A stretch of DNA of 41,259 bases. Source: Halanaerobiales bacterium (lineage in GTDB: Bacteria > Bacillota_F > Halanaerobiia > Halanaerobiales > DTU029). Below the pieces are notes generated by a model. It ran no database searches and was not told where the DNA came from. It was given only the letters and a program-made list of their open reading frames with translations. The translations under genes and the position numbers were made by a program. The stretch is from positions 1 through 41,259 of the forward strand of contig JADQBV010000126.1 of the NCBI GenBank assembly GCA_016278415.1. Direction: 5' to 3'. Positions 1 to 41,259 of the stretch are shown here, one piece after another (position 1 is the stretch's first letter; each line of letters opens with the position of its first letter).

Positions 1-1037
1 TCCTTACTGGTGTTGAAGAAGTACCTGAGGTAGTCACTATAGCTGAGGATATATTAGAAGAAATTAAGAAACCATTTAATATAGATGATGAAGAAATACT
101 AATCCAGGCCAGTATTGGTATAGCCATCTATCCTGGTGATGGTGGTAATGAAGAACGTTTAATTAAAGCCGCTGATTCTGCTATGTTTCGGGCTAAAGAA
201 ATAGGTAATGGTTCATATCAATTATATAATGATGATATAAATATACGAAATACAGAAAGGCTATTCTTAGAAAATAATATAGTGCATGCCCTTGAAGATA
301 AACAGTTTGAGGTATATTATCAACCTATTGTGGAAGTTAAGACAGGAAAGATTGCTGGTGCCGAGGCCCTACTTCGTTGGAATCACCCTGAAAGAGGGAT
401 TATATCACCAGGAAAGTTTATACCTATAGCTGAAGAGAATGGCTCGATTATCGAGATAGGTTATTACGTTATCAGGGAGGCCTGTTCACAGTTTGCAAGA
501 TGGTATAAGATGGGTTATGATATTGGTTATCTTTCTGTAAATCTATCACCACGGCAGTTTGGTCAAGATAAGCTCTTAGAGGAGATAGAAGCCATATTAT
601 CTGATTGTCAATTTCCAGCTGGAAAATTAGTATTAGAGATAACTGAAAGTACAGCAATAATAAATCCATCAAAGACATCCAGGACATTACATGAGATGAA
701 AAGTAGAAATATCCGTGTCTTACTTGACGACTTTGGTACAGGGTTCTCATCCCTTAATTACCTGACCCGCTTCCCTGTTCACGGATTGAAGATAGATCGT
801 TCATTTATAAGTCTCCTGGAAAAAGGGGGAGAAAATCACTCTGTGGTTGCCGCCATTATTGCTATGGCTCATCAATTAGGGATAAAGGTAATTGCAGAAG
901 GAGTAGAGACAGACGAACAGTTGCAATTTATTAAAGATAATAATTGCGAATATACTCAAGGTTACTATTGCTATCGACCTATGCCTGTTGATGATTTGGA
1001 GAAGGTCCTTTTTGAAAATAGAGGAGCTAGAGAGTAG
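1..1037 (+). CDS. GGDEF-EAL protein, C-terminal part (c-di-GMP turnover)
   Basis: The reading frame is already open at base 3 and runs to TAG at 1035-1037, so the gene starts upstream of the window; the ATG at 183 is internal. The first ~75 codons look like the end of a GGDEF domain (SIGIAIYPGDG, then KAADSAMFRAKEIG). An apparently complete EAL phosphodiesterase domain follows: EALLRW signature, NLSPRQF, ITES, DDFGTGFSSLNYL, KIDRSFI, IAEGVET and the closing TQGYYCYRPMP. The metal-binding and catalytic residues expected of an active EAL domain seem present. The GGDEF active site lies outside the window, so cyclase activity cannot be judged. By family it hydrolyses c-di-GMP in the cytoplasm, probably under N-terminal sensory control. 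A diguanylate cyclase gene follows 8 bases downstream, so the two are probably co-transcribed. Confidence 0.93.
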   Translation, partial: LTGVEEVPEVVTIAEDILEEIKKPFNIDDEEILIQASIGIAIYPGDGGNEERLIKAADSAMFRAKEIGNGSYQLYNDDINIRNTERLFLENNIVHALEDKQFEVYYQPIVEVKTGKIAGAEALLRWNHPERGIISPGKFIPIAEENGSIIEIGYYVIREACSQFARWYKMGYDIGYLSVNLSPRQFGQDKLLEEIEAILSDCQFPAGKLVLEITESTAIINPSKTSRTLHEMKSRNIRVLLDDFGTGFSSLNYLTRFPVHGLKIDRSFISLLEKGGENHSVVAAIIAMAHQLGIKVIAEGVETDEQLQFIKDNNCEYTQGYYCYRPMPVDDLEKVLFENRGARE

Positions 1038-1045
1038 GGGAAAAA

Positions 1046-2359
1046 ATGAAAAGCAAACCCAATAGATCAAATTTATTAAATAAGGAAAATAAACAGAATA
1101 AGCATATGGATAGTGAAGAGGTTTATAAAATGGCCATTGAAGGGGCAGACCTTGGCCTCTGGGATTGGAATATAAAGAGTGGTGAATCTACTTACAATGA
1201 GATATGGGCAGAGATGCTTGGATATAAATTGGAAGATATAGCCCCACATGTCTCTAGCTGGGAGAGATTGATCCACCCTGATGACTGGCAAAGGGTATGT
1301 CACACCCTTGATCAACATTTTGAGGGCAAGACAGATCGCTACTATTGTGAATATAGGATGAAGACTAGTGGAGGCAGCTGGAAGTGGATTCAATCTAAAG
1401 GTAGAATTGTCCGGCGGGATGATGAAGGCGCCCCCCTTAGGGCAGTTGGTATTAACAAAGATATTGATCGTAGGAAGTCTGCAGAAATAGAGATAGATAA
1501 ACACCGTGCTTTTTTTGAACAACTCTTTGAAGGCTCACCTGCTGGGATTGCCCTTTTAGATCATCAAGAACGTGTAATCAGGATAAACAAAAGCTTTCAA
1601 AATATGTTTAAATATAGACAGTCAGAGGTAGAGGGAAGATATATTAATGATCTAATAGTCCCTTCAGATAAGAAAGAAGAAGGGAATAATCTGAATACTA
1701 AGGCCTCAACCGGTACTATAGTACTGGAAACTATCAGGGAATCCAGTACTGGGGAGAAATTAAATGTGATGGTTTTTGGCTATCCAGTTATCATTAAGGA
1801 TGAAATCCTGGGTATATTTGCTGTCTATCAGGATGTTACTGCCCGCAAAAGGGAGGAAGAAGCTATAAAATATCTATCTTTTCATGACCAATTGACTGGC
1901 CTATATAATCGTAGGTACTTTGAAAATGAGCTGGAAAGGCTTGATAAGAGCAGACAGCTGCCTATTGGAATAATTGTAGCAGACCTTGATTACCTTAAAC
2001 ATGTTAATGATGACTATGGTCATAAGATGGGTGATAAGTACATTCAAGATGCAGCAGAAGCCATAAAAGCAGTAGTGCGCCAGGGGGATATTGCAGCAAG
2101 GATAGGTGGAGATGAATTTGCTGTACTCCTTCCAGAGGTAGATGAGAAGGTTTTGGAAGATATTATTCTAAGGATTGAGAAGGAATATAGGGAGATTCGT
2201 AAAAACTCAAATGACCTATATCATATCTCTATAGGTTATGAAATAAAGAAGACTGATGAAGAAAATCTGGAAGATATCTTTACCATTGCTGATCGGGGAA
2301 TGTATATTAATAAAGAGAATTATAAAGCGACTCATATTGGTAATCTCAGGAAAGAATAA
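1046..2359 (+). CDS. PAS-PAS-GGDEF diguanylate cyclase
   Basis: A 437-residue cytoplasmic protein with no obvious membrane segment. A PAS_3-type domain covers about residues 25-145 (WNIKSGESTYN, HPDDW, then GINKDIDRRK). A second PAS domain covers about 155-270 (LFEGSPAGIALLD, ending AVYQDVTARKREEE). A GGDEF domain covers about 275-430 (SFHDQLTGLYNRRYFE). The signature GGDEF is intact, so it should make c-di-GMP from GTP. An inhibitory-site motif RQGD lies five residues before GGDEF, suggesting product feedback. The start is ATG 1046 with AGGGG just upstream, 8 bases after the EAL gene, so synthesis and breakdown are probably encoded in one operon. The ligands of the PAS domains cannot be told. 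c-di-GMP often controls exopolysaccharide, but nothing here links it directly to the cluster at 5188. Confidence 0.93.
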   Translation: MKSKPNRSNLLNKENKQNKHMDSEEVYKMAIEGADLGLWDWNIKSGESTYNEIWAEMLGYKLEDIAPHVSSWERLIHPDDWQRVCHTLDQHFEGKTDRYYCEYRMKTSGGSWKWIQSKGRIVRRDDEGAPLRAVGINKDIDRRKSAEIEIDKHRAFFEQLFEGSPAGIALLDHQERVIRINKSFQNMFKYRQSEVEGRYINDLIVPSDKKEEGNNLNTKASTGTIVLETIRESSTGEKLNVMVFGYPVIIKDEILGIFAVYQDVTARKREEEAIKYLSFHDQLTGLYNRRYFENELERLDKSRQLPIGIIVADLDYLKHVNDDYGHKMGDKYIQDAAEAIKAVVRQGDIAARIGGDEFAVLLPEVDEKVLEDIILRIEKEYREIRKNSNDLYHISIGYEIKKTDEENLEDIFTIADRGMYINKENYKATHIGNLRKE

Positions 2360-2417
2360 ACTATAACCTTTAAGAATGTATTAGCATATACTTATTATAA
2401 AGGAGTTGATATATAAA

Positions 2418-2783
2418 ATGAAGAAAGAATATCATTATAAAGAAGAGAAGAAGTCTTTCTTTGCTAGTCTTTTGACAACAATGGTTGTTCTAATGGCTAC
2501 TTCTGTCCTTGTTTCTGGGATTCATATTCAAGGACTCTTCACTGTTTTAGTAAGTGCACTTGTTATAGGATTTATAAATGCAATCATAAAACCTATTTTT
2601 ACTATTCTTACACTACCGTTTACCATATTGACTTTTGGCTTATTTCTTTTTGTCTTAAATGGACTTATGTTATTATTTGCAGCAGCTATAGTACCTGGGT
2701 TTTATGTAAGTGGACTGGGAGCAGCGATTGTTGGTTCAATAGTCATTAGTTTCTTTACCTGGGTTATTAATCAGGTATTATAA
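2418..2783 (+). CDS. YvlD-like small membrane protein (phage_holin_4_2 family)
   Basis: A small integral membrane protein of 121 residues. After a charged, lysine-rich N-terminus (MKKEYHYKEEKKS) it has about four hydrophobic helices: LLTTMVVLMATSVLVSG; TVLVSALVIGFINAIIKPI; FTILTFGLFLFVLNGLMLLF; and the C-terminal GAAIVGSIVISFFTWVI. The NAIIKPI-TILTLPFTILTFGLF core is typical of the YvlD/phage_holin_4_2 family, whose function is not established; the holin name is historical. I chose ATG 2418, which lies 12 bases after the AAAGGAG site. A TTG at 2406 directly abuts that site and is less likely. A terminator follows at 2859. Confidence 0.85.
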   Translation: MKKEYHYKEEKKSFFASLLTTMVVLMATSVLVSGIHIQGLFTVLVSALVIGFINAIIKPIFTILTLPFTILTFGLFLFVLNGLMLLFAAAIVPGFYVSGLGAAIVGSIVISFFTWVINQVL

Positions 2784-2858
2784 AAAAGTGATGATGGTCA
2801 CTTAAAAATAAAAAAAACTGTAGTATAGTTAAATATGTAACATTTAATTTACCAATAT

Positions 2859-2891
2859 AAGGGACTTTCTTGCGGATAGTCCCTTGTTTTT
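2859..2891 (+). terminator. Rho-independent terminator
   Basis: AAGGGACT (2859-2866) pairs perfectly with AGTCCCTT (2878-2885) across an 11-base loop, and is followed by G and five T. It closes the transcript of the YvlD-like gene. A weaker 6-bp hairpin at 2786-2803 lacks a T tract. Confidence 0.8.
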
Positions 2892-3157
2892 AAATACAAC
2901 AATTAGTGCAAAGGGTTATATGCAAAATGATGTCGAATATAGTCTAAATATAAGGGAAATTAAATCTTCTAAAAACTCCCTGATAGCTTGACTTTGTAAG
3001 ATATTTCCTCTATCATAATATATGTGGATTGAAGTGGTTTGTCGGATTGGGAAATATTACAGGATTTAATACAAGCGTAATTAAAGGAAATTAGGGAAAG
3101 ACGTAGAAATATAAAAATAGACAATAAAATATATAAACTTTGCACTAGCGGCAAATA

Positions 3158-3185
3158 TTGACAATGACGGTCGTTGTCATATTCT
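3158..3185 (+). promoter_or_regulatory. Orphan promoter with TetR-type operator palindrome
   Basis: TGACAATGAC (3159-3168), a central G, then GTCGTTGTCA (3170-3179) form a 21-bp inverted repeat with one mismatched pair. GAC/GTC half-sites of this kind are typical of TetR-family operators. A consensus -35 TTGACA (3158-3163) and a -10-like TATTCT (3180-3185), 16 bases apart, place the operator over the -35 and spacer, the usual repression geometry. No TetR gene or regulated operon lies beside it; the next sequence is a decayed Rpn fragment. It is probably left over after a deletion. The operator call is an inference from symmetry. Confidence 0.5.
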
Positions 3186-3199
3186 TTGATCAAATCAAG

Positions 3200-3685
3200 G
3201 GAGAACTAAAACTTAGAATCTTCTTAGAGTTATTGGGACACATATTTAAAAATGACTTTGAAGATAAATTGAATGAGATAATTAGATTATTGGATGAACT
3301 AGCAAGAAGTAAAACAGATATGGAATATTTTGAATGTGTCATTAGGTATATAATGAATGCTAGGGATGATTTATCTTTAAGTAAATTGGAAAATGTTGCA
3401 AAAAAGGTTTCGATTGAAAGGAGTGAAGAAATTATGACAATTGCAGAAAGGTTAAGAAATGAAGGAAAATTAGAAGGCAAGATAGAAGGCAAGATAGAAG
3501 GTAAGATAGAAGGTATTATAGAGGGAATAGAAGTAGCCCTTGAATTAAAATATGGAAAAGAAGCATTGGAATTAATGAATGATATTCGCCAGATAAAAGA
3601 TTTGGATAGAATAGAAGGAATTAAAGAACTGATCCGGGAAAATAGTAGCTTTAATCAAGTAAAAGAAGTAATTTTTAAACATTAA
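3200..3685 (+). pseudogene. Truncated Rpn-family (PD-(D/E)XK) nuclease/transposase remnant
   Basis: About 160 codons resemble the C-terminal two-thirds of Rpn-family (recombination-promoting nuclease) proteins. They show LELLGHIFKNDFEDKL, then IRLLDELARSKTDMEYFE, then IMTIAERLRNEGK with an EGKIEGK repeat tract, and a C-terminal LELKYGKEAL region. The N-terminal nuclease domain with the catalytic D and E/K residues is absent. The only start options upstream lie inside the operator-like palindrome (TTG 3158, ATG 3164) with no ribosome site. Intact family members are around 300 residues, so this is roughly half. I read it as a 5'-truncated relic fused to foreign sequence near 3200. It could still be expressed from the TTGACA promoter, but loss of the nuclease domain makes activity unlikely. 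Confidence 0.7.
3461..3520 (+). repeat. 12-base tandem repeat encoding EGKI/EGKL
   Basis: Five tandem units of the form GAAGGCAAGATA begin at 3461, 3473, 3485, 3497 and 3509; the second and third are identical and the outer ones diverge. They encode the E-G-K-I run usual in Rpn proteins. The repeat is part of the coding relic and can change length in frame. Confidence 0.8.
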
Positions 3686-3833
3686 GATTATGTGCTGTAT
3701 ATTATAATTCATATTTTAGTAGATTTATAGTTCAGGAGTTAAAAACCTTAATGATGTTTTGGAAAAAATAAGAGATAAATTTAAACCTATTTAACTCAAC
3801 AGGAATTAGCTAACAAGCTAAAGGAAGTTAACT

Positions 3834-4910
3834 ATGTCTATTGAAGCATATTATCCAGAAATGCTATCAATTAACAATATAAAAGTAAATGATTTCAAGG
3901 ATCATATTATGCAATTAAACCTGGAAATAGGTCGCTTTGATGGTATGTTAAGGTATAATCCTCAAAAGGAGATTGTGCAGGCCTTTTTAAGGGCAGAAGA
4001 AGTCTTATCTGCTGCATCTCTTGATATAAGTGAGCTTAGTTTTGATGAATACCTGGACAAGTTGTTGGATAGGGGTTACGGTGCTGATGACCTTAATGAA
4101 ATCAGATTTATGGTTGATTATTATAAAGAGCAAAACTCTATAATTGAAGAAAGAGGTTTTTCCCTTGAGCTGTTAAATGATTTTCAAGAGAAACTACTTG
4201 ATAATCGCAAGCAAAGAACTATAGCTCAAACAGAGTTATATAGAAAAAGACAAATCTGGTTAGTAGAGGCTACTGAGGGTCTTGATGTTAGAAATCATAT
4301 GCAGCCCAGTCAAGATAGAATAAGTGAATTAATGGATAACTTAGATAATTTTATTAGAAAAAGTAAGTTACACCCATTAGTCACTGCAGCTATTGCTTAT
4401 GGACAACTAGTTATGATACATCCCTGGAGATATGTAAATGGTAGAATAACTGGAACTATAATTCCATATGTGTTTAACTTTTTAGGTATTACTAGAGAGA
4501 GAAACTTCTATATCTCTGCTGTTATTTGTAAGGATAAGAAAAAATATTACCATCAGTTAGTTAAACTTTTTAAAACAAATAATTGGCAGGCCTGGATAAA
4601 TTATTTTTTAGATAAAGTAAATGAAGGACTTATGGATATTAATCAAAAAAAGACTGCACATATACTGGAGACTTATAAAAATTATGAAAAATTAATTAAT
4701 AGTAAAAGATCTCCACTAAAAGGTGAATATTTGGATGCCATAATTAGCAAACCTATCTTTACTCCTAAAGATTTCGAGATTGAATATGATTTTGTTCTAT
4801 TAGCCACATTGTATAACTATTTATCTGAATTAAGAGAAAAAGGATATCTGGTACGTGATAATCGTAAGAAATATATGAATTATATGTTTACTATCTTGCG
4901 TGATTTATAA
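3834..4910 (+). CDS. Fic-family protein with degenerate active-site motif
   Basis: A 358-residue protein with Fic-family layout: an N-terminal helical region (about 20-75) where class II proteins carry an inhibitory helix, a Fic core (about 110-290), and a C-terminal helical, winged-helix-like part (ELREKGYLVRDNRKKYMNYMF). The motif at residues 196-207 reads HPWRYVNGRITG against the usual HPFxDGNGRxxR. The catalytic His and NGR remain, but the acidic metal ligand is Y, the first Gly is V and the last Arg is G. By family it would transfer AMP or another phosphate moiety to a protein; loss of the acidic residue makes normal AMPylation doubtful. The start is ATG 3834 behind AAAGGAAG. A perfect hairpin (TTAGCT/AGCTAA, 3806-3821) abuts that site and could affect translation. 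It is a single gene upstream of the polysaccharide locus with no obvious partner. Confidence 0.8.
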   Translation: MSIEAYYPEMLSINNIKVNDFKDHIMQLNLEIGRFDGMLRYNPQKEIVQAFLRAEEVLSAASLDISELSFDEYLDKLLDRGYGADDLNEIRFMVDYYKEQNSIIEERGFSLELLNDFQEKLLDNRKQRTIAQTELYRKRQIWLVEATEGLDVRNHMQPSQDRISELMDNLDNFIRKSKLHPLVTAAIAYGQLVMIHPWRYVNGRITGTIIPYVFNFLGITRERNFYISAVICKDKKKYYHQLVKLFKTNNWQAWINYFLDKVNEGLMDINQKKTAHILETYKNYEKLINSKRSPLKGEYLDAIISKPIFTPKDFEIEYDFVLLATLYNYLSELREKGYLVRDNRKKYMNYMFTILRDL

Positions 4911-4915
4911 GAATG

Positions 4916-4941
4916 AGCAAAAGAACACACGTTTGCTTTTT
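4916..4941 (+). terminator. Candidate terminator after the Fic gene
   Basis: AGCAAA (4916-4921) pairs with TTTGCT (4932-4937) over a 10-base loop, followed by a run of T ending at 4941. The stem is short and AT-rich. Its T tract also forms the left arm of the next hairpin (4938-4964), so the two folds would compete. Confidence 0.4.
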
Positions 4942-5026
4942 GCACAAAAATTAATCGTGCAAAATTACTGTTTGGCGAATATTTTGTATGGGCATTTATA
5001 TATGAGTTTAAGCAGGAGGCTTAAGC
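4938..5026 (+). promoter_or_regulatory. Structured leader hairpins upstream of the polysaccharide operon
   Basis: Two further perfect or near-perfect hairpins lie here. TTTTGCAC (4938-4945) pairs with GTGCAAAA (4957-4964). GTTTAAGC (5006-5013) pairs with GCTTAAGC (5019-5026) around an AGGAG loop, with one G-T wobble. The looped AGGAG resembles a ribosome site but no start codon follows closely. The core TAAGCAGGA...GCTTA also resembles the terminator repeats at 31316 and 41071. With the terminator at 5083 they make up a long leader before 5188. I recognise no known riboswitch. Confidence 0.45.
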
Positions 5027-5082
5027 TTAGATGTAAGTGGCTATGTGAAGGGATAACGAAGTAAAATTAGTAAATGGTGGAG

Positions 5083-5122
5083 ACGGGATTTAATAAGAGA
5101 TTATTATTTATCCTGTTTTTTT
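5083..5122 (+). terminator. Strong intrinsic terminator / attenuator before the polysaccharide operon
   Basis: ACGGGAT (5083-5089) pairs with ATCCTGT (5110-5116, one G-T wobble). Inside, TAATAA (5091-5096) pairs with TTATTA (5101-5106) around a GAGA tetraloop. Seven T follow (5116-5122). It sits 65 bases before the first polysaccharide gene, with no obvious promoter between, so it may act as an attenuator for the long operon rather than only ending the previous transcript. Confidence 0.7.
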
Positions 5123-5187
5123 ATGTAAGATTCTAAATATAGATGTGGGAAATGACTACTTAAAAGTATAGGAGGTAAAGTAATATA

Positions 5188-5808
5188 ATGTATATAAGAA
5201 TAAAAAAATTACTTGATGTACTTTTATCACTTGTTGGTTTGATACTATTATCTCCATTATTTCTACTTTTGATTATAGCTATAAAGCTTGATTCAAAAGG
5301 TCCGGTACTTTTCAAACAAAAACGTGTTGGTATTCATAAGACACATTTTAATATACTTAAATTCCGTACAATGAAGATTGATACACCTAAAGATACTCCT
5401 ACGCATCTCTTAGAAAATCCTGATCAATATATTACCCGGATGGGTAAGTTTCTCAGGAAGACAAGCCTTGATGAATTACCTCAGATAATTAATATCCTGA
5501 AAGGTGAGATGTCAATTATAGGCCCCAGGCCTGCTCTCTGGAATCAGTATGATTTGATAGAGGAAAGGGATAAATATGGAGCAAATGATGTTCCAGTGGG
5601 ATTAACTGGATGGGCACAAATCAATGGTAGAGATGAACTTCCTATTGAGGAAAAGGCAGAGCTGGATGGAGAGTATGTTGATAAGATGAGTTTTTTCTTT
5701 GATATTAAATGTTTCTTTGGAACCATATTTAGTGTAGTTAAAAGTGATGGAGTTGTTGAAGGAAAGACAGCAAAAGATGAAACTGTTTCTACTAAGGAGA
5801 CTATGTAA
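5188..5808 (+). CDS. Initiating phosphoglycosyl transferase (PglC/WcaJ-type sugar transferase)
   Basis: A 206-residue monotopic phosphoglycosyl transferase. By family it moves a sugar-1-phosphate from a UDP-sugar to undecaprenyl phosphate at the inner membrane face, the committed first step of repeat-unit assembly. The N-terminal hydrophobic helix is about residues 8-32 (LLDVLLSLVGLILLSPLFLL). Family motifs follow: GPVLFKQKRVG, NILKFRTM, LRKTSLDELPQ with the catalytic Asp-Glu pair, IIGPRP, and TGWAQINGRDELP. It is the short PglC-like form without the extra membrane helices of full WcaJ/WbaP. The start is ATG 5188 after AGGAGGT at 5170. It is the first gene of the cluster, behind the 5083 terminator, and the next gene starts 2 bases after its stop. 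The sugar is not readable; a neighbouring SDR and FucNAc genes suggest an N-acetylated 6-deoxyhexosamine. Confidence 0.9.
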   Translation: MYIRIKKLLDVLLSLVGLILLSPLFLLLIIAIKLDSKGPVLFKQKRVGIHKTHFNILKFRTMKIDTPKDTPTHLLENPDQYITRMGKFLRKTSLDELPQIINILKGEMSIIGPRPALWNQYDLIEERDKYGANDVPVGLTGWAQINGRDELPIEEKAELDGEYVDKMSFFFDIKCFFGTIFSVVKSDGVVEGKTAKDETVSTKETM

Positions 5809-5810
5809 CA

Positions 5811-6680
5811 ATGAAAAAGATACTTATAACAGGGGCCAATAGTTTTGTAGGGATAAGCTTTGAAAAATGGTTAGAACAATGGCCGGAGAAATATTCAGTT
5901 GATTCTGTTGATATGATTGGTGATGAGTGGAGAGAGAAAGATTTCTCTGTGTATGATGTTGTCTTTCATGTAGCAGGGATAGCTCATGTATCGTCAGACC
6001 CTAAGATGGAAGAGTTATATTATAAAGTTAATAGAGATTTGACAATTGAGACTGCTAAAAAAGCAAAAGATGAAGGTGTTAAGCAGTTTATTTTTATGAG
6101 CAGTATCATTGTCTATGGTGATAGTGGCAAAATAGGCGAGAAAAAAATTATTGATAGAGGTACTGTGCCACAACCTAGTAACTTCTATGGTGATAGTAAG
6201 CTTAAAGCAGAGGAAGGAATAAGAAAATTACAAAAAGATAAATTTAATGTAGTTATTCTTAGACCTCCTATGATATATGGTAAAGGTTCAAAAGGCAATT
6301 ATCCTAAACTTGCTAAAGCAGCAAAAATATTACCGATATTTCCCGATGTTGAAAATCAACGTAGTATGCTTCATATAGATAACTTATGTGAGTTTATTAG
6401 ACTGATGATTGATAATGAAGAAAGTGGGCTATTTTTCCCACAGAATGAAAAGTATGTTAGTACAAGTGAATTAGTTAAGTTGATAGCAGAAGTTTATGGG
6501 AAAAAAGTTAGAATGACGAAATTGTTTAATCCTATATTGAATTTATTAGGTTTAAAGATAGGAATAATTAATAAGGTATTTGGTAATATGGTTTATGAAC
6601 AAAGAGTAAGTGATTATAAAATTAATTATAGAGTCAAGAACTTAATAGAATCAGTCAAAGCAACAGAATTGGAGTTGTAA
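5811..6680 (+). CDS. NAD-dependent epimerase/dehydratase (extended SDR)
   Basis: A 289-residue extended short-chain dehydrogenase/reductase. It has the Rossmann motif GANSFVG (8-14), the catalytic Ser region FIFMSSIIVYGDS and the active-site FYGDSKLKAE (YxxxK), followed by RPPMIYG and a small substrate domain. The family acts on nucleotide sugars in the cytoplasm as 4-epimerase, 4-reductase or dehydratase. Its place directly after a PglC-type transferase recalls WbpV-like enzymes that reduce UDP-4-keto-6-deoxy-GlcNAc to UDP-QuiNAc or a related sugar, but a UDP-hexose 4-epimerase is equally possible; the sequence alone does not decide. It starts 2 bases after the previous gene with AAGGAG upstream, and the next gene follows within 5 bases, so translation is probably coupled. 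Confidence 0.85.
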   Translation: MKKILITGANSFVGISFEKWLEQWPEKYSVDSVDMIGDEWREKDFSVYDVVFHVAGIAHVSSDPKMEELYYKVNRDLTIETAKKAKDEGVKQFIFMSSIIVYGDSGKIGEKKIIDRGTVPQPSNFYGDSKLKAEEGIRKLQKDKFNVVILRPPMIYGKGSKGNYPKLAKAAKILPIFPDVENQRSMLHIDNLCEFIRLMIDNEESGLFFPQNEKYVSTSELVKLIAEVYGKKVRMTKLFNPILNLLGLKIGIINKVFGNMVYEQRVSDYKINYRVKNLIESVKATELEL

Positions 6681-6684
6681 TTAT

Positions 6685-7776
6685 ATGAAAAGAGTTCTTA
6701 TATTAGTTAATCATGATGTAGTCATTTATAATTTTCGAAAAGAACTTGTTGAGCGTTTATTAGAAGAAGAATATGATGTATATATATCTTCACCTTATGG
6801 TGAGAGGATTGATGATCTAGTTGAAATGGGTTGTCATTATATAGAGGCATCAATATCACGTCATGGTACTAATATTATTGAAGAGCTTAAGCTTCTTTTA
6901 TATTATAGAAGGATTATAAAAGAAGTTAATCCAGATATAGTTCTTTCATATACTATTAAACCTAATATATATGGTGGGATGGCATGTAGATTTTTAAAAG
7001 TTCCCTATATTGCAAACATTACAGGATTAGGTACCGCAGTTGAAAATAAAGGTTTTATACAGAAAGTATCAATTGTTTTATATAACATTGCTTTTAAAAA
7101 TATTAACTGTGTTTTCTTCCAGAACACTGAAAACAGGCAGTTTTTTATTGACAATAAAATTGCAGTTGATAAACATAGGTTAATACCAGGTTCAGGTGTT
7201 AATCTAGATCATTTTCATCTTTTAGATTATCCCCCTGACGATACGATAGAATTTGTGTTTATATCAAGAATTATGAAGGAAAAGGGTATTGAGCAGTATT
7301 TAGAAGCTGCAGAATATATTAGAAATAAGTATCCTAATACTAGATTTCATGTATGTGGATTTTGTGAGGAAGCATATGAAGATAAATTAAAGCTATATGA
7401 AGATAAAGGAATTATAAAATATCATGGCATGTTAAGAGATATTCGAGAAATTTTAAAAAAGACTCATTGTACTATTCATCCAACTTATTATCCAGAGGGA
7501 ATGTCAAATGTTTTATTAGAGAGTGCAGCTTCTGGTAGACCCATTATTACTACAGATAGATCTGGGTGTCGGGAAGTAGTCAATGACGGATTAAATGGAT
7601 ACTTAATAAAACAGAATAATAGTAAAGATCTAATAAATAAAATAGAGAAATTTATACACTTGAGCCACGATAAAAGAAATAGCTTAGGTAGAATAGGAAG
7701 AAACAAGGTGGAAGAAAAGTTTGATCGACAAATAGTAGTAGATGTTTATATGGAAGAAATAAGAAAAGTTATATGA
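6685..7776 (+). CDS. Glycosyltransferase, GT4 family (GT-B fold)
   Basis: A 363-residue cytoplasmic glycosyltransferase. The N-terminal half begins MKRVLILVNHDVVIYNFRK with the acceptor-side motifs SYTIKPNIYGG and NITGLG. The C-terminal donor-binding half carries FVFISRIMKEKGI and the E-x7-E motif (EGMSNVLLE, around residues 270-280) followed by SGRPIITTDRSGCREVV. This is the family form often annotated as PglA-like N-acetylhexosaminyl or galactosyl transferase, and probably adds the second sugar to the lipid-linked primer. Donor and linkage cannot be inferred. It starts 4 bases after the preceding stop with GGAG at a 10-base spacing. Confidence 0.9.
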   Translation: MKRVLILVNHDVVIYNFRKELVERLLEEEYDVYISSPYGERIDDLVEMGCHYIEASISRHGTNIIEELKLLLYYRRIIKEVNPDIVLSYTIKPNIYGGMACRFLKVPYIANITGLGTAVENKGFIQKVSIVLYNIAFKNINCVFFQNTENRQFFIDNKIAVDKHRLIPGSGVNLDHFHLLDYPPDDTIEFVFISRIMKEKGIEQYLEAAEYIRNKYPNTRFHVCGFCEEAYEDKLKLYEDKGIIKYHGMLRDIREILKKTHCTIHPTYYPEGMSNVLLESAASGRPIITTDRSGCREVVNDGLNGYLIKQNNSKDLINKIEKFIHLSHDKRNSLGRIGRNKVEEKFDRQIVVDVYMEEIRKVI

Positions 7777-7812
7777 ACTTAAAGTTTATATTACTTTGTG
7801 GGAGGAATAAGG

Positions 7813-8982
7813 ATGAAAAAAATTGGTTTAGCTATAGTTGTTTACAAAAAGAATTATGGGAGTATGTTACAATCCTATGGAACAGTAAAAAAAGTATCTG
7901 ATTTAGGATTTTATCCTGAAACAATAAAAATTAAAGGGATAGAGGGAGACATAAATAAAGCTAAAACAAAATATTTTTTGAAGAGATGTTTTAAGCCGGA
8001 AGAAATAAAATATATATATCGTCAGTTACGTACTAAACTAAACAGGAAAATTAATTCAGACTATGCGAGCAATATGGTTATACGAGATAAGAAATATAAT
8101 GAGTTTTCAAAAAAGTGGTTTCAATTTTCTAATTTGTGTGAGTCAAGAGTTGAACTATCTGAAATGTGCAGAAGCTATGAAGCAGTAATAGTAGGTAGTG
8201 ATCAACTTTGGCGTCCCTCTAATATTGAAGGGGATTTTTTCACTTTGAATTTTGTTCCAGATGAAATAAATAAGATTGCATATTCAACTAGTTTTGGAGT
8301 ATCTGTTTTACCAAAAAATCAATTTAATAAAGCAGCAGACTTTTTAAATCGCTTTGACTATATAAGTGTAAGAGAAGAATCTGGTCGAGATTTAGTAAAA
8401 AATTTAACAGGGAAAAATGTGCCGGTGGTATGTGATCCATCAATGCTTCTTGATGCAAATGACTGGATGGAATTACAGCAAGAAGAACCAATTTTAAAAG
8501 ATAAATATATACTTTGTTATTTCCTGGGGGATAATCCAGAGCATCGTAAATTCGCTCATCGGTTGAAAAAGGAAACGGGATGTAAAATTGTTGGGCTTTT
8601 ACATGGTGCTACTTATATTCCTAGTGATGATACTTTTCCTGATGAAGCGTTATATGATGTTGGACCTTCTGAGTTTCTTAATCTAGTACGTAATGCTAAT
8701 TATATATGTACAGATTCTTTTCATGGTAGTGTATTTTCAATATTACATTCGAAGATATTTTTTGCTTTTCGTCGTTTTAAAAAAGGAAGTGAATCTTCAA
8801 CTAATGATAGGCTAAATACTCTTTTTTCATGGACTGGTCTGGAGGATAGATTACTTAATGGAGACGAGAGCATAAAAGAGTCTATTACACTAGATATAAA
8901 TTATGATACTGTTTTGGAAAAAGTTTCAGAAAAAAGAAAACAGTCTATGGAATTTTTAAAGAATGCATTAAACCAAAATTAA
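7813..8982 (+). CDS. Polysaccharide pyruvyl transferase family protein (first copy)
   Basis: A 389-residue member of the PS_pyruv_trans family (PF04230), which includes CsaB and the EPS ketal-pyruvyl transferases. By family it transfers pyruvate from phosphoenolpyruvate to a sugar, adding negative charge. Motifs are VIVGSDQLWRP, IAYSTSFGVS, YISVREESG, CDPSMLLD and CTDSFHGSVFS near the C-terminus. I chose ATG 7813 because GGAGG at 7801-7805 lies 7 bases before it; a GTG at 7798 lies upstream of that site. It is paired with an FrhB-like iron-sulfur protein 26 bases downstream, and the same pair recurs at 19015/20715. Many family members are uncharacterised, so the exact reaction is uncertain. 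Confidence 0.88.
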   Translation: MKKIGLAIVVYKKNYGSMLQSYGTVKKVSDLGFYPETIKIKGIEGDINKAKTKYFLKRCFKPEEIKYIYRQLRTKLNRKINSDYASNMVIRDKKYNEFSKKWFQFSNLCESRVELSEMCRSYEAVIVGSDQLWRPSNIEGDFFTLNFVPDEINKIAYSTSFGVSVLPKNQFNKAADFLNRFDYISVREESGRDLVKNLTGKNVPVVCDPSMLLDANDWMELQQEEPILKDKYILCYFLGDNPEHRKFAHRLKKETGCKIVGLLHGATYIPSDDTFPDEALYDVGPSEFLNLVRNANYICTDSFHGSVFSILHSKIFFAFRRFKKGSESSTNDRLNTLFSWTGLEDRLLNGDESIKESITLDINYDTVLEKVSEKRKQSMEFLKNALNQN

Positions 8983-9008
8983 ATTCATTATTGAAATTAG
9001 GTGAAAAA

Positions 9009-10211
9009 ATGGTTGTATTGGCAGAAAAGAAAGATTGTTGTGGATGTGCTGCATGCTATAATGCTTGTCCCAAATCATGTATAGATATGAGTCCGGACAG
9101 AACTGGATTTTTATATCCATCTATTATGTCTCACCAATGTACAGAGTGCGGATTATGTATGAAGGCTTGTCCATCCTTAAATCCGCTTAAAATTAATACT
9201 ACTGTTATAAATGCATATGTTGTGCAGCACAAGGATGATGAAATCCGATCACAAAGTACATCAGGGGGAGTTTTTACTGCAATTGCTCAGCTCGCAATTG
9301 AGGAAGGTGGAGTTGTGTTTGGCGCCGCATTTGATGATAATTTTCATGTATATCACACATATGTGGAATCCATAGCTGAACTTGAAAAATTTCGATCATC
9401 TAAGTATGTTCAAAGTGTAATTGGAGATGCTTTTATAAAAGCAAAGGATTTTTTGAATAATGGCCGTATGGTTTGTTTTAGTGGTACCCCTTGTCAAATT
9501 TGTGGATTGAAGGTCTTTTTAGGAAAGGAATATGATAATTTAATAACAGTTGATTTTATGTGTAGAGCCGTTCCTTCTCCTCTTATATATGATAAATATT
9601 TGAGATTGCAAAGTCAAAAATTAGGGGCAATTAGAAGTCTGCGCTTTCGAGATAAATGTAATGGTTATTCTTACTCTACTCTATCTATATGTGCAATAAA
9701 AAATAACAAAAAGTATGAATACAACAAAGGTGTAGAATCAGATGTTTGGCTTAGATCCTTTTTCTCAAGAATTTGTGATAGACCTAGTTGTGAAGACTGT
9801 CAGTTCCAGGGAGAAGTTCATCAAAGTGATTTCACTGTTTGGGATTGTTTTAATGTGTGGAAATATGAACCGAAATTTGATGATGATTTAGGGTCATCGC
9901 GGGTCATAGTTCAATCTGAAAAAGCTTATAAGTTTTTTGAAGATATAAATAAGAATCTTAGATTTGTAGAGGTATTACCTGGAGAAATTAGCGATAAAAA
10001 GAAAAAAAAGTCTATTAATAATCCTCTAGATAGTAATAAGAATATCTTTTATGAAGATGCACATGAAATGGAAGCGGTGAATTTTTTTGATAAGTATTTT
10101 CCATATACATTAAAAATACGCGCGTTACATTATGTAAGATTAGTGTCTTATAAGTTGAAAATTTATAGATTTCTGAAAAAATATGTATGGGATATATTAA
10201 GAAGATTATAA
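9009..10211 (+). CDS. FrhB-like iron-sulfur flavoprotein (Coenzyme F420 hydrogenase/dehydrogenase beta family), first copy
   Basis: A 400-residue protein with two N-terminal 4Fe-4S ferredoxin motifs. The first is C10-C13-C16-C20 with an extra C11; the second is C44-C47-C50-C54, followed by P. The FrhB/FdhB N- and C-terminal domains follow, with STSGGVFTAIAQ, FSGTPCQICGLK, and the C-terminal SRICDRPSCEDCQF and SDFTVWDCF. The name comes from methanogen enzymes; nothing here suggests F420 use. In polysaccharide clusters such proteins are presumed flavin or ferredoxin-linked oxidoreductases acting on a sugar or lipid-linked intermediate. I chose ATG 9009 (AGGTGA just upstream) over TTG 8991. It sits directly behind a pyruvyl transferase gene. 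A poly-lysine patch (DKKKKKS) lies near residue 330. Confidence 0.85.
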   Translation: MVVLAEKKDCCGCAACYNACPKSCIDMSPDRTGFLYPSIMSHQCTECGLCMKACPSLNPLKINTTVINAYVVQHKDDEIRSQSTSGGVFTAIAQLAIEEGGVVFGAAFDDNFHVYHTYVESIAELEKFRSSKYVQSVIGDAFIKAKDFLNNGRMVCFSGTPCQICGLKVFLGKEYDNLITVDFMCRAVPSPLIYDKYLRLQSQKLGAIRSLRFRDKCNGYSYSTLSICAIKNNKKYEYNKGVESDVWLRSFFSRICDRPSCEDCQFQGEVHQSDFTVWDCFNVWKYEPKFDDDLGSSRVIVQSEKAYKFFEDINKNLRFVEVLPGEISDKKKKKSINNPLDSNKNIFYEDAHEMEAVNFFDKYFPYTLKIRALHYVRLVSYKLKIYRFLKKYVWDILRRL

Positions 10212-10268
10212 AATAGACTATAAAAGGAATAGCAACTACAATAGAATGAAATAGAGAGGATGTATGAT

Positions 10269-11474
10269 ATGGGTAAAGGAACAATTATATATGTTGGACA
10301 TTTTGAATTACCAGATAAAAATGCTGCTGCTCATAGAGTGCTTAGTAATGGAAAAATCTTTAGATATCTTGGATATAACGTTGTCTTTATCCAGGTTGAT
10401 AAATCTTTGGATTACGCTGCTAATACATTAGAGTTAAAAGATAATATTCAAGGATTTGAATGTTGGTCATTACCATATCCTAAATCCTATAAGGAGTGGA
10501 TTAAATATTTAACAGGTATAGATTCAATTGAGAGGATTATTAATATGTATGATAATGTAAAAGCTATAATTGCATATAATTATCCTTCAATATCTTTGTA
10601 TAAATTAAAAAAATTTTCTCATAAACAAAATATTAAAATTATTTCAGATTGTACTGAATGGTATAGTCCAAAAGGTTCAAATTTATTATTTCGAGCAATT
10701 AAGGGATTCGATACATTTCTTAGAATGAGAATTATTCAAAGGAAAATGAATGGGCTTATTGTAATAAGCGAATATTTGGAAAACTATTATAAAGATTGTC
10801 CTAATGTTGTTAGAATACCGCCATTAGTTGACCTTAGCGAAAAAAAATGGAATCTAGAGCCAATGCAAATTAAAGATGATAAAGTAAGATTTATATATTC
10901 AGGCACTTCTAGTAAAGATAAGGATAAGGATAAGCATATATTGATAGACGCTTTTTATCAATTAAAAGAATATAATAACTTTTTGTTTAAAATAATCGGA
11001 TTAACAAAAGAACAGTATCTTCAAAATTATCCTGATGACCGAGAAAAGCTTAATGAGTTAAAAGATAGAATTCATTTCTATGGACGTGTTCCGCATAGTG
11101 ACAGTCTAAAATTATTAAAGGAATCTGACTTTAGTATATTCTTTCGTGATAATACAAGGGTAACAAAAGCAGGTTTTCCAACAAAGTTTGTTGAAAGTAT
11201 AAGTACTGGTATACCCGTAGTCACAACAAGAACAAGCGATTCAGAAAATTATCTTGAAGAAGGTATAAACGGTTTTTTTATTACCGGAAATATATCAGAA
11301 AACACAAAACAAGTTTTAAAGAAACTATTAGGATATAATAATGAATCGATACAGGATATGAAGATTGAATGTCTTAACTTAAGATGTTTTCATTATGAAA
11401 ATTTTACTGAAATATTAGATAAATTTATTCATAACGTAATAGGTTACCCTAGTGGGGGGGGAATTAATGTTTAA
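10269..11474 (+). CDS. Glycosyltransferase, GT4-like (GT-B fold)
   Basis: A 401-residue glycosyltransferase. The N-terminal half has GTIIYVGHFELPDKNAAAHRV, a GT-B start with an acceptor loop. The C-terminal half has FIYSGTSSKDKDKDKHILI, then FYGRVPHSDSLKLLKESDFSI and FPTKFVESISTGIPVVTT, where the FVES segment stands for the family's E-x7-E region. The product adds one sugar to the repeat unit; donor unknown. I chose ATG 10269, 9 bases after GAGAGG; ATG 10260 directly abuts that site. The last codons run through an 8-G tract (11454-11461) and the stop overlaps the next gene's start by 8 bases, so the two are translationally coupled. Confidence 0.85.
   Translation: MGKGTIIYVGHFELPDKNAAAHRVLSNGKIFRYLGYNVVFIQVDKSLDYAANTLELKDNIQGFECWSLPYPKSYKEWIKYLTGIDSIERIINMYDNVKAIIAYNYPSISLYKLKKFSHKQNIKIISDCTEWYSPKGSNLLFRAIKGFDTFLRMRIIQRKMNGLIVISEYLENYYKDCPNVVRIPPLVDLSEKKWNLEPMQIKDDKVRFIYSGTSSKDKDKDKHILIDAFYQLKEYNNFLFKIIGLTKEQYLQNYPDDREKLNELKDRIHFYGRVPHSDSLKLLKESDFSIFFRDNTRVTKAGFPTKFVESISTGIPVVTTRTSDSENYLEEGINGFFITGNISENTKQVLKKLLGYNNESIQDMKIECLNLRCFHYENFTEILDKFIHNVIGYPSGGGINV
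11454..11461 (+). repeat. G8 homopolymer at gene overlap
   Basis: Eight consecutive G occur in an otherwise very AT-rich region. They encode the last glycines of the preceding glycosyltransferase and also form the Shine-Dalgarno region of the next gene (ATG 11467). Slippage would alter the glycosyltransferase C-terminus and the spacing or strength of the ribosome site. Confidence 0.7.
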
Positions 11475-12480
11475 AAACAAAACGTTACTAATAACAGGTG
11501 GTACAGGTTCATTCGGAAATGCAGTAATGAGAAGATTTTTAGATACTGAGATAAAAGAAATACGAATATTTTCAAGGGATGAAAAGAAACAGAATGATAT
11601 GCGGAAATTATATAAAAATGATAAAATTAAATTTTATATTGGTAATGTTAGAGATAAAGATAGTGTGAAAAACGCTATGTATGGGGTAGATTATATATTT
11701 CACGCAGCTGCTTTAAAACAGGTTCCATCTTGTGAGTTTTTTCCAATTGAAGCTGTTAAAACAAATATACTTGGTACAGATAATGTTCTTACGTCAGCGA
11801 TTGAGGTTGGAATAAAGAAAGTCATCTGTTTATCTACAGATAAAGCTGCCTATCCCATTAATGCTATGGGTATTTCAAAAGCTATGATGGAGAAAGTATT
11901 TGTTGCTAAATCTAAGACTGTTGATTCTAGTAGAACTTTAATTTGTGGTACTCGCTATGGTAATGTTATGGCTTCAAGAGGGTCTGTTATACCATTATTT
12001 ATTCAGCAAATTAAAAGTGGTCAGGCTCTTACTATTACAGACCCTTATATGACAAGGTTTTTAATGAGCTTAGAAGAAGCTGTTGAATTAGTAGTTTTTG
12101 CTTTTGAAAATGCTAAAGCAGGAGATATTATGGTTCAAAAAGCTCCAGCTTCTACTATTGGTGATTTAGCATTAGCAATCAAAGAATTATTTAATGCCGA
12201 TAATGAAATAAAAATAATTGGTACACGCCATGGTGAAAAACTCTATGAAACACTATTAACAAAAGAAGAACATGTTGTAGCTAAGGATATGGGAAATTTT
12301 TATAGGGTGCCAGCTGATACAAGAGACCTTAATTATGATAAGTACTTTGTAGAGGGTGATCAGAAACTATCTTCTGAATCAGAGTATAACTCACATAATA
12401 CAGAAAGATTAACTATAGAACAGATTAAAGAGAGATTAATGACTCTTAATTATGTTAAAAAAGAATTGGATATTCAATAG
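11467..12480 (+). CDS. capE: UDP-GlcNAc 4,6-dehydratase/5-epimerase, CapE/FnlA/WbjB type
   Basis: A 337-residue SDR enzyme, first in the UDP-L-FucNAc route. By family it converts UDP-GlcNAc to the 4-keto-6-deoxy-L-arabino sugar, inverting C5. It has the Rossmann motif GGTGSFGNAVM, AAALKQVPSCEFFP, and LSTDKAAYPINAMGISKAMMEK, in which the usual YxxxK is MxxxK. This substitution is characteristic of CapE, FnlA and WbjB and separates them from FlaA1/PseB. TRYGNVMASRGSVIPLF and MTRFLM are also typical. The start is ATG 11467, with the G-rich tract as ribosome site; a GTG at 11452 is upstream of it. capF and capG homologues follow directly, which fixes the pathway. Confidence 0.93.
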   Translation: MFKNKTLLITGGTGSFGNAVMRRFLDTEIKEIRIFSRDEKKQNDMRKLYKNDKIKFYIGNVRDKDSVKNAMYGVDYIFHAAALKQVPSCEFFPIEAVKTNILGTDNVLTSAIEVGIKKVICLSTDKAAYPINAMGISKAMMEKVFVAKSKTVDSSRTLICGTRYGNVMASRGSVIPLFIQQIKSGQALTITDPYMTRFLMSLEEAVELVVFAFENAKAGDIMVQKAPASTIGDLALAIKELFNADNEIKIIGTRHGEKLYETLLTKEEHVVAKDMGNFYRVPADTRDLNYDKYFVEGDQKLSSESEYNSHNTERLTIEQIKERLMTLNYVKKELDIQ

Positions 12481-12531
12481 TACTGAGGAAGTTTCGAGTA
12501 ACAATGAATAAGAGAAAGTAAGTGATAAAGA

Positions 12532-13719
12532 ATGAAAATATTAGTAACAGGTGCAAAAGGTTTTATTGGAAAAAATCTTGTAGCCGAACTTAAAAATAGG
12601 AATTATGAATATGTGTTTGAGTATGATATATACACAAAGTCTTCTTTATTGGATAAGTATTGTAAAGAAGCTGATTTTGTTTTTCATTTTGCAGGGGTTA
12701 ATCGACCAAAAGATGATTCTGAGTTTATGAAAGGTAATTTTGGATTTACTTCGAATTTGTTAGATACATTAAAAAAATATGATAATACATGCCCTATTAT
12801 GATTTCGTCTTCGATCCAAGCTAAGCTTGATAATCCATATGGGAAAAGCAAAAAAGCAGGAGAAGATTTAGTTTTTAATTATGGGAATGAAACAGGAGCT
12901 AAAGTACTTATATATCGATTTCCTAATGTTTTTGGGAAATGGTGTAAGCCTAATTATAATAGTGTTGTTGCAACTTTTTGTAATAATATTGCTCATAATT
13001 TGTCTATAAAAGTGAATGACCCTGATGTTTTACTAACATTAGTGTATATAGATGATGTAGTAGAAGAATTAACAAACGCTTTAAAAGGTCAAGAATGCAA
13101 ACAAGGTAAATTTTGCAAAGTTTCAACTGTTCATTCAATTAAACTAGGAGAAATAGCAGACTTAATATATTCTTTCAAAGAAAGTCGTAATGATTTATTT
13201 ATACCTGATATGGGTGATGAGTTTACAAAGAAGCTATATAGCACATATTTAAGTTATTTACCTAAGGATCAATTTAGTTATGAGCTTAAAAAGAAAATAG
13301 ATAATAGAGGTTCCTTTACAGAAATTATTAAGACCGTAGAAAGTGGGCAAGTTTCGGTTAATATATCTAAACCTGGTATTAAAAAGGGAAACCACTGGCA
13401 TCACACTAAGACTGAGAAGTTCTTAGTAGTAAGTGGAAGAGGTGTTATAAGATTTAGAAAGATTCATTCAGACGAGATAATAGAGTATTTTGTGGATGAA
13501 AATAAAATGGAGGTTGTAGATATACCAACTGGTTATACACATAATATAGAAAACCTAGGAGAGACAGATATGGTTACTATTATGTGGGCAAATGAGCCCT
13601 TTGATCCTGAGAATCCCGATACTTATTATTTGGAGGTTGAGAAATATGAAGAATTTGAAAGTGATGACAGTTGTAGGTACCAGACCAGAGATAATAAGAC
13701 TGTCAGCAGTGATCAATAA
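12532..13719 (+). CDS. capF: CapF-type bifunctional SDR-cupin enzyme (UDP-L-FucNAc pathway)
   Basis: A 395-residue enzyme with an N-terminal SDR domain (GAKGFIGKNLVAEL; HFAGVNRPKDDSEF; SSSIQAKLDNPYGKSKKAGE with YxxxK) and a C-terminal cupin domain from about residue 255 (FTEIIKTVESGQVSVNISKP, then GNHWHHTKTEKFLVVSG with the metal-binding His-His-Glu). In S. aureus CapF the cupin epimerises C3 and the SDR domain reduces C4, giving UDP-6-deoxy-L-talose-NAc. The C-terminus is unusual: known CapF proteins stop near the YYLEVE segment, whereas here the frame continues about 25 codons through the start of capG, giving a 74-base overlap. Loss of the original stop, perhaps by a small indel, is likely. 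The ribosome site is weak. Confidence 0.92.
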   Translation: MKILVTGAKGFIGKNLVAELKNRNYEYVFEYDIYTKSSLLDKYCKEADFVFHFAGVNRPKDDSEFMKGNFGFTSNLLDTLKKYDNTCPIMISSSIQAKLDNPYGKSKKAGEDLVFNYGNETGAKVLIYRFPNVFGKWCKPNYNSVVATFCNNIAHNLSIKVNDPDVLLTLVYIDDVVEELTNALKGQECKQGKFCKVSTVHSIKLGEIADLIYSFKESRNDLFIPDMGDEFTKKLYSTYLSYLPKDQFSYELKKKIDNRGSFTEIIKTVESGQVSVNISKPGIKKGNHWHHTKTEKFLVVSGRGVIRFRKIHSDEIIEYFVDENKMEVVDIPTGYTHNIENLGETDMVTIMWANEPFDPENPDTYYLEVEKYEEFESDDSCRYQTRDNKTVSSDQ

Positions 13720-14773
13720 ATTAGAAGAATCAGAGGCAATAGATCATACATTGGTACACACAGGACAAAATTACGACTACGAATTGAATGAAGTATTTTT
13801 TAAAGACTTCAACTTAAAAAAACCCGACTTTTTTCTTAATGCAGCTACTGGAGTGGCTGTAGAGACCATAGGCAATATTTTAATAAAAATAGATCCAGTT
13901 ATGGAAGAAGTTAAGCCAGATGCTTTTTTAGTGCTTGGAGATACCAATAGTTGTTTGTGTGCTATAGCAGCCAAGAGAAGACATATACCTATTTTTCATA
14001 TGGAAGCAGGAAATAGATGTTTTGATCAAAGAGTACCAGAAGAAACAAATAGAAAGATTGTAGATCATATTGCTGATATTAATTTAACATATAGTGATAT
14101 TGCAAGAGAATATCTTTTAATGGAAGGTATACCTGCTGATAGGGTTATTAAAACAGGAAGTCCTATGTTTGAAGTTATAAATTCTAGAAGGCAGGATATA
14201 GATAGTTCTGATATTTTGGAAAGACTAGATCTTGAAGAAGGCAAATACTTTGTAGTATCAGCACATAGAGAAGAAAATATAAGTTCAGAAACGAATTTCT
14301 TTGGTTTGGTTGAAAGCTTAAGTGCTATAGAAGAAAAATATAAAGTACCTATTATAATTAGTACACATCCCAGAACAAGAAATATGATAGAAGCTAAAGG
14401 AATAGAGTTTACTCCTTTAATTAAGACTATGAACCCAATGGGCTTTAATGACTATGTAAAACTACAGGTAAATGCTAAAGCAGTACTTAGTGATAGTGGA
14501 ACTATAAGCGAAGAATCTTCAATACTAAAATTTAATGCACTAAATATTAGACAGGCTCATGAAAGACCTGAAGCAATGGAGGAAGCTTCTGTTATGATGG
14601 TAGGGTTAGAGAAAAAAAGAATATTACAGGGGCTTGAAATATTAGAAACACAAAAAAAAGATACTCTTAGCTTAGCTGGTGATTATAGTATGCGTAATGT
14701 GTCAGATAAAGTTTTAAGGATTATAGTTTCTTATGTAGATTATGTTAATAGAGTTGTATGGCAAAAAAGATAA
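13646..14773 (+). CDS. capG: UDP-N-acetylglucosamine 2-epimerase family, CapG/FnlC type
   Basis: A 375-residue GT-B-fold 2-epimerase, the last enzyme to UDP-L-FucNAc. Motifs: MTVVGTRPEIIRLSAV, VHTGQNYDYELN, VLGDTNSCL, FHMEAGNRCFDQRVPEETNRK with the catalytic acids, TGSPMFEV, VSAHREENI and LSDSGTISEESS. The length fits WecB/CapG proteins. I chose ATG 13646, preceded by GGAGG at 13632-13636, 9 bases away. The longer frame from 13592 adds 18 hydrophobic residues with no ribosome site and starts inside capF. With CapE and CapF it completes UDP-L-FucNAc. WecB (UDP-ManNAc) is the closest alternative, but the gene order argues for CapG. Confidence 0.92.
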   Translation: MKNLKVMTVVGTRPEIIRLSAVINKLEESEAIDHTLVHTGQNYDYELNEVFFKDFNLKKPDFFLNAATGVAVETIGNILIKIDPVMEEVKPDAFLVLGDTNSCLCAIAAKRRHIPIFHMEAGNRCFDQRVPEETNRKIVDHIADINLTYSDIAREYLLMEGIPADRVIKTGSPMFEVINSRRQDIDSSDILERLDLEEGKYFVVSAHREENISSETNFFGLVESLSAIEEKYKVPIIISTHPRTRNMIEAKGIEFTPLIKTMNPMGFNDYVKLQVNAKAVLSDSGTISEESSILKFNALNIRQAHERPEAMEEASVMMVGLEKKRILQGLEILETQKKDTLSLAGDYSMRNVSDKVLRIIVSYVDYVNRVVWQKR

Positions 14774-14789
14774 AGCGAGGTTAGATGTG

Positions 14790-15608
14790 ATGAGTAATTT
14801 CTTTTTTATAGCTGTTAATTATAATGGGTTTAGCTATTCAAAGAGTTTCATAGAAAGTATTAATAATATGGAGATTAATAAAGATGATATAATAAAAATA
14901 ATTATTGTAGATAACCACTCTAGTGAAGAAGACTTTGTAAAATTAAAAAGATTAAGTAATAGGAAAAGAAATGTACAAGTTCTAAGACTTAGAAAAAATA
15001 TTGGATATTTTAAAGGGTTAAATGAAGGAATTAAGACAATTAATAAAGACAAAAATACAGTTATAATTGTAGGGAATAATGATTTAACCTTTGAAAGAGA
15101 TTTTATTAAAAATTACAAAAAAATTAGCTATGAAAATGACGTACTGGTAATTGCTCCAAATATTATAACAAAAGAAGGGCGACAACAAAATCCTCATGTA
15201 GTTGAAAAAGTCTCAAACTTTGAAAAGTTTAAAGCATCTATTTATTATTCAAATTATTATATTGCACAGGTATTTAGGTTTATCAACCAAACAATAAAAA
15301 AAATTATAAATAAACCAATTAAATTAAAAAATAATTATGGTCAAATGGAAATAAAAAGAGGCATTGGAGCTTGTTATATTTTAACTCCTAATTTTTCCAA
15401 ACATTTCGAGAAACTTGACGACCGTGTTTTTATGTGGGGAGAGGAAGCGTTGCTCTCAAACCAAGTAGAAAGTGTGAATGGTTGTACTTTATATGACCCA
15501 TCTCTAAAAATAATTCATCATGAAAGTGCGAGTGTAAGTAGTATTCAATCTAAAGAAAAATATTATATGGTAAGAGATTCGTATAAAATCTACAAGAAAT
15601 ATCTATAA
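14790..15608 (+). CDS. Glycosyltransferase, GT2-like
   Basis: A 272-residue GT-A-type glycosyltransferase resembling rhamnosyl transferases of the GT2 family. FFFIAVNYNGFSYSKSFI opens the domain; IIIVDNHSSEEDF binds the nucleotide; NIGYFKGLNEGIK is the typical NxGxxxGxN segment; VGNNDLTFE replaces the DxD motif; and FMWGEEALLS holds the likely catalytic acid (ED-like). Rhamnose-producing genes downstream make dTDP-rhamnose a plausible donor, but this is inference. I chose ATG 14790 with GAGG about 10 bases upstream; ATG 14742 lies inside capG. It is followed by about 155 bases before the polymerase gene. Confidence 0.85.
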   Translation: MSNFFFIAVNYNGFSYSKSFIESINNMEINKDDIIKIIIVDNHSSEEDFVKLKRLSNRKRNVQVLRLRKNIGYFKGLNEGIKTINKDKNTVIIVGNNDLTFERDFIKNYKKISYENDVLVIAPNIITKEGRQQNPHVVEKVSNFEKFKASIYYSNYYIAQVFRFINQTIKKIINKPIKLKNNYGQMEIKRGIGACYILTPNFSKHFEKLDDRVFMWGEEALLSNQVESVNGCTLYDPSLKIIHHESASVSSIQSKEKYYMVRDSYKIYKKYL

Positions 15609-15764
15609 ACTGTATGTTTATACGAGATATTTAATTTGCTAAAAATCATGGTATATATATGGAACTTTCTGATTATGAAAATTAATTTATGAAGCGTAAA
15701 ATACAAGAGATTATATAATTTTAATAGGATTATTTTTTTATTTATAAATAAAGGAGATTTTAAA

Positions 15765-16904
15765 TTGATTAAATTAATATTATTCTTAGTAATGTTTATA
15801 ATTATATCTTTATCACTTCATATATATGCTAAAATAGTTGCAAATAAAAATCGAATACAAAAGAATAGCAGCATAGGAAGGATTAAGCTTAAAGCAACTA
15901 ATATTTTAACAGTATTAATTATTGCGATAGTACCAAGTCTGTTGGCTGGATTTAGAGCATTTGATGTTGGAACAGACACATCTTCATACGTAAGGTATTT
16001 TAATTATAGTGACCTACAATTTGATCTTCTTACAAGTAATGAATATTTCTTTTGGAAATTATTCGAATTTAGTAATAATCTATTTAACGATGTTAGCATA
16101 ACTTTTTTTTTGATAGCATTTTTAACGTATGGATTAGCTTTTATTGCAATATTCCAATTGGTTAGAAAAGAACATGTTGGAGTTGTTACATTTATTTATT
16201 TATGCCTGTTTTATCAAGAAGGATTTAATATAATTCGTCAAATGTTAGCACTATCTATAATATTGCTTGCAATTCCATATATATTAGAGCGTAAAAGAAT
16301 TAAATATATACTTTTAGTGATAGTAGGTACTTTATTTCATATATCAGCTTTAGTTTGTATTCCAATGTACTGGATTTACCAGAACAAAAAGATTACATTA
16401 TACAAATATATAGGGAGAATTATGCTATTATTAATATTTATTGTTTTTTTTGAAGATATATTTTTATTTATAACAAAGTATGATGCTTTTAGCAGGTTTA
16501 GTAATTATGAGAATCAGTTTATTTATAATGATTTATGGTGGAAAAACATTTTGCTATTTTCTCCACTTTATTTTGTCTTGATTTTAATGAACAAAAGTTT
16601 AAAGAACAATAAAAAAATGAAAAAAGAATACCCAATGTTTCAATTTTATTGGTTTTTAGCTATACTATATATTACAACATCAGTATTAAGATTATATGTG
16701 AACTGGGTATTTAGAATTGGATACTATTTTGAGCTTGGCATACTATTATATATCGGGGCCTATATTAATACATGTGTTTATAAAAGACGATATTTATATA
16801 TGACTTTAGTTATAATGTTTTTCACTTTCTATTATTTTTTTCTTAACTATTACACAAATTTCGATTCTAGTGCATTAATAAACTACAAATGGATTATTAA
16901 ATGA
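15765..16904 (+). CDS. EpsG-family polysaccharide polymerase (Wzy-like)
   Basis: A 379-residue polytopic membrane protein with about ten hydrophobic helices. EpsG-family marks are SLLAGFRAFDVGTDTSSYVR (the conserved R...GTDT.Y segment), GFNIIRQMLALSIILLAIPY (N.iRQ), and GTLFHISALVCIPMYW (the FH motif). By family it polymerises undecaprenyl-linked repeat units outside the membrane. The start is TTG 15765 with AAGGAGA at 15751-15757. It stands between a GT2 gene and a long gap containing an rmlA relic, and with the Wzx at 22022 supplies the Wzx/Wzy pair. The codons are extremely AT-rich. A 9-bp hairpin (16904-16912/16923-16931) covers the stop codon but has no T tract. Confidence 0.87.
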   Translation: MIKLILFLVMFIIISLSLHIYAKIVANKNRIQKNSSIGRIKLKATNILTVLIIAIVPSLLAGFRAFDVGTDTSSYVRYFNYSDLQFDLLTSNEYFFWKLFEFSNNLFNDVSITFFLIAFLTYGLAFIAIFQLVRKEHVGVVTFIYLCLFYQEGFNIIRQMLALSIILLAIPYILERKRIKYILLVIVGTLFHISALVCIPMYWIYQNKKITLYKYIGRIMLLLIFIVFFEDIFLFITKYDAFSRFSNYENQFIYNDLWWKNILLFSPLYFVLILMNKSLKNNKKMKKEYPMFQFYWFLAILYITTSVLRLYVNWVFRIGYYFELGILLYIGAYINTCVYKRRYLYMTLVIMFFTFYYFFLNYYTNFDSSALINYKWIIK

Positions 16905-17603
16905 TTCTTTTTATATATTTAGAAAAAGAATGAGTGAGAATATTTGATAGATAAAAAACTACATCAATAGTATTCAAATGTGCAAAGTTAGTGATTTAAT
17001 TTACAAATGTCACATTTAAAACAATTATTACATGTTGATAATTGAAGGAGACAATCTCATGTAAGGGTTATTTATATACTATAAACAAATTGATAAAAAT
17101 AAATTATCTGGGATGGGGAAAAAGGTATGTGGCAGATTGACTGACTTGAAAATTAAGGACGAAATAATTTGACTTATTTATTGAAATTTAGTATGAGATA
17201 ATATGCGGTTTAACATATAATTACTATATATAGTATACGGAAATTATGATTTATATAACACAAATTTTTCGTGTTGACTTTTTAAAATTTATTTGATTAT
17301 CAGTTAAAGGCATAGGGTCATCAAAAATTGAATTTGATAAAACTCATTAATTTTTTTTGAAGGTTCAAAGTGGAAATGAAAAAGTTTAGAAATTAGATAG
17401 ATTTAGAGAAATCATACCGTACGAATTCCTATCTTTCTGGATTTAGTGAGTGGTGACTTCTCAATTGCTAACTACTAGCTTAGGAGGAGGGATTCCTTCT
17501 TTTTATAGGAAACTCCAATCTTATAGGAATAGATAATCTTTATAATCCCTTGGAATGGGGATAAATCTGATGGAATGGTATTATGATGGGGAGTGAATTA
17601 AGA
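16905..17603 (+). other. Gene-free gap before the rmlA relic
   Basis: About 700 bases of AT-rich sequence with no credible gene. It contains the 16904-16931 hairpin, a possible weak promoter (TTGACT at 17275, GATTAT 16 bases on), a G-rich stretch with an imperfect hairpin at 17486-17516 that may be an insertion-sequence end, and a small ATCCC/GGGAT hairpin around 17546-17563. Together with the rmlA fragment after it, this looks like a scar between two blocks of the cluster. Confidence 0.5.
17448..17516. mobile_element. Possible IS200/IS605-type end relic (uncertain)
   Basis: A GC-richer island in AT-rich sequence reads GAGTGGTGACTTCTC, then ACTACTAGCTTAGGAGG, then an imperfect hairpin (GGAG...TTCCT / AGGAA..CTCC, 17486-17516). 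This resembles, from memory, the conserved sequence behind tnpB genes in Firmicutes IS605-family elements. No tnpA or tnpB coding sequence is nearby, so at most an end fragment survives. Confidence 0.28.
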
Positions 17604-17687
17604 TTGAAAGGTATTATTTTAGCAGGAGGATTTGGAACGCGCTTATATCCTTTAACTATGGTTACCAGCAAGCAACTGTTCAAATAG
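17604..17687 (+). pseudogene. rmlA: 5' fragment of rmlA (glucose-1-phosphate thymidylyltransferase)
   Basis: From TTG 17604 the sequence encodes [18 protein letters not shown] then MVTSKQL, the N-terminus of RmlA including the nucleotide-binding loop, and then breaks off with FK-stop at 17687. About 77 bases match the intact rmlA start at 23653 at roughly 87% by hand, and the upstream ribosome-site region (GGAGTGAATTA) matches too. It is not a recent exact copy. It marks the left edge of the block 17.7-23.65 kb, whose right edge is the intact rmlA. Confidence 0.9.
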
Positions 17688-17787
17688 TAAAATATATTAT
17701 TATTAAGTTATAATCTAAATCAAAAAGATTGGAATATATGCAGAGATATAAAAAATAATATGTATAGAAATAGGGGAGGTTATAAAA

Positions 17788-18900
17788 ATGAGAGGTATAT
17801 ATTTATATTACAATGACATTGATTTAGAAAATTTATCAGGTATTGATAAAAAAATATTATGGCAAATAGATGAACTTAATAAAAATCGAATAGATTGTGA
17901 ACTAGTTGTTATTGAAAAAGATATAAAAAATATTATAGATAAAATATTATTGAGAGTTCCCTTTTCAAATAAATCTCCTAAATGGGAGTATATACCGGAG
18001 TTTGACAGGGTGAATTTTATCTATTTAAGAAGACCACCAGCAATAACAAGTAAAATGATAAAAATATTCAAAAAAGTAAAATCAAAAAATCCAAATTTGA
18101 AAATAATTTTGGAAATTCCAACATATCCTTATGATGATGAATTGAAAATGCAGTTGATAGATTATCCTATACTACTTAAAGACCTCTATAATAGGAAAAA
18201 GTTAAAATATGTAATTGATCGAATTGCAGTGCAAAATAAAATAGAAGAGATTTTTGGCATTCCAACTCTACAATTTAGTAATGGAATAAAAATTGATAAT
18301 ATAGAAATTAAAGAAACTATAGAAGATAAGGAAAGTATTGATATATGTGCAGTAGCAAATATGCATCCTTGGCAAGGATACGAAAGAATTATAAAAAGTT
18401 TGAATAATTATTATAACGGAGGAAAGAGAAAAAATATTAATATTCATTTTGTTGGTGAAGGAAAAGAAATTAGTTATTATAAGAAACTTGTTAGACTTTA
18501 TAGTTTAGAGAAATATATTAAATTTCATGGTTTTTTGACAGGTGGTAAATTAGAAAAGATTTACAATCAATCTGATTTAGCGTTAGATGCGTTTGGTAGG
18601 TATAAAACAAATAACCCTATCTCGACAAGCTTAAAAAGCAGGGAATATTTAGCAAAAGGATTACCTGTAGTATCGGGAAGCAATTCAGATCTTTTTGATT
18701 CTACTAATGAATTCTATTTGGAGTTTTCTAATGATGAATCTTTATTTGACTTTGGTAAAATAGTGGAGTTTTATAATGATATTTATAAAGACAAATCTAA
18801 ATTAGAAGTAGCAAAAACAATAAGAAAGTATGCATATAAAGTATGTGATATTTCAAAGACTATGACTAATGTAACTAATTATATTAAAGAGACTTTCTAG
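17788..18900 (+). CDS. Glycosyltransferase, GT4-like (GT-B fold)
   Basis: A 370-residue glycosyltransferase with weakly conserved N-terminal acceptor half (MRGIYLYYNDIDLENLSGIDKK) and a clearer donor half: ICAVANMHPWQGYERII, IHFVGEGKEISYYKKL, KFHGFLTGGKLEKIYNQSDL, then LKSREYLAKGLPVVSGS, which stands in for the E-x7-E region. It adds a sugar of unknown identity. The start is ATG 17788 with GGGGAGG about 8 bases upstream. It is first in the block that follows the rmlA relic, and base use is even more A/T-biased than in the sugar-nucleotide genes, consistent with acquisition as part of a cassette. Confidence 0.82.
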   Translation: MRGIYLYYNDIDLENLSGIDKKILWQIDELNKNRIDCELVVIEKDIKNIIDKILLRVPFSNKSPKWEYIPEFDRVNFIYLRRPPAITSKMIKIFKKVKSKNPNLKIILEIPTYPYDDELKMQLIDYPILLKDLYNRKKLKYVIDRIAVQNKIEEIFGIPTLQFSNGIKIDNIEIKETIEDKESIDICAVANMHPWQGYERIIKSLNNYYNGGKRKNINIHFVGEGKEISYYKKLVRLYSLEKYIKFHGFLTGGKLEKIYNQSDLALDAFGRYKTNNPISTSLKSREYLAKGLPVVSGSNSDLFDSTNEFYLEFSNDESLFDFGKIVEFYNDIYKDKSKLEVAKTIRKYAYKVCDISKTMTNVTNYIKETF

Positions 18901-19014
18901 TTTTCATGGCTTTTTTCCTCAGTTGATTAACTAAATAAAAAAAGTTTTCATCAAAATTAAATTATCATATTTATATTTGTATGATATATATTTGTAGAAT
19001 GGGGGAAGACAATT

Positions 19015-20217
19015 ATGGATAAATTTATATTAATAACAGGAGGAGAGTTGTTTAATAAAGGTGCTCAATCTATGACTTTTATTACTGTAAATGAATTGAG
19101 AAAAAGGTTTCCTGACAAGAAAATAGTCCTTCTTTCTTGTGCCGATTATAAAAGGAATAGTGAAGATAAAAACCAATATTCTTTTGAAATATTACCAATG
19201 CATATTTGGATGGAATTTGAACTGATAGGAGGGATTTATAAGCTAATTTCAAAACTAAAGGGTATAAGAAAAAATAAATTAAAATATATGTCGCTAATAC
19301 CAAAGCTGAGAAAAATACTAGAAAATACAGAAGCTATTGTTGATATTAGTGGGTATGCACTATCATCACAATGGGGTAGTAGTAGATCTATGGGATATTT
19401 AGCAAAAATTATGCTTGCTAAGAAATATGGTATTAAAACTTATCTTATGCCACAATCTTTTGGACCTTTTTTGTATCAAGGTATGACTAAACCTATCATA
19501 AATTTTTATCTAAAAAAGTATATGAAATATCCAGAAGTAATTTATGCTAGAGAAATGGAAGGGTATAAATATCTTCATAATGATTACAAGTTGAGTAACG
19601 TAAAAAAAACATATGATTTAGTTTTACTTAATAAGGAACTAGATTTGTCTAATGTTTATAAAGAGAATCCAGAAATTAAAAGTTTTGAGAATGCAGAAGG
19701 TGTCGCTATTATACCTAATATGCGGAATTTTGATCATGGTAATAAAAAGAAAATAATGAAGATATATGAGATTATTATAAATAGAATTACAAGTATAGGA
19801 AGAAAAGTATATCTTATAAGGCATTCATATGAGGATATTGAAGCCTGCAATATGATAAAGGACCAAGTTAGGGATAATAACAGAGTTATTATGATATCAG
19901 AAAATATGAACTGTATCGAATTTGATCAATTAGTAAGAAAATTTGATTTTATTATAGGATCACGCTTTCATTCTATTGTTCATGCTTACAAAAACGGAGT
20001 ACCAGGTATTGCAATTGGTTGGGCAACTAAATACGTAGAAATGCTAAATACCTTTAATCAAGGAGATTATATTTTTGACGTTAGAAATGATATTGATTTA
20101 GTTGCAATAGAAAAGGCTGTTGATATGATGCTAGAAAATTATAATAAGGAGGCAACGCATATATCAGAGATATTAAAAGATATCAAGTCTGATAATATAT
20201 TCGATGTTATAGGATGA
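19015..20217 (+). CDS. Polysaccharide pyruvyl transferase family protein (second copy)
   Basis: A 400-residue PS_pyruv_trans family member, distinct from the one at 7813. Motifs: ILITGGELFNKGAQSM at the N-terminus (the family's GG..F.N.GD-like segment), AIVDISGYALSSQWG, YLMPQSFGPF, VIYAREMEGYKYL, and GSRFHSIVHAYKNGVPGIAIG near the C-terminus. It may transfer pyruvate from phosphoenolpyruvate to a sugar, but the family includes members with other or unknown roles. ATG 19015 follows GGGGGAAG at good spacing. The next gene, 497 bases on, is again an FrhB-like protein, repeating the pairing seen at 7813-10211. Confidence 0.86.
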   Translation: MDKFILITGGELFNKGAQSMTFITVNELRKRFPDKKIVLLSCADYKRNSEDKNQYSFEILPMHIWMEFELIGGIYKLISKLKGIRKNKLKYMSLIPKLRKILENTEAIVDISGYALSSQWGSSRSMGYLAKIMLAKKYGIKTYLMPQSFGPFLYQGMTKPIINFYLKKYMKYPEVIYAREMEGYKYLHNDYKLSNVKKTYDLVLLNKELDLSNVYKENPEIKSFENAEGVAIIPNMRNFDHGNKKKIMKIYEIIINRITSIGRKVYLIRHSYEDIEACNMIKDQVRDNNRVIMISENMNCIEFDQLVRKFDFIIGSRFHSIVHAYKNGVPGIAIGWATKYVEMLNTFNQGDYIFDVRNDIDLVAIEKAVDMMLENYNKEATHISEILKDIKSDNIFDVIG

Positions 20218-20265
20218 TGTTAAAACGGTTTCATTGTGGCTGTGATTTTAACTTGTAATATTGAT

Positions 20266-20294
20266 TTGGATAAAAAACGGTTTGTTTTTATAAT
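20266..20294 (+). promoter_or_regulatory. Sigma-A-type promoter candidate
   Basis: A -35 TTGGAT (20266-20271) and a perfect -10 TATAAT (20289-20294) are 17 bases apart, upstream of the FrhB-like gene at 20715. The implied leader is about 400 bases. In such AT-rich DNA chance matches occur, but the spacing and -10 are ideal. Confidence 0.5.
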
Positions 20295-20330
20295 ATAATA
20301 ATTATATAAGTATATGCATTTTATTAAGTG

Positions 20331-20349
20331 ATTCCTTAGGGTAAGGAAT
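20331..20349 (+). promoter_or_regulatory. Perfect 8-bp inverted repeat in the leader
   Basis: ATTCCTTA (20331-20338), GGG, then TAAGGAAT (20342-20349) form a perfect hairpin or dyad about 35 bases after the candidate promoter. There is no T tract, so it is not a terminator; it could be an RNA stem or a regulator site. Apart from this and the hairpin at 20677, I see nothing in the gap 20218-20714. Confidence 0.4.
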
Positions 20350-20676
20350 ATAAGAGTATTAAAATTTTCGCTAGAAAGAATTAAAGTTTAGACATCAACC
20401 GCGAGTTTAAGAAATCCTATTTTTAATTATTATGTGTCTTAATGATTTTTGGAAGTTCTTTATGATTGTGTATTGAGGGGTTAACTCTTTATTGATATTT
20501 ATTAATATATATTTTATTAAATTTAATTTAGAGATGATCTGTTTCTTTTATTGCATCTTTTGTTATATTTTTTTGCTTTCAAAGTTTAGTATTTTATATT
20601 GTGTCCTTGATATTAGTTATATTTAATATTATTCTGGGGTATTTGCTTTTCTAGAAATAGATAATCAGGTAAAAAT

Positions 20677-20694
20677 AATGCGGGGCATTTTTTT
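20677..20694 (+). terminator. Small terminator-like hairpin just before a ribosome site
   Basis: AATGC (20677-20681), a GGG loop and GCATT (20685-20689) are followed by T up to 20694. The AGAAGGAG ribosome site of the next gene begins a few bases on. A weak attenuator is possible. Confidence 0.4.
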
Positions 20695-20714
20695 ATCAGA
20701 AGGAGATATATATT

Positions 20715-22025
20715 ATGATTAGACATGTAGAATCTATAATTGTAAGAAATGATATATGTCATTCTTGCGGTGTTTGTGAGGTGGTTTGCCCGAAAAACTG
20801 CATAGATTTTAGTAGGATGGAGGGACAATATTTACCGCAAGTTAATGAAAATAGCTGTATTGAATGTGGTATATGTTTAGATATTTGCTCTGGTTATCTA
20901 GTAGACTTAAATAAATTAAATAAGCAAGAAAACCATCAAAACCCCATAAATTTTTACTTAGGTAATCATCGAGCTTGTTATATAGCAAATGCAAAAAACG
21001 AAGAAATTAGAAATAATGGGGTAAGTGGGGGATGTATAACTGCATTAGTTAAAGAGTTGTTAGATACTGAGGAATATGATGGAGCATTCTTAGTAGACAG
21101 TCATGAGTATAACAAATTTGTACAAACTAACTTATATAAAAAAGGGGATAACCTTGATATAACAAGTAAGTCGCGTTATCTACCTGTATCTCATAGCAAT
21201 ATGATTAAATATGTATTAAAAAATAGGGATGCTAGAGTAATTATTGTTGCCACAAGTTGCGCTGTACATGGATTTCTAAATGTGGTTGATAAATTTAAAT
21301 TAAATAGAGATAATTATTTAATTCTTGGTTTGTTTTGTGATAGAACAATGAATTATAATATATATAATTATTTTAATGATTATTATAAATCTAATTCTAG
21401 ATTGAAAAATTTATTCTTTAGAACAAAAGAAAGCGGTGGCTGGCCAGGACAAATTAAATTGGAGTATGAAAGTGGTGTTGTGAAATTCTTACCAGCTAAA
21501 GAAAGGATGATATTGAAAGATTATTTTCAACTAGAAAGATGTATGTATTGTATTGATAAACTTAATCAATTTTCAGATATATCAATAGGAGATAATTATA
21601 CAGGCAATTATACCACAAATAAAGGAAATAATAGTGTGATAATTAGAACCTCAAAAGGTAAACTGGTATGGAATTTAGTAAAAAATAAAGTGGAAAGCAA
21701 AGAAAGTAGTATTCAAGATATTTATAGAAGTCAACAAATTACATTGCGTTCTCTAAATTATAGGCTAGCCAAGTTAAAACAAAAGCAAAATGATATAGAG
21801 ATATATACTGATTGCCCTATTGAACTTTCTCCAACTAAATTGAATTTAAATAATTATATGAAGAAAAAATTAAAATTAATTAATATTAGTAGGCATTATG
21901 AAACAAAAAAAATGAATTTTCATATTCGAATTAAATATGAAAAAATGCGATTATATATTCTTCGAATAATAAAGGGCCTTGCAAGACGTTTTAGATTTAA
22001 AAATAAAGGATCTGTGAAACCGTGA
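20715..22025 (+). CDS. FrhB-like iron-sulfur flavoprotein (Coenzyme F420 hydrogenase/dehydrogenase beta family), second copy
   Basis: A 436-residue protein with the same layout as the one at 9009. Two 4Fe-4S motifs are at C15-C18-C21-C25-P and C48-C51-C54-C58. The FrhB/FdhB domains follow (NNGVSGGCITALVKEL; VIIVATSCAVHGFL; LERCMYCIDKLNQFSDISIGD). A basic C-terminal tail of about 50 residues (MRLYILRIIKGLARRFRFKNKG) could bind the membrane surface. It is presumably an oxidoreductase in polysaccharide modification; F420 use is not implied. ATG 20715 follows AGAAGGAG. Its stop overlaps the GTG start of the flippase gene (GTGA), so the two are coupled. Confidence 0.85.
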   Translation: MIRHVESIIVRNDICHSCGVCEVVCPKNCIDFSRMEGQYLPQVNENSCIECGICLDICSGYLVDLNKLNKQENHQNPINFYLGNHRACYIANAKNEEIRNNGVSGGCITALVKELLDTEEYDGAFLVDSHEYNKFVQTNLYKKGDNLDITSKSRYLPVSHSNMIKYVLKNRDARVIIVATSCAVHGFLNVVDKFKLNRDNYLILGLFCDRTMNYNIYNYFNDYYKSNSRLKNLFFRTKESGGWPGQIKLEYESGVVKFLPAKERMILKDYFQLERCMYCIDKLNQFSDISIGDNYTGNYTTNKGNNSVIIRTSKGKLVWNLVKNKVESKESSIQDIYRSQQITLRSLNYRLAKLKQKQNDIEIYTDCPIELSPTKLNLNNYMKKKLKLINISRHYETKKMNFHIRIKYEKMRLYILRIIKGLARRFRFKNKGSVKP

Positions 22026-23545
22026 GAACTATAAATTCATTTAAAAATATAATAACAGGGATTAGTGGTCAAGTACTAACAATATTTTTGCAATTTGCTA
22101 GTCGGACTGTGTTTATTTATGTATTGGGCAAAGAATATTTGGGGATTTCAGCTCTTTTTACAAATATATTAAGTATATTAAGTGTTACTGAATTAGGTAT
22201 TGGTACCGCAATTGTGTACAGCTTGTATAAGCCGCTAGTTGAGAAGGATATAAAAAAAATTTCATCAACTATGAATTTCCTAAAAAAAGCATACTTTATA
22301 GTTGGGTTTACAATAGCAGTATTGGGTTTATTATTAATGCCTTTTTTACCTCATATTATTAAAGGAACAACAGGTTTAGTAAATATAAAGCTTGTATATT
22401 TATTATATTTATTTCAATCAGTATCATCATATTGGTTTTTTGCATATAAAGGTGCATTGCTCCAAGCTGATCAGAAGAAATATATAGCTAATATAATACG
22501 ATATATAGTAAGTGTAATAACCGTTATTGCTCAAATCGTAGTACTTATATTATTTAGGTCTTTTTTATCATATGTACTGATAGGAGTTGTCTCACACCTA
22601 TGCATTAATATAATAACTGCTAGAAAAGTCGATAAAATGTATCCATACTTAAAAGATAATAAAAAAGAGACTTTATCAAAGGAAGAAAGAAGAGTAATAT
22701 ATAAAAATTTATTTGGTGTATCTATGTATAAAATTAATAGTACAATTGTTAGATCGACTGATAATATTGTAATATCAATGTATATAAGCACTATTGCCGT
22801 AGGATTGTACTCAAATTATCATCTAATTGTAGGTACTCTTATTAGAATGGCAAAGATGATTTTTTCATCCTTTACAGCTAGTGTTGGAAATTTATTCGTA
22901 TCCGAGAGTAAGGAAAGAAGTGTATTCATATTTAAGTGTTTAAGTTTTTTAAGTTTTTGGTTGTATGGTTTTTCTTCGATATGTTTATGGATATTATTTA
23001 ATCCTTTTATTATACTTTGGGTTGGTAAGGAGTATTTATTTGCGGAATATATTGTATTAGTTATTGTACTTGATTTTCTTATGGATGGTTATCAACAAGT
23101 TAGTATATCGTATAAGGACGCATGTGGTCTTTTTTGGCAAGGGAAATATCGACCAATAGCGACAGCTGTATTAAATATAGCTATATCTATTATTTTAGCC
23201 CCTCGCATTGGTATAGCAGGTGTTTTGTTAGGGACAATCATTAGCAGGTTATTAACAACATGGTGGTTTGAGCCGTGGATGATATATAAATATGCTTTTA
23301 ATAGATCACCTATACAATATTTTAAAAAATATATAGGGTTTTTTATTCTTGTAATAGCAACCGGGGCTATAACTCAAGTTGCTACTATTCCATATATGGA
23401 AAACACTTTGTTTAATTTTATGATTAAATTTTTACTTTGTATTATTATACCAAACTCTATATTTTTTCTATTATTTAGAAAATCAGATGAATTTAAATAT
23501 ATATTAAGCTCAATTAAAAGAATTTTAAAATCATATAAGAAGTAA
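22022..23545 (+). CDS. Wzx-type oligosaccharide flippase (MOP superfamily)
   Basis: A 507-residue membrane protein with about 12-14 helices, typical of polysaccharide-type transporters of the MOP exporter family. The N-terminus (NSFKNIITGISGQVLTIFLQ, then SRTVFIYVLGKEYLGISALF and LSVTELGIGTAIVYSLYKPL) is characteristic. Later segments include NIVISMYISTIAVGLYSNYH and LAPRIGIAGVLLGTIISRLL. It moves undecaprenyl-linked repeat units across the membrane for the EpsG-like polymerase at 15765. The GTG start at 22022 overlaps the previous stop by 4 bases. It is the last gene of the block before the intact rmlA. Confidence 0.9.
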   Translation: MRTINSFKNIITGISGQVLTIFLQFASRTVFIYVLGKEYLGISALFTNILSILSVTELGIGTAIVYSLYKPLVEKDIKKISSTMNFLKKAYFIVGFTIAVLGLLLMPFLPHIIKGTTGLVNIKLVYLLYLFQSVSSYWFFAYKGALLQADQKKYIANIIRYIVSVITVIAQIVVLILFRSFLSYVLIGVVSHLCINIITARKVDKMYPYLKDNKKETLSKEERRVIYKNLFGVSMYKINSTIVRSTDNIVISMYISTIAVGLYSNYHLIVGTLIRMAKMIFSSFTASVGNLFVSESKERSVFIFKCLSFLSFWLYGFSSICLWILFNPFIILWVGKEYLFAEYIVLVIVLDFLMDGYQQVSISYKDACGLFWQGKYRPIATAVLNIAISIILAPRIGIAGVLLGTIISRLLTTWWFEPWMIYKYAFNRSPIQYFKKYIGFFILVIATGAITQVATIPYMENTLFNFMIKFLLCIIIPNSIFFLLFRKSDEFKYILSSIKRILKSYKK

Positions 23546-23652
23546 ATTGTCTTATATTTGATTATAAATATTTATGCTGTGTTTCTTTTATATGTATTAT
23601 CTATATAGTAACATAAGTAGTAAATCAGTTTATTAAAAGGAGTGAATTATAA

Positions 23653-24537
23653 GTGAAAGGAATTATTTTAGCAGGTGGTAGTGGAACGCGATTATATCCA
23701 TTAACTATGGTCACCAGCAAGCAATTGTTACCGGTATATGACAAGCCGATGATATATTATTCATTATCTACATTAATGTTGTCAGGTATTCAAGATATTT
23801 TAATTATATCTACACCACATGATCTGCCAAACTTTGAAAGACTACTAGGAGATGGTAGTCAATTTGGTATAAAGCTTTCTTACAAAGAACAACCTTCACC
23901 AGATGGACTAGCCCAAGCTTTTACTATTGGAGAGGAATTTATTGCCAACGATTGTTGTGCAATGGTATTAGGTGATAACATTTTCTATGGTAGTGGCTTT
24001 CGAAAATTACTGAAGGAAGCTACTGATAATGCTATACGAGGAAAAGCTACTATATTTGGATATTATGTACATGATCCCGAGCGATTTGGAATAGTAGAAT
24101 TTAATGAAAGCGGTAAAGTTATTTCAGTAGAAGAAAAACCTGATAATCCTAAATCTAATTATTGTATTACTGGTTTGTATTTTTATGATAACAGAGTAGT
24201 CGATTTTGCCAAGCAAGTAAAGCCTTCAGCAAGAGGTGAACTTGAAATTACTGATTTGAATAAGATATATCTACAAGATGAAACTCTTAATGTAAAATTG
24301 CTTGGACGAGGATATGCATGGCTGGATACAGGAACTATGGATAGTTTAGTGGAAGCGACTGAGTTTATTCAAATGATTGAAAAAAGGCAGGGGATAAAAA
24401 TATCCGCCCCAGAAGAAATAGCTTTTATTAACGGATGGATTGATCAGGATACGATTCTTAAGTCTGCCCAACGCTATGGCAAATCACCATATGGGGAACA
24501 TTTAAAAAGAGTATCAGAAGGAAAAATTCGATACTAG
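23653..24537 (+). CDS. rmlA: Glucose-1-phosphate thymidylyltransferase
   Basis: A 294-residue enzyme, first step of dTDP-L-rhamnose: dTTP plus glucose-1-phosphate gives dTDP-glucose. It has the nucleotide-binding [48 protein letters not shown] with the metal-binding Asp, [21 protein letters not shown], and [10 protein letters not shown]; the length fits the short RmlA class. It starts at GTG 23653, 7 bases or so after AAGGAG. A truncated second copy of its 5' end lies at 17604. rmlCD and rmlB follow, so the rhamnose genes form one block. Confidence 0.96.
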
Positions 24538-24569
24538 TATTGTGAATTTTAAATAAAGGAGCAACTAAT

Positions 24570-25961
24570 ATGCAAGTTATAAAAACTCCATTCAAGGGGT
24601 TATGTATAATTGAAACAGATGTATATGGGGATAGTCGAGGCTGGTTTACAGAAACTTATACGAATAATAAATTTGTTGAACATGGAATAGATGTTGATTT
24701 CGTTCAGGATAATCAATCGTATTCATCTCAAACAGGAACCTTAAGAGGAATTCATTTTCAGACTAATCCTAAAGCTCAATCTAAAATGATCAGATGTACA
24801 AGGGGAACGATTGTTGATACCGTTGTAGATTTAAGAAAGGGTTCCGATACCTATAAAAAATGGTATAGTATTGAATTATCTGCAGAAAATAAAAAACAAT
24901 TATTTATTCCAAAAGGATTTGGACATGCTTTTCTAACAATTACTGATGATGTAGAAGTGCAATATAAAGTTGATGAGTATTATTCTAAGGAGCATGATCG
25001 TAGTATAAGATATAATGATACAGATATTGATATAGATTGGGTGATTAAAAATCCTATACTATCTGAAAAAGATTCTAATGCACCTTTATTAAAGGATAGT
25101 GATGCAAATTTCAGTATAAAAGTTTTAGTTACAGGTGTTAAGGGACAATTAGGATCAGATGTATTAAAAGTACTAAATCACTTGGGAATAGAAAATGTTG
25201 GTGTAGATATAGATAATTTTGATATAACTAACAAAAAACAAACTGAAAGATATATATTTAATTATAGACCAGATGTAGTAGTACATTGTGCTGCTTATAC
25301 TGTAGTAGATAATGCTGAAGATAATCAGGATACATGTTACTCTATAAACGTAGAAGGCACTGAAAATATAGCTGAAGCTTGTAAAAAGTTAGATGCAAAA
25401 ATGGTATATATAAGTACTGACTACGTATTTTATGGCGAAGGTAAAGAGCCTCACTTAGAAAGTAAACAGACTAATCCAATAAACTATTATGGGTATTCTA
25501 AAGAGCAAGGAGAAATTGCTGTTAGAAATATTTTGGAGAAGTATTATATTATTAGAACATCCTGGGTTTATGGAAAGAACGGTAATAACTTTGTTAAAGC
25601 AATGTTAAAATTAGCTCAAACTAAAGAAGAAATAAGTGTTGTTGATGACCAGATAGGGTCACCTACATATTCACGTGACCTGGCTGTATTAATTTGTGAT
25701 ATAATACAAACTAAGAATTACGGTGTTTATCATGGAGTGAATGAAGGATATTGTAGTTGGTATGATTTTGCATTAGCGATATTTGATAAGTCCGGTATTA
25801 ATATTAAGGTGAATCCTATACCGTCATTTGATTATCCGACTAGAGCAAAACGACCTTTAAATTCAAGGTTGTCTAAAGAAAATCTTGATAAAAATGGTTT
25901 TAATCGTTTGCCTAAGTGGGATGATGCCTTATCAAGATTTATAAAAGAAATACAAGACTAG
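24570..25961 (+). CDS. rmlCD: RmlC-RmlD fusion (dTDP-4-dehydrorhamnose 3,5-epimerase / reductase)
   Basis: A 463-residue fusion of two consecutive pathway enzymes. Residues 1 to about 185 are an RmlC cupin: YGDSRGWFTETY, the catalytic-His TLRGIHFQ, VVDLRKGSDTYKKW, FGHAFLTI and the VQYKVDEYYS tyrosine region. Residues about 188-463 are RmlD: the Rossmann GVKGQLGSDV, HCAAYTVVDNAED, YISTDYVFYGEG, the YGYSKEQGE active site, RTSWVYGKNGNNFV, and RPLNSRLS. The junction is a short linker (LLKDSDANFSIKVLVTG) without a stop or start, so it is a true fusion and may channel the unstable 4-keto intermediate. Similar fusions are known in Firmicutes. ATG 24570 has AAAGGAG 8 bases upstream. Confidence 0.95.
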   Translation: MQVIKTPFKGLCIIETDVYGDSRGWFTETYTNNKFVEHGIDVDFVQDNQSYSSQTGTLRGIHFQTNPKAQSKMIRCTRGTIVDTVVDLRKGSDTYKKWYSIELSAENKKQLFIPKGFGHAFLTITDDVEVQYKVDEYYSKEHDRSIRYNDTDIDIDWVIKNPILSEKDSNAPLLKDSDANFSIKVLVTGVKGQLGSDVLKVLNHLGIENVGVDIDNFDITNKKQTERYIFNYRPDVVVHCAAYTVVDNAEDNQDTCYSINVEGTENIAEACKKLDAKMVYISTDYVFYGEGKEPHLESKQTNPINYYGYSKEQGEIAVRNILEKYYIIRTSWVYGKNGNNFVKAMLKLAQTKEEISVVDDQIGSPTYSRDLAVLICDIIQTKNYGVYHGVNEGYCSWYDFALAIFDKSGINIKVNPIPSFDYPTRAKRPLNSRLSKENLDKNGFNRLPKWDDALSRFIKEIQD

Positions 25962-25998
25962 GAAAGCACATAATTAATAGAAAGGATTTAAAAACATT

Positions 25999-27114
25999 AT
26001 GAAAAATATTTTAGTTACTGGTGGAGCAGGTTTTATAGGCAGTAATTTTGTAAAATTAATGTTAAATAAATATATAGATTATAATATTATAAATATAGAT
26101 ACCTTGACTTATGCTGGCAACTTGGAAAATTTAAAGGAGATATCCGACAAGACTAATTATACTTTTATTAAAGCAGATATCAGAGATAGAAATAAAATTG
26201 ATGAGATATTCTCATCATATGGTATTGATACGGTAGTTAACTTTGCAGCTGAGTCCCATGTTGATAGAAGTATAGAAGAACCAGAAGTTTTCTTAACAAC
26301 TAATGTAATTGGTACTCAGGTTTTGCTTGATGTAGCTAAAAAAAATTGGAAGATAAATCCCAAAGATAAATATTGCAAGGAGTATAAGCCTGAAGTTAAT
26401 TTTTTACAGGTTTCTACCGATGAGGTGTATGGGTCATTAGGTGAAACAGGTATGTTTGTAGAAACACTTCCTTTGAAACCTAACAGTCCTTATTCTGCTT
26501 CAAAAGCAAGTGCAGATATGATTGTCAGATCTTATAACAAAACATTTGCGATGCCTGTTAATATTACTCGTTGTAGTAATAATTATGGTCCTTATCAGTT
26601 TCCTGAAAAATTAATACCACTGATGATTAATAATTGTTTACAGGACAAAGAACTACCTGTATATGGTGATGGTATGCAGGTAAGAGACTGGTTACATGTA
26701 AGTGATCATTGTTCAGCTATTGAAACTGTTTTGCACAAAGGTGAAGATGGAGAAATATATAATATCGGTGGAAATAATGAAAAAGCAAATATTGAGATTG
26801 TTAAGTTGATTATAAATACCCTTGGAAAATCAGAAGATCTAATTAAATATGTTATAGATAGACCAGGTCATGATAGAAGGTACGCTATTGATAATACCAA
26901 AATTACTACTCAATTGGGCTGGGAACCTTTTTATACTTTTGAAAAAGGTATGGAAGAAACTATTGAATGGTATTTGAATAATAGAGAATGGATTGAAAAT
27001 ATATTGTCTGGTGATTATGTAAATTACTATGATAAGATGTATTCGAACATTACTGGTGAAGGAAAAGAAATATCAGTAGAAAATGAGGTTGCAATTTCTA
27101 AAGAAGAAAAATAG
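25999..27114 (+). CDS. rmlB: dTDP-glucose 4,6-dehydratase
   Basis: A 371-residue extended SDR, second enzyme of the rhamnose pathway: dTDP-glucose to dTDP-4-keto-6-deoxyglucose. Motifs: GGAGFIGSNFVKLML, NFAAESHVDRSIEEP, VSTDEVYGSLGE with the catalytic Thr-Asp-Glu, YSASKASADMIVRSY (YxxxK), TRCSNNYGPYQFPEKLIPL, and DRPGHDRRYAIDNTK. The C-terminus has an acidic extension (VENEVAISKEEK) beyond the usual end. AAAGGAT precedes ATG 25999. It completes the rhamnose set; a broken kinase gene follows 50 bases later. Confidence 0.96.
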   Translation: MKNILVTGGAGFIGSNFVKLMLNKYIDYNIINIDTLTYAGNLENLKEISDKTNYTFIKADIRDRNKIDEIFSSYGIDTVVNFAAESHVDRSIEEPEVFLTTNVIGTQVLLDVAKKNWKINPKDKYCKEYKPEVNFLQVSTDEVYGSLGETGMFVETLPLKPNSPYSASKASADMIVRSYNKTFAMPVNITRCSNNYGPYQFPEKLIPLMINNCLQDKELPVYGDGMQVRDWLHVSDHCSAIETVLHKGEDGEIYNIGGNNEKANIEIVKLIINTLGKSEDLIKYVIDRPGHDRRYAIDNTKITTQLGWEPFYTFEKGMEETIEWYLNNREWIENILSGDYVNYYDKMYSNITGEGKEISVENEVAISKEEK

Positions 27115-27164
27115 TTTTACTGGTATTATAAAATTTTATCTTTATCTGAAAGGAATTCCTCTTT

Positions 27165-27887
27165 ATGAAAACTTTAATAAACAAATTCACCCCAAAATAC
27201 AACAACCAACACCAAAAGCCAAATCAAAATAGTCAAATCCCCACTACGCATCTGCCCCTTAGGGGCACATGTAGATCATCAAGAAGGACTTGTCACAGGC
27301 ATGGTTCTTAACTCCAGTGTGGATATGGTCTTTGCTCCAAATGATGATGGCTATATTCGTGTTCAGAGTCTTGACTTCCCTGATGAAGAATACTTTCATG
27401 TGGCAAAAGTACCTGAGATGATACCTGGTTTCTGGGGAAACTATCTCAGAGGTGCAGTTCTTTCTTTGAAAAGAAATCAACATATTAACAAAGGCTTTAA
27501 TGCAATTATCAGTGGCAAACTACCTATTGGTGGTCTCAGTTCTTCTGCAGCTGTTACTACTGCCTATCTCTTAGCTCTCCGTGATGTAAATAACCTTGAG
27601 ATTAGCCAAGAAGAACTTATTCGCTATAGTCACTGGGTAGAAACTGACTTAATAGGCTTGAAGAATGGTATCCTCGACCAGGCCTCCAATATCCTCAGTC
27701 AAAATGGCTATCTGATGTATATGGATTGTAAGACAGGGGAATATGAGCTTGTTAAACAATCAGAAAAGATGCCTGAATATGAAGTCTTGGTTGTTTATTC
27801 TGGAATAAGCAAAGCACTGATAGGTACAAATTATAATAATAGGGTTGATGAATGCAAGGTATCAGCTTAGGAGGCAAATATATGTGA
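27165..27887 (+). pseudogene. Broken GHMP sugar kinase, galacturonokinase-like
   Basis: A kinase relic with at least two lesions. It opens at ATG 27165 behind AAAGGA (MKTLINKF), but that frame leaves the kinase, which continues from about 27247 in another frame: RICPLGAHVDHQEGLVTG, LPIGGLSSSAAVTTAYLLAL (GHMP ATP loop), LKNGILDQASN, GYLMYMDCKTG, and YNNRVDECK. It then jumps: the +1 frame reads GISLGGKYM-stop at 27885-27887, a plausible true C-terminus, so some 180-200 middle codons are missing. From memory, the PLGAHVDHQ, LKNGILDQ, YMDCKT and YN.RV.EC segments resemble plant-type galacturonokinases (GalA to GalA-1-P). It lies beside a broken nucleotidyltransferase and an intact UDP-GlcA 4-epimerase, which fits a lost UDP-GalA salvage route. 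Confidence 0.8.
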
Positions 27888-28609
27888 AAGCAAATCCTGG
27901 CAGCAGGATATGCTACCAGGCTATATCCTTTAACCAAAGGCAAACAAAACCCTTACTTAGGGGTTGGCGGAAAGACTATCCTTGAACATATTTTAATTAA
28001 ATCAAAAAAGGTAGAAGAAGTAGAGCAGGTATATATAGTAACGAACCAGAAATTCTATACTCACTTCAAAGAATGGGTAGATAATTATGATTATCCTTTA
28101 GATATAAAAGTAATAAACGATCATACTCTTAGCAATGATGATAGATTAGGGGCAATAGCTGATCTATATTATGTAATAGAGCAGGAAGAAGTCGAAGATG
28201 ATATTATAGTAATGGCCGGAGATAATCTCTTTGACTTTGAATTAAGTTATTTTGTTGGTTTCCAAAGAGAACTTAATGCTGACTGTATTAGCTCACACCA
28301 ATTAGATGATATAGATGAACTAAAAAAAACAGGAGTAATAGAAGTAGATGATAGTAATAGGGTACTATCCTTTGAAGAAAAACCTGCAATACCAAAATCA
28401 AGATTAGCAGTACCACCATTCTATATCTACAGAGAAGAAACACTTCCTTTAATCAAAGAATACCTAGAAGAAGGTAATAATCCTGATGCCCTGGTAATTT
28501 TGTTCCCTATTTGGTTGAGAAAAAAGATGTCTATACTTATCAATTTGAAGGCTATAGATATGATATAGGTACATTAGAAAGCTATCAAGAAGTACAGGCT
28601 AAATTTTAG
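27884..28609 (+). pseudogene. Broken sugar-1-phosphate nucleotidyltransferase
   Basis: A nucleotidyltransferase gene with two single-base lesions. It begins at GTG 27884, overlapping the kinase stop, after AGGAGG. An extra A near 27893 shifts the frame; without it the start reads VKAILAAGYATRLYPLT. The frame then runs through VGGKTILEHIL, VMAGDNLFDFELS (metal-binding Asp) and VLSFEEKPAIPKS to GNNPDA. A base is missing near 28490; restoring it gives PGNFVPYLVEKK, then FEGYRYDIGTLESYQEVQ, ending at TAG 28607-28609. The corrected length, about 240 residues, fits RmlA-like sugar nucleotidyltransferases. An internal ATG (28212) could express only a fragment. Paired with the preceding kinase, it would have activated a sugar-1-phosphate. 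Sequencing error could explain this gene alone, but not the kinase deletion beside it. Confidence 0.85.
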
Positions 28610-28630
28610 GACAGGGGACGGTTCTTTGTC
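28610..28630 (+). repeat. REP-like palindrome
   Basis: A 21-base element runs from GACAGGGGAC to TTCTTTGTC directly after the broken nucleotidyltransferase. With G-T pairing it folds over its whole length (GACA/TGTC at the base, CGG loop). The ggggacggttctttgtc type is, from memory, common in Clostridia as REP-like repeats linked to Y1-type transposases. I saw only one copy in this window. Confidence 0.4.
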
Positions 28631-28683
28631 TTGAGATAGAGAAAAAAGCGTGAAACAATTATTATACTGAGGAGTTGTCTGAT

Positions 28684-29739
28684 TTGACTATTAAAGTTAT
28701 AAATAAAGATAAACGCTATCTGATTACAGGTGCAGCAGGTTTTATAGGCTCTTTTTTATCAAAAAGATTATTAAAAGAAGGCTGTAAGGTAATAGGAATA
28801 GATAATAAGAATGACTATTATGACATCAAACTGAAAAATGATCGCTTAGAAGAACTTAAATCATTTGCTGAGTTTACATTTATTAGAGGTGATATCTCAG
28901 ATAAAGAAATGCTGATGGAAACCTTTGAAATATATCAACCTGAGATTGTGGTAAATTTAGCAGCTCAGGCAGGTGTAAGATATTCTATTGAGAATCCGGA
29001 TGTTTATATACAGAGTAATATTATCGGCTTCTATAATATTCTGGAAGCTTGCAGACATTATCCAGTGGATCATCTTATCTATGCCTCATCCAGTTCTGTT
29101 TATGGTGCTAATAAGAAAGTACCATTTGAAGAGACAGACTTTGTGGACAATCCTGTTTCACTTTATGCAGCCAGTAAGAAGTCAAACGAACTGATGGCTC
29201 ATACTTACAGTCATTTATACAATATCCCTGCTACAGGACTGAGATTCTTTACAGTTTATGGCCCTAAGGGACGTCCTGATATGGCCTACTTTATCTTTGC
29301 TAACAAACACTTTGCTAAAGAGCCTATCAAGATATTTAATAATGGAGATTTTGATAATGACTTATATAGAGATTTCACCTATATTGATGATATAGTAGAA
29401 GGAATAGTAAGGCTTATCCCCAATCTACCTGTCAGAGCAGAAGATGGAGAGGTAAGTAAGGATAGGTCAGCACATAGGGTCTATAATATAGGAAACAACA
29501 GTCCAGTGAAATTGATGGACTTTATTACTACCCTAGAAAAATGCCTGAGTAAGGCAATGGGTGAGGAAGTAGTCTTTGAAAAGATCTATGAACCTATGAA
29601 GCCAGGGGATGTTCCTAGAACATATGCCTCTACCGAGGCATTACAGAAAGCAGTTGGTTTTAAACCAAAGACTTCTATCGAAGAAGGGCTACAACAGTTT
29701 GCTGACTGGTATGTGGATTATTACAAGATAAAAGAGTAA
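28684..29739 (+). CDS. UDP-glucuronate 4-epimerase (CapI/LpsL type)
   Basis: A 351-residue extended SDR. Motifs: YLITGAAGFIGSFLSKRLL, NLAAQAGVRYSIENPDVY, YASSSSVYGANKKVPFEE, SLYAASKKSNELMAHTY (YxxxK), and FFTVYGPKGRPDMAYF. The GRPDMA segment and AQAGVRYS are typical of UDP-GlcA 4-epimerases (CapI, LpsL, plant GAE) and differ from GalE. It would convert UDP-GlcA, made by the Ugd encoded next, into UDP-GalA. I prefer TTG 28684, 9 bases after GAGGAG at 28669-28674; TTG 28675 abuts that site. A nucleotide-sugar 4-epimerase of other specificity is possible, but the neighbouring ugd and the uronate kinase relic support the call. Confidence 0.88.
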   Translation: MTIKVINKDKRYLITGAAGFIGSFLSKRLLKEGCKVIGIDNKNDYYDIKLKNDRLEELKSFAEFTFIRGDISDKEMLMETFEIYQPEIVVNLAAQAGVRYSIENPDVYIQSNIIGFYNILEACRHYPVDHLIYASSSSVYGANKKVPFEETDFVDNPVSLYAASKKSNELMAHTYSHLYNIPATGLRFFTVYGPKGRPDMAYFIFANKHFAKEPIKIFNNGDFDNDLYRDFTYIDDIVEGIVRLIPNLPVRAEDGEVSKDRSAHRVYNIGNNSPVKLMDFITTLEKCLSKAMGEEVVFEKIYEPMKPGDVPRTYASTEALQKAVGFKPKTSIEEGLQQFADWYVDYYKIKE

Positions 29740-29905
29740 TTAATTCGACAAATACTACTAAATATTTCAATAGAATTATGCAATAATAGTAAAGGGCTTA
29801 TATAGACAGGATATTAGTCCTTCTTATAGAAGATATACTATGTCTATGTTAATTTAAGCTTCTTAGAAGAATTTATATATAATCTCATCAAGGGAGTGGA
29901 GTCAT

Positions 29906-31303
29906 ATGTATAAAAATAAGATAAGCATCATTGGGACAGGCTATGTTGGTTTAGTTGGTGGGGTATGTCTGGCTGACTTTGGTAATACAATTATTAATGT
30001 AGATATAAATGAAGAAAAGATAAATAAATTAAAATGTGGTGAAATACCTATCTACGAACCTGGTTTAAAAGAAGTTTTTGATAGGAATGTAGAGGCAGGT
30101 AGGATAAGCTTTACTACAGATATAGAGTCTGCTGTTAAAGAGAGTGAAGTAATCTTTATTTCTGTAGGTACACCACCTGCTGATGATGGTAGTGCTGATC
30201 TTTCTTTTGTTCTAAAGGTAGCTGAGTCTATTGGTAAATATATGAACGACTATAAAGTCATTGTAGATAAATCCACTGTACCTATAGGTACTGGAAGAAA
30301 AGTAGCTGAGGTAATCCAGTCTGAACTGGATAAAAGGGGAGAAGACTTTTCCTTTGATGTAGTTAGTAATCCAGAGTTCTTACGTGAGGGTAAGGCAGTC
30401 TATGATGTAATGCATCCAGATAGGGTTGTTGTGGGAACAGAGAGTGAAAAGGCGAGAGATATCTTAAAAGAGGTTTACCGAGCCTTATATCTTAATGAAG
30501 TTCCCTTTGTCTTTACTAATCTGGAAACAGCAGAGATGATAAAATATGCCTCAAATGCCTTTTTAGCCTGTAAGATATCATATATTAATGAGATGTCTAT
30601 TCTGTGTGAAAAGGTAGGGGCAGATGTACAGAAGGTTGCTAAAGGCATGGGTATGGATGGACGTATTGGTAGTAAGTTCTTACATGCTGGTCCTGGCTAT
30701 GGAGGTAGTTGCTTCCCTAAAGATACTAAGGCCATTACCCGTATTGCTGATGAAAACGGTGTAGAGCTAAAGGTAATTAAAGCTGCTATAGAGTCTAATG
30801 AGAAACAAAAACACTATATGGTAGAGAAGATAGAGAACACCTTAGGGGAGCTTAAGGGTAAGAAGATAGGGATTCTAGGTTTGAGTTTTAAACCAGAGAC
30901 AGATGATATGCGTGAAGCCCCTTCTTTAACAATTGTCCCAGAGTTAATAAATAAAGGTGCCAGTATAGCTGCATTTGATCCTGAAAGTCTGGAAGAGGCA
31001 GGCTGGCGTTTAAATGACTATGAGAAAGATATTATATATTGTGCCAATGAATATGAAGTAATGAAGGGTGCAGATGCCCTGGTAATTATTACTGAATGGA
31101 ATCAATTCAGGAGACTGGATCTTGCTAGAGTAAAGGATTTATTGGCAGGCAGTTATTTCTTTGATCTGCGTAATGTCTATGTACCAGAAGAGGTAGAGTC
31201 AGCAGGATTGGACTATATAGGTGTAGGATTACCTCAGACAATTACTAAAAAGGAATTGGCTCAAGCTAGACAGGATGTAGCTGCAGCTGAGAGTGAAGAG
31301 TAG
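29906..31303 (+). CDS. ugd: UDP-glucose 6-dehydrogenase
   Basis: A 465-residue enzyme oxidising UDP-glucose to UDP-glucuronate with 2 NAD+. Motifs: the Rossmann GTGYVGLVGGVCLADFG, SVGTPPADDGSADLS, DKSTVPIGTG, VSNPEFLREGKAVYD, ASNAFLACKISYINE, the catalytic-Cys segment GPGYGGSCFPKDTKA, and LGLSFKPETDDMREAPS. The C-terminus has a short alanine/glutamate tail (DVAAAESEE). ATG 29906 follows AAGGGAG. It supplies UDP-GlcA to the epimerase upstream. A terminator lies about 45 bases after the stop. A diverged copy of its last ~90 bases survives at 38337, on the far side of the inserted module. Confidence 0.96.
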   Translation: MYKNKISIIGTGYVGLVGGVCLADFGNTIINVDINEEKINKLKCGEIPIYEPGLKEVFDRNVEAGRISFTTDIESAVKESEVIFISVGTPPADDGSADLSFVLKVAESIGKYMNDYKVIVDKSTVPIGTGRKVAEVIQSELDKRGEDFSFDVVSNPEFLREGKAVYDVMHPDRVVVGTESEKARDILKEVYRALYLNEVPFVFTNLETAEMIKYASNAFLACKISYINEMSILCEKVGADVQKVAKGMGMDGRIGSKFLHAGPGYGGSCFPKDTKAITRIADENGVELKVIKAAIESNEKQKHYMVEKIENTLGELKGKKIGILGLSFKPETDDMREAPSLTIVPELINKGASIAAFDPESLEEAGWRLNDYEKDIIYCANEYEVMKGADALVIITEWNQFRRLDLARVKDLLAGSYFFDLRNVYVPEEVESAGLDYIGVGLPQTITKKELAQARQDVAAAESEE

Positions 31304-31315
31304 ATGTAGGTGAAT

Positions 31316-31402
31316 AGATTAAAAATGTAAATATATGAATCCATTAGGTGTAAGCAGGAATTAATTGCTTATGCCTTTTTTAGTTTCTAATTTTTGCAGG
31401 AA
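31316..31402 (+). repeat. Terminator-bearing repeat, copy A
   Basis: About 87 bases after ugd, from ATTAAAAATGTAAATATAT through a hairpin to TTTTTGCAGGAA, match the sequence after the GHMP kinase gene (41071-41157) at roughly 80% by hand alignment. The hairpin and the closing TTTTTGCAGGAA are best conserved. It may be a mobile terminator element or the result of an old duplication. Confidence 0.8.
31347..31381 (+). terminator. Rho-independent terminator after ugd
   Basis: GGTGTAAGCA (31347-31356) pairs with TGCTTATGCC (31366-31375), 10 bp with two G-T wobbles, followed by six T. It ends the polysaccharide operon and separates it from the downstream module. Confidence 0.8.
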
Positions 31403-31482
31403 AATAATATTTAAAAGAGAATTATGTAAATAATTAGAAGAAATATATAAGTGGTAAGCTTTCTTAATGGAGGATTACAATT

Positions 31483-31575
31483 ATGAAGTATGATTATTTA
31501 ATAATAGGTGCTGCATTATATGGCAGTTTATTTGCTTATGAGGATTATAAAAGTGGAGGCAGTATTAATGGATAA
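31483..31575 (+). pseudogene. glf: 5' fragment of glf (UDP-galactopyranose mutase)
   Basis: From ATG 31483, with GGAGG 9 bases upstream, the sequence encodes MKYDYLIIGAALYGSLFAYE. This is the FAD-binding start of UDP-galactopyranose mutase, whose usual form is GAGLYG (here GAALYG). Similarity is lost within about 25 codons, and the frame ends at TAA 31573-31575, overlapping the next gene's ATG (31568). The ribosome site is intact, so the 30-codon peptide may be translated and coupled to the gene behind it. It marks the left edge of the inserted module. Confidence 0.8.
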
Positions 31576-33265
31576 ACAAGTAAAGGAACACTTTGTATAT
31601 GCATTAGTTACAACAAGAGCTAGAGTTAGATTATTGAAAGAGCGTTCTCTAAAATCTATTATAAAACAGAGCCATCCAGTTGATACTATTATTCTTGTTG
31701 ATGATTCTGATGAACAAGAAACTCAAGCATCTAATATGGCAATTTTAGAATCACTAAAAACTTCTATACCTAAAGTTTATTTAAAAAACAAATATACACC
31801 AGGTGCTGCTGGAGCATGGAATACAGGGATTGATTATATTAATGAAAAAAATCCTAATGTCTGGATAGCATTTTTAGATGATGATGACGAGTGGAAAGAA
31901 GAACATGTAGAAACGTGTTTACAATTTACAAGTGATAATGTAACTGTTATTAGTGGAATAAAAACTATAATTGATGGTAATGAAATTGTTAGAAAAAAGG
32001 TAAAAAGTAATTTTAGTGTTGCCGGTTTTTTTGCTGGTAATCCAGGATGGCAAGGTTCAAACACATTTATTAAAGCATTTTTTATTAAAAGTGTAGGTTC
32101 TTTTGATGAAAAAATGGTGTGTACACATGATAGAGACTTAGCAGTGCGGTGTTTAAGCAATCCTTTGTTTAAATATTCATTTACTAATAAAACAACTGTA
32201 AATTATTATTTAGATAAGGATAGAGATGCGCTAACTTCTAAGAAAAAGGTAAAAACAACAGGGTTACTTCAATTTTGGGAAAAATATCATAATATAATGA
32301 ATGAAAAGGAAAAAAGTAATTTTATTATTAGAGCATGTAAATATTTTAAAGTTAATCCTATTCTTTTTCAGCTTTTACTACAAAAAGAAGAAGAACATCA
32401 TGGTTTTCTTGATGATACTAATATACACTACGGTTATTTAATTAATAAATTTTTTCATCTGAAGTATAATATAAAAAAGTTTTTTTTATTTATAAATAAG
32501 CTTTTCTTACTAACAAATATTAAAGGCTATGCTTATAATAGATCACATAGTAAAATTGAAATTGATATTACTTATAATTGTAGTCTTAAATGTATAAATT
32601 GTAATAGATCTTGTGGACAGGCTCCAGAGAAGCTCCATATCTCTTTAGAAAAAGTAAAAGAATTTGTAGATGAATCAATAGAGAGAAAAATTGAGTGGAA
32701 AACAATCAGAATTTTAGGTGGAGAACCAACTTTACATCCTAATTTTACTGAGATTATATATATGTTAGTTAAATATAAAATAGAATACCCTAAAAGCAGG
32801 TTAGAAATTGTAACTAATGGTTATGGTAGAAATACGAAAAGAATGATAACGCATATTCCTCCCCTATTTCACATTGAAAATAGTAAAAAAACGACTAATA
32901 TACAACCTCATTTTGAAGCATTTAATAATGCACCTCAAGACTCTTTCTTTTATAAGTTTAGTAATTATAAAAACGGTTGTTCTAATCTTGTGTATTGTGG
33001 TATAGGTTTAACTCCACTAGGCTATTATCCCTGTAGTATTGCAGGCGGGATAGATAGAATTGTTTCCTGGAAAATAGGTAGAAAAAATATTCCGGCTGAA
33101 GATGATGATTTGAGAGATATTCTAGAAAGGTCTTGTAGATTATGTGGGAGATTTCGCTCCAGTGTTTTTGTACCCTATAATTTTCGTAAAAAATTAAACA
33201 AAGCAATAATATCGAAAAGTTGGAAGGAGTTATATGCAAGTTGGAAAACAGAAAAGAAAAAGTGA
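31568..33265 (+). CDS. GT2 glycosyltransferase-radical SAM fusion protein
   Basis: A 565-residue two-domain protein. Residues about 8-235 are a GT-A glycosyltransferase: FVYALVTTRARVRLLKERSL, TIILVDDSDEQ, AGAWNTGIDYIN, and AFLDDDDEW (104-107) as DxD motif. After a helical linker rich in Lys and Phe, residues about 328-540 are a radical SAM domain: EIDITYNCSLKCINC with C338-x3-C342-x2-C345, NRSCGQAP, and GGEP (384-387). The C-terminal SNLVYCGIGLTPLGYYPCSI, then AGGIDRI and CRLCGRF supply cysteines for an auxiliary cluster (SPASM/twitch-like). The radical SAM part is closely related to that of the protein at 34113. Reaction unknown; a glycan or glycan-linked substrate is plausible. ATG 31568 has GTGGAGG 8 bases upstream. 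Codons are markedly A/T-biased. Confidence 0.85.
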   Translation: MDKQVKEHFVYALVTTRARVRLLKERSLKSIIKQSHPVDTIILVDDSDEQETQASNMAILESLKTSIPKVYLKNKYTPGAAGAWNTGIDYINEKNPNVWIAFLDDDDEWKEEHVETCLQFTSDNVTVISGIKTIIDGNEIVRKKVKSNFSVAGFFAGNPGWQGSNTFIKAFFIKSVGSFDEKMVCTHDRDLAVRCLSNPLFKYSFTNKTTVNYYLDKDRDALTSKKKVKTTGLLQFWEKYHNIMNEKEKSNFIIRACKYFKVNPILFQLLLQKEEEHHGFLDDTNIHYGYLINKFFHLKYNIKKFFLFINKLFLLTNIKGYAYNRSHSKIEIDITYNCSLKCINCNRSCGQAPEKLHISLEKVKEFVDESIERKIEWKTIRILGGEPTLHPNFTEIIYMLVKYKIEYPKSRLEIVTNGYGRNTKRMITHIPPLFHIENSKKTTNIQPHFEAFNNAPQDSFFYKFSNYKNGCSNLVYCGIGLTPLGYYPCSIAGGIDRIVSWKIGRKNIPAEDDDLRDILERSCRLCGRFRSSVFVPYNFRKKLNKAIISKSWKELYASWKTEKKK

Positions 33266-34086
33266 TAAAAAAAGAAGAAGCAGTATGCTATAATATTGAA
33301 TGGAAAAATCCTGAAGTTTTTTTAGCAGATATTATTTTTGTTGTACCAATACGAAATAGTAAAAGAACAATCAAAGCGGCTATTAAATCAGTTCTTTCGC
33401 AAAAATGTGGATTTAAGTTAGGAATATTAATTCTTGATGATCAATCCAATGACTCCTGGCAAGAGGAAATACAAGAAGAAATTTCTACAGGAAAGATTGT
33501 TATTGCTTCATGTAAAGCAGGTTCTTCCTGGAAAATTAGAAATCTAGGAAAAGAAATAGCCGATGAGTATTTTACACACTATATCTGGTTGTGTCGGCTT
33601 GATTCTGACGATACACTTGTTTCAGAGAGTGTAGTCAGTGAAATTATAGAGGGTATTTCTAAAGAAAATCGTGAAGTATTATGGGTTTTAGCAAGTAATC
33701 TTCAAATTGAAAATGGAATATCAGTTAATAAGCTTGGAAATAAGGCTGATAAGTCTTTATTAAATAATAATATTCTTTTAAAAAGATTAGAAGGAATGAG
33801 TGAAGGAGATTTTACTTGTGAGTTACCATCTTGTAATTTATGGTTAAAACGTGGATTTAATGTTTATTATCCTGCTGTTGAAAGTGCAGAAGATCATTGG
33901 CTTCTTACGTATTTATTAATATTTTTTAAAGAAAAGACTTGTATGTTTCCTGATGTTTTACATACAAATTATTCACTTACAGGAAAAGCTACTATAGCAA
34001 ATAAAAAGAAGCTTAATTATTTTAAATCACGAAGGATGCTATATGAGCAAGCTAAAACCTGGATTAAAGAAAGAGACAGTTATTAG
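33241..34086 (+). CDS. Glycosyltransferase, GT2 family (GT-A fold)
   Basis: A protein of about 281 residues with a GT-A domain: IIFVVPIRNSKRTIKAAIKS, VLSQKCGFKLGILILDDQSN, CRLDSDDTLVSE with the metal-binding DSDD, and a later ESAEDHWLL holding the likely catalytic ED. It overlaps the end of the previous gene. The start is uncertain: TTG 33241 lies 11 bases after AAGGAG; GTG 33262 (GTGA overlap with the previous stop) is an alternative; TTG 33220 is upstream of the ribosome site. It lies between the two radical SAM fusion genes, 26 bases before the second, so the three are one transcription unit. Donor and acceptor unknown. Confidence 0.8.
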   Translation: MENRKEKVIKKEEAVCYNIEWKNPEVFLADIIFVVPIRNSKRTIKAAIKSVLSQKCGFKLGILILDDQSNDSWQEEIQEEISTGKIVIASCKAGSSWKIRNLGKEIADEYFTHYIWLCRLDSDDTLVSESVVSEIIEGISKENREVLWVLASNLQIENGISVNKLGNKADKSLLNNNILLKRLEGMSEGDFTCELPSCNLWLKRGFNVYYPAVESAEDHWLLTYLLIFFKEKTCMFPDVLHTNYSLTGKATIANKKKLNYFKSRRMLYEQAKTWIKERDSY

Positions 34087-34112
34087 TATTGTTGATTTAA
34101 TAAGGAGGTCTT

Positions 34113-37100
34113 ATGAACAGGATAGATCTAGGATTTAATATATTAGAGGCTAATTATAATAAGGATTTTTATTTTTTAGGAAAAGGAATGTCTTCAGTAG
34201 TTTACCATGATGGTGAAAGGGTTTATAAAGTATTTATTCCTGAAAAAAATAAATGTCTAGAAAATATTGATTTAAATATATACTTATTACAAAAAAAGAA
34301 AGGCATTATAAATAACTCGCGTTTCTTTTTTGAAATTCATGAAACTTGTGAGGGTAATCCAAATATATTGATATATAGATATGAAGAAACCAGTAAATTA
34401 AATTACATAAATGAAGCAGAACTAATAGATTTTTTAGCTGATTGTTGGTCAAAAAAAATTATAGTAAAGGATATTAAAAAGGATAATTTTAGAAGAACTT
34501 TGTCTGGTCAGTTAAAGTATATTGATTATGAAATAGACTTATATAACGATAATTTGTTTTTAAATATGGCAGTAAGATCTTTTATTATGTTAAAATATTT
34601 TAATCAAAGTGATGAGTTTCTTAAAAAATTGAAAAGAAGTTCTATTAATCAATTTCATCTCCCAGAATTAAAGGGAGTACAAGATTTTATAAATGATATT
34701 TTTGCTAAGGTTATATTTAATGAGGGAAAAGATATTATTACTGATTATAATCAAACAAATAAGATAACTGATACTTATATTAGTTTGGATTTCAATAAAG
34801 ATATAAATATAAAGAAATTGTTTTTTGATTATATTAAAAAAGGTATGTATATAAAAGATGTAAAAGTTGATGATATTATATTAGATAAAAATAATTATTT
34901 TAAACCCAAACAATTATTGATTAAACTTGATAAAACAAATATTTTAGATTATAAAGTTAGTTTAGCTATAAAAACCTGTGTTCAAGAGGCTGATACTATA
35001 TATGAGCAAGTCTTACATATTGTTAAGCAACTCTCTTTTCCTGATAGTTTCTATGAGATAGTAATTATAGTGGATACTAAAGAACAAAATTTTCTAAGAG
35101 AATATAACAGTAACGGAAAACTAACTCTTCTAATAGAAGAAATAAAGAAACTAAAAAAAGAAAGAATAATAGACAGATATATTTTACTACCTCAAGATAG
35201 AATAAAAGAAGTTAATAAGAGATGGTTTAATCTTGAAACAGAGGAAACTCATACAATAATCAATGCTCCTGTTACTAGTCATTTATATGGATTTGAACAG
35301 TTAAAAGGAGATTATATTTTACAAATGGATTCTGATGTGATGATTGGAAGATATGATTACAATCATTCATTCTTAACTGATATGATAAAAGAAATGGAAA
35401 GTAAAAAAAATGTTATTTCTGTAGGTTTTAATATTCCTCATCAAAAAGATTCGGCTTATAATGAATATACTGGTTTTTTTAAGGGGGGATATGTACCGGA
35501 AGTAAGAATGGGTTTGTTTCATAAAAAAAGATTCTTAGATCAGCGTCCTCTACCGAATAAATTAATTGATGGAAAATTAGAATTGACATGGTTTAGATCA
35601 CTACACAAAAAACAAGAACAGACAAATTATGTTTCTTTAAGGGGAGGAGATCCTGCAAGTTTTTATATTCATCCACAAAATTATAGAAAAACTGAAAAAG
35701 ATGTTTGGTTTACAATCTTAGATAGAGTAGAAAATGCAATATTGCCGAAAAATCAAATGGAAGAGTTTGATTTAAAAGGTTCATATTATGATTGGACAAT
35801 AGAAAAAAGAAATGAAAAGGTTGTATTAATTGTACTTATGAAAAATATTAATTATGGAAGATTTTTGAGAATGTGGACTTCCGTACTTTCGCAAACATTT
35901 ACAGACTGGGGTATGATAATAATTGATGATGTATCGACAAATGGAGTGGATTATTTTGTTGATTATATTGTAAAAAATCACAGTAATAAAGTTACTTATA
36001 TTAAAAATAGATTTAGACAGTATTCAGCTAAAAATACTTATAAAGCAATTCATTATTTTATAGATAATCCACAATCTATAATTATTACTCTGGATGGTGA
36101 TGATGCTTTAATAGGTAAAAATGCTTTGCAAATTATTGTAGATAAATATGATTATAATAATGCAGATGTGGTTATAGGCAAAATGTATAGAACTGATAAA
36201 TTACAGGCCCATTATAAATACAAACCTTATTTTTTGGAACCAAGAAAGTACGGAGGTAATGTGTGGCAACATTTAAGAAGTTTTAAAAAATATTTATATG
36301 ATTCATTAAGTACTTATGATTTTAAGTTTAATTTAGGGAATGGTCATAGAGAATGGATTAAAAATTGTGGTGATTATGCAATGATGGTTCCTATTTGCGA
36401 AATGGCCTCTAATCCTGTTATAATTCATCAATTTAATTATTATTTTAATAAAACAACAAAAATAACTAAAAAAATAAGAAAATCAAAAGATGATATTATA
36501 GAAAAAATACTAGCTAGACCTAGGAAAACAAAATCAGATATTATAATGAGAAGAAAAAAATATACACCTAATTATAAATTTATTGAAATTGATATTACTT
36601 TTAAATGTAATTTAAAATGTTTTTCTTGTAATCGTTCCTGTACCCAAGCACCATCAGATGAAATAATGCAATTTGAACAGATAAGGAAATTTGTAAAGGA
36701 TTCTATTAAAGAAAAATATAAATGGGAAAGAATTAGTATATTAGGTGGAGAACCAACTTTACATCCTGATTTTATAAAGATTGTTCATTATATTTATAAT
36801 GAATATATTTTAAAATATAATAACGACACTATCCTAAAAATAGTAAGTAATGGATATTCTCAATATAGCAGGCAAGAACTTAAAAAAATAGGAAAAATTC
36901 CGAATGTATTAATTAACAAAAAGTCATTTAAAAGCAATAAAGAAGTAAAATATTTTATTCCTTTTAATAAAATAAACCTTAAAAAAAGAGACGATAATGA
37001 CAGGGACTATTCAAAAGCTTGTTGGGTTACCTCATATTGTGGTATTGGGTTAAATAAATATGGATATTACGGATGTAGTGTTGCAGGCGGTATTGATAGG

Positions 37101-37346
37101 GTTATTGGGATGGATAAAGGAATAAGACAGTTAAAAAATATTAAAAATGAGTTAAATAACCATTCCAGTATATTCTGTAAATATTGTGGTTCGTTTTATG
37201 AATATGATGTGAATAAAGGTGATTATATTCCTAGAGCAGAATTAGACGTATTAAATCCTAAAGATTCTATGTCTGAAATATGGAAAGACTTCTATAGAAG
37301 ATATAATAAACAGAGGCCAAAATTAACAGAAATATATAAAGACTAA
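34113..37346 (+). CDS. Kinase-GT2-GT2-radical SAM multidomain protein
   Basis: A 1077-residue protein with four recognisable parts. Residues 1 to about 200 resemble the protein-kinase/small-molecule-kinase fold: LGKGMSSVVY loop, Lys39 (RVYKVF), KDIKKDN with D120 and N125, and a YIDYE segment (D138) in the DFG position. Residues about 280-550 are a GT-A-like domain (LAIKTCVQEADTIYEQV; YEIVIIVD; QMDSDVM with DSD 406-408). Residues about 568-790 are a second GT2 domain (VVLIVLMKNINYGRFLRMW, GMIIIDDVSTNG, TLDGDDALIG at 660-668). Residues about 823-1077 are a radical SAM domain: C832-x3-C836-x2-C839, C843, GGEP 878-881, and auxiliary cysteines C970, C976, C988, C1022, C1025. No signal peptide or membrane helix is seen. 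I know no characterised protein with this layout. ATG 34113 has AAGGAGG upstream. Confidence 0.8.
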   Translation: MNRIDLGFNILEANYNKDFYFLGKGMSSVVYHDGERVYKVFIPEKNKCLENIDLNIYLLQKKKGIINNSRFFFEIHETCEGNPNILIYRYEETSKLNYINEAELIDFLADCWSKKIIVKDIKKDNFRRTLSGQLKYIDYEIDLYNDNLFLNMAVRSFIMLKYFNQSDEFLKKLKRSSINQFHLPELKGVQDFINDIFAKVIFNEGKDIITDYNQTNKITDTYISLDFNKDINIKKLFFDYIKKGMYIKDVKVDDIILDKNNYFKPKQLLIKLDKTNILDYKVSLAIKTCVQEADTIYEQVLHIVKQLSFPDSFYEIVIIVDTKEQNFLREYNSNGKLTLLIEEIKKLKKERIIDRYILLPQDRIKEVNKRWFNLETEETHTIINAPVTSHLYGFEQLKGDYILQMDSDVMIGRYDYNHSFLTDMIKEMESKKNVISVGFNIPHQKDSAYNEYTGFFKGGYVPEVRMGLFHKKRFLDQRPLPNKLIDGKLELTWFRSLHKKQEQTNYVSLRGGDPASFYIHPQNYRKTEKDVWFTILDRVENAILPKNQMEEFDLKGSYYDWTIEKRNEKVVLIVLMKNINYGRFLRMWTSVLSQTFTDWGMIIIDDVSTNGVDYFVDYIVKNHSNKVTYIKNRFRQYSAKNTYKAIHYFIDNPQSIIITLDGDDALIGKNALQIIVDKYDYNNADVVIGKMYRTDKLQAHYKYKPYFLEPRKYGGNVWQHLRSFKKYLYDSLSTYDFKFNLGNGHREWIKNCGDYAMMVPICEMASNPVIIHQFNYYFNKTTKITKKIRKSKDDIIEKILARPRKTKSDIIMRRKKYTPNYKFIEIDITFKCNLKCFSCNRSCTQAPSDEIMQFEQIRKFVKDSIKEKYKWERISILGGEPTLHPDFIKIVHYIYNEYILKYNNDTILKIVSNGYSQYSRQELKKIGKIPNVLINKKSFKSNKEVKYFIPFNKINLKKRDDNDRDYSKACWVTSYCGIGLNKYGYYGCSVAGGIDRVIGMDKGIRQLKNIKNELNNHSSIFCKYCGSFYEYDVNKGDYIPRAELDVLNPKDSMSEIWKDFYRRYNKQRPKLTEIYKD

Positions 37347-37379
37347 AGAGTAATATCTTTAATTTATTGGGAGGAAAAT

Positions 37380-38048
37380 ATGGAACAGCAGTTAAATAGG
37401 AAAACCAAAACTTTTATTACTATGAGTATTATTTTTGTGACATTATTAGTAATTAGTAATGTAATAGCAGGGAAAATAATAATAATTGGAAATTTGGTAG
37501 GACCAGCAGCAGTTTTATTTTATGCTCTTACTTTTGTAATTTCGGATACTTTGACTGAGATATGGGGGAAAGAGAGGGTAAAATTTATTATATTACTTGG
37601 ATTTTGTGCAAATTTAGTAGCAGCAATTATGATAAGATTAGCAATTTCATTTCCATACGCTCCATTCTGGGAATATCAACAAGAATACCGGCTTATATTA
37701 GGTAGTAATTTTAGAATTGTAATAGCCAGTATGACTGCTTATTTATTTAGTCAATATCATGATGTTTGGTCATTTGATTTTTGGAAAAAAGTAACTAATG
37801 GTAAACATTTATGGTTAAGGAATAATTTATCGACTGTTTTTTCGCAATTATTAGATACTGTTTTATTTATAATAATTGGTTTTTATGGAACAGATACTCC
37901 AATTTTATCAATGATAATGAGTCAATATATTATTAAAATAATAATTGCATTTTTTGATACTCCTATGGTTTATGTTAGTGTTAATATGATAAGAAAGATA
38001 ATAGACTCTGAGGAAATTTCAAGGGAATTACAGAAAGTAAAAAGTTAA
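37380..38048 (+). CDS. Queuosine-precursor-transporter family membrane protein (VUT/YhhQ, PF02592)
   Basis: A 222-residue membrane protein with about six helices. Family marks: LLVISNVIAGKIIIIGNLVG, GPAAVLFYALTFVISDTLTE then IWGKERVKFIILLGF, and LWLRNNLSTVFSQLLDTVLF then IIGFYG. YhhQ proteins import queuine precursors (preQ0/preQ1) or queuine. Here it is the last gene of the radical SAM/glycosyltransferase module, 33 bases after the kinase-GT-radical SAM gene, with GGGAGG upstream of ATG 37380. No queuosine synthesis gene is nearby. Either the module uses an imported deazapurine-like compound, or this family member carries something else, or the adjacency is fortuitous. Confidence 0.85.
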   Translation: MEQQLNRKTKTFITMSIIFVTLLVISNVIAGKIIIIGNLVGPAAVLFYALTFVISDTLTEIWGKERVKFIILLGFCANLVAAIMIRLAISFPYAPFWEYQQEYRLILGSNFRIVIASMTAYLFSQYHDVWSFDFWKKVTNGKHLWLRNNLSTVFSQLLDTVLFIIIGFYGTDTPILSMIMSQYIIKIIIAFFDTPMVYVSVNMIRKIIDSEEISRELQKVKS

Positions 38049-38084
38049 AGTCGCTTTAGCAATGTTGATTTTTTTATTTTTGAA

Positions 38085-38333
38085 GTTAGGTATTTAAGAA
38101 AAAGTACTGCTGAAAACACAAGAAAATATATTGAAAACTTTGAACAAATGAGGTTTTTAAAAATTATGGGGTAGATTTAGTGCCTGGCAGTTACCAACAT
38201 GTCTTATTCCAAAAAGATGAATTTAATCAAGAACTAAGCCGAATTGGGGATTATGTACCTGCAGATTGTTTTCATTTTTTTAGGTCTTGAGGTAAAAGAC
38301 TTGGATTTTGTTAATAAAATAATAGAAAAATAA
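38085..38333 (+). pseudogene. Decayed 3' end of an unidentified gene
   Basis: Three consecutive open stretches in different frames join into one plausible C-terminus of about 80 residues. Frame one reads VRYLRKSTAENTRKYIENFE then QMRF (38085 on). Frame two reads NYGVDLVPGSYQHVLFQKDE then FNQELSRIGDYVPADCFHFF (38162 on). After a shift in a T homopolymer (38274-38281), frame three reads LGLEVKDLDFVNKIIEK-stop (38280-38333). The flow suggests one gene with two frameshifts and a missing 5' end. I do not recognise the family; a PLP-dependent aminotransferase C-terminus is one weak possibility. The ugd relic follows immediately. Confidence 0.5.
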
Positions 38334-38336
38334 AAG

Positions 38337-38426
38337 AAATATATAGGTATATGATTAACTTAGACAATTAAAAAAGGAATGGATCAAGTCCGATAGGATG
38401 TAGCCGTATCTGAGGGTGAAGAGTAG
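38337..38426 (+). pseudogene. ugd: Diverged 3' fragment of ugd
   Basis: About 90 bases, from ATATATAGGTATATGATT to the final GAGTAG at 38421-38426, align with the last 93 bases of intact ugd (31211-31303) at about 80% by hand, with two small gaps that break the frame. The clearest stretches are TAGACAATT against CAGACAATT, and AGGATGTAGC plus GTGAAGAGTAG at the end. The divergence means it is not a recent duplication of the neighbouring ugd. With ugd on the other side, it brackets the 7-kb module 31304-38336. Confidence 0.85.
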
Positions 38427-38440
38427 AGGAAAGCAGGTAT

Positions 38441-38890
38441 TTATATTTTCACCTTCATTACTACCTTTATAACATCCTCAGGTTCATTGATTTGTATTGC
38501 AGGCATATGTAATTCACCTGGTGTAAAGATGATAAAGTCACCTTTAGTAAGCCTTAAGAAGTCACCTTCTCCGGAATGAAACTGAATATCATTTATAGTA
38601 CTGTACTTTTCGGAGCCCTCTATTCTATTAATATGCGAAAAGCCTATTAACTCCGAGCCCTTTACGATATATTGAATGTCGATGTATTTCTGATGGCTTT
38701 CCCATTTAGCCTCTGTTTTACTTTTTGTCTTATACATACCAATATTAGCAATAACATCAGAACCCTGAATATTATATGATCCCACCTCAAGATGATCAGT
38801 GTCTATATTAAGTAGATATTCAAATGCTGTCTTAAACTTATCATTTAGGCTATGGTAATAGTGATGATTTTTAATTGTATCATAGATCAT
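38441..38890 (-). CDS. YhcH/YjgK/YiaL family cupin-like protein
   Basis: A 149-residue protein on the minus strand, the only clear minus-strand gene here. It matches the YhcH/YjgK/YiaL (DUF386) family in length and motifs: MIYDTIKNHHYYHSL, KTKTEAKWESHQKYIDIQYI-like core (the conserved WE.H....D.q), VKGSELIGF, GDFIIFTPGELHMPAI with the metal-binding Glu and His, and VIKVVMKVKI at the end. Members are beta-sandwich metal-binding proteins implicated in sugar catabolism (sialic acid, gulonate), perhaps as sugar anomerases or isomerases; the exact reaction is unsettled. A minus-strand GGAGG lies 9 bases before its ATG. It faces the ugd relic and diverges from galU, so it is outside the polysaccharide operon. 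Confidence 0.9.
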   Translation of the reverse strand: MIYDTIKNHHYYHSLNDKFKTAFEYLLNIDTDHLEVGSYNIQGSDVIANIGMYKTKSKTEAKWESHQKYIDIQYIVKGSELIGFSHINRIEGSEKYSTINDIQFHSGEGDFLRLTKGDFIIFTPGELHMPAIQINEPEDVIKVVMKVKI

Positions 38891-39051
38891 TTGATATAAC
38901 CTCCAGTTAGTAGCTATATTATTTAATATACGACAAGATATTATAAATTCCTTTATATATTTATATTTATTGAAATAGATTTCCGTAAATAGAAGATAAT
39001 AATTTTAAAAAGACGACTCAGAAATAAGAGTAATTCTAAAGTGAGAGAGGT

Positions 39052-39080
39052 TTGCTTTACCGTTAATATAATTGTATAAT
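39052..39080 (+). promoter_or_regulatory. Sigma-A-type promoter for galU and GHMP kinase genes
   Basis: A -35 TTGCTT (39052-39057) and a perfect -10 TATAAT (39075-39080) lie 17 bases apart, 76 bases before the galU ATG. The rest of the gap 38891-39156 shows nothing else I can support. Confidence 0.65.
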
Positions 39081-39156
39081 TATAAGAGAACAATCTTTAA
39101 GAGTAGTATGAATTCACGAATAGATAGATGTATTATATAGGGGGTATTATTCAGAT

Positions 39157-40065
39157 ATGAAAGTTACAAAAGCAGTTATACCTGTAGCAGGAATGGGGAC
39201 AAGACTCTTACCTGTTACTAAGTCACAACCAAAGGAAATGATGCCACTAGGGCGTAAACCCTGTGTCCAGCATATAGTTGAAGAGTTGGCTGAAGAGGGT
39301 ATTAAGGAATTTCTATTTATAACAGGTAGTAATAAGAGGAGTATAGAGGATCATTTTGATGTTGATCAATTATTGAGGAATAAACTACAGGCTGCTGGTC
39401 AAAATGACCGTCTAGATTCCTTAAGATTTGAAGAGATGAATATTAATCTATACTATACCAGACAGAAAAAACCGGCAGGTCTTGGTGATGCTGTAAGCTA
39501 TGGTGAAGGGTTTTCTGGTGATGAACCAGTAGTAGTTGCCCTGGGTGATGCTGTTATAGAGTCAGATAGTAGAAATAATCCCTTACTTCGTAGAATGATA
39601 AAAATTTATGAAGAGAAAGAACCTGCTTTTGTTGTTGCTGTACGGGAGGTAAAACGTGAGGATGTCTCTAAATATGGTATCCTTGATATTGAAAGAGATG
39701 ATGATGGTTTATATATAGTAAAGGGCTTAGTAGAAAAACCTGCAATACATGAAGCCCCTAGTAATTATGCTATAGCTGCTAGATATATTTTCTCTCCTGA
39801 GATATTCAACTTTCTGGACAAGACCTTACCAGGTGCAGGTGGAGAGATACAACTAACAGATGCTATGCAAATGATGATAAAACACGGCTATAAGGCCTAT
39901 GCAGTACCATTGGCTGATAATGAAGTAAGGCATGACCTGGGTACCTTTGAATCATATTATAAATCTTTTATTAAATTCGCTTTAAAGGATAAGGAATATG
40001 GCTATCGAGTTAGACAGTATATTCAATCTATCTGTGATGGTATGGAAGAAGGAGGGTTAGAATGA
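39157..40065 (+). CDS. galU: UTP-glucose-1-phosphate uridylyltransferase
   Basis: A 302-residue GalU-type enzyme: KAVIPVAGMGTRLLPVTKSQ then PKEMMPL (nucleotide-binding loop), KPCVQHIVEELAEEGI, QKKPAGLGDAVSYG, VVALGDAVIES (metal-binding Asp in GD, then Ala where a second Asp is frequent), KYGILDIE, LVEKPAIHEAPSNYAIAARY and GGEIQLTDAMQMM. It makes UDP-glucose, the substrate of Ugd. Its stop overlaps the ATG of a glucuronokinase-like kinase (ATGA), so the pair may also form UDP-uronic acid from a sugar-1-phosphate if the specificity is broad; that is inference. A promoter lies at 39052. GGGGG precedes ATG 39157 at a rather long distance. Confidence 0.93.
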   Translation: MKVTKAVIPVAGMGTRLLPVTKSQPKEMMPLGRKPCVQHIVEELAEEGIKEFLFITGSNKRSIEDHFDVDQLLRNKLQAAGQNDRLDSLRFEEMNINLYYTRQKKPAGLGDAVSYGEGFSGDEPVVVALGDAVIESDSRNNPLLRRMIKIYEEKEPAFVVAVREVKREDVSKYGILDIERDDDGLYIVKGLVEKPAIHEAPSNYAIAARYIFSPEIFNFLDKTLPGAGGEIQLTDAMQMMIKHGYKAYAVPLADNEVRHDLGTFESYYKSFIKFALKDKEYGYRVRQYIQSICDGMEEGGLE

Positions 40066-41072
40066 TAATAGCAAAGTCTCCTGGAAGAGCAGGTATAATA
40101 GGTAATCCCACTGATGGATATGGTGGTGCTATGATAGCCTGTTCAATTCCATATTATGCAAGTGCAAAGCTAATACCCAGTGATAAATTAGAACTGACTA
40201 TTGAAGGTAAAGAGCTGGTAGTTAACTGGGAAAATAATCTACAATTACAGGGTGACTCCTTTGACCTGGCCAGGGCTGTTCTGAAATATTTTAAGGCTGA
40301 GGATTTGAAGGCCAGGATAGAAATGAGCTCAGATATACCAAGACAGGCAGGTTTAGCCGGCTCAACAGCTTTATTATCTGCTATTATGGGTGTGGTGATA
40401 AAGGCACTGGGTAAGGAATATTCCCCTCATTATTTTGCTGAGGTTAATAGGATAATAGAGTTAAGGTATATGAAGACCCATTGTGGTTATCAGGATGCCT
40501 ATATGACTAGCTTTGGTGGACTTAATTTCCTTGATTTTAGGGGTAAGGCCTATTACAAGAACCTTGCTGAAGAGGTCTATGCCTCTGTAGAGAGATTGAA
40601 TGTTAAGGAACTACCATTCATATTAGGACATACCGGTATAAAACATAACTCTGGAGATTTCCATAAACCTTTGCGGGAACGATGGTTGGAGGGTGAGAAA
40701 GAGGTTGTAGAAGGCTATCAAGATATAACTGAGATAGCCCTGAAAGGAAAACGGGCCTTACTTGATGGCAACTGGGAAGAGCTGGGTAGATTGATGAATG
40801 AAAACCATCAGATACAGGATAGCTTGAGTTATTCCGGGGAGCAGAATAATAAGTTAATTGAAGCAGCCTTAAGTGGAGGAGCACTTGCTGCAAAATTGGC
40901 TGGTGCCGGTGGTGGCGGAACGATAATTGCCTTGACCCTTGAACCGGAGAGGACTAGGAAGGCCTTGCTGGAGGCAGGGGCTGAGATGGTATTGGGGCTT
41001 GATGCTGAGGCTGAGGGTGTTAGTATTGTAGATGAGAGAGTTGATGATGAGGTGGCTGCTGCAAGGGAGTAA
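40062..41072 (+). CDS. GHMP kinase, glucuronokinase-like
   Basis: A 336-residue GHMP-fold kinase. Motif 1 region: SPGRAGIIGNPTDGYGGAMI. The ATP loop is PRQAGLAGSTALLSA (PxxxGLaGSaA type), then GYQDAYMTSFGGLNFLDF, HKPLRERWLEGEKEVVEGYQ, and the C-terminal glycine-rich LAGAGGGGTIIAL. GNPTDGYGG near the start, the GYQD segment, and the H..lR.RWleG segment resemble, from memory, plant glucuronokinase (GlcA to GlcA-1-P); other sugar-1-kinases remain possible. It overlaps galU by 4 bases, so kinase and uridylyltransferase are co-translated and could form a UDP-GlcA salvage pair that bypasses Ugd. The end is an alanine-rich tail (DDEVAAARE). The terminator repeat copy B follows. Confidence 0.82.
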   Translation: MIIAKSPGRAGIIGNPTDGYGGAMIACSIPYYASAKLIPSDKLELTIEGKELVVNWENNLQLQGDSFDLARAVLKYFKAEDLKARIEMSSDIPRQAGLAGSTALLSAIMGVVIKALGKEYSPHYFAEVNRIIELRYMKTHCGYQDAYMTSFGGLNFLDFRGKAYYKNLAEEVYASVERLNVKELPFILGHTGIKHNSGDFHKPLRERWLEGEKEVVEGYQDITEIALKGKRALLDGNWEELGRLMNENHQIQDSLSYSGEQNNKLIEAALSGGALAAKLAGAGGGGTIIALTLEPERTRKALLEAGAEMVLGLDAEAEGVSIVDERVDDEVAAARE

Positions 41073-41157
41073 ATTAAAAATGTAAATATATTAAATTATG
41101 AGGGTGTAAGCAGGAAACATGGCTTATGCCTTTTTTAGTTCCAATTTTTTGCAGGAA
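41071..41157 (+). repeat. Terminator-bearing repeat, copy B
   Basis: The second copy of the ~87-base element seen after ugd. It begins at the stop codon of the kinase gene and ends TTTTTTGCAGGAA. Conserved blocks are ATTAAAAATGTAAATATAT, GGTGTAAGCAGGAA, GCTTATGCCTTTTTTAGTT and TTTTTGCAGGAA. The last ~100 bases of the window after it hold nothing I can identify. Confidence 0.8.
41103..41136 (+). terminator. Rho-independent terminator after the galU-kinase operon
   Basis: GGTGTAAGC (41103-41111) pairs with GCTTATGCC (41122-41130) over a 10-base loop, with two G-T wobbles, followed by six T (41131-41136). Confidence 0.8.
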
Positions 41158-41259
41158 TAGTTACTGGGGATTTGATACAGCTATTATTTGCTTGCAATAT
41201 AAAACTTCGCAAAATCACCATTTTGAGAATATATGTTCGGTAATGATTAATGTCTATTA

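Follow-up and report, generated by a model that had tools for sequence, protein, structure and literature searches.

What would four nearly touching genes, in which radical SAM domains are joined to glycosyltransferases, build or modify in a locus that we take, from its wzy/wzx-, rml-, ugd- and galU-like genes (named by eye), to be of the capsule type? On balance, we consider it somewhat probable that genes 1-3 form a glycan assembly line that is self-contained, moves horizontally, and edits sugars by a radical route, and that in the window (the whole stretch of 41,259 nucleotides that was analysed) sits in such a capsule-type locus. The module is probably rare, and its likely task is to assemble a sugar chain and to change the sugars by radical chemistry. 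It is apparently undescribed: in agreement with the original prediction that no described system has this composition, a literature search returned no description of the module or of the sister type discussed below, and PMC7159879 concerns an unrelated system. The locus comprises the following features:

28675..29739, + strand: presumably a UDP-glucuronate 4-epimerase-like SDR (named by eye), a neighbour outside the core
29906..31303, + strand: presumably a ugd-like UDP-glucose dehydrogenase (named by eye), a neighbour outside the core
31346..31376, + strand: terminator-like hairpin (12 pairs) with a T run, after ugd and before gene 1
31483..31573, + strand: left-edge remnant of a gene start, which we take by eye to resemble the N-terminus of UDP-galactopyranose mutase, then a stop
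31568..33265, + strand: gene 1, a fusion of glycosyltransferase GT1 (about 31592-32374) and radical SAM domain rSAM1 (about 32519-33232)
33241..34086, + strand: gene 2, GT2-family glycosyltransferase, overlapping the end of gene 1
34113..37346, + strand: gene 3, kinase-like domain (34113-34727), glycosyltransferases GTa (34920-35807) and GTb (35808-36512), and radical SAM domain rSAM2 (36552-37292)
37380..38048, + strand: gene 4, membrane protein of the Vut_1/TIGR00697 (queuosine precursor transporter) family, an optional companion
38340..38430, + strand: right-edge scar of 91 bp that matches the 3' end of ugd at 82% identity

Genes 1 and 2 overlap, and gaps of 26 bp and 33 bp separate gene 2 from gene 3 and gene 3 from gene 4, respectively. 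Gene 1 encodes 565 aa when read from the ATG at 31568, its open frame beginning at GTG 31508; gene 2 has three candidate starts in the same frame (TTG 33220, TTG 33241, and GTG 33262) and ends at 34086; and genes 3 and 4 encode 1077 and 222 aa. Open reading frames and Pfam matches bear out the original prediction of four tightly spaced same-strand genes with these domains: GT2 (9e-16) and Radical_SAM (3e-10) in gene 1, GT2 (1e-7) in gene 2, two GT2 stretches (2e-16) and Radical_SAM (2e-9) in gene 3, and Vut_1 (4e-51) in gene 4, with genes 1, 2, and 3 all exceeding the PF00535 cut-off for GT2 membership. The boundary scars that had been claimed for the module are likewise present, as a gene remnant on each side: the gene start at 31483-31573 on the left and, on the right, the ugd-matching stretch at 38340-38430. 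The stronger A/T bias claimed alongside them holds against ugd and galU (28, 30, 25, and 27% GC in genes 1, 2, 3, and 4, versus 38% in both), but not against ORF 15765 (24% GC) or ORF 22022 (27%), and since these other genes of the locus are equally AT-rich, the bias is no mark of the module. Terminator-like sites number 2 in the region versus 1.4 expected from shuffling, and a promoter scan (50 sites versus 51 expected) was uninformative.

Two radical SAM domains, each joined to a glycosyltransferase, are found by Pfam in genes 1 and 3 as predicted, and they fall into two distinct radical SAM clades. The CxxxCxxC motif of the SAM cluster is kept in 19/19 gene 1 rows, 47/47 gene 3 rows, and 49/49 rSAM1 rows (alignment A7). 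Five more C-terminal cysteines (19/19 gene 1 rows, 46-47/47 gene 3 rows) would presumably bind an auxiliary cluster. The fold of rSAM1 is closest to those of the twitch dehydrogenases SpeY and BtrN, which are preferred over viperin or MoaA; such fold similarity is not proof of function. Among the NCBIfam matches listed (for gene 1 the best 25 of 39, for gene 3 the best 25 of 26), every family, the MoaA, mycofactocin maturase, and SPASM equivalogs included, scores far below its cut-off (45.9 versus 284 for moaA), as does prokaryotic viperin NF038283 (26.5 and 32.4 bits versus 180).

As for the glycosyltransferase domains, the DDDDEW motif of GT1 is present in 19/19 rows of the gene 1 alignment (A1), the DxD of GTa in 47/47 gene 3 rows, and a DxDD-type motif of GTb in most rows. 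In the AF2 model of gene 3 (pLDDT 87, pTM 0.84), GTa and GTb form a tandem GT-A pair whose fold matches both domains of the chondroitin polymerase K4CP. The fold-match list for gene 3 (VIA) covers mainly residues 567-809, so that the absence of kinase folds from it is meaningless. Of note, an additional gene of 256-292 aa (A4), which adjoins 10 Pseudomonadota loci, has motifs reminiscent of a GT42 sialyltransferase, an assignment that Pfam and PDB profiles do not support.

The N-terminal domain of gene 3, which had been predicted to be a kinase, finds no Pfam kinase at E<=1, and a profile built from 18 loci matches protein kinases of the PDB (best E 3e-5; best 60 of 916 matches at E<=1). G23, G25, K39, N125, and D138 are kept in 18/18 loci, so that the ATP-binding Lys (K39), the catalytic-loop Asn (N125), and the metal-binding Asp (D138) are all present. 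The position of the catalytic Asp, D120 in the window, is D in 3/18, N in 14/18, and T in 1/18 loci, and is Asn in 14/47 gene 3 relatives. The kinase-like profile and the ATP-site residues are upheld, but a standard kinase is made less credible by the Asp-to-Asn change, the catalytic Asp being missing from 15/18 loci.

Do these genes travel together elsewhere? The gene 1 family was used to fetch 80 loci, and 19 of these contain at least four of the five core domains (GT1, GT2, kinase-like, GTa, and GTb), always on the same strand and in the same order, and these 19 loci span marine-type Euryarchaeota, Pseudomonadota, Myxococcota, Phycisphaerales, and Bacteroidia. Among the database matches listed, 36 of the 49 long proteins carry all five core domains plus radical SAM in a single chain, of about 1600 residues in this fused form, and the gene 2-equivalent domain is fused ahead of the gene 3 equivalent in P0126, P0137, P0145, and P0239. 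The ordered co-occurrence in unrelated genomes on which the original prediction had staked its reading is therefore observed for genes 1-3. Such a patchy spread suggests transfer between lineages; agreement of mirror trees can reflect shared ancestry.

No radical SAM domain was found in the fetched stretch of 6/19 loci, and in two of their genomes (G801 and G803) the A1 profile found GT1 and no radical SAM at E<=1e-15; the core can therefore do without radical editing. Three one-chain relatives have an SDR domain of the sugar-epimerase kind in the position of rSAM1. The SDRs of P0218 and P0220 score 120 and 119 bits to the rmlB-like protein of the window versus 97 and 88 to its epimerase-like protein, that of P0254 scores 107 versus 142, and those of P0255 and P0259 are about even.

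Whole-genome surveys gave positives in 1/395, 0/398, 0/299, 1/199, 2/190, 1/247, and 1/37 genomes, the positives being the centre genomes themselves and G1468 (a partial match); in the 0/398 and 0/299 surveys the centre genomes were unmatched too, leaving no positive control, and few first-look candidates were scored per genome, so that absences are soft. A viral origin was rejected: among the matches listed for 79 viral-contig loci of the gene 3 family (above L105, for loci with at least two kinds of match) there is radical SAM only and no glycosyltransferase or kinase domain of the module. Gene 3 was unmatched in phage records and had one match in plasmid records.

Could the window then simply hold ordinary side-branch genes of a capsule locus, with no special logic and with radical SAM domains that are remnants or act elsewhere? 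The presumed wzy/wzx-, rml-, ugd-, and galU-like setting and the ubiquity of GT2 genes are what such a reading would predict, but the invariance of the motif cysteines, an order and fusions kept across bacteria and archaea, and some relatives that lie off any recognisable polysaccharide locus (in Salinivibrio, and in L026 near a tRNA synthetase gene) make it very unlikely. UGD-like genes immediately precede GT1 in L001, L002, and L020, and UDP-GlcA 4-epimerase-like homologues lie near modules L004 and L014 and near the type II or GT1-kinase-like loci L022, L028, and L034, yet uronate genes are frequent near ordinary GT2 loci too. In the window, the ugd-like gene is likely the supplier of UDP-glucuronate for the module.

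The surroundings of the relatives raise another explanation, in which the module or its glycan product serves anti-phage defence, as cargo of defence islands or mobile elements that here landed in a capsule locus. At E<=1e-15, PADLOC matched 206 families in the flanks of 14 module loci (97 ORFs) versus 4 in those of 14 ordinary-GT2 control loci (97 ORFs), the 206 being redundant models of fewer proteins and the controls coming mostly from other phyla, so that phylum is confounded. Genes for restriction or other kinds of defence surround at least 4 of the 14 module loci: the order is HsdR-[module]-HsdM-HsdS in L010, GmrSD and HsdR-like genes flank L020, HipA and GmrSD flank L003, and Cas3, GajB-like, and DruE-like genes flank L005. 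Less clear are the flanks of L009 (N6_Mtase and UvrD-like) and L004 (ResIII helicase). This defence-gene setting of several relatives, like the SDR fusions, had been overlooked in the first reading. A sister type II module is found near HsdR in L011 and in the tra region of a Pseudoalteromonas plasmid, which together with the rarity of the module (in one order, 1/247 genomes, which was that of the query) also speaks for defence. On the other side, the module proteins match no system in PADLOC-DB 2.0.0, with partial pVip matches only, of 24-38 bits to the radical SAM core; the UvrD/PDDEXK gene at L003 could encode a repair enzyme; among the few flank proteins scanned one by one, neither the 2 at L029 nor the 1 at L006 belongs to a recognised defence gene; and the setting in the window is a polysaccharide locus. 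Defence thus strikes us as possible but doubtful. We would call unlikely a bolder version, a mobile immune or inter-microbial weapon in which an often one-chain glycan synthase, swapped between archaea and bacteria as defence-island cargo, writes radical-modified sugars, the sister type uses GTP-derived pyrimidine chemistry, and the resulting glycoconjugates, small or on the surface, block phage. Sister type II modules encode GTP cyclohydrolase II, which in L015 forms a fusion with NADAR, as well as AsnB-like and N-acetyltransferase-like proteins.

Gene 4 points in yet another direction. It exceeds the TIGR00697 cut-off (180.7 versus 50.95 bits) and stays under that of the YhhQ equivalog PRK11212 (51.8 versus 252 bits), so that its likeness to the YhhQ/QueT/COG1738 queuosine-precursor transporters leaves a transporter role predicted (for background on YhhQ, in part, see PMC7694415). 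Within the fetched flanks, a Vut gene adjoins one other module locus, L018, where it directly precedes the fused gene, and no other module locus has a Vut match; none was found in genome G002, which has the one-chain form. Since Vut is adjacent only in L018 and missing from G002, the imported building block of the original prediction lies outside the core, and Vut was rejected as a core part. In L039, a Vut lies less than 1 kb from its GT2, with no other module domain. The two module Vuts are 36% identical, and either is 24-31% identical to four other genomic Vuts. These Vut similarities, the weak resemblance of the radical SAM domains to MoaA and viperin, and the GTP cyclohydrolase II of the sister type would fit a cassette that handles 7-deazaguanine or another nucleobase, imported by Vut, remodelled by radical SAM, and glycosylated onto DNA, tRNA, or a small molecule; but the rarity of Vut beside modules, the fold preference for SpeY and BtrN, and the sugar-epimerase-kind SDR that is the extra domain of several relatives make this hardly credible.

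Returning to the glycan assembly line, GT1 would start or extend a sugar chain on an acceptor, and rSAM1 would abstract a hydrogen from the newly placed sugar, oxidising (or epimerising) one carbon, an edit made at the place held by the SDR domain in three relatives. Gene 2 would add the next sugar, GTa-GTb could add further residues in the bifunctional manner of chondroitin or heparosan synthases, probably including uronates, and rSAM2 would carry out another edit by radical chemistry. The kinase-like domain is predicted to bind ATP, and may phosphorylate a sugar or act as a regulatory or docking pseudokinase. The cassette of the window would do so within a capsule-type locus that has ugd-, UDP-GlcA-epimerase-, and galU-like genes. 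Of the coordinated assembly line first proposed, the part resting on genes 1-3, found in order and fused elsewhere, stands; Vut falls outside the core and the catalytic Asp of the kinase is mostly lost. If true, the fusion of radical SAM to glycosyltransferases would mean that the cell edits sugars after their linkage, and so makes glycans that may be out of reach of nucleotide-sugar chemistry alone. A cassette whose order is the same in marine-type archaea and in several bacterial phyla, with a one-chain fusion and, in several genomes, the company of defence genes, is a clear target.

Several known systems share parts of this design. SpeY and BtrN are free-standing enzymes of aminoglycoside pathways (spectinomycin and butirosin), 16-18% identical to the radical SAM domains of the module, which, unlike them, are fused to or embedded among glycosyltransferases. 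Prokaryotic viperins (pVip) share a distant likeness of the radical SAM core and, for some module relatives, the company of defence genes. With K4CP and heparosan synthase 2, both bifunctional GT-A pairs, the module has the tandem GT-A in common, and the window also has a ugd-like gene nearby; GTa-GTb are 13-16% identical to K4CP, their domains are placed differently relative to each other, and, unlike in either synthase, they lie between a kinase-like and a radical SAM domain. Finally, the window shares with Wzx/Wzy-type capsule and exopolysaccharide loci its presumed setting (judged by eye), GT2 enzymes, and nucleotide-sugar genes, whereas cassettes related to the module, unlike such loci, are found among defence genes and on mobile replicons as well.

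The module consists of four closely packed genes, as ORF calls and Pfam domains confirm, with gaps of 26 bp between genes 2 and 3 and 33 bp between genes 3 and 4. AlphaFold modelled gene 3 with a mean pLDDT of 87 and a pTM of 0.84.

Genes and edges of the module in the window
31483-31573, + strand: left-edge remnant resembling the start of UDP-galactopyranose mutase (named by eye)
31568-33265, + strand: gene 1, ORF with Pfam GT2 and radical SAM domains
Ends at 34086, overlapping the 3' end of gene 1, + strand: gene 2, ORF with a Pfam GT2 domain
34113-37346, + strand: gene 3, ORF with two Pfam GT2 stretches and a radical SAM domain
37380-38048, + strand: gene 4, ORF with a Pfam Vut_1 domain
38340-38430, + strand: right-edge scar, a 91-bp copy of the ugd 3' end at 82% (sequence comparison)

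The mutase-like remnant on the left and the ugd copy on the right are boundary scars, which the original prediction had also reported. The A/T bias it noted relative to ugd and galU is present too, but is not special to the module: within this locus, ORF 15765 and ORF 22022 are likewise AT-rich. A terminator-like hairpin lies 3' of ugd. Elsewhere in the window, a YhcH/YjgK/YiaL (DUF386) gene at 38441-38890 separates the module scar from galU and is read from the opposite strand. At 27115-28675, between the rmlB-like and epimerase-like genes, a GHMP-kinase-like ORF that is truncated and a remnant resembling a nucleotidyltransferase gene were named by eye as decayed sugar genes. Rpn-nuclease-like and Fic-like ORFs, likewise named by eye, lie at 3158-4910, immediately 5' of the polysaccharide locus.

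A scan of the genome collection for the gene 1 family confirmed at least 355 stretches, and the best 80 loci were annotated with domain profiles built from homologues. Of these 80 loci, 19 contain four or all five of the core domains, always on a single strand and in the order GT1, GT2, kinase-like, GTa, GTb. This shows the domain composition and order of the module, and the expectation that its families co-occur in order in unrelated genomes holds for the parts of genes 1-3, from archaea to several bacterial phyla. Carriers, named after their records, are Euryarchaeota MAGs (L001 and L002, of marine type judging from their relatives), Myxococcota, Deltaproteobacteria (L008 and L013, nearly identical in layout), Phycisphaerales, Bacteroidia, Acidocella, Photobacterium, Methylovulum, Vibrio, Rheinheimera, Zoogloea, Pseudomonas, Rhodocyclales, and another gammaproteobacterium. 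Outside the 80, a Salinivibrio replicon (L081) carries the complete core and a radical SAM domain on the opposite strand. GT1 was the sole match in 49 of the 80 loci, most of which resemble ordinary GT2 genes, and L030 has GT1 and a piece of GTa. Across 18 loci, the identity matrices of the four glycosyltransferase domains (GT1, GT2, GTa, GTb) correlate closely (r 0.94-0.96; for the two pairs tested, 0 of 2000 permutations as high), an agreement that common descent alone can produce. A conserved protein of 256-292 aa lies beside the module in L003, L004, L005, L009, L010, L012, L014, L020, L029, and L081; no family was supported for it in Pfam or PDB, and its motifs are reminiscent of GT42 sialyltransferases.

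At E<=0.001, 278 relatives of gene 3 were found; among the best 120, which include the window's own protein, the others are 44-66% identical, nearly all of them along the whole length. Among 318 listed proteins, 49 have at least 1280 aa, and 36 of these carry GT1, GT2, kinase-like, GTa, GTb, and rSAM2 in one chain; the remainder lack GT1 (10), or start with an SDR (2) or another domain (1). Three of the 36 (P0254, P0255, and P0259) have an SDR in the slot between GT1 and GT2 that is filled by rSAM1 in the window, L001, L002, L006, L007, and L019. Searched against the PDB, the SDR of P0218, placed before GT2, gave 57 matches at E<=1e-20, including many UDP-glucose 4-epimerases and some dTDP-glucose 4,6-dehydratases. 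Compared with window proteins, the P0254 SDR scores higher against the UDP-GlcA-epimerase-like protein (142 bits) than against the rmlB-like one (107 bits), while those of P0218 and P0220 are closer to the latter. We think that rSAM1 edits a sugar, most of all because a sugar-oxidising SDR and rSAM1 occupy the same place. The best inference for the module product, held with moderate confidence, is a glycan with radical-edited sugars. Another gene 3 relative, P0243, has an N-terminal PF06626 domain in place of GT2, according to precomputed annotation.

Radical SAM domains are present in the fetched stretch of 13 of the 19 core loci, and none was found within that of L010, L012, L014, L020, L027, or L029. 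L001 and L002 carry two, with a window-like GT1-rSAM1 fusion; in the rSAM tree, window rSAM1 groups with their first domains, and their second ones fall on the rSAM2 side. Relatives of this radical SAM subfamily also occur on viral contigs (L093-L105 and others), several of them paired; the module GT domains were not found among the viral-contig loci listed.

As for sugar supply, ugd-like and UDP-GlcA-epimerase-like genes precede the module in the window and a galU-like gene follows it (by eye). UGD-like genes lie immediately 5' of GT1 in L001, L002, and L020. An epimerase homologue, split into two ORFs, adjoins the module in L014, and a piece of one does so in L004. This pattern is suggestive only, because such genes are also frequent near GT1-only loci.

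Gene 4 belongs to TIGR00697. Genome G002, which has the one-chain form, gave no Vut match. In L018, a Vut gene immediately precedes the fused gene, its stop about 2 bp upstream, and a second lies elsewhere in that genome. The module Vuts (window and L018) share 36% identity, versus 24-31% with four other genomic Vuts. Vut is treated here as optional to the module and not as a core part. The reported cargo of YhhQ-type proteins is preQ0 or preQ1 (PMC7694415).

In 11 of the 80 loci, GT1 is accompanied by the kinase-like domain but by neither GTa nor GTb. Nine of these (L011, L015, L016, L017, L021, L023, L028, L031, and L033), together with the GT1-only loci L022 and L025, make up a sister type of 11 loci, in which the AsnB-like and arylamine N-acetyltransferase-like genes of L015 have homologues. 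The GTP cyclohydrolase II-NADAR protein of L015 is matched in eight of them (not L028, L031, or L033); Pfam identities were checked at L015, and at L025 for the cyclohydrolase. This suggests a common GT1-kinase-like core to which differing tailoring chemistry is attached. The sister-type set also occurs beside tra genes on Pseudoalteromonas plasmid NZ_CP032092.1 (L181), and near HsdR in L011.

Seven whole-genome surveys, two of them without a positive control, found matches in the centre genomes only, plus one partial match. Mobile-element genes accompany some copies: IS66 in L004, two transposases in L081, and an IS21 gene within the module of L012. That the module itself serves in defence is a serious rival, if a rather unlikely one, for which its neighbours argue: HsdR on one side and HsdM-HsdS on the other (L010), GmrSD and an HsdR-like gene (L020), HipA, GmrSD, and a UvrD/PDDEXK gene, possibly for a repair enzyme (L003), and Cas3, GajB-like, and DruE-like genes (L005). 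Near the module of L009 are genes for an N6 methylase and a UvrD-like protein, and L004 has a ResIII helicase. Singly scanned proteins of L029 (two) and L006 (one) were not recognised as defence genes. At E<=1e-15, the flanks of 14 module loci (97 ORFs) matched 206 PADLOC families, versus four for the flanks of 14 ordinary-GT2 control loci (also 97 ORFs). This contrast is strong but confounded, because several of the 206 models can describe one protein, so that fewer proteins are involved, and because most controls belong to other phyla.

The original prediction had recognised no described system of such composition, and within the literature searched this combination of components is indeed not described; the components themselves are of known kinds, and the inferences drawn from them are each testable.
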